From Chionoecetes opilio (lineage: Eukaryota > Arthropoda > Malacostraca > Decapoda > Majidae), in NCBI GenBank assembly GCA_016584305.1, contig JACEEZ010018517.1:1-64000 (forward strand): 64,000 nucleotides of DNA, read 5' to 3'. Position 1 is the first letter of the stretch. Every line of letters starts with the position of its first letter. The notes under the pieces are model-generated. The model searched no databases. It had not been told where the DNA came from and saw only the letters and a program-made list of their open reading frames with translations. The position numbers and the translations under genes were made by a program. Below, in pieces: positions 1 to 64,000 of this stretch.

Positions 1-2527
1 TTCTACAATATATTTAACTTAAATTTAATAAGGTAAAAATATGTATTATTCATGAAATTTAAGTATCGATTTTAATCTTAAAAACAACGTTTTTGCAAGT
101 GTTTTAATGTGTTTTTGAAGTGCTAAAAAATGTAGAAAATTGACATTCGTGTTCTTTTCAATGACTTTAGCTAGTTATCGGTGAAATATAGCTTTTTTCA
201 TGACATATAAGTTCCAATTTTAATCCTAAAAATAACGTTTTTTCAGGTGTTTTAATGTATTTTTGAAGTGCTAAAAATTTTCGAAAATTGACATTATTCA
301 GCTATTTTTTCATAGAGATCTTCAAAATTTGGTGTTATTGTTGTTTTCGTTAGAAAATGCTATTTTAAACCACTGTAAGCTTATAAAAGGAGTTTGAGGC
401 TATATATTGTGATACAATTGTGTATTACAAGTGTTTTTCATGATTTCTTGTAAAATGTGGTGTTATATCATTAATGAAAGGAATTTACCTCATGATAATG
501 CTTTATACCCACAAAATGTGTTATTTTCAATGATTTTAACTAGTTATCGGTGAAATATAGCTTTTTTCCTACAAATTGAAGTATAGAATCCTCTTTTTAG
601 ATTAATTTGCACCTATAAAAAATATCTTACGTTACATTAAGCTAATATATAGAAGGGTAACAGGTTATTTATTGTGATATAACGGTATATTGCAAGCGTT
701 TTCCTAGTTTCTTGTAAACTGTAGAGTTATTGTATATATACAAGTAGTTTTACTTATTATATTGCTTGCTATATACCCATAAAATGTAGTGTTTTCATTG
801 ATTTTAGCTATTTATCAGTGAAGAGTTATTTGTTTCTACAAATTGAAGTATATTCCTGTAACTGTAGCTATATAGTTATCGATATTTGGTACAAATATAT
901 TTTATCAAAATTAATAGCTAAAAATATGTATTTTTTCATGAAATTTAGGTATCAATTTTAATCTTAAAAACAACATTTTTTCAAGTGTTTTAATGTATTT
1001 TTGAAGTGCTGAAAAATGTCGAAAATTGACATTATTCACCAACCATTTTGAAAGAGAAATTCAAAATGTGGTTTTATAGTTGTTTTCGTTAGCAAATGCT
1101 ATTTTAAACTATTGAAAGCTTATAAATGGTTTTTGAGGATATATATTGTGATACAATTGTATATTTCAAGTGTTTTTCATAGTTTCTTGTAAATTGTAGT
1201 GTTATATCATAAATAAAAGGAATTTGCCTTATTACAATGCATCATACCTTCATAATGTGTTCTTTTCAATAATTTTAGCTAGTTATCGGTGAAATATAGC
1301 TTTTTTCATGAAATTTATGTATCAATTTTAATCTTAAAAATAACGTTATTTCAATTTTTTTAATGTATTTTTGAAGTGCTACAAATTGTCGAAAATTGAC
1401 ATTATACAGCTCTTTTTTGATAGAGATATTCAAAATTTGGTATTATTGTTGTATTCGTTAGAAAAAGCTATTTTAAACTACTGTAAGCTTTTAAAAGGAG
1501 TTTAAGGCTATATATTGTGATACAATTGTATATTACAAGTGTTTTTCATAGTTTTGTGTAAATTGTAGTATTATATCATTAATAAAAGGAATTTACCTCA
1601 TGATAATGCTTTAAACCCTCAAAATGTGTTCTTTTTAATGATTTTAGCTAGTTCACCGTGAAATATAGCTTTTTTCCTACAAATTGAAGTATACAATCCT
1701 CTTTTTAGAATAATTTGCACCTATAAATAGCTTACGTTACATTAAGCTAATACATAGAAGAGTAAGAGGTTATTTAATGTGATATAACGGTATATTGCAA
1801 GCGTTTTCCTAGTTTCTTGTAAACTGTAGTGGTATTGTATATATACAAGTAGTTTTACTTATCATATTGCTATATACCCATAAAATGTAGTGTTTTTATT
1901 GATTTTAGCTAGTTATCTGTGAAGAGTTGTTTGTTTCTACAAATTGAAGTATATTCCTATATATCTGTAGCTATATAGTTTTCGATATTTGCTTACAAAT
2001 ATATTTTACAAAATTAATAGCTAAAAATATGTATTTTTCATGAAATTTAAGTATCAATTTTAATCTTAAAAACAACGTTTTTTCAATGTTTTAATGTATT
2101 TTTGAAGTGCTAAAAAATGTCGAAAATTGACATTATTCACCAACTTTTTTGAAAGAGAAATTCAAAATGTGGTTTTATAGTTGTTTTCGTTAGCAAATGC
2201 TTTTTTAAACTACTGAAAGCTTATAAAAGGTGTTTGAGGCTATATATTGTGATACAATTGTATATTTCAAGTGTTTTTCATAGTTTCTTGTAAATTGTGG
2301 TGTTATTTCATTAATAAAAGGAATTTACCTCATGATAATGCTTTATACCCTAAAAATGTGTTCTTTTCAATGATTTTAGCTAGTTATCGGTGAGATGTAG
2401 CTTTTTTCATGAAATTTAAGTATCAATTTTAATCTTAAAAATAACATTTTTTCAAGTGTTTTAATGTATTTTTGAAGTGCTAAAAATTGTCGAAAATTGA
2501 CATTATTCAGCTCTTTTTTTATAGAGA
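1..2527. repeat. AT-rich higher-order satellite, period about 1.1 kb
   Basis: A very AT-rich array. A subunit beginning CATGAAATTTAAGTATCAAT recurs near 51, 199, 937, 1307, 2039 and 2408. Equivalent landmarks lie about 1100 bases apart (937 to 2039, 1307 to 2408, 199 to 1307), so the larger unit is about 1.1 kb with two or more related sub-blocks inside it. Other landmarks repeat at the same spacing, for example CTACAAATTGAAGTATA near 564 and 1676 and the TTAGCTAGTTATC block. The first unit is short by about 220 bases between 51 and 199. The array stops abruptly near 2527, within the motif TTTTTTTATAGAGATAT. I see no gene in it. Confidence 0.9.
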
Positions 2528-2636
2528 TATATAGGTGAGTTACAAATAACATGGTCATATAAAAAGCTTCCCACATTAAATTTTGTTTAATATCAATTAA
2601 CTTTTTCTTTATCTTCAAATGATGTTTATGTTTCAC

Positions 2637-5007
2637 TTAATGTGATACTTGCTGCTGACTTCTAGCAATGATGTTATCAATGCGTGGGGGTATTCTTGAT
2701 AAACTGACACGCATGTCATCTTCGATCCTTAATCTTGACCTATATTTAGTGTTCAGTGCTGTCATGGCTGAAAAGCTTGACTCACATAGGTAGGTGGTGG
2801 TGAAAGGTAACAACACTTTCATAGCTGCTCCATGAGAAATCGGGAACACATGAAAACATTGAGCTCAGAAGGTTTCTAGTGGCACTGCACTGAATCGAGT
2901 CTTCATGGTACCATCAGATGATAGGTCAATGAGCTCCTCTAATAATTTTGACTGTGAGGCTTCTTAGAGCTTCATCTCAATATTCTCAATGAAGGGGTTT
3001 TCTCTCCTCTGGTAAGAAGCAGCCTGCTCCTCAGTTAGCTCAGGGAAATAGCTGTTGAATTTCTCCAACAACTTTGACATGTGCATTGTTACCTGTGCTT
3101 TGACTACATTGAAACTAATGCCTCTGTCTTGAATGAATGCATGCCTATTTTCAAACATATCAGTGATTCCTGACGAGGTACGAACAGTCGAACACGCCAC
3201 AACTTGAGCTTTCTTTTGAAAGCCTCAACTTTATGATAATGAGAAATGTTGTTTGTGTTTGCACCTTGCATTGCTTTGTTCAGCTTATTTACTTCGCTGA
3301 ATATGTCTGCCAGGTAGCTCAGCTGAAGAAGCCATTTATCATCATTAAAGAAATCTGCAAGCTCAGGCTTCTTCTCTGAGAGGAATGTACACAGCTCCTC
3401 CCTTAGGCTGAATAAGCGTGTGAGCATCCGCTCGCGGGACAACCATCTCACCTCTGTAAGCATAAGTAGAGATATATAGTCTGCACCTACTTCCTCACAG
3501 AGTGCAGCAAACAGTCTGGAATTTGTGGCCCTTGCTTTAACGATGCTTACAATTTCTACAGCAATGTTCATAACTGCGTGAAGCCCAGGCTCCAAGTATT
3601 TTGCAGCGAGCATTTCTCTGTGCAAAAAATAGTGAGTTGCAATGGTACGGGGAGCAGCTTCTAATATTCTGGTCACGACTCCTTTATGCCTGCCAGTCAT
3701 GGCTGCGGCGCCATCAGTACATATTCCGATGCAATTAGTCCAACTGATTCCATTATCCTTCATAAAATCATCCAGAGTTTGAAACACGTCCATTCCTGTA
3801 GTTGTTGTTCTCATGTCTTTGCAAAACAAAAATTTCTCTCGTAATTCATTCTCCCACATATAGCGCACAAACGCCAGTAGATGTGATATTTTGGACACAT
3901 CTGTTGATTCATCCAGCTGGATGGCAAAGTCATTGTTACGGAGACGTGCAGTGCATTGTTCCAGTATGTCTTCAGACATTGATGAGATGCGGCGTTTCAC
4001 AGTGTCATTTGATAATGGAATTTTTGTTAATGCCTTAGCTTTTTCATCCCCTTGCATTTCCCTGACAATTTCATTTGCACAAGGCATGATCAATTTTTCC
4101 CCAATTGTTTGAGGCATTTTCTGTTGGCAAATTTTCTGAACCACAATATATGAGATCTTAAGCAGTTTTTTATCCATAGTGGTAGTGGCTTTTAACCCGA
4201 CTTGTGCACTGCGCAGTTCTTTAGTTTTGCGCTCAAAAATTCCCGATATCGCGATAAATTTTCGCGATAATTTATCACAATAACAATATCGGGTTATCGG
4301 TTATCCGAATTTTTTTCTCACGCGTTATCGATTCATCGGTATCACCGATACTTTTGGCTCCAAACTAGCGATAATCGATCATTTTATTTTTTGGTTCTTG
4401 GTTAAACTTTCAAATGTAGTTATTTTACTTAAAAACAGTACTTTCCATTAGTGAAGAGACAGGATAAACATTGAATTTAGAAGATATTAGTGTGCAAAAG
4501 GTAATTGAAGGGTTTTCTAACAGTTTACTGATAGCATTTAAGATTTTTTATTTAAAATATCAATATAGTTATCGTCAGTATCGGAATTTTGGATTTATCG
4601 ATTTATCGGTTATCGCCTTATCGGGCGATAAATTTATCGACAGCTATCGATTATCGGTTATCGCCGATAAGGTTATCGTTATCGATGTATCGGTTATCGT
4701 GATAATTTTTTTCGTTATCGCGCCCACCTATGTTCATACTCTCATTGGACAGTACTCTGCAGCAAAGGACGCACTGTGGCTGTTCAACACCTTCACTTGT
4801 ACTTACTACAAAGCCATAGTTAAGGTAAATATCATCATATTTCCTATCTTTTGAATCCATAACATGACCAGAACTAATCTTCCTCTTCCTCTCAACGGAT
4901 GTGACCTCTGACTCATCATCTGAAGATTTTAGCTTATCACTCTGTTTGTTTGATAGTTCTTGTTTTGATGAGGACGTTCTAATAACATATTTGTCCATTT
5001 TCTTCAC
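2637..5007 (-). pseudogene. hAT transposase pseudogene, ZBED5/BED-finger type
   Basis: Decayed cut-and-paste transposase of the hAT superfamily, resembling the domesticated vertebrate ZBED5/SCAND3 proteins. Reading right to left: a BED-type zinc finger start (4735-5007, containing PQCVLCCRVLSNESM), an insertion at 4237-4732, then the catalytic body (3104-4236, with FAIQLDESTDVSK, CTDGAAAMTG and EVRWLSRERML), and the C-terminal dimerisation region (2637-2849, with TTYLCESSFSAMTALNTKYRSRL). The reading frame is open upstream of the ATG at 4177 as far as the insertion, so that ATG is not the true start. The pieces around 2964-3200 lie in another frame, so the gene has at least one frameshift as well as the insertion. 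About 20 residues seem to be missing at the insertion. Family assignment is secure; the element's own ends were not identified. Confidence 0.85.
4237..4732. mobile_element. TATCG-rich foldback insertion (MITE-like)
   Basis: About 495 bases splitting the BED finger of the hAT gene from its body. Both ends are packed with self-complementary motifs of the form TATCGGTTATCGCCGATAA. The left end begins near CCCGATATCGCGATAAATTT and the right end reads CGTTATCGCG, so the termini are inverted relative to each other. The centre (about 4390-4560) is plain AT-rich DNA. No coding capacity is seen. The exact ends and target duplication are uncertain because the host frame is not perfectly conserved on both sides. 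Confidence 0.6.
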
Positions 5008-5100
5008 AGACAGGTAAACATCAGTCTGGAAAAAGAAAGAAAGAAAAAAAATTTAAGGTGAAGAAGACCTACATATTTGTTGCACAATGTCAGTATTATA

Positions 5101-5757
5101 AGGCGTTTTATGCGGGGGATTTCGCTTGCAAGCGAAAAAAATTCGCTTGCAAGCGGTCACTTCCCCCCGCAGAAATCGTTTCCTTCGCTTGCTCCTGAGA
5201 TGGCAGGGCGGCGGCTGAGATGTAAACAAAACATGGCGGCGGACCAAAGTTTCTCGAGTGATTTTATGCTGGATCAGTTCTATGTTCTTACCTAAAAGTG
5301 ACGCTCATATTGTCAATAAAGCAGCACAGAAGCTTGAAACAGAGGAATCCACAAGTGGACAGGATGATGGAAGATGGCCGACAGAGGCTGTTCACAGTGT
5401 TGTGTGTGTAAAGACTGTTTGAATGCATATATAGAAATATGTAAAGATGTGCCGGTTATTTTATCCTTAATTACACGCCGCAACCTCACTTACCTGATTC
5501 AAGATTATAGACTAAGATATTAAAATAAGAAGGAGTGATTGATTTTAACTAAAGTACACTACTGTCATATTTTATTGAAGCACAAACCACCGATAGCGAC
5601 AGTGCCCAAACAAACATTTCGCTTGCTGCCGCAACAACAACAACAACAAATTCTTGCGGGTCGGGCAATCATCTTCCCTGGATGATTGAACAGCAAGCAA
5701 AATTTGAGCAATCGAAAAAATTTCGATTGCAAGCGAAATCCCCCGCAGAAAACGCCT
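5101..5757. mobile_element. DNA element with about 45-bp terminal inverted repeats
   Basis: The left end starts AGGCGTTTTATGCGGGGG (5101). The right end, read on the opposite strand from 5757, starts AGGCGTTTTCTGCGGGGG. Both continue into GATTTCGCTTGCAA, followed by an internal small palindrome of the type CGCTTGCAAGCG. A possible 3-bp duplication ATA flanks it (5098-5100 and 5758-5760). The roughly 570-bp interior has no convincing coding sequence, so this is a non-autonomous DNA transposon. The superfamily cannot be told from the ends alone. Confidence 0.8.
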
Positions 5758-6134
5758 ATAGTGTGGTCAAATGAAAACAAGCACACAAACAAATTAAACA
5801 ACATTATGCGAAAACTTACAATCCACAAGGACAGCCAGTCACACCACGTGTTCAGTCAGCAGCAGTCGTCAGTAGAATGAATACAGCTCTCGGTTCTGGG
5901 CAAGGCGCTGTGTAGCTATTGCATCATGCTATGCCACCCCGGAAGCAACGTTACCAGCAAATACAACTTCCTCACTTTTTTACAGCATTTAGTGATAGGA
6001 ACATTATAATATATTATACAAATCATCGCCACATTCTGAGAGACGCAACTAGCCAGGGAAAAACTAGAAAAAAAACTGGACATCTTGATTAAGACACATT
6101 GTGTAATCATGAATTATAAAAAACTGAGCCATGA
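5758..6134. other. Unassigned spacer
   Basis: Between the inverted-repeat element and the hAT-like end. Only short non-conserved reading frames occur, and no repeat or RNA gene is recognised. Confidence 0.4.
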
Positions 6135-6149
6135 CAGGATTAACTTTAA

Positions 6150-6234
6150 TATGCTGAATTCCCCGTCCTGCGGACCCCTTGATAGGTTTCTGCGGCCCCC
6201 TAGGGGTCCGCGGACCCCTGGTTGAGAAACACTG
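6150..6234. mobile_element. Terminal sequence of a hAT-like element (MITE end)
   Basis: The segment ends in TTGAGAAACACTG, the reverse complement of CAGTGTTTCTCAA, a terminal sequence typical of hAT (Charlie-like) transposons. Just inside is a perfect 18-bp palindrome, AGGGGTCCGCGGACCCCT (6202-6219). The Gypsy coding sequence begins immediately outside it, so this element appears to have inserted into the Gypsy reverse transcriptase. I did not find its matching left end. It could belong to the hAT gene at 2637-5007, but that is unproven. Confidence 0.55.
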
Positions 6235-8651
6235 CTCTAGGTAAAACTATGTTCAGTAGCCTTGATTTGGTTAGTGGCTACTGGCAGGTGCCGATGGCTC
6301 CTGCATCTAGGAAAGTTACTGCCTTTAGCACTCCTAGTGGACACTAAGAGTGGCTCAGAATGCCATTTGGTTTAAAATCAGCCCCTATTACTTTTCAAAG
6401 AATGATTAATAATTTATTTTCCGATATGCTAGGCAAAAATGTCTATGCTTACCTTGATGATCTTATAATTTGCAGCAAAGACTCGGAGTCTCATTTTGCT
6501 AATTTAGAAGCAATACTCCTGAAATTGAAAGATGGCTAAACTGCCATACACTCAAGGCTAAACTGACTAAATGTGAATTACTTAAGTCTAAAATCACCTT
6601 TTTAGGCCATGTGGTAGATGGTGATGGGCTTCATACAATGTCAGATAAAATAACTGCAGTTACAAATTTCCCGCGACCTCAGAATGTAGACAATGTGTTC
6701 TTTCATTGGGTTGTGTGGTTACTATAGATCATTTATATCCAATTTTGCAACGGTTGCATCGCCCTTAACAAACCTATTAAAAAAGGACGTGCACTTTAAT
6801 TGGAACGCTGTACATGAAAACTCTTTTCAAAATCTAAAAGTCGCCCTAACTACGGCCCTTGTCTTGGCATTCCCAGAATAAAAGGTTCCTTTTGTTCTTT
6901 ACACGGATGCCTCTGCATTAGGGCTAGGTGCTGTATTGATGCAGACTGACGCACGCGGAAAAAATCGCGCTGTTGCGTTCGCAAGTAGAACTTTACTTCC
7001 GGCAGAGCCTAATTTCTCAGTAACTCACCTGGAATCACTCGCAGTTGTCTGGGCTCTGAAATTTTTTAGAGATTATGTCCTAGGTTATGATATAACCGTA
7101 TATACTGATCACGCAGCTGTCACTGAACTTTTTAAAGGGAAAAACCTTTCAGGAAGACTCGCGCGTTGGTTTTTGACAATACAGGAATTCAATCCAACTT
7201 TTAAGTACTTGCCGGGTCGAGCCACTATTGTGGCTGATGCGCTTTCTAGAAATTTACATGTTAGACTAGTGATGGACAAGTCCCCTGTAGTTCAAAATGT
7301 TTCACTTCATGAACTAGCTGTTGCCCAACGTCAACATGACATGTGGAGTAAAGTGATATATGCTCTGGAATCGGGTGACCAGTCAACATTACCTAAAATG
7401 CCCATTCCTTTTTCACAATTTTTCTTATCACCAGATCCGTTGTAGATTTTGGCCAAATAAGCGGACCCAGGTGAGCCAATTTGTGATACCTGAGTCATTT
7501 GTACCTGTGGTACTGCAACTAGTTCATGATGCTGTAATGGCCGGTCACCCGGGAAAGGAGCGTACTCTTTCTACGGCTCGCACTAGTAATTTTTGGCCTA
7601 AAATGCGGTTAGATATTGACGCATATGTAGCTAAGTGCGTGAAATGTGCTATTCATAAGGGTACGGTGCCAAAGCCAGCACCAATTTTGGAATATCCAAA
7701 TCCTGAGCGTCCTTGGGACATTGTTGCTATTGATCTATTACAGCTTCCTTCTAGTCGTCAAGGGTCTAAATACCTGTTAGTATGTGTTGATCACTTCTCA
7801 AGGTATGTTGTTTTGGCCCCTGTGAAAGATAAAATTGCCAAAGCGATTGCACACGCATTGATCGCAAACTTATTTTGTCCATACTCGACTCCCCGAGTTT
7901 TAATGAGTGACAATGGCGCGGAATTTAAAAATGCGCTTCTTAATTAAATCTGTGGGCAGTTCAACATCAAACAAACATTCACAGTAACTTATCACCCTGC
8001 CAGAAACGGTTTAGTTGAGCGTGCGAACAGGAAAGTCCTGGAAGCTTTGCGCCCAGTTGTTGGTGGCTTGCTTGATAGTTGGGAAGATTGGTTACCCCAT
8101 GTTGCTGCATGCGTTAATTGCAATATTTGTGAGTCGACAGGTCAAACTCCTTATTTTATTATTTTTGGTATGGAGAAACGACTCCCATATGACTTGCTTA
8201 GTTGCCCTCAAAAACCTGTGTACAATGTTGATGATTATGCTAAATGTCAACTTAAAGTTTTTTCAGACTTATATTCCGATGTCAGAGATTAATTACAGGC
8301 TTCCAAGACTGCTATGTGCTCACAACAACACCAGCGCTCTTCACCCGTTCAAATCCGGGTTGGTGACTCTGTCATGATTCGAGTCCCGGAATGGAACTCT
8401 AAATTAGCTCAAAATTTGTGGGTCCGCGTCTGGTAGTTAAGCAACTCCATGGAAATAAGTTTGATATTTTGGATCCGTGGTTAAATACATTAGAAGTAAT
8501 TCACAGTGATCGACTTAAACGGACCAATGCCAAGCCTGATTTATGCTTAGTAGAAACTGCTAAACTTAGCGATGCTACGCGGCTTGAAACTAACAAATCT
8601 AATGCTCCTACTGACCAAGCTCATGCTTATAATTTACTCCCGCGTAATTGA
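6235..8651 (+). pseudogene. pol: Gypsy (Ty3) pol: reverse transcriptase, RNase H, integrase
   Basis: Decayed Gypsy polyprotein lacking its 5' part (gag, protease and the start of reverse transcriptase), which is cut off by the hAT-like end. Visible in order: reverse transcriptase from SSLDLVSGYWQVPMAP through MPFGLKSAPITFQRMI to the catalytic AYLDDLIICSKD (about 6250-6480); connection region (6693-6881); RNase H with LYTDASALGLGAVL and YTDHAAVTELF (about 6890-7250); integrase with an HHCC zinc region (GHPGKERTLS, CVKCAIHKG), and the DDE core AIDLLQLP, MSDNGAEFKN and GLVERANRKV (about 7500-8290); and a C-terminal tail to 8651. Stops interrupt it near 6354, 6880, 7443, 7945 and 8290, and the frame changes near 7400 and 8380. 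It is inactive here. Confidence 0.92.
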
Positions 8652-9261
8652 TTCCTTGTCATTTCATTGCCTTTCTTGGACAGCTTTCGTGCATGTTATT
8701 TGGTTGGGAATAACTGCATGAGTTCTGGAAGAACTTAGGTAAAGGTACTTTCATCTAACCTCCTTTGCTTCCTTTATTGATAAACTCATCCATTTAAATT
8801 GCATGGATATTAACAAACTTGAATTTAACCTTCATGTAAAAGATCTTGCCTCTTTTATTGATACAATGAGGAAGATCATCAGTTAGAACTAACAATCAAA
8901 TACTAACAAATATGGTTGACGAGGCGCGAGGAAGAGGAACTGCTTCACTCTTTCCTTTTATTGATTTTTATGCATGCGTAGGAAGTAGCGAAGTGGAATC
9001 GCAAGTTGACACCATTGTTTTAAATTGTATTCAACACTATTACCCTCTCCTTGAATCAGTGCTAACGTCAGATACCGTTGTTAAAAATGTTCTTTTTTAG
9101 CCGAACATGTGTGTGAAGTTCACAAAGTAAAAATAATAATAATAGTAAATACATAAATAAAGGAAAAGGTTCATAATGGAAATATTTTTATAGCTAATGG
9201 GAATGGTAATTTTAATCATAATCGATTTTTCTTTTTTTTTCTTTCAGTAAACGAATCTGTT
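8652..9261 (+). promoter_or_regulatory. pol-env spacer with a splice-acceptor-like site at 9246-9247
   Basis: A long polypyrimidine run ends in TTTCTTTCAG at 9247, just before the envelope-like gene, and looks like a good 3' splice site. A candidate donor GTAAAAAT at 9127 would define a compact 121-bp AT-rich intron, although the exon this creates is not open in frame. Retroviral and errantiviral env genes are normally expressed from spliced RNA. The spacer also holds a 62-codon open frame (8912-9100) with no recognisable similarity. Confidence 0.45.
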
Positions 9262-10005
9262 ATGATACTGAATCAACCAAGTACTGTGGTGTTGATTAAT
9301 AATAGATATAACCAGTATGCTACTGGAAGCATGTCTGATTTGGATAGGTGCCGTACAGATTATTTGAAGCTGTATTTTTGCCCCGCATCTCTCTTTGCCT
9401 TCTTACCTATATGTGACGGTATATGTGACGGTTTTTGTGAGGTGGTGCTAACTCAGGCAAATGCTTCTCAGGCCTTATCGTTATGTCCTTACACCCACTT
9501 GATTTCACGACCATTCTTGCACAAAAGTTTCTTCGGACAACACTATTTCTTCTTTACACAAACATTCTATGTGTCTGTAGTATGTCCCGAAGGTGCAGTG
9601 TATCAGAAAGTTTCCGGTCATTTCGTAATTCTTATGGCTTGCTATTTGCGCTCTGACTATTTGAATACCTTTCCTGAAAAACTGCACGAAGGATTTGTAG
9701 CTAATTTCACTGCTCGACTTTTCCCTATTGACAGCTTGAATTATATAAACTTATCAAGCATTAAATATGTCACTAATACCATTTCTGAGCTTACATTCTC
9801 TAATTTATCAGAATTGGAAACAGCCGTACAGGACTCTTTACCTGTCTACCTTAACCCAGCTGTTCATTTTCCTTCAATGATTGTGCCAATCATAATAATA
9901 ATCATCATCATCATAGTAATTCCACTTTGCCTTGTTGTTAGGAAGGCCCAATCATTGTATGTTCTCCTGAAGGGCAAAATCCGACAAAATCAGGTAAATA
10001 CATAA
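9262..10005 (+). CDS. env: Envelope-like glycoprotein remnant downstream of Gypsy pol
   Basis: An open frame of 247 codons placed where errantivirus-type Gypsy elements carry env. It is rich in Cys in its first half (for example FCPASLF, CDGICDGFCE), has N-glycosylation-like NAS, NFT, NLS motifs, and ends in one strongly hydrophobic segment (about residues 205-226, including nine consecutive isoleucines) followed by a basic tail of about 20 residues. That is a type I membrane-anchor layout. The frame stays open upstream of the ATG to the acceptor-like site at 9247. No fusion-peptide or cleavage motif is obvious, and the protein is shorter than most env proteins, so it may be a C-terminal portion. 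Assignment rests on position and topology, not on clear sequence similarity. Confidence 0.55.
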   Translation: MILNQPSTVVLINNRYNQYATGSMSDLDRCRTDYLKLYFCPASLFAFLPICDGICDGFCEVVLTQANASQALSLCPYTHLISRPFLHKSFFGQHYFFFTQTFYVSVVCPEGAVYQKVSGHFVILMACYLRSDYLNTFPEKLHEGFVANFTARLFPIDSLNYINLSSIKYVTNTISELTFSNLSELETAVQDSLPVYLNPAVHFPSMIVPIIIIIIIIIVIPLCLVVRKAQSLYVLLKGKIRQNQVNT

Positions 10006-10447
10006 TTGTAACATGGTTAGGTACATATCTCTCGGACGGCGCGAAGACGCGCCACGTAGGTGACCGAGCGATGTTGGCCCTTATAGGCACATATGTTATC
10101 CCTACATTTATATTTCATGCATGCACCTTTTCTGCTAGGCATGTAATTATTTTACAAGTTATTGATATGACATGTCACGCCCATGACAACGCCAGTGTCC
10201 CATCGTCTACAGCACATGCCGGCAGAGGACAGCACTTACTGGAGAGGGCAACACCTTTGTTAACGGAGAGTGGGCATCCCCTAACTCGCCCGCTGGTATG
10301 CGACTTGAAGACGCGTCAGAGAGAGATAAACATTCGTATGATGTGGACGTGTGTGTGATACATCATACTTGAACATTTTGTTGCGGTGAATACCTTTTGT
10401 GCATTGATAATAACAGAGGACTTTAATTACCACGTGCTGTATTCGCC
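10006..10447 (+). other. 3' region of the Gypsy element, interrupted by the RTE insertion
   Basis: Non-coding stretch after env. It should contain the polypurine tract and part of the 3' LTR, and the LTR probably continues after 13644. I could not define LTR ends because no second copy is in the window. The last ten bases (10438-10447, TGTATTCGCC) are the left copy of the RTE target duplication. Confidence 0.4.
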
Positions 10448-13400
10448 GGGAGCGCGGTAATCGCGCCCCCGATCCGGTTTTGCCGGGGGGCCCGACCATG
10501 CAGACACCTCCAATGCCGATGCAGGGGAGGGGTCTGCCTATGATGAGTGCGGGGCAAAGCCCTCGGGAATCCCGCACTCTAAATCAAGTGGTAGGGCCCC
10601 CTAGCCCAACTTTTTCTTATGGGGGTGGCCGGGGCGGTGCAGAAGCGGCGCCTGCCCGTCGAATCACTCCTGGGATCAACCTGCGGAGGGTTCTTCGTGT
10701 GGGCTCGTGGAACGTTCTGAGCCTCTCAGACGATCATCGACTACCTCTCCTATCGGGCGAGCTCAGTAGGCTGAGGGTGGATATAGTGGGACTCTCTGAG
10801 ACGAGGAGGCCTGACAGTGGCGAGACTAGCAGTGGGGGCTACACCTACTACTGGTCCGGCATGAGCAATGGTCACCGTGTACGGGGAGTAGCTATAGGCA
10901 TCTCCAGCAAACTGCAGCCGTCAGTTGTTGAGGTTACTCCGGGTGATGAGCGTATAATGCGGGTGAGGATGAAACACACTCTGGGTTTCATGTCTCTTGT
11001 TGCAGTGTACGCTCCTACCGAGATGCGTAAAACTGAAGAGAAGGAGATGTTCTACGCCAAACTCGACTCTGTTTTAGACCAGTGTCCACCTCGGGACACA
11101 CTCATTGTCTTGGGCGACTTCAATGCTACTACTGGCACTGTGAGAGATAGCTACGAGCTATGTGTTGGTCCCTATGGCTCCGGTACCAGAAACACCAACA
11201 GTTCTCTGCTTCTGAACTTTGCAAGATCCAGAAGGTTGAGAATTGCAGGTTCTTGGTATCAGAGGCCAGAGCTGCACCGCTGGACATGGTATAGTAATGC
11301 CGGAGGGGTAGCTAAGGAGATCGACCACATCCTCGTTAGTACTCGTTGGAGGATCCTCCAGAACTGCAAGGTTTACCGGAGTGCTGAGTTCTTTGGAACA
11401 GATCACAGACTTGTTGTTGCTACACTTAAGCTTCATGTCAAGTCCAGAAGAATCTCAAGAGGTAACCATACTGTGTTTCATCTTGAGAAACTTAAGGACT
11501 TGACATGTGCTCATGAGTATGAGGTGGCAGTCTCAAATCGGTTTGATGTGCTCGGTGCTCTCGGGGACCCTGTAGAACTGTGGGATACCTTCAAACGTGA
11601 AACTCTACAGGCTGCCAAGGACTGAGCTTACAGAACTGTATTGTTCTGTATTGGGGAGCGCCCGAGTTCAAGGCGTGGTTTTGTCTCGACGGAGACGCTG
11701 GAGAAAATCGAGGAGAGTCGCGCTGCCAGGCTGGCTGGGAACCGGGACCAGCACAGGGCTCTGTCACGCCGGACTAGAACCCTCCTGAGGAGAGACAAGG
11801 AGAGGTATGTCAGGAGTCTCGCTGAGGATGTCGAGGGTCATTTGAACGCTAATGACCTCCGACCCGCCTACCGAGCCCTGAAGAAGCTCCGTTCCAAGTC
11901 TCCTTCTCGGGCGAGTGCTATTCGAACAGCAGATGGGCGCCTCGTGTCGGACATGGATGGGCAGATGGCTCGTTGGGCTGAGTACTTTGGGCAGTTGTTC
12001 ACGGTGGACCCTCCAACTGAGCAGCTTCACACCACTGGGTTACAGGCAGTGGATGCCGATCCTCCCATTGACGAAACCGCACCCTCTCTTGACGAAGTCA
12101 GAGAGGCTGTAGCAAAGTTGAGGGGTGGAAAGGCAGCTGGTGTTTGTAATATCAGTGCGGAGCTCCTCAAAGCGGGGGGTGAGGCCATGATCCGCGGGTT
12201 GCATGCTGTCCTGACTGCCGTGTGGCAATCAGGTACCATTCCTCCTGACTGGAAAAGGGGGCTGGTCGTCCCTATCTAGAAAGGGAAAGGGGACCGTCAG
12301 GACTGCAACAATTACCGCGGTATTACACTGCTCAGCGTACCAGGCAAGGTGCTTGCCCATCTATTGCTGACACGGATTCGCAGTCATCTGGTGAAGCATC
12401 AGAGACCTCAGCAGTCTGGGTTCACGCCTGGTAAGTCAACAACGGACCGTATCCTAGCGCTTCGTGTCCTGGTGGAACGCCGACGTGAGTTTCGACAGGG
12501 GATGCGTGCAGCCTATGTTGATCTCAAGAAGGCATTTAACTCAGTGCATCGTGAGTCACTTTGGGATCTTCTGCGACTTCGAGGGATTCCTGCAAGGACT
12601 ATTGGTTTGATAACTAGTCTGTATTCTGGGACTGGGAGTGCTGTGAAGTGTGGGGCAGGTGTATCCAGCTTCTTCCCTGTGAATACAGGAGTGAGGCAAG
12701 GGTGCGTCCTTGCCCCATCACTTTTCAACGCTTGTATGGACTGGGTATTGGACAAGGTTGTAGATCAAAGTGATTGTGGAGCATCCGTCGGCAACACCAA
12801 GATCACTGATCTTGTTTTTGCCGATGATGCAGTAATCTTTGCTGAGTCGCTGGAGGTCCTGGTGATGGCTCTCGAGGCGCTGCACGAGGAGGCAAAGCCT
12901 TTGGGACTAGAGATCTCCTTGCTTAAGACCAAGGTCCAGGTGTTTGGAGACTTACTAGATGAAGCAGTACAGTCTGTTCATGCGTGTGGCGAGGACATTG
13001 AGATCTTGGAAAGTTTTACATACCTTGGTAGCGCAGTCCATAATGATGGCGGGTCTCGTCAAGAAGTCTTACGGCGGATTGGCATAGCCCACGGTGTTAT
13101 GGACTCGCTCAGCGGGAGTATTTGGCATTGTCGGTACCTGTGCAGAAGGACAAAGATCCGGATCTTCAAGTCGCTTGTGATCCCTGTCTTACTCTATGGT
13201 TGTGAGACATGGACACTAAATAGTGACTTGAAGAGACGAATCAATGCCTTTGGTAATAAGTGTCTTCGCAGAATCATGGGGTATCGCTGGGAGGATTACG
13301 TGTCAAATCAGCGACTGCACCGTGAGACTGAATCGAGGCCTATTACCTGCATAGTCCGTCAGCGCCAACTTCGGCTATATGGGCATGTGGCACGCTACCC

Positions 13401-13634
13401 TGAAACCGATCCTTCCCATCGGGTTGTATCTGTAAGAGACAATCCGGCGTGGAGGAGGCCAAGGGGGCGCCCACAAGGCTCGTGGCACGGGCAAGTTGAT
13501 GTTTCTTGTCGAGAGCTGCTTGGTATGGGAAAGGAGCCTGCATGGGAACTCGCGCGTGGTGACCCCCGGGAGTGGCGTCGTAGGGTGGGCGAGGCGACGC
13601 GCCCCCCGGCGTATGCCCCCAATGATTGATTGAT
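10448..13634 (+). mobile_element. Full-length or nearly full-length RTE-type LINE with target duplication
   Basis: About 3.2-kb non-LTR retrotransposon. It is flanked by the direct repeat TGTATTCGCC at 10438-10447 and 13635-13644. It starts with a GC-rich leader, carries one long endonuclease-reverse transcriptase frame, and ends in a short tandem tail of GATT units (about 13622-13634), as RTE elements commonly do. The single-frame organisation, apurinic-like endonuclease and microsatellite tail fit the RTE group. Base composition is clearly more GC-rich than the surroundings. The intact target duplication indicates a fairly recent insertion into the Gypsy 3' region. Confidence 0.9.
10480..13629 (+). 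pseudogene. RTE endonuclease-reverse transcriptase, two in-frame stops
   Basis: Encodes the protein that nicks target DNA and reverse-transcribes the element's RNA. One frame runs throughout: an endonuclease (EEP) domain from VGSWNVLSLSDDHRLPLL through LSETRRPDSGE, LIVLGDFNATTG and KEIDHILVSTRW to FGTDHRLVV (about 10680-11430); a linker; then reverse transcriptase from RGGKAAGVCNISAELLK through QSGFTPGKSTTDR, AAYVDLKKAFNSVHR, NTGVRQGCVLAPSLFN to the catalytic FADDAVIF (about 12120-12845); and a C-terminal domain with LLYGCETWTLNSDLKR and QLRLYGHVARYPE, ending at 13629. The frame is broken only by TGA at 11623 and TAG at 12277. The latter sits where related proteins usually carry Trp, so a single G-to-A change could explain it. 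The ATG at 10480 is one plausible start. Confidence 0.92.
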
Positions 13635-13644
13635 TGTATTCGCC

Positions 13645-15010
13645 CGATTCACTCTGTTCATAATAATAATAATAATAATTACAATACCACCTTGTGTTTT
13701 GATTAGCCCCCCCGCTCGGCTACTTCTCCACTCTTACCAAAAAGTATGTGTTTGTTACCTCGTATATAGTGACACATATGGAACTAACAACCTTACCTAC
13801 TCTAACTGGTGGGTGAAAAAGGGGTATTTAGATTAAGGGGTATAAAGTATTTCTGTATAATGAAAAGGTATAAATAATTGAAATCACAGCAAAAGAAATG
13901 ATAAATATGCCTTTCCAACCAATACTCCCTATTGACCAATAATACTCTTGTGAAATAACTGGCGGGGATACACCCCCTAGACCTAAACTAACCTAGCTAG
14001 CCTGGGCAGACATTCTGAGAGAGTTAAAGGCCACGGTTGTTCGCTCAACAACATCCCTCTATTTCTACACCCCGGCGCTAGTGGGTATTTCGGTACGAGA
14101 CATGGCAGTGGCGGCACATGGTTGCTATCGGCACCGATAATTGATTGGCTGAGCGACTACAATGATGTCACAGCCTCGCCAGCGAATCACAATTGTGTAA
14201 AAACAAACGTGCCAGCCAATCATGTTTGTGTCTCAAACGTGTCAGCCAATCACAAGGCAGCAGCCGTGGCCTGCATTTTCAAGGTCGTTGTACTTATTTA
14301 TATTTTCTAGCTTATTCCATCATTCTTCCATCCCCTGTGTCACCTCCGTCGCTACAACACTTGTTTCTACCTCCACATAACGCGGGTAACACGCCGGTGG
14401 CTTGTACTTCCTTGTATTCTAGCTATTAATTATTCCTTCCGAGTAATAGGGCGCTCTTCTTCTTCTTGTGATCTTTTTCGCTTGATATCTATTCGTAGCT
14501 CGCCTTCCTTTAGTGTTGGGGGAAGCCACCACCCCGGGAGCCGGGTCACAAACCCCCGGCTAACACCCGGTACCCATTCACTGCTGGGTGGACAAGGGCT
14601 CGGGACAAGGAAAAGTGACAAGACACATACCTTCAGTCTGCCACGGAGCCGTGCGTGGTGGTGTCTGGCATCGCTAGTCGCTACCCGCGCGGGTGAGATG
14701 CCGCCGCTCACCCCTCTTGTCCCATCACCCCAAAACAATATCACCACAAGCGGCTGGGTCTGTTATATGGCCTAATTTCGTTTGTATACTTGCCCTGTTC
14801 AGTTCTTGAGTCAGAAAACATCATATATACTCAATGTATGAGTATTTTTATGTATGTTGCGTCCTCAACACCACCCTATAGGCAGTTGCCTTGTTTTAAC
14901 AACTTAACGTCCACTGGTACGTCATCAATCTCCCCGCGTAATACCAAAACAGCTGATGATAGTTGCTAAGTTGTTAAGCATGGACGTTAGCGTCTCGGAA
15001 TGTGCCCCCT
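13645..15010. other. Unassigned region after the RTE insertion
   Basis: Begins with the probable continuation of the interrupted Gypsy 3' end, then an AAT microsatellite (about 13662-13680). A block at 13880-13990 (ACCAATACTCCCTAT, then ACTGGCGGGGATACACCCCC) resembles 15100-15180. A GC-rich stretch at about 14500-14720 contains ACACCCGGTACCCATTCACT and looks like a decayed SINE related to the one at 15880-16183. No gene is recognised. Confidence 0.4.
14139..14262 (+). promoter_or_regulatory. Cluster of CCAAT-like boxes in both orientations
   Basis: Within about 110 bases there is one ATTGG box (TTGATTGGCT, 14141-14150) and two CAGCCAAT boxes (14213-14220, 14243-14250). The last two lie in a short direct repeat, AACGTGYCAGCCAATCA, 31 bases apart. 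A variant, CAGCGAATCAC, sits at 14180. Clusters like this occur in NF-Y-type promoters, but no adjacent gene is recognised, so function is speculative. Confidence 0.25.
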
Positions 15011-15450
15011 GGGCATTGATTACATAGCCTTAGCTCACTGAGGGGGTTTCGCCCACCCCCAGACCCCCCGTGTTATTTTTTTTTTTTTATTCCTGCCGGC
15101 GGTAAATATGCAGTTTCAACCAATACTCTCCTGACATAACTGGGGGAGCTGCTCTCTCCCAGAACCCCCCACTAGTTAACTAACCTAATCTGGGCATTGA
15201 TTTCGTAACCTAACCTCACTGCGGGGGTTTCACCCCCCCAGACCACCTTGTGTTATTTTTTTTATTGGTTATAAATATTCCTTAGCGATGAGAACGAAGT
15301 GTTCAGGATGCTTAACCAGCGATCGTGTATTGGTTTAAACTGCACATATACCCTGCCGACTATTGTAGGGGTTAAAAATACTCCTTATGATGAGAATGAA
15401 ACGTTCAGGCTATCTAAAACCACCGATCTTGTATTGGTTTAAACAGCAAA
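15011..15450. repeat. Two short diverged tandem duplications
   Basis: The block GGGCATTGATTACATAGCC followed by CTCACTGAGGGGGTTTCGCC (from 15012) recurs from 15188 with about 177-bp spacing. Each copy ends in CCAGACC, CTTGTGTTA or a similar form, and a T-run. A second pair (TTCAGGATGCTTAACCAGCG at about 15301 and its relative at about 15402, each followed by TGTATTGGTTTAAAC) repeats with about 100-bp spacing. This looks like decayed non-coding repeat DNA. Confidence 0.65.
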
Positions 15451-15618
15451 TATATAAAAAAAATACTAGGAAATACCTAATGCTTATATAAGAAGTTGTA
15501 TTGTGAACTTGCATAAATTTATCTCCCTCCACTATTCATTGGACTACTATAATATTGAAAATGATCTCTCCTATTTACTGTATTTTCATTGTTAAATATA
15601 AGTAGGCTCCAGTACATG
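15451..15618. other. Short unassigned AT-rich spacer
   Basis: Nothing is recognised in it. Confidence 0.3.
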
Positions 15619-15692
15619 GGGCGCTCCATAGCTCAGTGGTAAAGTGTTGCTGTTTCTATGCAAAACACTTGGGTTCGAATCCCCCACACTAC
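15619..15692 (+). repeat. tRNA-like sequence (probable SINE head or tRNA pseudogene)
   Basis: Contains an A-box-like CATAGCTCAGTGGTAAAG and a B-box GGGTTCGAATCCC at tRNA-like spacing. The region that should be the anticodon arm (GTTGCTGTTTCTATGCAAAAC) does not fold into a standard 5-bp stem with a 7-base loop, and the acceptor strands do not pair well. It is therefore more likely a SINE head or a decayed tRNA copy than a working tRNA gene. Confidence 0.5.
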
Positions 15693-15879
15693 ACTGCAAA
15701 CACACGAGCCGTGGAGAGAGTCAGAACTCTGAGTTCTAACAATAATCATACTAACTCCCATCTACACTGCATGCCGTCTGACCAACAGACTGCCTTTACT
15801 TGGAGTGTTTATAGTTTGCCATTCCACAATTCAACACCGCAGTGAAATGTATATCTCCTGCCGATAACATCACAAGACA

Positions 15880-16183
15880 TTAACGATACATAAGATGAAA
15901 AATATCACCATGGGATTTAGGTGAAGGTACAGCATACGCTATGCTGCGCGTGGCCTCCGTGCTCATTTCCGTGGGTGGCATCAGTTTTTGAGCCTGTGGT
16001 GCATGATAGCCCTTTACCCCGGGACACAGGGCTAGTGTGACATCTGGGTTACCACAGTTACATTCCCCAGGTTTTCCCAGGTACCCATTTATCAACCCCG
16101 AAAGGGAGGATGAACAGGATTCGAACCAGGGCTCGCAGATTCGTAGCCAGGCGCGCTAGCCACTACACCACGGAGGCGACGAT
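15880..16183 (-). repeat. tRNA-derived SINE
   Basis: Read on the minus strand from 16183: a tRNA-like head with A-box TGGTGTAGTGGCTAGCGCG and B-box CTGGTTCGAATCC about 35 bases later, then a tRNA-unrelated body of about 220 bases running toward 15890. The body segment GCTGCGCGTGGCCTCCGTG (written on the plus strand, about 15948) recurs near 63905, which confirms a dispersed repeat. Confidence 0.75.
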
Positions 16184-16382
16184 ATAACGATACCATAATT
16201 CCTAAGCCTTAACAGGATCCTCGTATCCATACCTGTAGTTCTCCTGATAATTTCCAGTAGCCAGTCAGGCCAAACTGCATGCCGATAACCATGTGGCGTC
16301 GCGTTTGCGCGTTCAGCGTTCACTTCTGTATCGTAAGTGTTTGTGACTGTACTTTGGTGTCGTATAGGGAATTTAAATTTAG

Positions 16383-16535
<153 letters not shown>

Positions 16536-18081
16536 TTGCCGTTAACTTGGGTTCGTTTGAGATTAATTTACTCCTCCAATGAACCCAGCAGTGTTACAAC
16601 AAAAAGAAATGTAAGATTATATTATGAGTATGCTGCCACCAGTTCAAGATTTATCCCTAAAGAGTCTAACTCTTGAACAGAATTTTAATATTTATCGACT
16701 AGCAAGTAACGTGAACTTTATATTTCAAATGAATATTTTACCGAGTTAACACGTAATTAGGATCGAAGGACTGTGAATAAGTATTTCCTTAACACACTTT
16801 GCATGTCACCTGGGTTGATTAACCTACCTAAGAATCAGTCACCTCAGAATTAAGGTTTATTAATACCAAACACTCGTCTCCACGAAGGTTGACACTATAT
16901 ACTAATGGAACATTGAAGAATTACTGAGGGCGTATTACATGAAGATAAATACACTAAGTTAATTGACACATTTTGAAGAGACTTATATGATAGCCGGGAA
17001 CGACACGCACATTCGAGAAAACTTTACCAACTCCGCCGTTTCATTTATTAAGTCTTCCTACATAAGAAGAGTGGACACGGATGGACACACTGTCGTCTTC
17101 AGAGTTAGTTCTGAGTCACCTGTGGCTTCTGGTGGACACCCCGTATCGCCCCCAACACTCACTACGAAAAACTACTTAACCTATTATGGCGGTCTAGCTC
17201 CTATTCTTTCCAATGTAACCAAAACAAAAACATAACAGAATGAATAGTGAGAAATGGGAAGGAAGTGTAAGCGTAGTGTATGTTTGTGTTCACATGTGGC
17301 AGACGAGAAGAGTTGTAGAGAGATTCAACCTGATTGGGATGAGAGCCAAGAGTAGAATCCTTAGTTAACACGGCAAGGACTGATACACGAGTATATTAAT
17401 AAACAAGTAAATGTTCTAGTATTGGAAATTTCTATCGAACGGGGGAGAGAAACTATGTACCTGATTGGGATGAGAGCCAAGAGTAGAATGAGGTCTCGTG
17501 GCGTGGGGTGGCGTGGGCTGAGCCTCTCGCGCGGGAAAACAGAGTGTGTTCGTTGATACATCCATGGCTTAAATAACATTGACGTTGAATGATTAACAAC
17601 CATGTTAGGATATGTGAGTAAAAAGAATACTTTATGAGCTACAGTGTAATAAACTATGTTCAACGATGATGAAAATTTGGCGGTAAAAATAGTTTAATTT
17701 TTCCCTATACTACAATCGAAGCTGTGTTAAGCCTTCGCAGAATTCTCCCACGAGGAGACCACGAGGAGAGGTCGTGTCTTCCTGCGATTTCCCGAAATGA
17801 TAATAATTTAGCGTACCACGGACACTTATTGATGTCATGGATTTCCTAAAGCAATTTACTATATACTCAAAATACCTGAAGATGAAGTGATTGTTGTTAA
17901 TTCTAGAGCGTTTTAATCTATGGGGATTAAAATTTGCTAATTTAAGTGATCGCATAAATAACCGGTTTGAAGTGGATTTACAGGAGAGGGAGGCAAAGGA
18001 GAGAGAGAATGATGGAAGGGGGGAAAGGGAAGAAAAGGAAGGAAGGAAAGAAGTTAATGATATGTTACAAGGAACAATGCT
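16536..18081. other. Unassigned region with a spaced 30-bp direct repeat
   Basis: Only short frames are seen. A 30-base sequence starting CCTGATTGGGATGAGAGCC occurs identically at 17329-17358 and 17460-17489, 131 bases apart. A purine-rich stretch (AGGGAGG, GAAGGAAGGAAAG) lies at 17980-18055. No gene is identified. Confidence 0.5.
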
Positions 18082-19980
18082 TATCATCTACATAAGTTTA
18101 CATAAGAACATAAAAACATAAGAAAATAAGGAAGCTACAAGAGGCCGCGAGGCCTACACGTGGTAGTTCCTGCCACCTAACACTACCTACATCCACCTTT
18201 CATCCCCATCCATGAACCTATCCAGCTCTTCTTTAAAGCTCCCTAATGACTCCGCACTAACTACCTGTCTACTGAGACCATTCCATTCATTCACCACCCT
18301 ATTTGTGAACCAGTTTTTCCCTATTTCCTTTCTAAATCTACGCTTTTCAAGCTTGAATCCGTTACTTCTTGTTTCTTCTACCCTGGTTTAAAGCCGTAAA
18401 AACTTTTCCTAGCTCTCCTTTATTAAATCCCTTTATCCACTTAAAAACTTCTATCAGATCGCCCCTTACTCTGCGTCTCTCGAGTGAGTGTAATTTTAAT
18501 AACTTCAATCTCCTCTCATAACTAAAGTTACGCATCCCTTGTATCATTTTGGTCATCCTTCTCTGCACTGTTTCTAACAAGGTTATATCCATCCTGTAAT
18601 ATGGAGACCAAAACTGAACCGCATAGTCTAGGTGAGGCCTGACTAGAGCCAGATAAAGCTTTAGAATAACTTCCGCACTTCTACTTTTAACACTTCTGGT
18701 AATTTGAATCCTAATACTCTATTAGCTCTATTTCTGGCCTCGATACATTTTTTTCCTAGGTCGGAGGTCTGGGTTCACCCCCCACTCCAAGATCTTTTTC
18801 ACCTTCTGATCTTTTCAGCGATACATTGCTTATGGTGTATCTATTACCAGGTTTTTTTTTACCAACATTCATAACGCTGCATTTATCAATATTAAATTCC
18901 ATCTGCCATCTGACTGCCCACTCGTTAAGTTTATTTAAGTCTCCCTGCAATATGTTTACATCAGACTGTGATCCAATAATCCTACCTAACTTAGTATCAT
19001 CAGCAAACTTGCTGATATCACTGCTAATCCCACTATCCAAGTCGTTGATGTAAATCAAAAATAGTAATGGACCCAAAACAGACCCTTGTGGAACTCTACT
19101 TGTCACCAGTCCCCATTCAGATTTAGAACCATTAATTGTAACCCTTTGTTGCCTATTACTTAGCCAAGCTCTGATCCAATGAAGAACCTTCCCATCTATT
19201 CCATAAGCCTTAACCTTATTTAAGAGTCGCTCGTGTGGTACTTTGTCAAATGCCTTACTAAAGTCCAGATATATTATATCATAATCCTTATCATTATCTG
19301 CCGTCTCATAAACTTTCCTATAAAAACTCAATAAATTGGTGAGACATGACCTACCCTTGGTGAATCCATGTTGTGAATCATTGATCAAACTATGTTTATC
19401 TAAGTGCTCTCTAATGTTTTTTACAATAATAGATTCCAATAATTTACCCACCACTGATGACTTACAATAGACTTACGGGTCTATAATTTGACTTTAGTCC
19501 TCTGTCTCCCTTCTTAAATATGGGAACAACATTTCCTTTCCTCCACAATAATGGCACATCGCCTATCTCAACCGATTTCCTAAAAATGTGCACTAACGAC
19601 TCACTAACAACCTCCTTGCATTCCTTTAATACCCTGGGATACACTTCATCTGGTCCTGGCGATTTAAATTTTTTCATTTTATCTATACCTTCTTCCACCA
19701 TTTCCCTAGTTATCACCATATCTTTGAGTTTCTCCTCATCGCTTCCTTTGAACATCTGTTCACTATCAGGTATCGTCTGTGTATCCTCCTCCGTAAAAAC
19801 ACTTAAGAAATAATCATTTAGACTCTTACACATATCCTCATCCGTATTTAAGACCTCACCCTGTCCTTACCTTAACGGCCCAATCAAATCCCTTGTCTTG
19901 GTTTTATATACCTGATAGAACCCCTTTGGGTCCCTTTTCGCCTGTCCTGCGGCTGTCCTACATATGCTCATTAAACCTAG
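18082..19980 (-). pseudogene. CR1-like LINE, 5'-truncated: reverse transcriptase and 3' end
   Basis: Minus-strand non-LTR retrotransposon fragment. From right to left: linker and start of reverse transcriptase (19833-19462, with KSPGPDEVYPRVLKECK and VVPIFKKGDRGLKSNYRP), a frameshift near 19460, the core (19454-18756, with SQHGFTKGRSCLTNLL, YLDFSKAFDKVPHERLL, VPQGSVLGPLLFLIYIND and catalytic KFADDTKL), and the C-terminal region (18592-18362). The 3' end carries repeated TTATGT units (about 18090-18125), as CR1-type elements often do. The same family reappears on the plus strand at 31330-34860. CR1 assignment is by motif memory. Confidence 0.85.
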
Positions 19981-20033
19981 AATGAAAATAAGTTGATCTT
20001 AATCTACTACGGATATCAAAATCCTGGCATTAC

Positions 20034-20034
<1 letters not shown>

Positions 20035-20130
<96 letters not shown>

Positions 20131-20154
20131 GTGTGGTGTGTGTTGTGTGTGGTG

Positions 20155-20186
<32 letters not shown>
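20035..20186. repeat. GT microsatellite
   Basis: About 150 bases of TG with a few GTGGTGT interruptions around 20128-20160. It abuts the 5'-truncated end of the CR1-like LINE. Confidence 0.97.
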
Positions 20187-20189
<3 letters not shown>

Positions 20190-20793
20190 CTCTTGAGCCC
20201 TGATCAAGCCTCGAATATTTTCTTTGAAAACGTGAGTAGTTACTGTCCTTCTTAAGCAAGGGATGGAGTGTGCGGTGTGGCAGGTTTTAGCTGTACCCAT
20301 AGATCGGTCGCTATGAAATCTAAGACCTTTCTGGAAGGGTAATGGTTGGCGGTCGTGGGTCCAGCATGTAATCAAAAGGGTGAGAGATTAACACCCCTGC
20401 ACGCACACACACTCCACCACCACCACCATAACCAGTGTCATCACCGCAACGGCATTATATCTCCAGCCTCCCTCTTCCTCTTCCCCTGCCTCCATCTGCG
20501 ACTTACCGCCTACGGGAAATTGAAGGTAGAAGGAAAAAAGCGAATGGAAAGTGAGTGGACACGTAGCCAGGGTAAAATTGGTGGTTGTTTTGATGTTGTA
20601 GGCAAGGGAGGATCAGCCTCGGTTGCAGCAAGGCAGCAACACATGTCGTGGCAGCAAGGCAGTGATCGAGGGAGGTCATGACTAGAGGTGGACCGGATAG
20701 CCGCATCCATTTTAACATCCGCATCCGCATGTTATGCGGATATCTTACATAACACTGTCCTTATGTACTTATGTAATACTGACATGTCGGTTG

Positions 20794-20796
<3 letters not shown>
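20187..20796. other. Unassigned spacer
   Basis: Short frames only. The segment 20685-20750 (AGGTGGACCGGATAGCCGC, then inverted CATCCGCAT and ATGCGGAT motifs) may be one end of a small DNA element, but no partner end was found. Confidence 0.35.
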
Positions 20797-20836
<40 letters not shown>

Positions 20837-20950
20837 TGAGAGGAGAGAGAGGAAGAGAGAGGAGAAAAGGAAGGAGAGGAGGAGGAAGAAGAGAGAAGAG
20901 AGAAAGGGAGAGAGAGGAGAGAGGAGAAGGGAGAGAGAGAGAGGGGGGAG
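20797..20950. repeat. Imperfect GA microsatellite
   Basis: Purine-only run of GA units with GGA and AAG interruptions. All long frames through it are repeat artefacts. Confidence 0.95.
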
Positions 20951-20974
20951 GACCAAAAAAGGAAACCCAAAAAA

Positions 20975-21062
20975 AATTTTTNTATATAATATATATATAA
21001 AAATATATAAAAATTTTAATATATATAAAAATTTATTATATATTATATATTTTAAATTATAT

Positions 21063-21098
<36 letters not shown>

Positions 21099-21117
21099 AT
21101 ATTATATATATATATAT
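20975..21117. repeat. TA-rich low-complexity run with one ambiguous base
   Basis: Alternating TA with short A and T runs. It contains a single N at 20982. It abuts the Penelope-like fragment. Confidence 0.95.
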
Positions 21118-21797
21118 AATAACTACTACACAGATGTCACAGTTTATCCTCCAACTGGTTTGCCTTCGATAATGAAATTAAATTCCTTACTAATATTTTC
21201 CAAAATAATGGTTATCTCCTTAAATTGATAGAAAAAACAATTTCTAGTTTCGTAGATGAAAAGTTCGACCCTAAGCTGAATCAATTCGAACCTATATTAG
21301 ACACACATTATATTAAACTTCCATTTTATGGCCATCTTAGTTATATCATTCGTAAAAAACTCAATAATCTACTCAAGTTACACTTTCCTAACTCAAAATG
21401 TGTATTTGTTTTCACTAATCCATTTACTTTAAGAACACATTTCAAATATAAAGATCCTATACCTAAAAATTTTATCTCCAATATAATTTATGAATTTGAG
21501 TGTTCGAGTTCTAAGGCTCGATACATCGGTGAGACGTCGAGAAACTTAACCCTTAGGTTCGCAGAACATAAAGGTGTTTCTGCTCGTACTGGCCCACCTA
21601 TTTTTTCCCCTTCTCAATCTGCAATACGTTCCCACTCCCATGATCTTGATCACCCATTCTCTATTAATGATTTTAGAATCTTATCAAAGGCAAACTTCTC
21701 TAGTGATACTAAATTATTAGAATCCATACACATCAAGCACTTGTCTCCTGATCTTAATAATCAAGTCACCTCATACCAATTACATATACTCAAATGA
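21118..21797 (+). pseudogene. Penelope-like element, C-terminal part with GIY-YIG endonuclease
   Basis: 5'-truncated Penelope-like retroelement. The frame is open from the TA repeat and gives SLSSNWFAFDNEIKFLTN, then about 190 residues from the ATG at 21225. The last third carries a GIY-YIG nuclease signature: IIYEFECSS (about residues 87-95 from that Met), YIG at 100-102, then TSRNLTLRFAEHK. Penelope-like elements pair a telomerase-like reverse transcriptase with this endonuclease, and here the reverse transcriptase is missing. The frame ends normally at 21797. With no start and no polymerase it is a remnant. Confidence 0.85.
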
Positions 21798-22140
21798 TTA
21801 TCCCACTGTTTCGATCGTCCGACTCTCGTTTCGATCGCTCCATAGGAACCGAAATGCTACCTGTAATATCATTGTTCATTCAGTCCTCTGCAAACCTAGA
21901 CAGCATACACATCAAGGTTTGTTAAAGTATAAATTATGTTTTTAGTTTTTAGATAATATAGGATTATTTTATTGCTTAAAATTTTTTGATGTCTGCTTTT
22001 AGCAGTTTTTAGTATCTTAACTTATATAAACCATTTTAGCCTGATGATGCCAAGTGTTTTGGCGAAACGTTGCACGCACATAAAGAACCCGAAGAAATTA
22101 CGAGAGTGTTTTTGCCGCCCTAAAAATCTTCATGTATCAA
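21798..22140 (+). mobile_element. 3' region of the Penelope-like element
   Basis: Non-coding sequence after the GIY-YIG frame, ending near the next TA repeat. It contains a hammerhead-like core (22041-22080). Penelope-like elements are known to carry hammerhead motifs in their terminal repeats, so position and motif agree. Confidence 0.6.
22041..22080 (+). ncRNA. Hammerhead-ribozyme-like core, probably degenerate
   Basis: CTGATGA is followed by a hairpin (GCCAA, loop GTGTT, TTGGC) and then GAAAC, which matches the conserved hammerhead order CUGAUGA - stem II - GAAA. Next comes a short potential stem III (ACG, loop, CG). The expected T at the base of stem III next to the cleavage site is a C (CGCA), giving an A-C mismatch, and stem I pairing is weak. 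So the core is there but activity is doubtful. Confidence 0.5.
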
Positions 22141-22154
22141 CCTAAGAATATCAA

Positions 22155-22880
<726 letters not shown>

Positions 22881-22892
22881 TATATATATAAT

Positions 22893-22981
<89 letters not shown>

Positions 22982-22994
22982 ATATATATATATA
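22881..22994. repeat. TA microsatellite at a LINE 3' end
   Basis: Alternating TA run directly following the 3' end of the minus-strand LINE. The LINE sequence ends in a lysine-codon A-rich motif before the TA run. Confidence 0.95.
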
Positions 22995-24424
22995 TTTTTT
23001 ACATCCAAAGAACTGGCCAAGGGCACAACAAAAATGGGTAACACAAAGCCCGCATAGTTGCCAGTCCCTATAAAGAAGACAGTAAGGGAATAAAATAAAA
23101 AAGAGGGGTGAGCCAATTTCGTTCGGGAGGTGTCTTGTTACTCTTCTTTTGAAAAGATTTAAGTCATAGGAAAGTGGAAAAATAGAAACAGGAAGAGAGT
23201 TCCAGAGTTTACCAGTGAAAGTGATGAAAGAGTAAAGATACTGATTAACCCTTGCATTAGGAAGATGGACAGAATAGGGATGAGAATGAGTAGAAATTCT
23301 TGTGCAGCGAGGCCACGGGAGGGGGGGAGGCATGCAGTTAGCAAGTTCAGAAGAGCAGTGAGCATGAAAATAACGGTAGAAGAGAGCAAGAGAAGCAACA
23401 TTGCGGCGGTTATTTAAAGATTGAAGACATTCAGTTTGAGGAGAGGAGTTGATGAGACGAAAAGCTTTTGACTCAACCCTGTTTAGGAGAGCTGTATGAG
23501 TGGATCCTCCCCAAACATGTGAGACATACTCCATACATGGGCGGATAAGGCCCCTGTAGAGAGCAAGCAATTGGGAGGGAGAAAAAAAAGGACGCAGACG
23601 CCACAGAACACCTAACTTCTTAGAAGCTGCTTTAGCATGAGATGAGATGTGAGATTTCCAGTTCAGATTTTTAGTAAAGGATAGTCTTAGAATGTTCATT
23701 GTAGAAGAAGGAGACAGTTGAGTGTCATTGAAGAAGAGGGGATAGTTATCTGGTAGGTTTTGTCGAGTAGATAGGTGAAGAAACTGGGTTTTTGAGGCAT
23801 TGAACAAAACAAGGTTTGCTTTGCCCCAATCATAAATTATAGAAAGATCAGAAGTTAGGCGCTCGGTGGCATCTCTCCGTGAATCACTTAGTTCCTGTTG
23901 AGTTGGACGTCTAATAAACGACATTGAAAAATGCAGGGTAGAATCATCAGCGTAGGAGTGGATAGGGCTTTGAGTTAGATTTAGAAGATCATTAATGAAT
24001 AATAGAAAGAGAGTGGGTGATAGGACAGAACACTGGGGAACACCACTATTGATAGATTTAGGAGAAGAACAGTGTCCTTCTACAGTAGCTGCAATAGAAC
24101 GGTTTGAAAGGAAACTTAAGATGCAAGTACAGAGAGAAGGACAGAAACCGAATGAGGGTTGTTTGGAAATTAAAGATTTGTGCCAGACTCTATCAAAAGC
24201 TTTTGATATGTCAAGGGCAACAGCAAAAGTTTCATCGAAACCACTAAAGGAGGATGACCAGGATTCAATTAGGAAAGCTAGAAGATCGCCAGTAGATCGC
24301 CCTTTACGGAAACCGTATTGACGATCAGATAGAAGATTGTGAGCAGATAGATGCTTAAGAATCTTCTTATTAAGTATAGATTCAAAAACTTTAGAAAGGC
24401 AGGAAGTCAAAGCTATAGGACTGT
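22995..24424 (-). pseudogene. Jockey/BS-like LINE fragment: reverse transcriptase
   Basis: One uninterrupted minus-strand frame covers most of a reverse transcriptase, with its 5' part lost in a TA-rich repeat at about 24424. Motifs in order: [72 protein letters not shown] and catalytic SYADDSTLH, followed by the thumb and C-terminal region with [29 protein letters not shown] and [15 protein letters not shown]. It resembles RNA-directed DNA polymerases of the BS/Jockey group. The Met that opens the frame lies in the flanking repeat and is not the real start. A badly disturbed copy of the same family lies at 37680-40830. Confidence 0.88.
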
Positions 24425-24519
24425 ATATATATGTATATATATGTATATATATATAATATATATGTAAAATATAGTTATATATATATATGTAAATATATAT
24501 ATATATATATATATTCATA

Positions 24520-24576
<57 letters not shown>

Positions 24577-24606
24577 GATATATATAATATATATAGTATA
24601 TGATAA

Positions 24607-24649
<43 letters not shown>

Positions 24650-24651
24650 GA

Positions 24652-24694
<43 letters not shown>

Positions 24695-24696
24695 GA

Positions 24697-24738
<42 letters not shown>

Positions 24739-24760
24739 GTATATGATATTGTATATATAT

Positions 24761-24803
<43 letters not shown>

Positions 24804-24867
24804 GATATATTATATATATATATATATGATATATATATGATATATGATATATTATATATGATATATG

Positions 24868-24909
<42 letters not shown>

Positions 24910-24925
24910 ATATATATATATTATA

Positions 24926-25001
<76 letters not shown>

Positions 25002-25020
25002 ATATATATATATATATATA
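24425..25020. repeat. TA-rich low-complexity block
   Basis: About 600 bases of TATA, with ATATGATA and TATATGTA variants. It separates the LINE from a unique region. Confidence 0.96.
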
Positions 25021-25900
25021 TTGTAACACCTGCGGTGGGCCTGCTGGTATGTGTCCTCGGGTGAGTGAAGAGGAGGAGAAAGAGGAGAGAGAAGAGAGAA
25101 AGTGCCCCCCCACCCTGGTGGGCCCCTCAGTCACGCGTGGTAGAGCGGCGCCCGAGTGAGTAGAGGTCTGGCCATAATAGCGAACACACGTGCCGCTCTG
25201 CTCCGCGCCTCTTTCTATCCATCGGGCGTTGAGTTGCTGCGTTTTGGTAGTTGTTCAGTTTTTGTGTAGGAAATTGCCCTGCTTTCATTGAGTCAGTGAA
25301 TAGCTAGAGGGTGTCTGAAGTTGTAGTATTTCTTGCGTAGTGTTGAAAACACGTGGGTTCCACCATTTGGGTGAGGCTTTCAGGCTGACCACGTGCTAAG
25401 TTTAGTATTAACGGACGGAAGGCGGGAAAAGAATGGTTACCGTTTTTTTTGAGTTCTGGCTAGCACAGGAGACACTGACACACACACACATCGCCTTACA
25501 CTAAGTAACCTTTGTTCTGCCAGGCCAGCTCATAACACGAATACCAGTTTCCCGTCCTTCTGGGCAGTAGGATGAGAAAGGTGGGAGGTGCACTCCAGTA
25601 ATAACGTAACAGGGAGGAACTTTCCATCACCACTGTTTAACCGCCCATAGATACAATCGCGGTAGCAATTTGAAGCGTTACGTAGCATATTTCTTCAAGT
25701 ATCACTTAGAGTGGAGGTGAGAGCAGAGGGTGCTCTCACTCGTGTTTGTTTAGTGATACAGCCGGGCCTGTCAGTAGCCTGGGCTGTAATCGGTAGTATA
25801 CTTTTGTATTTGAGCAGGAGAGTAGAAGGGAGGGTTACGGCCCCTCTCTTTCTCTGGATAGAATCTGGAGGGCTTCTATCGGTTCACAGTTAGTGAACAG
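25021..25900. other. Unassigned region before the LTR retrotransposon
   Basis: Begins TGTAACACCTGCGG, which could be an LTR start, but no matching second copy is in the window. No reading frame with recognisable similarity. Confidence 0.35.
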
Positions 25901-27708
25901 TGCAATGGCTAGACTTATTTTTAGCCATTCAAGTGCTCGTATTTCCATACCTGCGCGTAGCGCCAGGCTTTTGTTCCCGCTGGCGGATGCCAGTTAATGT
26001 TTTTCTGGTGGCGGGAAAGGATTCCAGTCTGTGGGAAGGTGTTTAGGCTCAATTGCCTAAACAATAGGCTTTTAGACGCAGAAGCCAGAGGACCCATGTA
26101 CTGATATGTTTACATTTTTACCGTTTTCCCGTACGGGCAACATGGGTGACTATTCATTTTTCGTAAATAGTTTTTTTTCGTTTACCCCACATAAGAGCCC
26201 CTCTCAGTAATGAAGTTACTTTCATAGTATCATGAATTACTCACATACATATCACATACACTTCAATCTCCATGTTAATCACAATCTTCGTATATATGAA
26301 TGAATATCTGTAGTACTTGTATATGTCTTATACATGATTAATATGAACGTGATAAATATGAGGTACATCAGTATTGTTGTTCAAGTGAAGTATGACTGTA
26401 AGAAAGTTACGGATCCAAGTGCCATAGCATTATGTATATTGAAATCTTCGAAAACTGTATCAGAAAGATACGCTGCCAGACGTACAAACGCACGGGAGGC
26501 TACCAAGGGAGGGAGAGGGTGCTTGGGATTAAACCCACGTGTGGTAGTTGATAGAAAGTGTCGTACCTCAGGCATTAACACAATGTTGTACACATTTATA
26601 TTTCTTATATACTTTGCTGGTATTCGTCAGTTGCATTTACATATATGTATATATCAAGAAAGTTCTCTCTGTGTAGGAAAAGTTGTATATTTCTGGCCCT
26701 TCATACTATAATAATCAGGAATAGTGGGCGCGCAGTGAATCATTTAACAAATGCTTATTCTACGATTAATATGTCCCATCTTCATTAAAAACATGCGATA
26801 AAACTACCTACACATATTAATGTAACGAAACAGCAACAGAAAAGGTCTTATAGTAATGCCCGCAATAGTACTTTTTTCCCATGAAAAAATAGAGATACTG
26901 GCGATGTGTGGCAACCCCAGCTTTATATGTCTATTCACGTATTGAGTAGCCGGGTACGTTACCAGAAACGCCCGAAGTAAATTGCATGTGGTGACTGATA
27001 GGAAATCAGGCATGCATGATAGAAAAAAGGTATAGAAAATATGTTTAAGATGAGCGGAAGTGGCAACTCGCCACCAACCGCCATCTTGGAGCAGCCAGGA
27101 CGACCTGGCTTGGCAATTCTGTTTCAGGAACTCGCGAAGGTAACAGCTGCTCCAGCCGCCGGACGTCTTCGGGACCTCTCGCCACCTCCTTCCAGTCCCT
27201 CGCTTGTCTGGAGCTTGTCCTTGCTGTCGTACGCAGAGGGCGAGTCATACGGCGAGGAGAAGGAGGGCTTGGTTGAGGCAGACGCGAGCTGGGAGCGAGG
27301 AGCGAGTCGCCAGACAGGAGGACGATCACGTGTGTACACCGCGACGAGGACAAGGCTACAGGTTCCTCGGTGAAAGTGTGAGATAACCCATAACCCCTTA
27401 TATCAATTCCCCAGCCAGATAACCAGAAGCGGTAGGCTATCTTAGGCATATGTAGGGAAGATATTTAGGGCGTGAGTGAGTGGATGAATCTTGTGCTGAT
27501 GTGCTTTTTTGCTGTGTGTAGATTTATTATAAATAAACTAGTTAAGGTAGTTCTAACCTAGTTACCATGTGCTCATTGTTACCCTGTGCCCTGGACTGTA
27601 GCTTCATATTGAGTTTCAAACAAAGAACCTGAAGGTAATTTAATTCAGGAGAGGTAAAGTGAAGTATTCTAAGCTCACATAACCCCCATTACAGTCTAAA
27701 CCTTTACA
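25901..27708 (+). repeat. 5' LTR, interrupted by 875 extra bases (26066-26940)
   Basis: Matches the 3' LTR (933 bp) in two blocks: 25901-26065 and 26941-27708. At the break the 3' LTR reads AAACAATTGAG, while this copy reads AAACAAT, then 875 bases, then ATTGAG. The extra block has no clear terminal repeats or coding sequence. Either it is an insertion with a 2-bp AT duplication, or the 3' copy lost it. Confidence 0.85.
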
Positions 27709-27729
27709 CTGGAGCCCACACAGGGACTC
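27709..27729 (+). other. Candidate primer-binding site
   Basis: CTGGAGCCCACACAGGGACT lies directly after the LTR end CTTTACA, where a tRNA 3' end should anneal. The tRNA was not identified. Confidence 0.5.
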
Positions 27730-27791
27730 ATTCTTGCTAGTCCAGGATTACACAGGGTAATTTATTCTAGGCAGCAAATAGCCCCGCCAGC

Positions 27792-28540
27792 ATGATTGTT
27801 CAGATATATAGGGAAAAGGTGGAGTTGATAGGCCTCCTGGAGCCAAAAGAAATACAAGAGTATGTTCTCCGTAGGCAACGCGAGGATAAAGAAGAAAGAG
27901 AGAGAGAGAGAAAGAGTGAATGAAAGAGAGAGAAGATAGGGAGAAAGAGTTGGAGGAGAGGAAGAAGGAAAGAGAGGAGGAGAGAGAAAGAGAAAGAGAA
28001 GATAGGGAGGGAGAGAGACAGGAGAAGGAAAGAGAGAGACAATATATGCAGTAGGAGAGGGAACATGAGTTGGAAGTGTTACGAGCAAGTAACAACGGGG
28101 GAAACGCGCCGACAGTTATGAACCGGCCTAAATTAAAACTTCCGATGTTCAAGGAAAGCGATAGGATTGAACACTTCATAGGAAGGTTCGAGGATGCGGC
28201 AGACCTTTTGGAATATGACGAGATCACGCGTAGACTTCAGTTTATGACCTTGTTTGAGGGCAAGGCACTCGAGGTTCTCTATAGATTGTATAAACATAGC
28301 CGTGACTATTACCAAATGAAACATACTCTCTTAAAAACATATGGGCTGAGCACTGAGCGCCTTAAGCAGCAGTATTTTGAAGCTCAGCTGCAAGAGAACG
28401 AAACCGCCTCACAGTTTGCCGTGAGAATCGCCGGGTATTTTCGCGACTAGCGCGAAAGTGATGGAGCTGAGGAGACTGTCGAGGGCATCAAAGATTTAAT
28501 TTTGCGCGCTCATTTCTTAAAATCATGCCCGGAACGCTAA
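27792..28540 (+). pseudogene. gag: gag-like protein remnant
   Basis: Starts MIVQIYREKVELIGLLEPKE at 27792. It continues into a purine-rich stretch (27890-28050) that would encode a charged RE/EK coiled coil but is broken by frame changes. It then has a clear retrotransposon gag domain in another frame (28070-28450), with KLKLPMFKESDRIEHFIGRF, LEVLYRLYKHSRDYYQM and YFEAQLQENETASQFAVRIA. A stop follows at 28448, and similar sequence continues to about 28540. Capsid-like domains of this kind are typical of Gypsy elements. No zinc knuckle is visible before the gap. Confidence 0.75.
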
Positions 28541-28625
28541 TCGCGAGTTGTTGAAAATCTGATCGGGTCCATCATTGCCTGAAACGACGTAGAGTCGCCG
28601 ATGCGTATTTTGAGGCCCTTTTTTA

Positions 28626-29237
28626 NNNNNNNNNNNNNNNNNNNNNNNNNNNNNNNNNNNNNNNNNNNNNNNNNNNNNNNNNNNNNNNNNNNNNNNNNNN
28701 NNNNNNNNNNNNNNNNNNNNNNNNNNNNNNNNNNNNNNNNNNNNNNNNNNNNNNNNNNNNNNNNNNNNNNNNNNNNNNNNNNNNNNNNNNNNNNNNNNNN
28801 NNNNNNNNNNNNNNNNNNNNNNNNNNNNNNNNNNNNNNNNNNNNNNNNNNNNNNNNNNNNNNNNNNNNNNNNNNNNNNNNNNNNNNNNNNNNNNNNNNNN
28901 NNNNNNNNNNNNNNNNNNNNNNNNNNNNNNNNNNNNNNNNNNNNNNNNNNNNNNNNNNNNNNNNNNNNNNNNNNNNNNNNNNNNNNNNNNNNNNNNNNNN
29001 NNNNNNNNNNNNNNNNNNNNNNNNNNNNNNNNNNNNNNNNNNNNNNNNNNNNNNNNNNNNNNNNNNNNNNNNNNNNNNNNNNNNNNNNNNNNNNNNNNNN
29101 NNNNNNNNNNNNNNNNNNNNNNNNNNNNNNNNNNNNNNNNNNNNNNNNNNNNNNNNNNNNNNNNNNNNNNNNNNNNNNNNNNNNNNNNNNNNNNNNNNNN
29201 NNNNNNNNNNNNNNNNNNNNNNNNNNNNNNNNNNNNN
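28626..29237. other. Assembly gap (612 N)
   Basis: Run of unknown bases inside the LTR retrotransposon. Its true length may differ. Open frames across it are meaningless. Confidence 0.99.
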
Positions 29238-30040
29238 AAAACGCTGGCCGATAGTTTTGCGATGGGTGCATCAACTGCGAAGTATCGGAAAACCAGACAG
29301 CGACATAGAGCTGTATGATGTCCTCACGAGTTAAATGAGGAACAGATGGGTGTTTGGAGGGTATATGAGCCCACTCCTCGTAGAGTTAGGAGAGAGGCCT
29401 TGGTAGTCCCGTTTGAAGAAACATGCAGTTCGTCATTTTTTTTCCGAACCGGGACTAGATTGCCGAGTAGCCGACTCGGAGCTAGACTTAGGAAGAGGAC
29501 TCCAGGGCAGTGTCCACCTGAGGCCACCCTAGCGGATCTTCCACGGCGGCATGTTAGACTGGATTAACAATTGCATAATCCACTAATATCTCCCTAGCAT
29601 GGCATGAGCGCATGTATTTATTATTATAGGCAGGTAGACAGGATTGAAATTTTGTAACACTATTGTATACGTACCATGTTACATACACCTGTACCACCTA
29701 CACGATGTATATACATACCCTACGCCACATAACCCTTGTTGGTAATTAAATGTGACGCGTCTTGACGTCCAGATTGGGTCCGATACAGGGTTTGCTGGAA
29801 ACTATGGAGTTTTTATCCCCTAGATTTGAAACTTAACGTAAATGCGGGGTTTTTTCCGCTCATTGGTTACAAGCAAAACCCCTGTAAACGGTTTTAAAGT
29901 ACACACACCACAGAGTGCCTGGATGTGTAACTGCCTTATTTAGGTCGGATCCAATGTATTAGATAATTTACATTTAACCTGCATGATGCTATAACATGTT
30001 CGGTAGTCAGTTACATTCTTTCTGCGGAAGAATTTTATCT
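29238..30040 (+). other. Internal 3' part of the LTR retrotransposon, non-coding or decayed
   Basis: Only short frames. 29346-29567 is open, but I do not recognise the product. No reverse transcriptase, RNase H or integrase motif is visible. Confidence 0.45.
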
Positions 30041-30052
30041 AGGTGGGGCGAA
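30041..30052 (+). promoter_or_regulatory. Polypurine tract
   Basis: AGGTGGGGCGAA immediately precedes the TGTAATG start of the 3' LTR. It would prime plus-strand synthesis. Confidence 0.65.
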
Positions 30053-30985
30053 TGTAATGACTAGACCTATTTTTAGCTATTCAAGTGCTTGTATCCCCAT
30101 GGCTGTGCGTAGCGCCAGGCTTTCGTTCCCGCTGGCGGATGCCAGTTAATGTTTTTCTGGTGGCGGGAAAGGATTCCAGTCTGTGGGAAGGTGTTTAGGC
30201 TCAATTACTTAAACAATTGAGTAACCGGGTACGTTACCAGAAACGCCCGAGGTAAATTGCATGTGGTGTCTGATAGGAAATCAGGCATGCATGATAGAAA
30301 AAAGGTATAGAAAATATGTTTAAGATGAGCCGAAGTGGCAACTCGCCACCAGCCGCCATCTTGGAGCAGCCAGGACGACCTGGCTTGGGCATTCTGTTTC
30401 AGGAACTCGCAAAGGTAACAGCTGCTCTAGCCGCCAGACGTCTTCGGGACCTCTCGCCACCTCCTTCCAGTTCCTCGCCTGTCTGGAGCTTGTCCATGCT
30501 GTCGCATGCTGGGTGAGTCATACGGTGAGGAGAAGGAGGTCTTGGATGAGCTCTAGGACGTAGGCTGGGGGCGTTGAGCGAGTCGAAGGAAGAGGAGGAG
30601 TGCGTGGAGCGACCACGTGTGTGCACCGCGACGAGAACAAGGCTACAGGTTCCTCGGTGAAAGCGTGAGATAACCCATAACCCCTTATATCTATTGCCAA
30701 GCCAGATATCCAGAAGCGGTAGGCTATCATAAGCATATGTAGGGAAGATATTTATGGCGTGAGTGAGTGGATGAATCTTGTATTGGTGTGCTATTTTGCT
30801 GTGTGTAGATTTGTTGTAAATAAACTAGTTAAGGTGTTTACCATGTGTTTATTGTTACCCTGTGCCCTGGACTGATAGCTTCATAGTGAGTCAGAAACAA
30901 AGAACCTGAAGGTAATTTAATTCAGGAGAGGTAAAGTGAAGTATTCTAAACTCACAAAACCCCCATTAAAATCTAAAGCTTTACA
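30053..30985 (+). repeat. 3' LTR (933 bp)
   Basis: Collinear with the two blocks of the 5' LTR. It starts TGTAATGACTAG and ends CTTTACA. The two LTRs differ by scattered substitutions and a more diverged GC-rich part around 30530-30610, so the insertion is not very recent. Confidence 0.88.
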
Positions 30986-31329
30986 ATCAGATACCATAGT
31001 TATGGACCAATAGGTCTCCTGGTGTCTGTTATTCCTATATATTCCCATGTATTCCTCCTCCTCCTCCTCCTCCTCCTCCTCCTCCTCCTCCTCCTCCTCC
31101 TCCTCCTCCTTCAAGCAGGACATGGTCAGTCTGGTATTCAAAATGACTGCACAAGTTTAATTGAGTATTTCTAAAGTCCACCAAGGTTTATAATTTACCT
31201 TTAAAGGGAAGTAGTATAGGGGGGATGAGGAAGAAATAGGGGTAAGGGTGGCTTCTTTGGGTGTTGTGTTTGTTTATTTGTTTATATGTCATATTTATTG
31301 ATTATGATTTTGTCAGGTTAGGCATTTTG
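30986..31329. other. Spacer with CTC trinucleotide microsatellite
   Basis: CTC repeat at about 31053-31109, otherwise unremarkable. Confidence 0.8.
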
Positions 31330-34300
31330 ACAGCAGGTTCTGTAACAGAGTAGGGATGCGCATGAAGTCGGTGAGTTACCCAAGGAAGTGGATAGGTTAT
31401 GTTAGTGACAAGATAGTTGAGTGCATGGCGGACCAAGGGAAAAAGCCCATCGTCTGCCTGAGCGCTGGGGATATGATGTTGATTTTGTAAGAGTGAGGAA
31501 TTGCTAACGGCGGTTCAAGGAAGCTGTAGGTAAAATTAGGGACAGGGGTGGGTTCCCTGTGTGGTGTGTGGTGTCCTTCCAAGACGCTTTGTTGACGACA
31601 TGTGGTACTCCAGGGCTATTGCTGTGAATTGCCGGCTGGCACTTCATTGCAAAGCCAATGGTTGGGCCTTTGTCGACAGCTGGGACCTCTTTTTCGGGCA
31701 TAACCACCTCTACCGCAGGGACGGGGTGCACTTTTCGAGGAAAGGAGTTCAGATCTTGTCTGAATCCCTTGAAAGGGAGGTAGATGCACTGCAGGCTTTT
31801 TTAAGATAGAGAACCAGGGTTTAGACACGGGGGTCTGGGTATAGGAAACTTGCGACACTAGGAGGAGTTTCAGAAGGCAGGGAACTAAAGTGATTCGTAA
31901 GAAGAGAGAGAGATGGGGTTTCGTTAAAGATAAAGGGAAAATTGACAAAAAAAGAGGAGTTGCTTGAAGGTTTACTATACAAACTATAGGAGTATTTAAA
32001 AAAAGATAGATTTCCTGATAGGGAATAAATAGTGTAGAGGATTTTGATATAACAGTATTAACAGAAACATGGTTGGATATGTCAGGAAAGGTATTCGATC
32101 CGGAAGTCGAGATAGCTGGGTATAAGTAATTTCAAAAGGCAAGTAGGCAGACGAAGGGGATTTCCCGCCTATGCAAGAATCATTGCTTTGTTGTTTAAAA
32201 ATTTTTAAAAAACAGTGACAGCTAAGCTATAGGGTGGGGTTTTACGGAGGGAACTGAAAAAAATGGTTTTGGGTGTATGATGGGCCTCCTAACTTATGTA
32301 AAGAGGGATTCGCTCATATATGGGAAGAAAAAAACAAGGCCTGCATAAAATCGATTATGCGTGGGGGGATTTAACGTAGGAATATAACGGGGTTTTTCTA
32401 GGTGACAGCGATGCAGATAAATTGTTAATAAATCCGGATAACTTCCAAAGTAAAGAAATCAAGGACCACTAGAGGAGAAAATTTCTAGATCTATGTAAAA
32501 ACATAGAGAGTTTTAGTTAAAAATGTGGAGGTGGGGGGGGAATTTTGATAATAGCGACCATTAGAGATCAATTTAGTTTTAAAATGGGAAGTTGGAATAT
32601 TTGGCAATAGGCTCGAATACCAAATTTCAGAAAGCATTATGCGGGATTAAAGACCCCGGGGAGGTTATTAACAAGGGGTGTGGGATGGGGGAGATAAATT
32701 CTCCCAGGACAGTGCATGACAGCTGGGAAAGGCCTATTATAAAGATTGGGAAGGCCCGGGAGGATTGGCGGGGGTCAGATATGGTATGAGGTCGAGGCTA
32801 AAAAGATGTTTAAGCGGTTAACAGGGAAGTGAGGTCGGGCTGAGGGGAAATTGAGGGGTTAAAAGGGGAAAAGTGGGGTCGGAGCTAAAGGGATTATTCC
32901 TCATTTGAAAGGGAATTTTTTTTACGACAAAAAAAAATATTCCTTATAGGGATATAAGGTCCAGAAAGAGTGATTCAAAATGGATGACCACCAAGTTAAA
33001 ACAAAACTTGGAGAAAAAAAAAACATTTATTTAATTTCAAGGCGGTTTGGTAAACAAAAAACAGTAAAACTGTTCGCGAGGACATCAAAAAAAATTAATC
33101 TAGTTGCTAAGAAAAATTTATAAATTTAAATAGCAGAACAGGCAAAGGGCCCTAGGGGTTCTATCGGTTTTAAAAAAAACAGGGATTAGTTGGGCCTTTA
33201 AAGGGTCAACGGGTGGGTCTTAAATACGATAGGTTGGAGGATCTAAATGTTATTTCTTTTTTTTTACGGGGGAAGATACACAGACGATCCCTGATGTGAA
33301 CAGATTTTTTAAAAGAAGCGATGATGAAAAACTCAAAGATATTGTGAAAAACAGGGAAAAGGTGGGGAGGGGATGAAAAAAAAAAAACATTTTAAAACGC
33401 CAGGACCAGATGAAATGTATCCCCGGGGATTAAAGGAAAGCAAGGGGTTGTTGTGGTCGTTTTGCAATTTTTAGGAAATCGGTTTGGGTAGGGTTACCAT
33501 TATTTTGGGGGAAGGGAAATTTGTTCCCCTATTTTTTTAAAGGGAGACGAGGACTAAAATCAAATTATCGACCCTAAACTAACAAAAGTGGGGGGTAATT
33601 TTGGAACTATTTTTCAAAAAAATTAAGGCATTAGATAAACAAGTTTGATCAAAATTCACAACAGGGTTTACCAAAAGTAGTCATGTCTCACCAATTTTTT
33701 TGATTTTTTAGGAAAGTTTTTGAGACGCAGTAAAATGAGGATTATGATATAATTATCAGGGCTTTAGTAAGGCATTTGACAAGTATCCCGGGGGGACTCT
33801 TAATAAGGTTTTGGGCTCAAAAGGTTGATGGAAAGGGTTTTTCTTGGATCGAGCTTGGCTAAGTAATGCACAAAGGGTTCAATTAGTGGTTTTCCAATCT
33901 AAAAGGGACTGGGGAAAATGGAGCCCACAAGGGTTTTTTTGGGCCCATTACTATTTTTTTATTTTCATCAACGCTTGGTATGGGATTAGCAGTGATATCA
34001 CAAATTTTGATGATACTAGGGTTGGTAGATTATTTATCACGTCTGACGTAAACATATTGCGGGGGAAATTAGATAAACTTAACGATGGGCAGTCAGATGG
34101 CTTGGAATTTAAAATTGATAATGTAGCGTTATAATTTTGATAAAAACCCTGGTAATAGATCATCTAAGCAATGTTCGCTGAAAGATCAGAAGGTGAAAAA
34201 TCTTTATGAGGGGGAGCCCAGACCTCCGACCTAAAAAAACAATGTATTGAGGGCCCGAAAAAAGCTAATAGAGAATTATAATTCATTACCAAAGTGTTAA

Positions 34301-34860
34301 AAATAAAGTCGGGAATTTCTAAAGCTTTATCTGGCTCTAGTCAGGCCCTACCCAGACTATGCATTTTATTTTTGTCTCCATATTACAGTTGGATCATTGG
34401 GTATGGGTTTTTTTAGAAAAAGTGCAGAGAAGGATGACCAAAATTATACAAGGGATGCGTAACTTTTTTATGGGAGATTGAATTTTAAAATTACACTCAC
34501 CGAGAGCGCAGAGTAAGGGGCGATCTGATAAAGTTTTTTTATTGAAAAGGGGGAATAAAAGGGGAGGGAGGGAAAAGTTCTTACGGCTTTTAACCAAGTA
34601 GAACAAAAATAAAGGTTCAAGCTAGAAACGTAGATTTGAAGGAAAAAGGGAAAAAATGGGTTTACAAAAAGGGGGGTGAAAGAATGGGGAAAGGGGCTCA
34701 GTAGCATAGTTATGCTGGTCATTGGGGGGCTTTAAAGGGGGGGGTGGATAGGTTCATGGATGGGTGAAAGGTGGATGTGGTAGTGTTAGGTGACGGAAAA
34801 TACCACTTTTAGGCTCGCGGGGGTCTTGTACTTTCCCTTTTCTTCTTTTGTTTTATGTTC
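31330..34860 (+). pseudogene. CR1-like LINE, longer copy in disturbed sequence
   Basis: Plus-strand relative of the LINE at 18082-19980. The left part still reads well: an ORF1-type protein with an esterase-like (SGNH) domain, WIGYVSDKIVECMADQGKK and then GWAFVDSWDLFFGHNHLYRR followed by DGVHFS (31561-31806); the DxxH pair of DGVH fits the SGNH catalytic block. From about 31970 on, endonuclease, reverse transcriptase (for example CCAGGACCAGATGAAATGTA at 33401, and the SDITNFDDTRVGRL region at about 33985) and the 3' end (GATAGGTTCATGGATGG, 34747) are recognisable only as fragments because of frequent single-base insertions, deletions and homopolymer changes. CR1-type elements do encode an esterase in ORF1. 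Confidence 0.75.
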
Positions 34861-35289
34861 TTTTGTTCTATTTTCTCTCCTTTCCTTCGTCTTCCTCCTC
34901 TTCAATCATTCCCTCTTTCTCTTCCTCCCCTTTAACAAATTTTTCTTGCTTAATGTTCCTCCCCTTTTTTCCATCTTAATTATTTTCTAGCTTTTTTACT
35001 CCTACTTTCTTTTTATCTATCTCTTTCTACCTTTTTTTCTTCCCTCCTTATATTTGTACTGTTTTTTTTTTTTTCTTTTTCCTCTTCTTACTATTATTTT
35101 TTCATAACCTGGTACGATAGGAGGCGAGGCGGGGAAGGGGAATAGGACTAGATTCAGGAGAAAAAAGGGGGAAGAAGAAAGACTGGAGAAGGATGGATGG
35201 GGACTGGAAGAGGGGGTGATTTTAACAAAAAAACAAAAGAGGAAAAAAAACAAAAAAAAGGGGGGGGTTAAAAAAGGGGAGAAAGAGAG
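34861..35289. other. Pyrimidine-rich then purine-rich spacer
   Basis: TCTT-rich stretch (34830-35100) followed by AAAAGGGG-rich sequence. No gene is seen. Confidence 0.5.
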
Positions 35290-35346
35290 AAGGGAAAGGA
35301 GAAAAAGAGAGAGAGAGAAGAAGAGAGAGAGAGGAGAGAGAGAGAG

Positions 35347-35415
<69 letters not shown>

Positions 35416-35534
35416 AGAGAGAGAGAGAGAGAGAGAGAGGGGGAGAGAGGGAAAAGGAGGAGAGAGAGAGAGAGAGAGGGGAGAGAGAGAGAGAGAGAGA
35501 GGAGAGAGAGGAGAGAGAGAGAGAGAGAAAAGAG

Positions 35535-35566
<32 letters not shown>

Positions 35567-35594
35567 CAGACAGACAGACAGACAGACAGACAGC

Positions 35595-35645
<51 letters not shown>

Positions 35646-35647
35646 AA
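35290..35647. repeat. GA and GACA microsatellites
   Basis: Imperfect GA run (about 35290-35548) joined to a CAGA tetranucleotide run (about 35549-35645). Confidence 0.97.
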
Positions 35648-35729
35648 AAAAGAAAGAATATATGGAAATGAAGGGACGAGTAAATTAAAATGAATGGGTA
35701 TGAAATATATGGACTGAGGGGCCCTCTAG

Positions 35730-37670
35730 GTGGGAGATGCTGAGGCCAAGGCACGCTCCCTTACCTCTAAGCTCCTTGTTCTCCAGCAGCAGCATATCCC
35801 CAGCCGGAAGAAACCTCACCAGGCCCGGTGATCCTGCCTGGTTTAGCTACCGATGCAGGGTTGCTGCCGAGGCTAAACATGCAACCTGGATGAGGTACGA
35901 GCGACGCCCATCACACCAAAAACAAGGCTATACATCGGGAGGCGTTCATGCAGATGACAGACACTGCAAATGGGCGAGGAAATCACCAAAGAGGGACCTG
36001 AGCAAAAACTTTGTTGCTTAGGGTTGGCAACAAGACATGGTGGATTGTGGTCAAGGACAGCAGGGGATGAGTCACCGTGACGCTGTCCCTCCACTCACCA
36101 GGCCCCGACGGATCAACCGCCACGAGCAGTGACGATAAGGCCTCTTTTCCTCGTTGATTTATTTACCTAGAATATGATGGTTGATGATCCGGGAGGGGTC
36201 TCCACCTCACCTGCCTCAGGAAACGGACCGCACTGTCACCTCTGTTCTGGTTTACGTCAGAGCAAGTTGAGCGGCTGATCAGTGCGGTGGATGTGTGTAA
36301 GGCCACTGGGCCCGATGAAGTCAGCCCACGGCTCCTCATACACTTCGCCAAGCAGCTGTCGGACCTATCTCCACTGTCTTCAAGTCATGGCCTGAGGGAA
36401 AACAAGTGGCCGTCAATATGGAAGGAGCCGCGTATGGTTTCCGGTCCACAAGAAACACTCGAGGTCAGAGCCCAGCCATTACAGGCCCATATCCTTACCC
36501 TGTGGTGGGCAAGCTGCTGGAGCAAATAGTGGCTGCAGTAATATATCAACCCTGAGTGAAAACAATCTCCTCTCATACAGACAGTTTGGCTTCAGGCCCG
36601 GCCGCTCCACTACAGACCTCCTCATGCTTCTTTCCAAAGACTGGCAGGACGCCCTAGATGAACCCCTGGATACACTTGTGGTGGCCCTGGATTTGTGGAG
36701 CCTTTGATAGGGTCTGGCCCGGGGGTTATTAAAAGCTTCGCCCCAAAGGTACCAGGGGGCCTAAAACGCTGCCAAGGATTCCCTCCAGGGAAGGGACCCT
36801 TCAGTGGGATAACGGGCAGTCTCAGGCCTTCCCCCCATGAAAGGGCCTCAGTTCCACAGGGTTCCGTGCTGGGCCCAATCCTGTAGAACATATAATTGAT
36901 GACCTCCTCCACAGCTACCAACAGTGGCGGGATATGCTGACGACTGACACTTTTCCGTTCTTACGGGCCGCCCCGACAGCCAGCGCGCGGTCAGTGGCTG
37001 AACAGGCAGCTCAGACTGTTGAGGAGTAGGAGAGTGGGGCAAGTCATTTGTTTCGGGAAGACACAACGATGGTATCTCACTTCCACACTGCCCCAAAAAC
37101 CCGTCTCGGACGCTCCAGGATCATTAAATTAGGGGAGGTATGTAGACCACCGTGGCCTGTGCTTCTCCCCCGTTGCTCTGCTGTCCCCAGGTCTTTCTCC
37201 GTGTCTGCCTGGGGGAGAGTGGGGGGAAAACCTCGACTACGAGGCATCCTCCCCTGTAAAGGGCCCCCAGATAGGGCCGTGTAGGAGTATGGTGTTTCGT
37301 CATGGATGTCCAGTGCAGCCCCCCCTTGCGAGAGGGATGCAGTACGCGCCGTGCCCTTCGCTGATGGGGAAAAAAAGAGGACCAACATTCGCTTCTGTCG
37401 GCATCGCTGGAGCACCGGGGGGACGTGTCAGCGCTGGTGGTGTTCCTAACTCAGGTGCGGAGGTCCCTCATCTCAGCTCACTCAGGCTTCCCCACGAGCT
37501 GGCGAATATCGGGATACACCCTAGAGTGACGGTTGTGAAGGGGGCTGCGATCACACTCGGGCAGCACTACCCCTACACAGCCATACATCGAGCTATGGAA
37601 CATTTTCCATATTGGGAGGGAGTGGCAGTAGACAGCTGCCGCCATGGTGAAATCTCCGGGGGGAATTAGG
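35730..37670 (+). pseudogene. I/Jockey-like LINE (third family), heavily disturbed
   Basis: Fragments of a reverse transcriptase in all three plus frames: VEQLISAVDVCKATGPDEVS (about 36258-36320), NLLSYRQFGFRPGRSTTDLL (about 36566-36625), LDTLVVALDL with AFDRVW nearby (about 36665-36720), QGSVLGPIL (about 36860) and a C-terminal region with LEHRGDVSALVVF (about 37410-37445). The order is right, but frames change every few tens of bases. An upstream basic region (35737-36021) belongs to the linker. Family assignment below the I/Jockey level is not possible here. Confidence 0.7.
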
Positions 37671-37679
37671 GGTTTGAGG

Positions 37680-40600
37680 GGGTTTGCTGCAGACTTATCA
37701 TTGAAATCTCCCGTGTCCCTCTTTCCATATCCCTTAGTGTCTCAGATACAAAAAGAATACTGCAGCCTCACTCTAAAGACAATTCCTCTTACTACTCCCC
37801 TTAACTACATGCATTACATCCCACCCCTATCTTCATAAAATTTTATTATGCCCTTAATCGCCCGCCTGGGTCTCTAATTGGGGAGGGGACCAGAAATACC
37901 CCGGGGGGGGGGGGGCGGACAGTCTTCAAGATGTCGACCCGAGGTGTCTTGATCTTCTTTTACCCTTCTTTTCTTAAACTTTCAACTTCGGGTTTAATCT
38001 TTTTCCTCTGTCGAACACCATCTCTCCTCCTCAAAAACCTCATCTTTTTTCCCCTCCCCCCCCAAAACCCAGTTGTCTGGACATATAGAAACCCTTTTTT
38101 TCTGTCTCCTCTTATGTCTCTATTTCTAATTTTAAACCCAAAGTGGCTTTTGCGTATATTGCGCAATGACTCACTTCTCTCGTGCCTACCCCTTGAATCT
38201 TTGAATTATCTACCATCTGGCTTCGATTTAAATGTACTCTTTTACTAAATTTATCTGTTGCTGTATACTCTCATTAACTTCTCTGACTAGTAGGATTCTT
38301 CGACTTTTTAACTTTCAAAAGTGGATCACATCTCATCTCATTTTTCCTTTACTGAAATTTCCATTCTTGGGGACTTCAATGTTCACCCCCCTTTTTTGGC
38401 TTCATTTTTTTTCACTGAAAACCCGGGGTGAAAAGCCGCAACTTTTCTACCCTCCAAGATAACACTGGGCAGCCCCTACCAGTTTTCCCCTGACCCCCGG
38501 GAAACACGCCCAACTTTCTTGACTTTTCCTAACTACAAACCCTTCTGCTTACTCTGTGAAATATTCTCTCCGTTGGGTTCCCCGATCACAATCTTTTTTC
38601 GTAACCTGCCCTATCGTGGGGTACCGTCTGGGGGACCCACCTAAACGGAGGGGCTTCTGGCACTTCAACTCAGTGGGTGGGAAGACCAAAGGGCAGTACT
38701 CCGATTTTCCATGGAATGATTACTGCTTCCTGTCAAAGACCCATCTCTTTGTCAAGGCAAAACTGAGGTCATAGTCTCTGGCTGGGGGGCGTACATTCCA
38801 CATATTTTCTCTAATCCTAAAGCCCGTCAACCTTGGTTTAAATCTGTTTTCTCATCTGTCCAGATAGAGGTGGCTCACAAACGGGGCCTAAAAACATCCA
38901 TCCCTGAACTCATGCCCTTTTTATTTTTACCGTAATCATGCCAAATCTTTACTTTGCCCCCCAAAAACTCTTTCATTTCATAGAAAATGTCCAAAAAACT
39001 TTCTGAATCAAATTCCCCTGTGACTTCTGGCATCTATAATAACATCTCTAACAATTTTTTTTTCTCACTTTCCCTCCTATGCTTTACCCAGATGGGTCAC
39101 AGCTGTCCATCTACTTCTAAAGCTGAACTCTTCGCTCAAACTTTTTCTAAAAACTCCACTTGGGTGATGAAAGCTTGTTCCTCCTTCTCCTCCACCCAAG
39201 ATTTTTTGGGGAAAGAGGGGGAAGGGGGGGGGGGGGCCCCCCAGAGGGGGGGGAGGTTTTCGGATCCCTTATTGTTTAAAAACCCCTTTTTGGCCTGCAC
39301 CTTGCCTTCAAAATTTTTCGCTTGCTAAACTACTTTACCTTTTCCTTTTTGCGGAAATTTGCTCAATCCAAAATTTCCTAAAAAGGGGTTTTACCGTTTT
39401 TATTTCCTTCAAACTACCGTCCCTATACTTTATTTTCCTGCCTTTTTCTAAAATTTTGAATCTATACTTAAAAAGAAGATTCTTAAGATCATCCTCACAA
39501 TCTTCTTCTGATCGTCAGTACGGTTTTTGTAAAGGGCATCTACTGGCATCTTCTAGCTTTCCCAATGAATCTTGGTTTCACCTCCTTTACGGGTTTGGTG
39601 AACTTTTGCTGTTTCCCTTGACATATCAAAAGCTTTTGATAGATCTGGGACAAAACTTTAAATTTTCCCAAATTACCCTCATTCGGTTTTTACCTTCTCT
39701 CTGTACCTTCTTTTAAATTTCCTTTCAAACCGTTCTATTGCAGCTATGTCGACGGACATTGTTTTCTCCTAAATCTATCAATATGGTGTTCCCCAGGGTT
39801 CTGTCCTATCACCCACTCTCTTTCTATTTTACATTAAAGATCTTCTATTCTAATTCAAAGCCCCATCCACTCCACGCTGATATTCTTCCTGCATTTTTTT
39901 AACGGTTTATTAACGCCCCAAATCCAGGAACTAATGATTCAGAAGAGAGGGGCCACCCAGCGCCTAACTTCTGATTTTCTATTATTCTGATTGGGGCAAA
40001 GCAAACCTTGTTTGTTCAATGCCCCAAAAACCCAATTTTTTCACCTTCTACTCGACAAAACCACCAGATAACATCCCCTCTTCTTTTAATGACATTTTCC
40101 CAAATGTCTCCTTCTTCTAAAATGAAAATTCTAGGGGCTATCTTTTCTAAAAACTGACGAAATTCACTCTATCTCTTGCTAAAAAAGCTTATAAAAAATT
40201 GGGTGCTGTGGGGGTCTGGTCCTTTTTTTTTTCCTCCCAATTTCTTGCTCTCTACAGGGGCCTTATCCGCCCCCCCCCCCCCCCTGTATGGATAAATGTC
40301 TCACAGTTTGGGGAAAACCCTATACGCTCTCCTAAACAGGGTTGAGTCCCCAAAAACTTTTCGCTCATCAAATCCTCTCCTCTGACTGACTGTCTTCAAA
40401 CATTAAATCCCCCGCAATGTTTTCTTCTCTTGCTCTCTTCTACGTATTTTCATTCACTGCTTTCTGAAAATTTCTAAATGCATGCCTCCCCCACTCCCGC
40501 GGGCCTCGCTACGCAAGACTTTCTATCATTCCCATCCCTTTTTCTGTCCATCTTCCCAATGAAGATTAAATAAATATCTTTTCTTTTTCCCCTTTTATGG

Positions 40601-40820
40601 TAAACTCTGGAACTCTCTTCATGTTTTATTTTTCCACTTTCCCATGACTTAACTTTTCAAAAAAAGATAAAAAGACACCTCCAAAAAATTGGCCCACCCC
40701 TTTGTTTTTATTTATTTTCTTACTGCTTCTTTATAGGGCTGGGACTAAAAAGGGGGTTTGTGTTATCCATTTGTTTTTCCCTTGGCCCAAACCCTGGATG
40801 TAAAAAAAAAAAAAAAAAAA
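37680..40820 (+). pseudogene. Jockey/BS-like LINE, second copy, heavily disturbed
   Basis: Plus-strand relative of the LINE at 22995-24424, including its missing 5' part. Endonuclease remnants lie at 37930-38640 (ATCHSEQ-like gene text is lost, but TGGGGACTTCAATGTTCACC at about 38370 encodes a GDFNVH-type motif, and DPPKRRGFWHFNSV follows at about 38625). Reverse transcriptase remnants (RQYGFCKGHLLASSS at about 39515, [18 protein letters not shown] text at about 39790) run to a short poly(A) at 40801-40820. Compared with the clean copy, single-base and homopolymer length changes are very dense. Confidence 0.72.
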
Positions 40821-41194
40821 AGTTCGCAGCAGCCACACCTGACGTACAAAACATGTCCACATACCAAGTGAAATTGGCTGCCCACAGGTGGCGTGAAACA
40901 CAAATGTCGCCGATAGTGATGTGATGATTAAAATGACACTTTAGAATATTTAAGTAAATTTAGCACGAAATATTCCTTGTATATATGGTATATTATGATC
41001 TTATTGTATATATCTTATTATATGTAGACTTTTATAATAATTGCACATACAATGTGTAGCTTTTTGGCCTTATTGTAATTTTTGTTTAAATAAAATATAT
41101 AAAAAAATAAAAAAAGGAAGCAAAACAAGGAAATGGAATGCATTAATGAAAGGAAACGTAGATAAAAAGTAGGTGCATATATACATCTTTAACA
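40821..41194. other. Unassigned AT-rich spacer
   Basis: No gene or known repeat is recognised. Confidence 0.35.
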
Positions 41195-41236
41195 AGGAGA
41201 GAGAGAGAGAGAGAGAGGGAGGAGAGAGAGGAGAGA

Positions 41237-41308
<72 letters not shown>

Positions 41309-41315
41309 GAGAGAG

Positions 41316-41368
<53 letters not shown>

Positions 41369-41433
41369 GAGAGAGAGAGAGAGAGGAGGAGAGGAGAGGA
41401 AGAGGGGAGAGAGAGAGAGAGAGAGAGAGAGGG

Positions 41434-41480
<47 letters not shown>

Positions 41481-41645
41481 GAGGGGAGAGGGAGAGAGAG
41501 AGAGAGAGAGGAGAGAGAAGAGAGAGAGAGAAAGAGAAGAGAGGAGGAGGAGAAGAGAGAGAGAGAAGAGAAGAGAGAGAGAAGAGAGAAGGAGAGAGAG
41601 AGAGAGAGAGAGAGAGAAGGAGAGAGATGAGAGAGGGGAGAGAGA
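41195..41645. repeat. Imperfect GA microsatellite
   Basis: About 450 bases of purine-only GA with GGA and AAG variants. Confidence 0.97.
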
Positions 41646-42163
41646 ATGGAAACAATGGAAACAAACATACTCATCAAATGCTCTCTACCTCCTACTGTTC
41701 TCTTCCATCTTCTTTCCATTACCTCTCCTCGTTATCCAATACTCATCTTCCTCTTTCTCTTCTATTGAATAATGTAGGCAATATAGGGTTAAACTTAATT
41801 CAAAGACTCACTTCAAAAGTTGTTTAGGCTTGGCAGGTGGCACATACAACAGACGCGAGGAACGACGTACAAGGGAGCTCATGAAATGTTTGAACTTCAC
41901 CCCTGCGAGTTGCGAGCAATATTTTTCAAAGAAGTCTGCCTCTTACCTGGAAAAATAACCCGTCAGCCTCCAACCGTGGAAACATTCAACAGCAAGTTGG
42001 GTGAAGCTTTGCACAGACACACCCGTGTTATCGCACCAAACATGTCCCCACGGTACAAATAACAGCAGCCATGATTCTCCCTTATATCATGGGCAGAGAA
42101 GAGAATATAGAGACAGTCAAAATGATAAACAAGATCACTAATAGAATACCATAACTTACCTCA
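41646..42163. other. Left flank of element G
   Basis: Single-copy-looking sequence. An 80-codon plus-strand frame (41820-42062, with TFNSKLGEALHRHTRV) is open but unrecognised. It ends in TCA (42161-42163), the left target duplication of element G. Confidence 0.4.
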
Positions 42164-42650
42164 TAGTCCGTCAGGTGATCCCCCATTTTTAGCCAACCGG
42201 TACACTCAAGATGGCAAAGACTCATTGGTATCATTGGAAAGCTAGGGTATTCAGGAACTCATTTTGCCCTGGTAGCAGTCTGGATTTAGCAGCTTCATAT
42301 TTTTATCGCCTATGAACAGACCACCTATGGCGAACAAATCCCGCCAAATGCGGTAAAACCTGTAAGGGGTACATTCATGTTAGGACTGCATGTCATGGTT
42401 CTACAGTGGTATGCCAAGTGCCATTTGTTTTTTTAGCTTTAAATATGTTCATTTAATGCCATTGTAGTAACAAGCTTGGTCAAATCAAAATATTTGTACT
42501 TTTGAGCCAAAATCTTATAATGCCGATAATATACGCATTGCTATATCTTTGCAATCAGATAAGTTATTGATATTTATAAGTATTGTTTTCATATTCAATA
42601 CCTCCATATTCAGACAGAGGGATCGTATGTAGCCATTATTAGTCAGCATA
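42164..42650 (+). repeat. Left terminal inverted repeat of element G
   Basis: Runs collinearly with the reverse complement of 55985-56475. Strongest blocks: ATTCAGGAACTCATTTTGCC (42250), TTTTTATCGCCTA, AAATGCGGTAAAACCTGTA (42345), GACTGCATGTCATG and GGTCAAATCAAAA. Similarity weakens inward but is still visible at about 42612-42645 (GGATCGTATG... versus GGAATCGAATG...). Confidence 0.85.
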
Positions 42651-42931
42651 TAATTATGACTGTATAGTATAGGTGACCATGGTGACACATATATACCAAA
42701 ATAAGATTGCAAAAACTGACTGTATTCTAGTCAGATCTCACGATAAGCTGAGTTGATATCTTGAATGCTTACAATTTATGAGGTTTGAATGAATGAACTA
42801 AACACCATCTTTTAGTTGAGTATTTAATTGTTTCATTGCACTAGACACTTCAATCTAGAAACAGTATTAAAATGTACAAACAGTCTACGTAATGTTCTCA
42901 GTAATTCTTGTCATTTGCTTTACTTATAGAG

Positions 42932-45153
42932 TTAATCAAAGTCAAGTTCTTTCATTTCAACATCATCGTCCATCATTTGTGGGTCATCGTCTTCATCATC
43001 CTGTGGCTGGTTGTCACAGTTCCTCAACTTACATAGTTCGGAGCCCTTCATGTTATTAACCATGCACGTACATTGTGGGAGGCGACATGACCTTGAACAG
43101 TTGCAGGCCAGGAGTTCCAATACAGAATCGGGTGCGGGAGCGCCATCCAGCCAGTCAATTTTCAATTCCTCTTTGCCATCTGTTATTTCAACTTTCCAAC
43201 CTCGACCTCTAGGTGATGGTACTTCTGGGTAAGCTTCCAGACTTCTTCGCCAAACACCAGCCTGGTAGTTGGCCCTACATGCATGTTTATGAAGGGCGTC
43301 TGCACATGGTGGAAGCTGTTGCGGTTCAACACAGCCTTTCTTACTGCTGAAAAGATGATACCGCAGTTAATTTACTTTACGAACGCTCGTTTCGGTTGCA
43401 TACATTTGACATGGAAATGCCTCCAACTTGATGAGAAGTGATTCTGAGACATCCCACATAGCTCCAAGATCTGCGAATGTGGACTGAAGCTCTGCGTCCT
43501 GCTTTAGCAGCTTGAGAGAAGCTATCTTTCTTGGGCCTGCAAGGGAGCTCACGCTGTCACATCCAGTGTATGCATGCATCCCAAGTAAAGCTTTGCATAC
43601 CGATGGTCCTAGTGTAGTGGACACTTTCTGTACATCTATGTAAGATACCCTGGCCAGAGTTCCACACATGAGATACAGGTGTGTATCTATGTCGTCACAG
43701 AATGCAAGTGCCAACAAAAACACATCTGTATCATCAGCTACAAGTACAACTGAATCAAATCCTGCACCTGCTGCATGTGCAGAGTGCAAGATAAGGCGGG
43801 TGTCTGCCTCCTCTTGTGTTGAACATAGTTCTGGTACAAGGACACAGCCTTCATCATGCATAATTTTGTAGCAGTTTTCCCCTCATGTGACATACACACT
43901 TTTGTTTCCGAGTCGTTCGGTGTACTTTGCTTGTTTCCATTCTTATATGAGAAAGTGAATGAAACTGGTCTTGTTTGGTGAAGCAGAAAGAAATTTTTGC
44001 CATTGTACAACCGTTTGTTTTGCAGTGATGTTTTTCAGCTGAATCACACCGACATTGGATCCTCGGATTTCTCTCTCAACATCCTTGATCGATTCTTCCT
44101 TGTACACATCGAAGACAATGTCAACACGGGATGCATGTGATGCCTCATTGAGAGCTTTCGCGAGAACCAGAGAGGCGATATCACCAGAGGTCTTGTGTTC
44201 ACCTTTCACTGTGTGTACCAAAGCCATCCCATCTATGAGACACGCAGAATGAGGCTGAATGTCTTCTGCAGGTCCTAAATTCTTCTTCAGTTCCTTTGCA
44301 AGAGATGACTTGCTGGTTTTCCTTGTTACACCATCGGCAGTGGCTAAAGCCCAAGGGAGAGGGGCCAAGTGGATGCTCCAAAACCTCACGCATATCGAGT
44401 TGTCGTGTCTGAGCCATCATCAGCATATTGCCAAATAAGGCAGTAGTCGTTCGTAGAATGAGTTCCTTGCCAGTTCCAGACTTTACATGCTTTTTCTTGT
44501 TTGCATCTATGAATGTATTTAACTTCAACTTGGGTAGCCGGTCATTAAATTTTCTGATGGGGGGATCAGTTTCAAGGCGTTCTGACTGGAATGTTTCATA
44601 GGCTGATTCACCACGAGCCCTTGCTGATGCCAAATTCTGTGCAATTTCAGTTCAAACTACAGTGGCATTGGAGATATTGAGCAGGTCTTTTGGATCACTG
44701 AATGAATTGACTAGGTCTTCGATGACCTCCACTATGGCAGATACGGCCTGCTCATCTTTAGTCACTCGTGACTTTTGCAGCTCGGCATGATGCTGGTTCC
44801 TATTCATTTGAAGGATTTCTCGTAAAAGTCTGACGTACCCACTTCTGTACTCTGCTGTCAGGTAGTAGCGTGTCACAGCACTCGTGTTCAGACTAAAACG
44901 GCAGGTGCCTCCTGGAGTGTTTGTGTCTTGTTAACTGTTTCCTCAATGGTTTGGTCAACAGGTATTCTCTAAATGTGTTGGTTGATCCAATTTGTACTGA
45001 AAATTTTCTTCCATGAATTGTTCGTGAATCTTAGGATGATTGTTGGACAACTGTGACATTTGGGATAGTATGCACTGAGATACCGGGCATAGTTTACTTT
45101 GTCATAAGCAAAGGCCCACGCGATGTACTCACGAATGCATGCCATATGTAATA
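42932..45153 (-). pseudogene. Element G gene, C-terminal part: FEN1/XPG-like nuclease and Cys-rich tail
   Basis: Minus strand. From right: LLHMACIREYIAWAFAYDKV (about 45153-45100), a frame change near 45010, then MTRYYLTAEYRSGYVRLL (44876), a stop near 44652, a frame change near 44355, and the nuclease in one frame from 44389 to 42932. Nuclease landmarks match the FEN1/XPG order: CLIDGMALVH (Asp at about 44233), IVFDVYKEESIKDVEREIR (Asp at about 44110), EEADTRLILH (43813-43784), VADDTDVFLLAL (43738-43703), and MHAYTGCDSVSSLAG with Asp at 43556-43558. The tail carries LLACNCSRSCRLPQCTC and CKLRNCDN, a likely zinc-binding CXC cluster, then an acidic end. In-frame stops lie near 43943, 43895 and 43367. 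FEN1-like enzymes cut branched DNA with metal ions; activity of the intact relative is inferred. Confidence 0.75.
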
Positions 45154-45320
45154 GGGTACGCCGTAGGTCCAATGAAAAATGAAATATAGATTATTTCGAA
45201 TTTGACAGGGTGTATTCTTATGTTAAATCGAATTTTAAGGGTAGTTTGTCCTCTTCAACTTTATGGTTTGAGCACTTCTTGCTTTGCAAAAATTGACTTT
45301 TATATTCATATGCAAAACAT
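45154..45320 (+). repeat. Left terminal inverted repeat of E1
   Basis: Begins GGGTACGCCGTAGGTCC. The same sequence, inverted, forms the outer end of E2 (54272 downward), which continues almost identically into the gene. Confidence 0.82.
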
Positions 45321-45370
45321 AGCTTAGGCCCGCTAAAGTAACGGCTTCACTTGCACCTATCATCAATTCT

Positions 45371-45388
45371 TGATCGTCTTTTTCAGGA
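45371..45388 (+). promoter_or_regulatory. Splice-acceptor-like site before the element E start codon
   Basis: TGATCGTCTTTTTCAG ends at 45386, one base before ATGGCTTCT at 45388. The same arrangement is kept in E2 (54038-54055). This suggests the transcript starts outside the visible coding exon and is spliced onto it. The donor is not identified. Confidence 0.5.
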
Positions 45389-46574
45389 TGGCTTCTCCTT
45401 GTAAACCAGGTGGGTCGAAGCCCGCAACTAGACAGAGCTCTGGATCCAAGTTGGCCGTCTTTGTTGGCGGTGGACGAGAGTTTACTGAGAGTGAGGTGCC
45501 TACGTATCGCGGCGTGATGAAGAGGGGAATCCTTCTCAAGAACTCAGCGGCATCCGGGAGGGTGTTGACAAGCGGGGGTACCCAGTGAGAGACATTGCGA
45601 AGGATCTGACCCCCATGGTGCTTGCCCAGTGGAAGAAATCAAACGCCCAGTTTGCACCTCCAGTGGTTGTTATTGACCGGTCCTTGAACAGAAGGATAGA
45701 TAATTTTTGGAAGAAGGTTAGTGAAGTGGTGATGAGAGACAGAGCAACTAAAGCAGTAAAGGAATTCGTGGAGAAGAATATGGACATGCTGTTTGACATA
45801 ACGGCCTGCCCTCACACGATCTTCCTCTGCAAGGACCAGGAATCCCACTGCTCCAACCCCCAGCTGTGCCACGCGAGAGCACACGTGCAGTGTGACTGCC
45901 CCCTGGCCAGCAAAGTCCTTACTTTAGACCTGGAGTGGCTGTACTACCAGAGGATCAAAGTTGGGGAAGAGAGTGCAATGATTATGACAGGGGTAGACAA
46001 GAATGAGACGCATAGAAAAGTGAAAGCAGCAAAGAGAAAGCAGTTGGAAGAGGAGACTAAGCTGAAGAAGCAGAAGCAGAAAGATGAAAAGGTCAGACGT
46101 CTTGAGCTGCAGGAGCAGATGTTCCTGGGCCAGGCTGAAGAAATCCAGGATTCTGAGGATGGGACGGAGGAGTCGTTCACCCTGCCACTCAGAGGAAAGA
46201 GGCAGGAGCAACAGGAGGCTGCCATACTGGTAGACCGACTTCTCAGGGCTGGGGTCCCTGGCACCCCTTGTGATGCAGTATTTGGACAGGCCAGCTGCAA
46301 GAAGAAACACAATGCCAGTCCGGAACCTGGCGCTGGCAAGCATTCGGTTCGACGTTCCGCCCACTGCTGCTGCTGCCTTGGCTTCTGGATTCCTCCAGGA
46401 CCTTATCGCTGACGGCCACCTCTCTCCAGATATGTCGTACCTGGTCTGCGATCCTAACAAGCTGAGGAGGGCCAGGCAGGATGCCATGGCATCGGCCAGG
46501 GACCTTGACCAGGGGAAGCACCAGGGTACCAAAATAGTTGGATTGGGTTACGATGGGAGGAAGGACAAGACCAG
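45388..46574 (+). pseudogene. Element E gene, N-terminal part (copy 1)
   Basis: Starts MASPCKPGGSKPATRQSS. Against E2, one C is missing near 45537 (a frameshift after MKRGILL) and five bases are missing near 46248 (after ILVDRLLR). Visible features: a Cys/His cluster, ACPHTIFLCKDQESHCSNP then CHARAHVQCDCPL (about 45800-45905), likely zinc binding; LDLEWLYYQRIKVGE; a lysine/glutamate coiled coil from KVKAAKRKQLEEETKLKK to about ELQEQM (46018-46120); and a conserved region with ALASIRFDVPPTAAAAL and PDMSYLVCDPNKLRRARQDA (about 46330-46490). Sequence identity to E2 stops at 46574. The product's function is unknown. By position it is the only candidate transposase of element E. Confidence 0.72.
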
Positions 46575-47017
46575 TAGTGGAGCGGCCAAGAGCCAAACAT
46601 TTTGCTTGACCCCTCCACACTTTAGAACAAGGCAAATTAGGTATCGTTGGATTCGTTAGGATGTCTACTTTGTGAAAAACGATGTTTTACAGTCAGATTC
46701 TAATTCAAACATTGCCATTTAACCCATTTCACCCAAACAAAATTGAGAATTTTTGACTATCTTAATTCTTTTATATTGGCACTTACAAAGATTGAAAACT
46801 TGGTAACATCACATTAATTCCTTTCTGCCAAGTATACTCTCACAATATATGGGGTTGAAACCCACGTTAATGGTGTTTTGGACCCCCAAATACCTTAAAA
46901 TTAGGGGTTTTACCCATTTTTTGGCCATTTTTTACTCGTACTTTGTCTTCAGTTATACAAAGAAACCCTTCCGCAAAACGTTACACTCATTGTTTCTCTA
47001 TCACTTTCTAATTGTGT

Positions 47018-47046
47018 ATGTTTTTTCCTTGCAAGTTGAAGAAAGT
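47018..47046 (+). promoter_or_regulatory. Splice-acceptor-like site before the G-prime start codon
   Basis: TATGTTTTTTCCTTGCAAG ends at 47035, eleven bases before the ATG at 47047. It parallels the acceptor-like site of element E. Confidence 0.4.
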
Positions 47047-50000
47047 ATGGAACCACCAGAAGAACCCACTCAGAAGAGGAGAAGAACGAGTCTTTGCGAA
47101 TGCTGCGTATTCTGCGAGACTTCATTATCCAAAACCAAAGCTGATAACCCAGTTGTCCAGAATCCTGGAGTCGAAGGATTGAAATCCATTCTGAAAGCTG
47201 CTGAGCTTCGTAAAGATGGTGTCTGTGATCGGCTGTTTCCAGTGAAAAACGACATCCTAAAAGGAGATACTGTTATCAAATTCCACCTAAAGTGCAGAGC
47301 AAATTATACGAACAAGAGGAATATCCAGATAGCCCTAAGAAACACGGTACATGTGCTGACGCTGACGATGGCGCAACAGGTAGTGGGCCTACGGTTGGAC
47401 TGTCTCGTCTCCGGCGATATGACACGTCGCAATTTGACATTCGATCAGGCTGTTTCATATGTGGGAAATCACATAGCTGGAAGGAGAAACTGTCGAACGT
47501 CTCAACTGGGACGGGGTCCACCACACGACAAAGACTGCTTGATGCAGCCATTCAGAGAAACGACTATGAGATTCAAATGCGAATGCTGTCAAACACTGCC
47601 TTGTTTGCAATGGATGCAAAATATCATCGCTCTTGCTATTCGCATTACATCTCGCTTACCAATATTAAAGCTGCTAGTGCTAGGACTAAGGTTGATAAAT
47701 CTGACAATGCGGTGCCTTCAAAAGTTTTGTGTAAGGAGATTGAAGAGACTGTCCTGTCCAAAACCATCTCTATCACAACCTTGTCTGTCCTGAATGAACG
47801 ATTGGTCGCTATATCAGCAGAGGTCAACTCTAAAACCATCGAGTCTTGTACTACATGGAGATTGAAGGAGAAATTACAGAAGAATTTCGGAGACAGGACT
47901 TCATTCATCGTCAGGCTGGGAAGTCTGATCTTGTATGCTCAGGGGATATTACAGTTGCCGAGGCCTTGAAACATGTTGTGAGGCTACAAGTGCATGTAAA
48001 TGAAATTGGTGAATGTGAACTCGAATCCTCTGATGATGTCAATTCAGAAGAGGACGCTGTGTCTTGCATAAGGCAGCTGGTATCATCAGGAAATGTATCG
48101 GTGACATTACATTTCAATCTGATCGTTATGATTCTAGTGGGAATATGGAGACAAAGAAGTGCAAGGACTTTGTTCCGAATCCTTTGTATGATTTCGTTGC
48201 ATGGTGTTTTTAAAAAAAAGATTTTGACAGCGCTACAAGCTATGAATCTGAGACTCACATGGGAAACTTTAAAAATGGAGTTCTTGAAAATATGTACAAC
48301 AGATTTCTCTAGTTGTAAAATCTTCCCCCAATAACACTTTGGTTTGGGGTTAAAGCTGCACCACGACCATGGTAGTCGAGAATAATAGATCCCTTTCCCT
48401 CTCTTGGACACAGCATCCTTATGAGAAGTGCGAGATTCCTCACTCCCATGCTTTGGCCCAGTGTCAACCAAGTCTGACGTTCATATCCCAGGTGACTTTT
48501 CTGTCTATGTCCTGAGAAGTTTTAAGACCCTTGGGGATCCGAAAAATTAACAATTTCGAAAAAATAACAGCTTTGACGGAAAAAAACCTCAATAATTCTG
48601 TGGGTTGTAAAGGGGTCCTCCCAAAAAACACCGCATTAAGATCAAAAAAAACCCCTAGATGACAAGCTTAAAGGGGGAAATCCGAAAAAAAATCCCCCTA
48701 AACCAGAACCTGTGTTAAATGGGAAAGTAAAAAACTGAAAAAGTCCTAAGGATTGGGGTCTAAAACTTGTTTGGGTGGGGGGGGTTTGGGGTTTTTTTGG
48801 TTTTTTTTTTTTGGGGGGGGGGGGTGGGGGGGGGGGGGGGGGGGGGGGGGGGGAAAATTTTGCTAAAATTTGGGTTGAATTGAAAAATGCAGGGGACAAG
48901 AAATGTTCTGGTCACGCTGCCCGGGGGAATATATAGAAAGGGCAAAAACATTTTCTCGGACTGAGCCAGTCCCTGGGGTCGAGTGCCCGTGAGGTTTGGT
49001 GGGAGCATCTCATTTGGTTTCTACCAGATGGGAAGTGTTTGGTGGTGGTCTCCAAAATGCTGACAGTACCTGAAATGTATGCTCATGCGTCCGTGAGTAG
49101 GGTTTTTTCAAGGGAAGCATTTCCCAGAGGTCTAAAAAGAATCAAAAGGTACACGAAGCACGTTTCACTTTTTTCTATCGCTGCCGAAACCTTTCAATGA
49201 AAAACAAGTTGCCCGGGTTGGATGATGAACCACGCACTTAATTGCAGATCTGGGAAAATCCCTTTTCAAAATGAACCCCCGGGAAAGCCTGCACTGTGTG
49301 GTCAGGAGTTTGAAATGCGTTTGTATTCTCTCTTTCAGTAAAATTAAAAATTTCAAAGACACAGGAAGAGAACAATCAGAAAATTTCCCTTTATGGATTA
49401 GTTTCTGGATGCTGGTGACACCCTCTGAAAAAGTTACTTTGGGCGACCTGGGGGGTGTTTGAAATGCACCTTACCCCGTCCTTGAAGTCATACGTACTTC
49501 TTCCTGGCAGGCCGCAGAAAACATGCACGATACCCCCGTCTATGTTGCGGAAATGCGTCATTGGAGGTGTCGGCTCCACGAAAAGTTTCAGCACGTCGGA
49601 AGGGGGTTTTGTTTGAAAAAGCTCAGAAAGGACTTTCAACTGCGTTTTACGAATCAGGGCCCCCGAACAGATATCAACGCGAGGGTAAAAGCCAAGGTGG
49701 CGTATGATTACATACTGCAAAAGGAGCCTTTGTTTGCTGGCTGCTGACCCCCCAATAAAACCCGGGGGGAACCAGAACGATTCAAAAATGTGTACACCTA
49801 CCAAATCCAAGAATACACATGAAGAACATGGGGCATGCTCGAGTGACCCAAAGGGCCAAATGATGTTTAAAACCAAAAAAATACATCAAGGAACAAGCCA
49901 ACATCCATTTTACCTGGGAAAATGTTGCAAAATCCCCAGTTAATAAATAGTGGTCAGGTGGCACAGAAGAAGCGAAGAGACGAGAAGGGAGTGCCACAAA

Positions 50001-51240
50001 AAGGGCGGGAAATGTTCAATCAGTTTAGAAAAAAAAGGCTTTGGGGGCGAAAGAAAAGGAATTTCTGGGGGTCCAATCCCATAGACATGTCAAAACGGTT
50101 TTTGCTTAAGAAGTGTCTTTTCCCGTGATAAGGGGAAGGGGAAAATAATGACGATACGGAGGGACTCTTCAAAGACTGTTGCAGTGTCAAAGAACCGTGA
50201 TGTGGATATGCGAAAGGTCCCTTACAATGGCAGCTGTTTCCCCCTTCAATGTTCCCCCGACGAGGTTCGTGAGGGGAAAACCAACAAAGCAGATCTTGCC
50301 AAAAAAACTGGAAGCAAATAAGGATGAAATTCTTGCCCTTTTTAGCAGAATTCCCCCACGTCTCGCAGTCTGCTGCATACCTCTTGGGCATGGCAATGTG
50401 TAGGCCCTGAAAGGAAACATTACAAACTTCAATGATCTTGGAAAGGGTTCGGGCCCAAATTGTGCGTCTTCTGAAAAAAAAGTGCCATGGTCCCTTCATT
50501 GACGTTGTGAGTTGGGCTTTTACCGGACACAAGAACATCAATTAGTCACGAACGACACAGACGGGAATGATGGATTCCCCCGGATTCAAAATACCCCGAT
50601 AAAGGGAACAGGGACTCCGAATCAGGGAAATTCCCCAAAAAACCCGTACCCAAAGGTATTTTATTTTATTCAACGTCAGTAATCTGCGACAATGGACAAG
50701 ATCTCCTGCCTGCAGATAAATTTTGGTAGTACTGGCAGGTGGATTTAAGATGGAAAGTGGGCAAAATTTGAATGAAGTGGGGTGTCCAGTCTTTAGGGGT
50801 TGTAAGCAAAAGAGGAGGGGGGACACGCGTCTGGTATTGATGCAATATGTTATCGAGAGACACCAAGGATAATATTTGGTGGACACACGGAGTCCTGTCT
50901 TGTTGGTGTATTTCTGGGGGAAAGGGGAGCACTGGCCGGGAAGTATATAGCTGGGGCACTAGGGAAATTTGTCTCAAAGGAAAAGATTATACCTGTTCAC
51001 CATATCAGTACCAAAAACGGCCAAAAGCCGCATGCAAATATTCCAAACCGGCATGCTCTGCGGATGTGACACGACAAATGCCTTACAAACTTGGAAACGA
51101 ACGGCATATTAGCTCTCCCAAAAATTTAGATACCCACAGGGGTGGAAGCTTTCCCGGATTTCCTACTTTTTCCCAGATACCGCAAAGGGGTTTGTCCTTC
51201 TCATGATGGTAAAAAAAAAAATAAAAAAACTCAGTTTATT
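47047..51240 (+). pseudogene. G-prime: divergent relative of the element G gene, with C2HC modules and FEN1-like remnants
   Basis: Starts MEPPEEPTQKRRRTSLCECC. The first module has CCVFCETSLSK and FHLKCRANY. A frame change near 47310 leads to a second module, CFICGKSHSWKEKLSNV ... MDAKYHRSCYSHYISL (47440-47655), which matches the layout of the element G N-terminus but keeps both Cys of CxxC. The frame changes again near 47880, giving DLVCSGDITVAEALKHVVRL, and then near 48100. From about 48340 the sequence is disturbed and only fragments read. Among them are GDTRLVLMQYVIERHQ (about 50820), LVDTRSPVLLVYFW (about 50876) and a later segment reading ALPK and THRG (about 51110-51150), which fit the nuclease region of the same family (compare EEADTRLILH in G). 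So it probably spanned a whole gene; the far end is uncertain. Confidence 0.6.
48774..48853. repeat. G-homopolymer-rich tract
   Basis: Several long G runs with T runs between them, including one of more than 20 G. It lies in disturbed sequence and may be a sequencing artefact. Confidence 0.7.
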
Positions 51241-51389
51241 TAATGAAAATTCTTTTGTACTCGCCCCCACAAGAAAGCCCCCACCTTTTCTGCCCCCAAC
51301 AGATGATGCCTTCGAAAAAAAATGTATTGCGGGCCCAATACCAAGTAGCAGTGTGGTGTCAGAGTCACATCGCAAAACCTGAGAACATG

Positions 51390-52215
51390 AGGAGTGCCAG
51401 ATGAAGATCTGGTGATACCGGAGTATATCCTGGTCAATATGTCCACTGACCAGCAGGTCTCCTATCAGCTGGTCCAGGCTGTGAAGCGGGGCGTTCTCCC
51501 GTCCGAGCTGCAGGAGATCAAGTGTGGCAAGGTGTCCCACTCCAGATGACTCACCACAGCCCAGTCGCTCGTGTACATGTGGACCGAAAGCATGGACTGA
51601 CTGGCAAAGAACTGAACACAATGGAAATCCTAGTCAAGTACTGCCTGCAGGTGTACTTCAAACTCTACTACGACATCAAGGTTCACCAGACTAGAGGACG
51701 GCCCCAAGCACATCCTCACGCAGCTCAGAGTGATGAGGTTGTAGCCCAAGAAGGTCCAAACAGCTGTGACCTTCTACGTGCGGACAGGAGCATGGTTCGC
51801 ACACTCAGAATGTGTCCTCCTCTCGCTGATGGCGAGTCAGAGTGAGGACGAACGCAGGTTCGCCGTGACCCAGATTTTGAAGCTGAGGGCTGGCGAGGAG
51901 TATGGGGACACCAGTGTAAGACCTCGCATCACACCCAAGCTAAACTTGTCAGCCACCAACTTGCAGACACTGATCAGCTGGCAGCCTGGCCAGGTGCACG
52001 AGCCGACATTCACCTGTTCACTGTCCGGGGATCAGATCCAGGAGATCCTGGTCAAGCCGTACGAAGTTCCGGAGTTCTCTATCCACACTCAGAGGACCGA
52101 AAGAGTCGTGAAGCAGGTGACAGAGGCTGCGGCAGCAGTGGTGGGCAGCAGGCCAGAGACGGGTTCATCCGGGATCGGGCCCACCACGGGAGACCATGCC
52201 CTGCTTCAGGTCTAA
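51390..52215 (+). pseudogene. Element E gene, C-terminal part (copy 1)
   Basis: Reads VPDEDLVIPEYILVNMSTDQ, then QAVKRGVLPSELQEIKCGK, KHGLTGKELNTMEILVKYCL and VYFKLYYDIKV, then, after a frame change near 51700, TFYVRTGAWFAHSECVLLSL, RRFAVTQILKLRAGEEYG, RPRITPKLNLSATNLQTLI and HTQRTERVVKQVTEAAAAVV, stopping at 52215. At least two frame changes (near 51540 and 51700) break it. It is taken as the end of the E gene because it lies upstream of the right inverted repeat on the same strand and, as I recall, these motifs belong to the same family of large uncharacterised invertebrate proteins as the N-terminal part. No nuclease motif is recognised. Confidence 0.6.
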
Positions 52216-52359
52216 GGACACGTGCTAGGCCAACGTAGAGGCTGTGACACTGTGATGTAGTGCCTGATGAACCAACTGATCAGAAAGAGCTTACCACGCT
52301 AGTCATTTGGAACTCATATTGGTGCATGATGCAATAAACAGGACCAACCGGACACTGCG

Positions 52360-52530
52360 TACTCATTTAAGCATTATTCGATAAGGGTGCAATATAAAAG
52401 TGCGATTTTGCATAGTAAGAATTGCTCAAATGCAAAAATGAAATTAGATAAAATCGTCTTAGAATTATTTTTCCATAGGAAATTGGCATGCCAAAGTTGA
52501 GAAAAAGAATTTTTGTTATACGGCGTACCG
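52360..52530 (+). repeat. Right terminal inverted repeat of E1
   Basis: Reverse complement starts CGGTACGCCGTATAAC. About 80-130 bases inward it matches the left repeat again (TTTGAGCA block and ACTTTTATATT). Confidence 0.78.
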
Positions 52531-52532
52531 TA

Positions 52533-52765
52533 ATCTACATTTCTGGTGAACGGGTTGGCCCGCAACACTTCAAGACCATCGATATCGACAGCACAAGTGT
52601 AATGAAAACAGCACTACAAAAAGACCTTGTGTGGTTTCTGGCCCGACAGATCGACCCCGCAAACCAACACATCATGGGATGGACAGGGTTCAATATCGTC
52701 ACTAGGAATGACATACAGCTCGCCCAGGACGTTGTTGGCTATCTACCTACCATTAATGAGCCTTC
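52533..52765 (+). pseudogene. Element G gene, middle fragment, inverted
   Basis: Plus-strand frame reading IYISGERVGPQHFKTIDIDS, then ALQKDLVWFLARQIDPANQH, MGWTGFNIVTRND and VVGYLPTINEP. It is the natural continuation of the N-terminal part, which ends in DVPLPI at 54279, but it lies on the opposite strand. It starts directly at the TA after the E1 right end and stops where E2 sequence begins (52766). The stretch of the G protein that should follow, up to LLHMACIRE at 45153, is absent from the window. Confidence 0.68.
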
Positions 52766-54038
52766 CAGATGGTTCCTCTGTCACTGACACATGCTCCTCC
52801 CTGATCAACCTTGGGTGCAGTTTCCCATAGCTGTCGGGCACCATCGCCCTGGTCTTGTCCTTCCTCCCATCGTAACCCAATCCAACTATTTTGGTACCCT
52901 GGTGCTTCCCCTGGTCAAGGTCACTGGCCGATGCCATGGCATCCTGCCTGGCCCTCCTCTGCTTGTTAGGATCGCAGACCAGGTACGACATGTCTGGAGA
53001 GAGGTGGCCGTCAGCGATAAGGTCCTGGAGGAATCCAGAAGCCAAGGCTGCAGCAGCAGTGGGCGGAACGTCGAACCGGATGCTTGCCAGCGCCAGGTTC
53101 CGGACTGGCATTGTGTTTCTTCTTGCAGCTGGCCTGTCCAAGTATTGCATCACAAGGGGTGCCAGGGACCCCAGCCTCTCCCTGAGCAGTCGGTCTACCA
53201 GTATGGCAGCCTCCTGTTGCTCCTGCCTCTTTCCTCTGAGTGGTAGGGTGAACGACTCCTCCGTCCCATCCTCAGAATCCTGGAGATCTTCAGCCTGGCC
53301 CAGGAACATCTGCTCCTGCAGCTCAAGACGTCTGACCTTTTCATCTTTCTGCTTCTGCTTCTTAAGCTTAGCCTCCTCTTCCAACTGCTTTCTCTTTGCT
53401 GCTTTCACTTGTCTATGCGTCTCATTCTTGTCTACCCCTGTCATAATCATTGCACTCTCCTCCCCAACTTTGATCCTCTGGTAGTACAGCCACTCCAGGT
53501 CTAAAGTAGGGACTTTGCTGGCCAGGGGGCAGTCACACTGCATGTGTGCTCTCGCGTGGCACAGCTGGGGGTTGGAGCAGTGGGATTCCTGGTCCTTGCA
53601 GAGGAAGATCGTGTGAGGGCAGGCCGTTATGTCAAACAGCCTTTCCATATTCTTCTCCACGAATTCCTTCATTGCTTTAGTTGCTCTGTCTCTCATCACT
53701 TCACTAACCTTCTTCCAAAAATTATCTATCCTTCTGTTCAAGGACCTGTCAATAACAACCACTGGAGGTGCAAACTAGCCGTTTGATTTCCTCCACTGGG
53801 CAAGCACCATGGGGGTCAGATCCTTCGCAATGTCTCTCACTGGGTACCCCCGCTTGTCAACACCCTCCCGGATGCCGCTGAGTTCTTGGAGAAGGATTCC
53901 CCTCTTCATCACGCCGCGATACGTAGGCACCTCACTCTCAGCAAACTCTCGTCCACCGCCAACAAAGGCGGCCAATTTGGATGCAGAGCTCTGTCTAGTT
54001 GCGGGCTTCGACCCACCTGGTTTACAAAGAGAAGCCAT
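52766..54038 (-). pseudogene. Element E gene, N-terminal part (copy 2)
   Basis: Best-preserved copy of the E protein start. One frame runs from ATG at 54038 (MASLCKPGGSKPATRQSS) to the cut at 52766, with a single stop (TAG at 53775-53777, where E1 has a Gln codon). It has the same Cys/His cluster (ACPHTIFLCKDQESHCSNP, CHARAHMQCDCPL), the LDLEWLYYQRIKVGE motif, the charged coiled coil, RERLGSLAPLVMQYLDRPAA, and, beyond the point where E1 is interrupted, RAMVPDSYGKLHPRLIREEH followed by VSVTEEPSGR. Downstream residues before the next stop (52743) are foreign. No catalytic motif is recognised in this part. Confidence 0.75.
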
Positions 54039-54272
54039 CCTGAAAAAGACGATCAAGAATTGATGATAGGTGCAAATGAAGCCGTTACTTTAGCGGGGCT
54101 AAGCTATGTTTTGCACATAAATATAAAAGTCCATTTTTGCATCGCAAGAAGTGCTCAAACGAAAAAGTTGAAGCCGCCAAACTACCCTTAAAATTCAATT
54201 TTACATAAGAAAACACCCTGCCAAATTCGAAATATTCTATATTTCACTTTTCATTGGACCTACGGCGTACCC
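52766..54272 (-). mobile_element. Element E, copy 2, 5' part only, inverted relative to E1
   Basis: Outer end at 54272 reads, on the minus strand, GGGTACGCCGTAGGTCC, with TA outside (54273-54274). It is nearly identical to E1 for about 1.4 kb. It lacks the C-terminal part of the gene and the second inverted repeat, being cut at 52766 against the inverted middle fragment of G. Confidence 0.82.
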
Positions 54273-54278
54273 TATTTT

Positions 54279-55846
54279 TTAGATTGGTAATGGAACATCT
54301 GAGATAGTTAAGCTTCTCTTCTTTGCGTTCGCAATATCGGTTTGTTGAGGCTTCAGTGGCTGTGGTCCAAATACCCTTGGTTGGACTGCAATACCATTCA
54401 CTCTATGTGAGGTGCCCTCTCCAGTCAGTGTTTCTTCAAGTCTATCAATGTTATCCCAGGCCAGTGTAGTATTGACATGGGCTTTGATAGTTTCTGGCAG
54501 GACAACATCATCATCAGTTGCAGCAAGTTTTCCAAGGCATAGTGCCGTCGCATTCTCCTCAATGACGGTGTATGACACATCATGTCCTAAGCGATTCAAC
54601 ATCTGAATAATCTCGACGTTTCCAGTCAAAGCCTTAACGCCGCAGGGTAACAGGATGTGCTTTGGTGGAACTTGCGACCCACTACTCACAGCGTAGACTA
54701 GGTCCTGGGAAAAGGAGTCAACGAGCATCATGGTACGCTGTGATGGGTTCTTAGGTGTCATATCTCCACAAAGTAGTCCATACAAGAACTGCCTTACAGA
54801 TTATGTTGCAGTGGTGGTAGGCTCATTCATTGCTGAAGGTAAAAATGGCCATTGCTTTGTATGCTCTTAGGACTTGATAGCAGATCTCAGATGTGAAGCC
54901 GTCTTGTTTATTACAGATGTAATTTCAGATAACAAAATCTGTGCTGACTCAAGTTCTTTCTTTAGTTGATGGCTCTCTTTGGCTAAATCGTATATCGTCA
55001 GAGTATATGGGAAGACCAATATCTTTCCTTTATCATCAGGACACATATGGAGTGTATCGTTGAACTCCGCTTCCAGCTTTCTCCGTATGTGTTTCCTTGT
55101 CGAGTCCCTCACAGCAGTTATTCCTTCAGAATGCATGTACGTTGATAGCAGATAAGCAAGATAAGTCAATGTGACAACCTATGGATATTGAAACAGCTCT
55201 TGCCTGATATACTGGAAAAGATGCAAGTAGGCTCCTGTTTCAGCAATCTTGTATTTAGCATCAGGGTCATCATTTGCATCATCTTTGGTATGGTCAATGA
55301 TGGCATCTTTCACACTGGTATACGATCGGTAACAAGATCTATGATACCATGCTTCAGCAGCAACTATGTTTCTTGATGTGACAGCGAGGATGTGCTCATC
55401 TTGTCTCTTTGTTGCTATATCTCGTAAAGTATTATCTGCTCTCAACTCAGTACACTGTGTTAACTTCTCTCTTGTGTTCGTGCCTTTGATATACTTGGAT
55501 CGTCCAGGTGGCCAGAATATACATGTTTTCTCCAATACTCTTGAACTGCTTGAAGGTAGTCTTCTAAATGTTCTTCGCTTAGTAGCAACTTCACCTTCAG
55601 TAGTCATTTCAAGTTTATCCAAGTCCGTTTCATCGTGAACAGTTTACGGCACTGGAGATGATACGGAATCTGTGGCAGTTCTCCCTCTCTCAGGTTTTCT
55701 ACAACTGTCAAGATAGCTTGATGCTGCCTGAGTCTGGCTGCCCTTAGTAGTGTGTTCCAGGAGTCGAGATCCCGAGGTGATGTAAGGCCAGCGTGAGGAT
55801 CTTCATCAGTTGTGTGGATAATACAAACAGGAATTGTCTCATCCAT
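54279..55846 (-). pseudogene. Element G gene, N-terminal part: Cys/His modules and conserved domain
   Basis: Starts MDETIPVCIIHTTDEDPHAG (55846), continuing PRDLDSWNTLLRAARLRQHQ and YHLQCRKLFTMKR. A frame change near 55620 leads into one frame that runs to 54279. It contains a degenerate second zinc module (CIFW where a CxxC is expected, then WYHRSCYRSY), a linker with coiled-coil character (HQLKKELESAQILL, about 54970) and a well-conserved block: PPKHILLPCGVKALTGNVEI, MLNRLGHDVSYTVIEENATA, LAWDNIDRLEETLTGEGTSH and RVNGIAVQP. Stops interrupt it at 55179, 54867 and near 54800. It ends at TAA just before the TA next to E2. The start is chosen as the first Met giving the conserved N-terminal module. 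Confidence 0.72.
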
Positions 55847-55984
55847 GGCCGATTAGCTTTTCATTCACAAGTGTTACATGCAGAGATAAGAGATTAACTT
55901 AAGAACACTTGCAATTATTGGCAATTAGCTGATATTTTTTCTAAACATATTATATGCTGCTGTTGATTTGCTACAAAATTCAAA

Positions 55985-56475
55985 ATATTATGGAAGGATC
56001 AATAGTGGCTGCATTCGATTCCTTGTATCTGAAAATGTATACCAAAATATTATATTTATGTCATTATTACGTATGGCTGCTAAAATATGACGATAAGTCG
56101 ATTTTCAATATTTATCTGGTGGCCATCCTGGATTTTGGCTCAAAAAGTACAAAATCTTTTGATTTGACCAATCTTGTTGCTACAATGGCTTTATATGAAC
56201 ATAATTAAAGCTAAAAAAGAAAAATGCACTTGGCATACCATGTAGAATCATGACATGCAGTTGTAACATACATGTACCCCGTACAGGTTTTACCGCATTT
56301 GGCACGATTTGTTTGCTGATAGGTGGTCTGTTCATTAGGCGATAAAAATATGAAAGCTGCTAAATTCAGACTGCTACCAGGGCAAAATGAGTTCCTGAAT
56401 AATATACCTTTCAAATGATACCAATGAGCCCTTGCCATCTTTTTGGTACCGACAGCCCCTATACCTGACGGACTA
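55985..56475 (-). repeat. Right terminal inverted repeat of element G
   Basis: Counterpart of 42164-42650, ending CCTGACGGACTA at 56475, followed by the TCA target copy. Four blocks of about 20 bases match exactly or nearly so in inverted order. Confidence 0.85.
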
Positions 56476-56478
56476 TCA

Positions 56479-56635
56479 GTACAGCAGGATGAAGGCAGTG
56501 CATGAGTGGCGTGCAGTGTTCCCAGTGGGAAAAACAAAACGTACCATTACCAACGCTCAAAACGTAAAAAGGTACCACATGACAGAAAAAAAGTATGAAA
56601 AAGTATCCATTACTGATTTTATAAGATACTAGCCG
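56479..56635. other. Right flank of element G
   Basis: Short unassigned sequence (AGCAGGATGAAGGCAGTGCA onward). It would have been joined to the 42160 side before insertion. Confidence 0.4.
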
Positions 56636-56830
56636 CAAAGCCGCCCTCCGGGCGGACTTTTTGGCTAGCTCCTGCGGAGGGCTATTGGTGGGACTTCGGC
56701 CCACCACCTGTGTTTGGTGGGCCGAAGGCCCACCAAACACAGACTCTCCAACTACAACGCAAACATAGCCCCTTCTAACTTTCCTGAAATCATGGATGTA
56801 GAAATGTATGTATTAACGCCAACCCCTTCA
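56636..56830. repeat. Hairpin-rich dispersed repeat
   Basis: Contains strong palindromes: CCGCCCTCCGGGCGG (56651) and GTGTTTGGTGGGCCGAAGGC pairing with GCCCACCAAACAC (56710-56740), with GGTGGGACTTCGGCCCACC before them. The following text (AGACTCTCCA ... TAGCCCCTTCTAACT, CATGGATGTAGAAATGTA) recurs near 63490-63555, so it is part of a dispersed family. Confidence 0.65.
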
Positions 56831-57095
56831 CATCACCTCCAACCCATTCACTCACCCATTACCCATCACCCCCCTCCCATCCACTCACCCATTACCCATC
56901 ACTCCCCACCCATTCACTCACCCATTACCCATCACCACACACCAATTCACTCACCCATTACCCATCACCCCCCATCTATTCCCTCGCCCATCACCCATCA
57001 CCCCCCACCCATTCACTCACCCATCACCCCACACCCATTACCCATCACCCCACCCATTCACTCACCCATTACCCATCACCCTACATCAAGGCTTC
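56831..57095. repeat. Minisatellite, about 28-31 bp unit
   Basis: Imperfect tandem copies of CCATTCACTCACCCATTACC followed by CATCACCCC, about nine units. Long frames through it are repeat artefacts. Confidence 0.92.
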
Positions 57096-57268
57096 CTCAA
57101 TTCTCGCAACCCACTTTTTTTCACAATTATCGCTTAGAGGCTGCTAAAAAAGAAAAAAAAAAAAGTGATGGGATCATCTCATAAGTGCTTAAAACCCTCC
57201 CCTGGTCAACCTGGTTCCAAAAATGTGGTATATGATGGGATTCCGCCACGGGGGGCGGAACCTATACC

Positions 57269-57342
57269 ACACACACACACACACACACACAAGACACACA
57301 CACACACACACACACACACCCCACACACACACACACACACCA

Positions 57343-57380
<38 letters not shown>

Positions 57381-57410
57381 CACACACACACACACACATA
57401 CACACACACT
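57269..57410. repeat. CA microsatellite
   Basis: CA dinucleotide run with several CC or AA interruptions. Confidence 0.96.
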
Positions 57411-57568
57411 TTCGCTTTTATTAATATAGATATTTTATAATGAAGAAGTTACTAAATATTATGAAATCCTTGATATCATAATTAAATTTAAGACAACATC
57501 TTACGCCTGGCAGCGACGAAGAGTGTCTACAGTCTGCTGCAGCATGTTTGTGTGCTAACAGAGGGACT
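57411..57568. other. Short unassigned spacer
   Basis: Begins TTTCGCTTTTATTAATATAG, which may be the 3' end of the hairpin-rich repeat unit. Nothing else is recognised. Confidence 0.3.
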
Positions 57569-59094
<1,526 letters not shown>

Positions 59095-59270
59095 CGTAAT
59101 TTGTGTGTTAAATAAGAAATGAAACGTAATGTGTGTGTTAAATAAGAAATGAAACGTAATTTGTGTGTTAAATAAGAAATGAAACGTAATTTGTGTGTTA
59201 AATAAGAAATGAAACGTAATTTGTGTGTTAAATAAGAAATGAAACGTAATTTGTGTGTTAATAAGAAATG
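59095..59270. repeat. 30-bp minisatellite, six copies
   Basis: Unit CGTAATTTGTGTGTTAAATA plus AGAAATGAAA, nearly perfect. There are no spacers. Because 30 is a multiple of 3, it produces a spurious repetitive minus-strand frame. Confidence 0.97.
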
Positions 59271-59520
59271 AGTTTGTTGATATGAATGACTGATGAAAAT
59301 ATATCTGTAAGAATTATTATTGGAAGGAAAAATTTGACGCAATGATAATAACTTAGGATAATAATATGATAATGACTTAGGAGATTTATGTTTATTATGA
59401 TTTAAGAATGGCTTATAGATGACTTAATGACTAATAGATGACTTTTATAATGACTAAGTTAATTGTGACTAAAAATAATTATTGGAGAAATAAATGTGTT
59501 TAATGGAATCGTAAATATTG
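59271..59520. other. AT-rich spacer
   Basis: Contains loosely repeated ATGACTTA motifs (59355-59460). No gene. Confidence 0.5.
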
Positions 59521-60240
59521 ACTTGCGAAAAAAATTATGAAAAGAATGACAAAATTGGTGAAAAGAATGACAAAAATTTTGAAATGAATGACAACAATTA
59601 TGAAAAGAATGACAGAAATGATGAAAAGAATGACAAAAATGGTGAAAAGAATGACAAAAATGATGAAAAGTTACAAAAAATATGCAAAGAATGACAAAAA
59701 TGATGAAAAGAATGACAACATTTTTGAAAAGAATGACAAAAATTATGAAAAGTGACAAAAATCATGAAAAAAATGACAAAATATTAATAGAATGACAAAA
59801 ATTATGAAAAGAATGACAAAGCTTATGAAAAGAATGACAAATATTATGAAAAGAATGACAAAAAATATGAAAAGAATGACAAAAATTAGGAACAAAATGA
59901 CAAATTAAAGAAACAAATGACAAAAATTATTGAAAAAATTACAAAATTATGAAAAAAATGACAAAAATTATGGAAAGAATGACATAAAACTATGAAAAGA
60001 ATGACAATAATTATTACAAGAATGACATAAATGATGAAAAGAATGACAGAAATGATGAAAAAAATGACAAAAATCATGACAAAAATTAAGTGACAAAAAT
60101 TTTGAAAAGTAATAAAAAAGATGAGATAATTACATATATGATGAAAAGAATGACAAAAATTATGAAGTGACAAATTTTTTGAGAAAAATGACAAAAATTA
60201 TGAAAAGAATTAAATAAATATGAAAAGAATGGCAATGAAT
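59521..60240. repeat. 21-bp minisatellite, about 30 imperfect copies
   Basis: Unit AATGACAAAAATTATGAAAA plus G. Copies vary and a few are shortened to 15-18 bases. Minus-strand frames rich in HSFHNFC are artefacts. Confidence 0.95.
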
Positions 60241-60544
60241 GATTCTAGTCACTAATTAGATATATAATTACATACTATATCAAAGAAATATATAATAGCT
60301 ACTTTTACTGTATATAATTATGAAAAACCGTAATATATTTCATTTTTATAATATAAGAAAAAACTACTCGATTTCTTCCTTTTTGTTATTGTATGTAAGA
60401 AAAACTGTACTACTAGATATTTTTTATAGTGTTATTTGTCAAGATTTTTGATTTTTTTAGTGTATATACATTTTTTTAAAGCAATTGTGTATGTAACAAA
60501 TGCACTTTTTACAAATCTCAAACTTCATACCAATATATTCATAG
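60241..60544. other. AT-rich spacer
   Basis: Nothing recognised. Confidence 0.35.
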
Positions 60545-61095
60545 TTTTTTTTATCGATCGCAATTAATATAGTTCAGATTTCTCGTACGTGTGCGTAATT
60601 TTGTGAACTTTCGTATATTTTAGCCGTAGAAAATATCGCGTAACATATGTATATATGTTGCAAAACTCATTTTACACCAATTTTTTCAGTTCACAATTAA
60701 AATAGTTTCGATTTCTCGTATGCGTAATTTTGTAAACTTAAGATCTTCCGTACATATTAGGTATAGAAAATATTACGTAACCCTTGTATATATGCCGCAG
60801 AACTCATTTTATACCTACAATTTTTTCCGTTCACAGTTAAAATAGTTTCGATTTCTCGTATGCGTAATTTTGTAGACTTTAGATCTTCCGTACATATTAG
60901 GTATATAAAATATTACGTAACTCTTGTATATATGCCGCAGAACGCATTGTATACCTACAATTTTTTTTCCGTTCACAATTAAAATAGTTCGTAAAATTCT
61001 TGCATTTGTAATTTTGTAAACTTAAGAACTTGCGTACATATTAGGTATAGAATTACGTAACCCTTGTATATATACTGCAAGCCTCATACGCATAA
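60545..61095. repeat. Tandem repeat, period about 140 bp, four copies
   Basis: Copies start near 60555, 60690, 60828 and 60972, each with TTCACAATTAAAATAGTTTC, then GTATGCGTAATTTTG, CTTCCGTACATATTAGGTAT and CGTAACCCTTGTATATATGC. The middle copies are closest to each other. No coding potential. Confidence 0.88.
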
Positions 61096-62497
61096 TATAT
61101 TCCTTTGTAAATGACTGAGTTATCCGAGTGTTATAATCCTTTATATAAATAAGATATAATGTCTTTATTAATTTATCATTATTATATATTATTAGTAGTA
61201 CAGTGTTATTATTTTGCCATCAATATGTACCGTCCTGACACTCCTTCTTATGTACAAATTGTTTCGTAGGGTTTTTACTAACTCAAGAAATGTTAACTTC
61301 TTCAGACCCAGAACGTAATTTCCATTGTAATTTTGGTAGCATTAGGCGATTTTTAGTGAATTTAGCAATATTTTATAAGTATGACCTGTTTAGTATCCTT
61401 GTCCACTAACTAATATGGTATATTCAGTGACTTTTCGTAATTTTATGGCTCGACAACAGACCATTTTATATAGCATAGGAAAGATCTGGGCGTGAAGGGG
61501 TTAAGTCCAATACTGCTGTCAGTACAAAAGCAATGTATATGTATATAATAGGTAGGTATACACAGGTGTACAGATAGGCTGGTGGATGATAGAATAGACT
61601 CAGTTATCAGGTAGTTGTTACCCTTATCTGTGTGATGTTACAGGTAACTGGGGTCAACCCAAGTAAGAACACTTACAACTGTTGGTGACACAGTAGGGGT
61701 TGATTGCCTCAGAAGTGTAGAGTTGATGGGTAGGCGTATACCGTCCTAGCCAGACACTTCAGATGGTAGTTGAATAAAAGTAGTCGAGCGGATGTTTTAT
61801 AAAGGCTTGTTAATATAAAGTACTAGAACAATAATTTACAAGATATATATACATATCTGGACACTGTGAGATTTATACATTAATAATGTCACGCAGTTCG
61901 TTAAGTAACGGCCAATGAAACTAGTGTCTAATAGACAGAGCCAGAACTGTTAATGTTGTGACAAGGTACTCCACACCCCCAGGTGTGGGGTACACACAGA
62001 CACACAGGGAGGTGTCGTGAGTAGGAGCGCAAGGTAACACGTCTCCTCTCGTTCTCTGTGTTCTGTCTCTCTGTCCGTCCAGTTGCTGCATATAAGGAAC
62101 GCTGCCGGAACTGGCAGGTTCCGGTGGACATGTCTCTCAGGCCTGTTGCACTCTCGTAAGCGTCATCATCCTTGGGCAGAGCGCTGAGATGACACACACA
62201 CAACTTGTGTGTGCAGTCCGGAACCAGGGGCGAGGTGTGTCTACGTGTTGCATCAAGACACCGGGTTGACTGTCCACGTCATTCTTATGGGCCATGGCGT
62301 GATACTTCGTCAACGTAACCTCATCAAAAGGTGTCAGCACTCAGCATCCGCTAGGCGACACTCAGACACTCGGACATCCTGTCTTTGTATAGATTAACAC
62401 ATAAATATATAACCAGTACGCTAATATAGTTAGTGCAGAGACGATACTTGGAAATTACGTTATGGGCCTCAAGGGGTTAGATCAGTCAACTAATCCC
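61096..62497. other. Unassigned region
   Basis: Moderately AT-rich up to about 61870, then more balanced (61970-62400). A short inverted repeat, CCACACCCCCAGGTGTGG, lies at 61972. Minus-strand frames at 61928-62203 and 62137-62340 are open but unrecognised and lack any supporting motif. Confidence 0.35.
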
Positions 62498-62758
62498 TAC
62501 CGTAGATAACACTATAGTCGCCAGTCACTCGCCACTGCACTAATGTCGCCAGGCACAATATATTACGAATTATAGCATCACTACAGACTGTTATGTGCCA
62601 CTGAAGAGACATGCACAGTAGTTTATATTATGTACATCACACTACATGTCTTCAGTGCCACCTAAAAGTCTGTAGTGATGCTAAAATTCGTAATATATTG
62701 TGCCTGGCGACATTAGTGCAGTGTCAAGTGACTGGCGACTATAGTGTTATCTACGGTA
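62498..62758. mobile_element. Foldback MITE with TA target site (copy 1)
   Basis: Nearly perfect inverted arms of over 100 bases. Both start CCGTAGATAACACTATAGTC and continue through AATGTCGCCAGGCACAATAT to CATCACTACAGACT, with a loop of about 70 bases. TA flanks both ends (62498-62499 and 62757-62758). No coding capacity. TA ends fit Tc1/mariner-type mobilisation but do not prove it. Confidence 0.88.
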
Positions 62759-62841
62759 GAAAGACTAACACTACTATAGGTTAAGTTACAATACTATAAT
62801 TATTTTTTTAAATTCTAGTCATAGAGTTAGGGTTAGTGTAT

Positions 62842-62864
62842 ATAATAATAATAATAATAGTAAC

Positions 62865-62945
<81 letters not shown>
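62842..62945. repeat. AAT microsatellite
   Basis: AAT trinucleotide run with two interruptions. Confidence 0.96.
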
Positions 62946-62949
<4 letters not shown>

Positions 62950-63135
62950 TTATTCTCACCCGAAGGCATACATGAAAATAAAAATCCCCCAATATATATA
63001 GACGAGGGAATGAACTTAAGTACTAAAGCAAATATTTGATAATAGCTATATACCTGTATAATAATAATAAAAATAATTTTGATATCACCGGAGGCATACA
63101 GGCAAAAAATTAAATTGTATAAGTAAAGTATATGT
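62946..63135. other. Short unassigned spacer
   Basis: Nothing recognised except residual AAT units near 63060. Confidence 0.3.
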
Positions 63136-63616
63136 TACCGTAGATAACAGTCAAGTCGCCACCTGCAATCATGTCGCCATTCGCTATATATTAGGAATTA
63201 TAGCCTCACTACTGCTGTGTCTGTGCCACTGAAGATGATACACAGTAGTTTATATCATGACTGTATAATCTACTCTGTTTCAGCGTTGTTTTATGCTTTG
63301 TATCTGCAAGTATAGACGGTTTCAAATTTCACTATTCGTTTTTTTCTTCGGGCGACGACGACGGCGGGAGGACACTCAGAACATAACCAGTAGATGGCGA
63401 CTTGACTGTTGGTAGTCACTCTGTTGATATTTTTGTAATTTGTTAATTTATAGCCATACAATGACACAGATGAAAACACAAAATGACACAGACTCTCCAG
63501 ATAGCCCCTTCTAACTGTCCTGAAATCATGGATGTAGAAATGTAACTATTAACGCCAACACACGTCTGTAAACAGAAACAAAAGTTGTCCTGGCGACTTT
63601 ACTGTTATCTACGGTA
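63136..63616. mobile_element. Foldback MITE, related copy 2, larger
   Basis: Ends CCGTAGATAACAGTCAAGTC (63138) and, inverted, CCGTAGATAACAGTAAAGTC (63614 inward), with TA on both sides. The left arm follows the same plan as copy 1 (GTCGCCA, ATATATTAGGAATTATAGC, CACTGAAG). The interior holds an additional inverted copy of AGTCAAGTCGCCA (about 63394-63407, in reverse) and a segment shared with 56745-56805, so this copy looks composite. Confidence 0.78.
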
Positions 63617-63889
63617 GTGTATTCTGATTCTCTATAGCAAGGGTGCGATGCCCTCCGATCCCCTGCGTAGCGACAGGTGCATCATGGGTACCTCCTCCTC
63701 CTTCGCCTTCCCCTCCTTTTCCTCTTCCTCCTCTTCGCCTGTGGAAAAAATATATGATGAATAAATAATAATGGCGGGAAATTTCAATGCGTTAATATAT
63801 TGTTTTCATTTGCGTTGTAATAAATTGTAAACTTTATCCCTAAATTTTTTTTTATCCTACTATTTTTTGTTATATGGCGGCATACGCTA
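63617..63889. other. Unassigned spacer
   Basis: A TCC/TTC-rich pyrimidine stretch (63690-63745), otherwise nothing. Confidence 0.35.
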
Positions 63890-63945
63890 AGCTGCGCGTG
63901 GCCTCGGTGCTCATCTCCGTGGCATTAGCCCTTGAGCTAATTTTT
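63890..63945 (-). repeat. SINE fragment, same family as 15880-16183
   Basis: GGCATACGCTAAGCTGCGCG followed by TGGCCTCGGTGCTCATCTCC matches 15935-15980 with few differences. Only the body part is present; the tRNA-like head is missing. Confidence 0.72.
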
Positions 63946-64000
63946 CTATAATAGCGATAAAGAAAAATGCGATGTTTTCAGAAGTGATGTACCTTTCTGT

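Follow-up and report, generated by a model that had tools for sequence, protein, structure and literature searches.

The unit at positions 42164-56475 of the window (the entire stretch of 64,000 nucleotides of Chionoecetes opilio DNA analysed here) is best explained, at a probability of about 0.88, as a damaged copy of a family of cut-and-paste DNA transposons that most probably belongs to the AcademX lineage within the Academ superfamily. When full-length, members of the family measure ∼5.6-6.1 kb and encode a single intronless protein of ∼1,550 residues, composed in order of an N-terminal Cys/His module, a DDE transposase, a FEN1/XPG-type nuclease and a CXC zinc tail. For the DDE part, the predicted fold is an RNase H core interrupted by a long stretch of helices, a feature shared with the P element, and the nuclease has a complete set of acids. 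By the tests reported here, the unit is an ordinary DDE element of known kind, whose copy in the window has lost the transposase core. The element ends, the 3-bp duplication, the empty sites of family B, the linkage of gene and ends and the conservation of both active sites were read from sequence, and the folds were predicted. What is new is the family; its unusual part, the fusion of a flap-type nuclease to the transposase, has already been reported in outline, as a nuclease in AcademX (PMC10045372).

Element ends and target duplications

The outer limits of the window copy fall exactly at 42164 and 56475, the same coordinates as in a preliminary description of this DNA, and are flanked by two copies of the 3-bp target duplication TCA (42161-42163 and 56476-56478). 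The left terminal inverted repeat (42164-42514, plus strand) starts TAGTCCGTCAGGT, as does the right one (56131-56475, minus strand) when read on the reverse strand. The repeats comprise 13 identical terminal bases, a divergent stretch of ∼30 bp and then ∼310 bp matching at ∼88-89%, a similarity far above chance. Long inverted repeats had been described correctly, although their length is ∼350 bp rather than the ∼480 bp given originally. Searches of the 1.94-Gb genome returned 206 first-look candidates for each end, 40 of which were scored in each case (window included), with identities of 95-100% for the left end and 94-100% for the right. The real ends, inverted repeats and 3-bp duplication uphold the proposal that 42164-56475 constitutes one mobile DNA transposon unit.

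On contig C4884, L002 and L025 represent a copy that is 99% identical to the left side of the window copy and shares its flank; this copy is probably the other haplotype of the window locus.

The set of copies designated family A (n = 21) comprised 20 loci from the end searches and the window. Three of the 21 (L023, L025 and L027), in which one end was unrecognised, were left out of the duplication count; L025 occupies the window copy's own insertion site. An exact 3-bp duplication was found in 14 of the 18 copies with both ends recognised, whereas control offsets of -4, -3, -2 and -1 bp gave 0, 0, 1 and 2 of 18, respectively, and offsets of +1 to +4 bp gave none. The recurrence of the duplication in other copies favours mobility, and the proposed length of 3 bp is thereby supported, but a fixed TCA is not, since the triplets vary. 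TCA as a fixed target was ruled out by the other triplets duplicated across the copies of all families counted (TGT, ATA, TAT, TAC, CTT, TAA, TTA, AAT, TGA, GCG and CAG).

Near full-length copies of family A include L021 (6,058 bp) and L012 (6,453 bp). Ten of the 18 copies are 2.3-3.9 kb long, in a sample that is unfair with regard to length, since 16 of the 20 loci were chosen for having hits to both ends on a single contig. The short copies carry internal deletions with differing breakpoints and retain fragments of the same gene.

The broken gene and the intact protein

The transposase gene lies on the minus strand of the window copy and is described here in the residue numbering of the homologue P0001. 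Its 5′ part (54280-55846, residues 1 to ∼524) includes the Cys/His module and the first catalytic Asp, D466, near 54453-54455. The 3′ part (42935-45151, residues ∼815-1554), delineated by tblastn, is marked by stops and frameshifts; within it are located the FEN1/XPG-like nuclease module (43367-44266, residues ∼1111-1410), recognised by its conserved acids and the predicted fold of a homologue, and the CXC (Tesmin/TSO1-like) tail (42992-43126). The C-terminal acidic motifs, CXC tail and N-terminal Cys/His module reported earlier are therefore all present. Residues ∼524-600 are represented by an inverted fragment on the plus strand (52532-52762), detected by blastn with L021 and by tblastn, which is situated inside a 9.1-kb insertion, X. 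Residues ∼601-814, a segment that holds D630 along with the remainder of the core, are missing, and X occupies their place. Owing to the loss of the transposase core, together with the stops and frameshifts, the window copy can no longer supply transposase. A transposase seemed to be missing because this copy had lost that part, the nuclease being a well-preserved portion of the gene. One broken copy can thus imitate a novel mechanism.

The nested and rearranged insertion X (45152-54279) bears ATAGGGTACGCCGTAG inverted ends at both outer edges and inverted arms of 1.4 kb (45150-46574 and 52849-54276). It carries a different gene on both strands, contrary to the earlier view that the unit encloses a single gene family. 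The gene in the arms (52746-53774 and 45495-46409) matches uncharacterised proteins, with many named matches from Chionoecetes opilio itself that are 61-100% identical over parts. An additional similar end was observed near 52519, along with an apparent target repeat, AATCTA. The sequence of X suggests a second transposon that inserted here and was afterwards rearranged, by inversion or during gap repair. On the plus strand, a segment of X (47098-47657) is similar to the first 180 residues of homologue P0115 (E 6e-6); a related Cys/His module may be encoded by X or by something within it.

Sister copies L012 and L021 contain the entire gene, without introns and interrupted by frame changes, and in L062, a member of a related family, the gene is open throughout. 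The uninterrupted gene in the sister copies and L062 ruled out an interpretation of the broken frames as exons. Homology searches yielded 168 proteins, of which 120 were listed, and the 58 of these exceeding 1,450 residues were used for the conservation tables. Amphioxus, corals, an anemone, molluscs and a fish are the named sources among the 120, and amphioxus and corals alone among the 58. The sister copies and the 58 full-length homologues possess a predicted DDE core; the earlier supposition that the nuclease is the only enzyme of the element is not supported. Across the 58 long homologues, conservation covers the CxxC and HxxC residues near the N terminus, the acids of the nuclease (which include D1122, D1289 and D1291) and the CXC tail, some columns having 1-2 gaps.

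It is possible, though unlikely, that the DDE domain performs all of the cutting and joining and that the nuclease is dispensable for movement, serving for example to process host repair intermediates. The P element, hAT and Transib are mobile without such a nuclease, and in the same 58 homologues the mean pairwise identity is 47% over the entire nuclease module, lower than the 61-72% of the DDE core pieces. Against this, each of the nine tabulated nuclease acids is conserved in 58 of 58, no less strictly than the catalytic triad (D466, D630 and E885). This strictness speaks for a required activity, though not for a particular step.

Folds were predicted from alignments of 58 and 60 rows of the 120 listed homologues. 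In the predicted structure of a homologue, the nuclease module is FEN1/XPG-like, in support of its original description, and the hidden RNase H fold, for which a search had been proposed, is present as the DDE core. Structural comparison of the core gave P element transposase as the best match, with Hermes (hAT) lower, at 7-11% identity. No Foldseek match reached E ≤ 0.001 with either the whole model or the core model; the best rows for the former were nucleases of the Rat1/Xrn1/FEN type (best E 0.038), and for the latter RAG1 (best E 0.24). No Pfam model reached its cut-off in the frames of the window, L012 and L021 or in six homologues, and sequence searches of the PDB gave no useful match.

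Linkage of gene and ends, and related families

A genome search with the nuclease module of the window produced 6,623 first-look candidates, of which 150 were scored; all 150 matched. Linkage was examined in the best 30 of these 150 loci, each with ∼1.5 kb of flank per side and including the window and its near-identical counterpart on C4884. An element end occurred inside the fetched stretch at 22 of the 30 gene loci, mostly at a constant distance. Two of the eight misses, L046 and L051, correspond to the sites of L012 and L028 and show both ends over a longer stretch of sequence, and in four (L042, L054, L056 and L058) a family A end is listed on the same contig at ∼4 kb or nearer; no end was seen at L032 and L035. 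An end thus lies close to most of the gene copies examined, which favours mobility, and with 6,623 first-look candidates in the host genome, mobility can account for the abundance of such "uncharacterised" proteins, as suggested at the outset.

Related gene families carry their own ends, of TAGTC/TAGGC type, together with 3-bp duplications. The module of family B is ∼60% identical to that of the window, with ends TAGTCCGTCAGC and flanks ata/ata and cag/cag. Family C (∼48% identical; 5,607 bp) has ends TAGTCCATGAGCC and flanks gcg/gcg and taa/taa. Its copies at two sites (L062 and L063) share 99.6% identity and retain intact ends, and L062 contains a single open frame of 1,553 codons; these features indicate recent movement. 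Family D (∼47% identical) is represented by one copy, flanked by ttg/ttg, with ends TAGGCGATCAGC and TAGTCGGTCAGC, and in family E (L067, ∼46% identical) the left end only was seen. In a pooled count, an exact 3-bp duplication was present in 18 of 22 two-ended copies and a 4-bp duplication in none. Excluded from the 22 were L064, a repeat of the L062 site, and L061, L066 and L067, which lack a recognised end pair; the family D copy (L065) was found later and is a further instance of the 3-bp duplication.

Empty sites were found for L060, a member of family B. Its joined flanks, with the duplication kept once, matched at all 40 genome places scored out of 1,717 candidates, over 356 of 356 nucleotides, at 98-99% identity and with no net change in length. 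Judged from these alignments, L060 is inserted into an older repeat, the unoccupied form of which has one copy of the 3 bp.

In a FastTree analysis of 70 proteins, five of them from the host, families A and B grouped with P0001, and families C, D and E fell into other clades alongside database homologues; several distinct lineages therefore coexist in the host genome. The superfamily may form a noticeable share of that genome, given 6,623 candidates of which 150 were scored.

Proposed mechanism and comparison with known systems

In the mechanism envisaged, the Cys/His and CXC modules would bind DNA, and the DDE site would cut the ends and join the 3′ ends to target positions staggered by 3 bp. 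The nuclease would trim or cut the other strand or flap intermediates, either during excision or after joining. Internally deleted shorter copies may arise by incomplete gap repair and be mobilised in trans. A stricter division of labour, in which DDE cuts the joined strand only and the fused FEN1/XPG nuclease handles the other strand, giving hairpin-free excision, is proposed very tentatively and is unlikely as it stands. If it were true, the exchange of nuclease for helicase between AcademX and AcademH would help to set the length of the duplication.

The findings identify as transposases those proteins, in the animals listed above, that are labelled "uncharacterised", "hypothetical" or "Tesmin/TSO1-like CXC", or that are unnamed, and supply a predicted fold and catalytic residues for proteins in which no Pfam model reaches its cut-off. 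The recently moved L062, with its open frame, offers a relative in which to test what a fused flap nuclease contributes to DNA transposition.

The nuclease of AcademX is probably XPG-like. Academ is listed as a superfamily (PMC4455052) and placed among those with a DDD/E transposase (PMC9587614); duplications are given as 3 or 4 bp for AcademX and 9 or 10 bp for AcademH, lengths that are tied to the encoded nuclease and helicase, respectively (PMC10045372, 2023). The present elements resemble AcademX, as outlined in print, in their DDE type (predicted fold and conserved triad), element-encoded nuclease, duplication length (3 bp, seen in 18 of the 22 copies), size of several kb and occurrence in animals. 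They form a family with its own ends, TAGTCCGTCAGGT, and are likened to AcademX by published description. AcademH, assigned in print to the same superfamily, is distinguished by its helicase and 9-10 bp duplications, in contrast to the nuclease and 3 bp observed here; Pfam scans covering six homologues and the frames of L012 and L021 gave no helicase match.

It is improbable that the family belongs to a DDE superfamily apart from Academ and resembles AcademX only in the nuclease and the 3-bp duplication. The comparison with AcademX is one of description (duplication length and the word "nuclease"), yet the DDE type, the presence of a nuclease and a duplication of 3-4 bp all agree with the published outline, and the lengths of 5,607 and 6,058 bp here compare with a mean of 5,565 bp for Academ elements curated in bivalves (PMC10294476). 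The original suggestion of a transposon moved by a FEN1/XPG nuclease alone, free of DDE, tyrosine or HUH chemistry, is highly improbable: the nuclease is the sole recognisable enzyme of the window copy, in which no Pfam model reached its cut-off, but the predicted DDE core of sister copies and homologues was lost from this copy, and duplications that are short and constant in length, together with inverted ends, typically signal DDE joining.

Literature searches found no paper joining Academ with XPG, and none joining FEN1, PIN, XPG or TSO1 with a DNA transposon. Four papers mention Academ (PMC3627910, PMC5753468, PMC9783078 and PMC10799480), with no XPG-containing protein layout in the portions available.

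The present elements share with P element and hAT transposases a predicted RNase H core in which a long helical insertion precedes the last acid. P element and hAT transposases make 8-bp duplications and are not known to carry a fused nuclease, in contrast to the 3-bp duplication and fused nuclease found here. A further likeness, by analogy only, is to Tn7, in which TnsA and TnsB provide two different nucleases for the two strands at each end. TnsA and TnsB are separate proteins, and TnsA has a restriction-enzyme fold, not that of XPG. Should the proposed division of labour between the DDE and FEN1/XPG sites be true, these transposons would represent a counterpart, evolved independently in eukaryotes, of the split between TnsA and TnsB.
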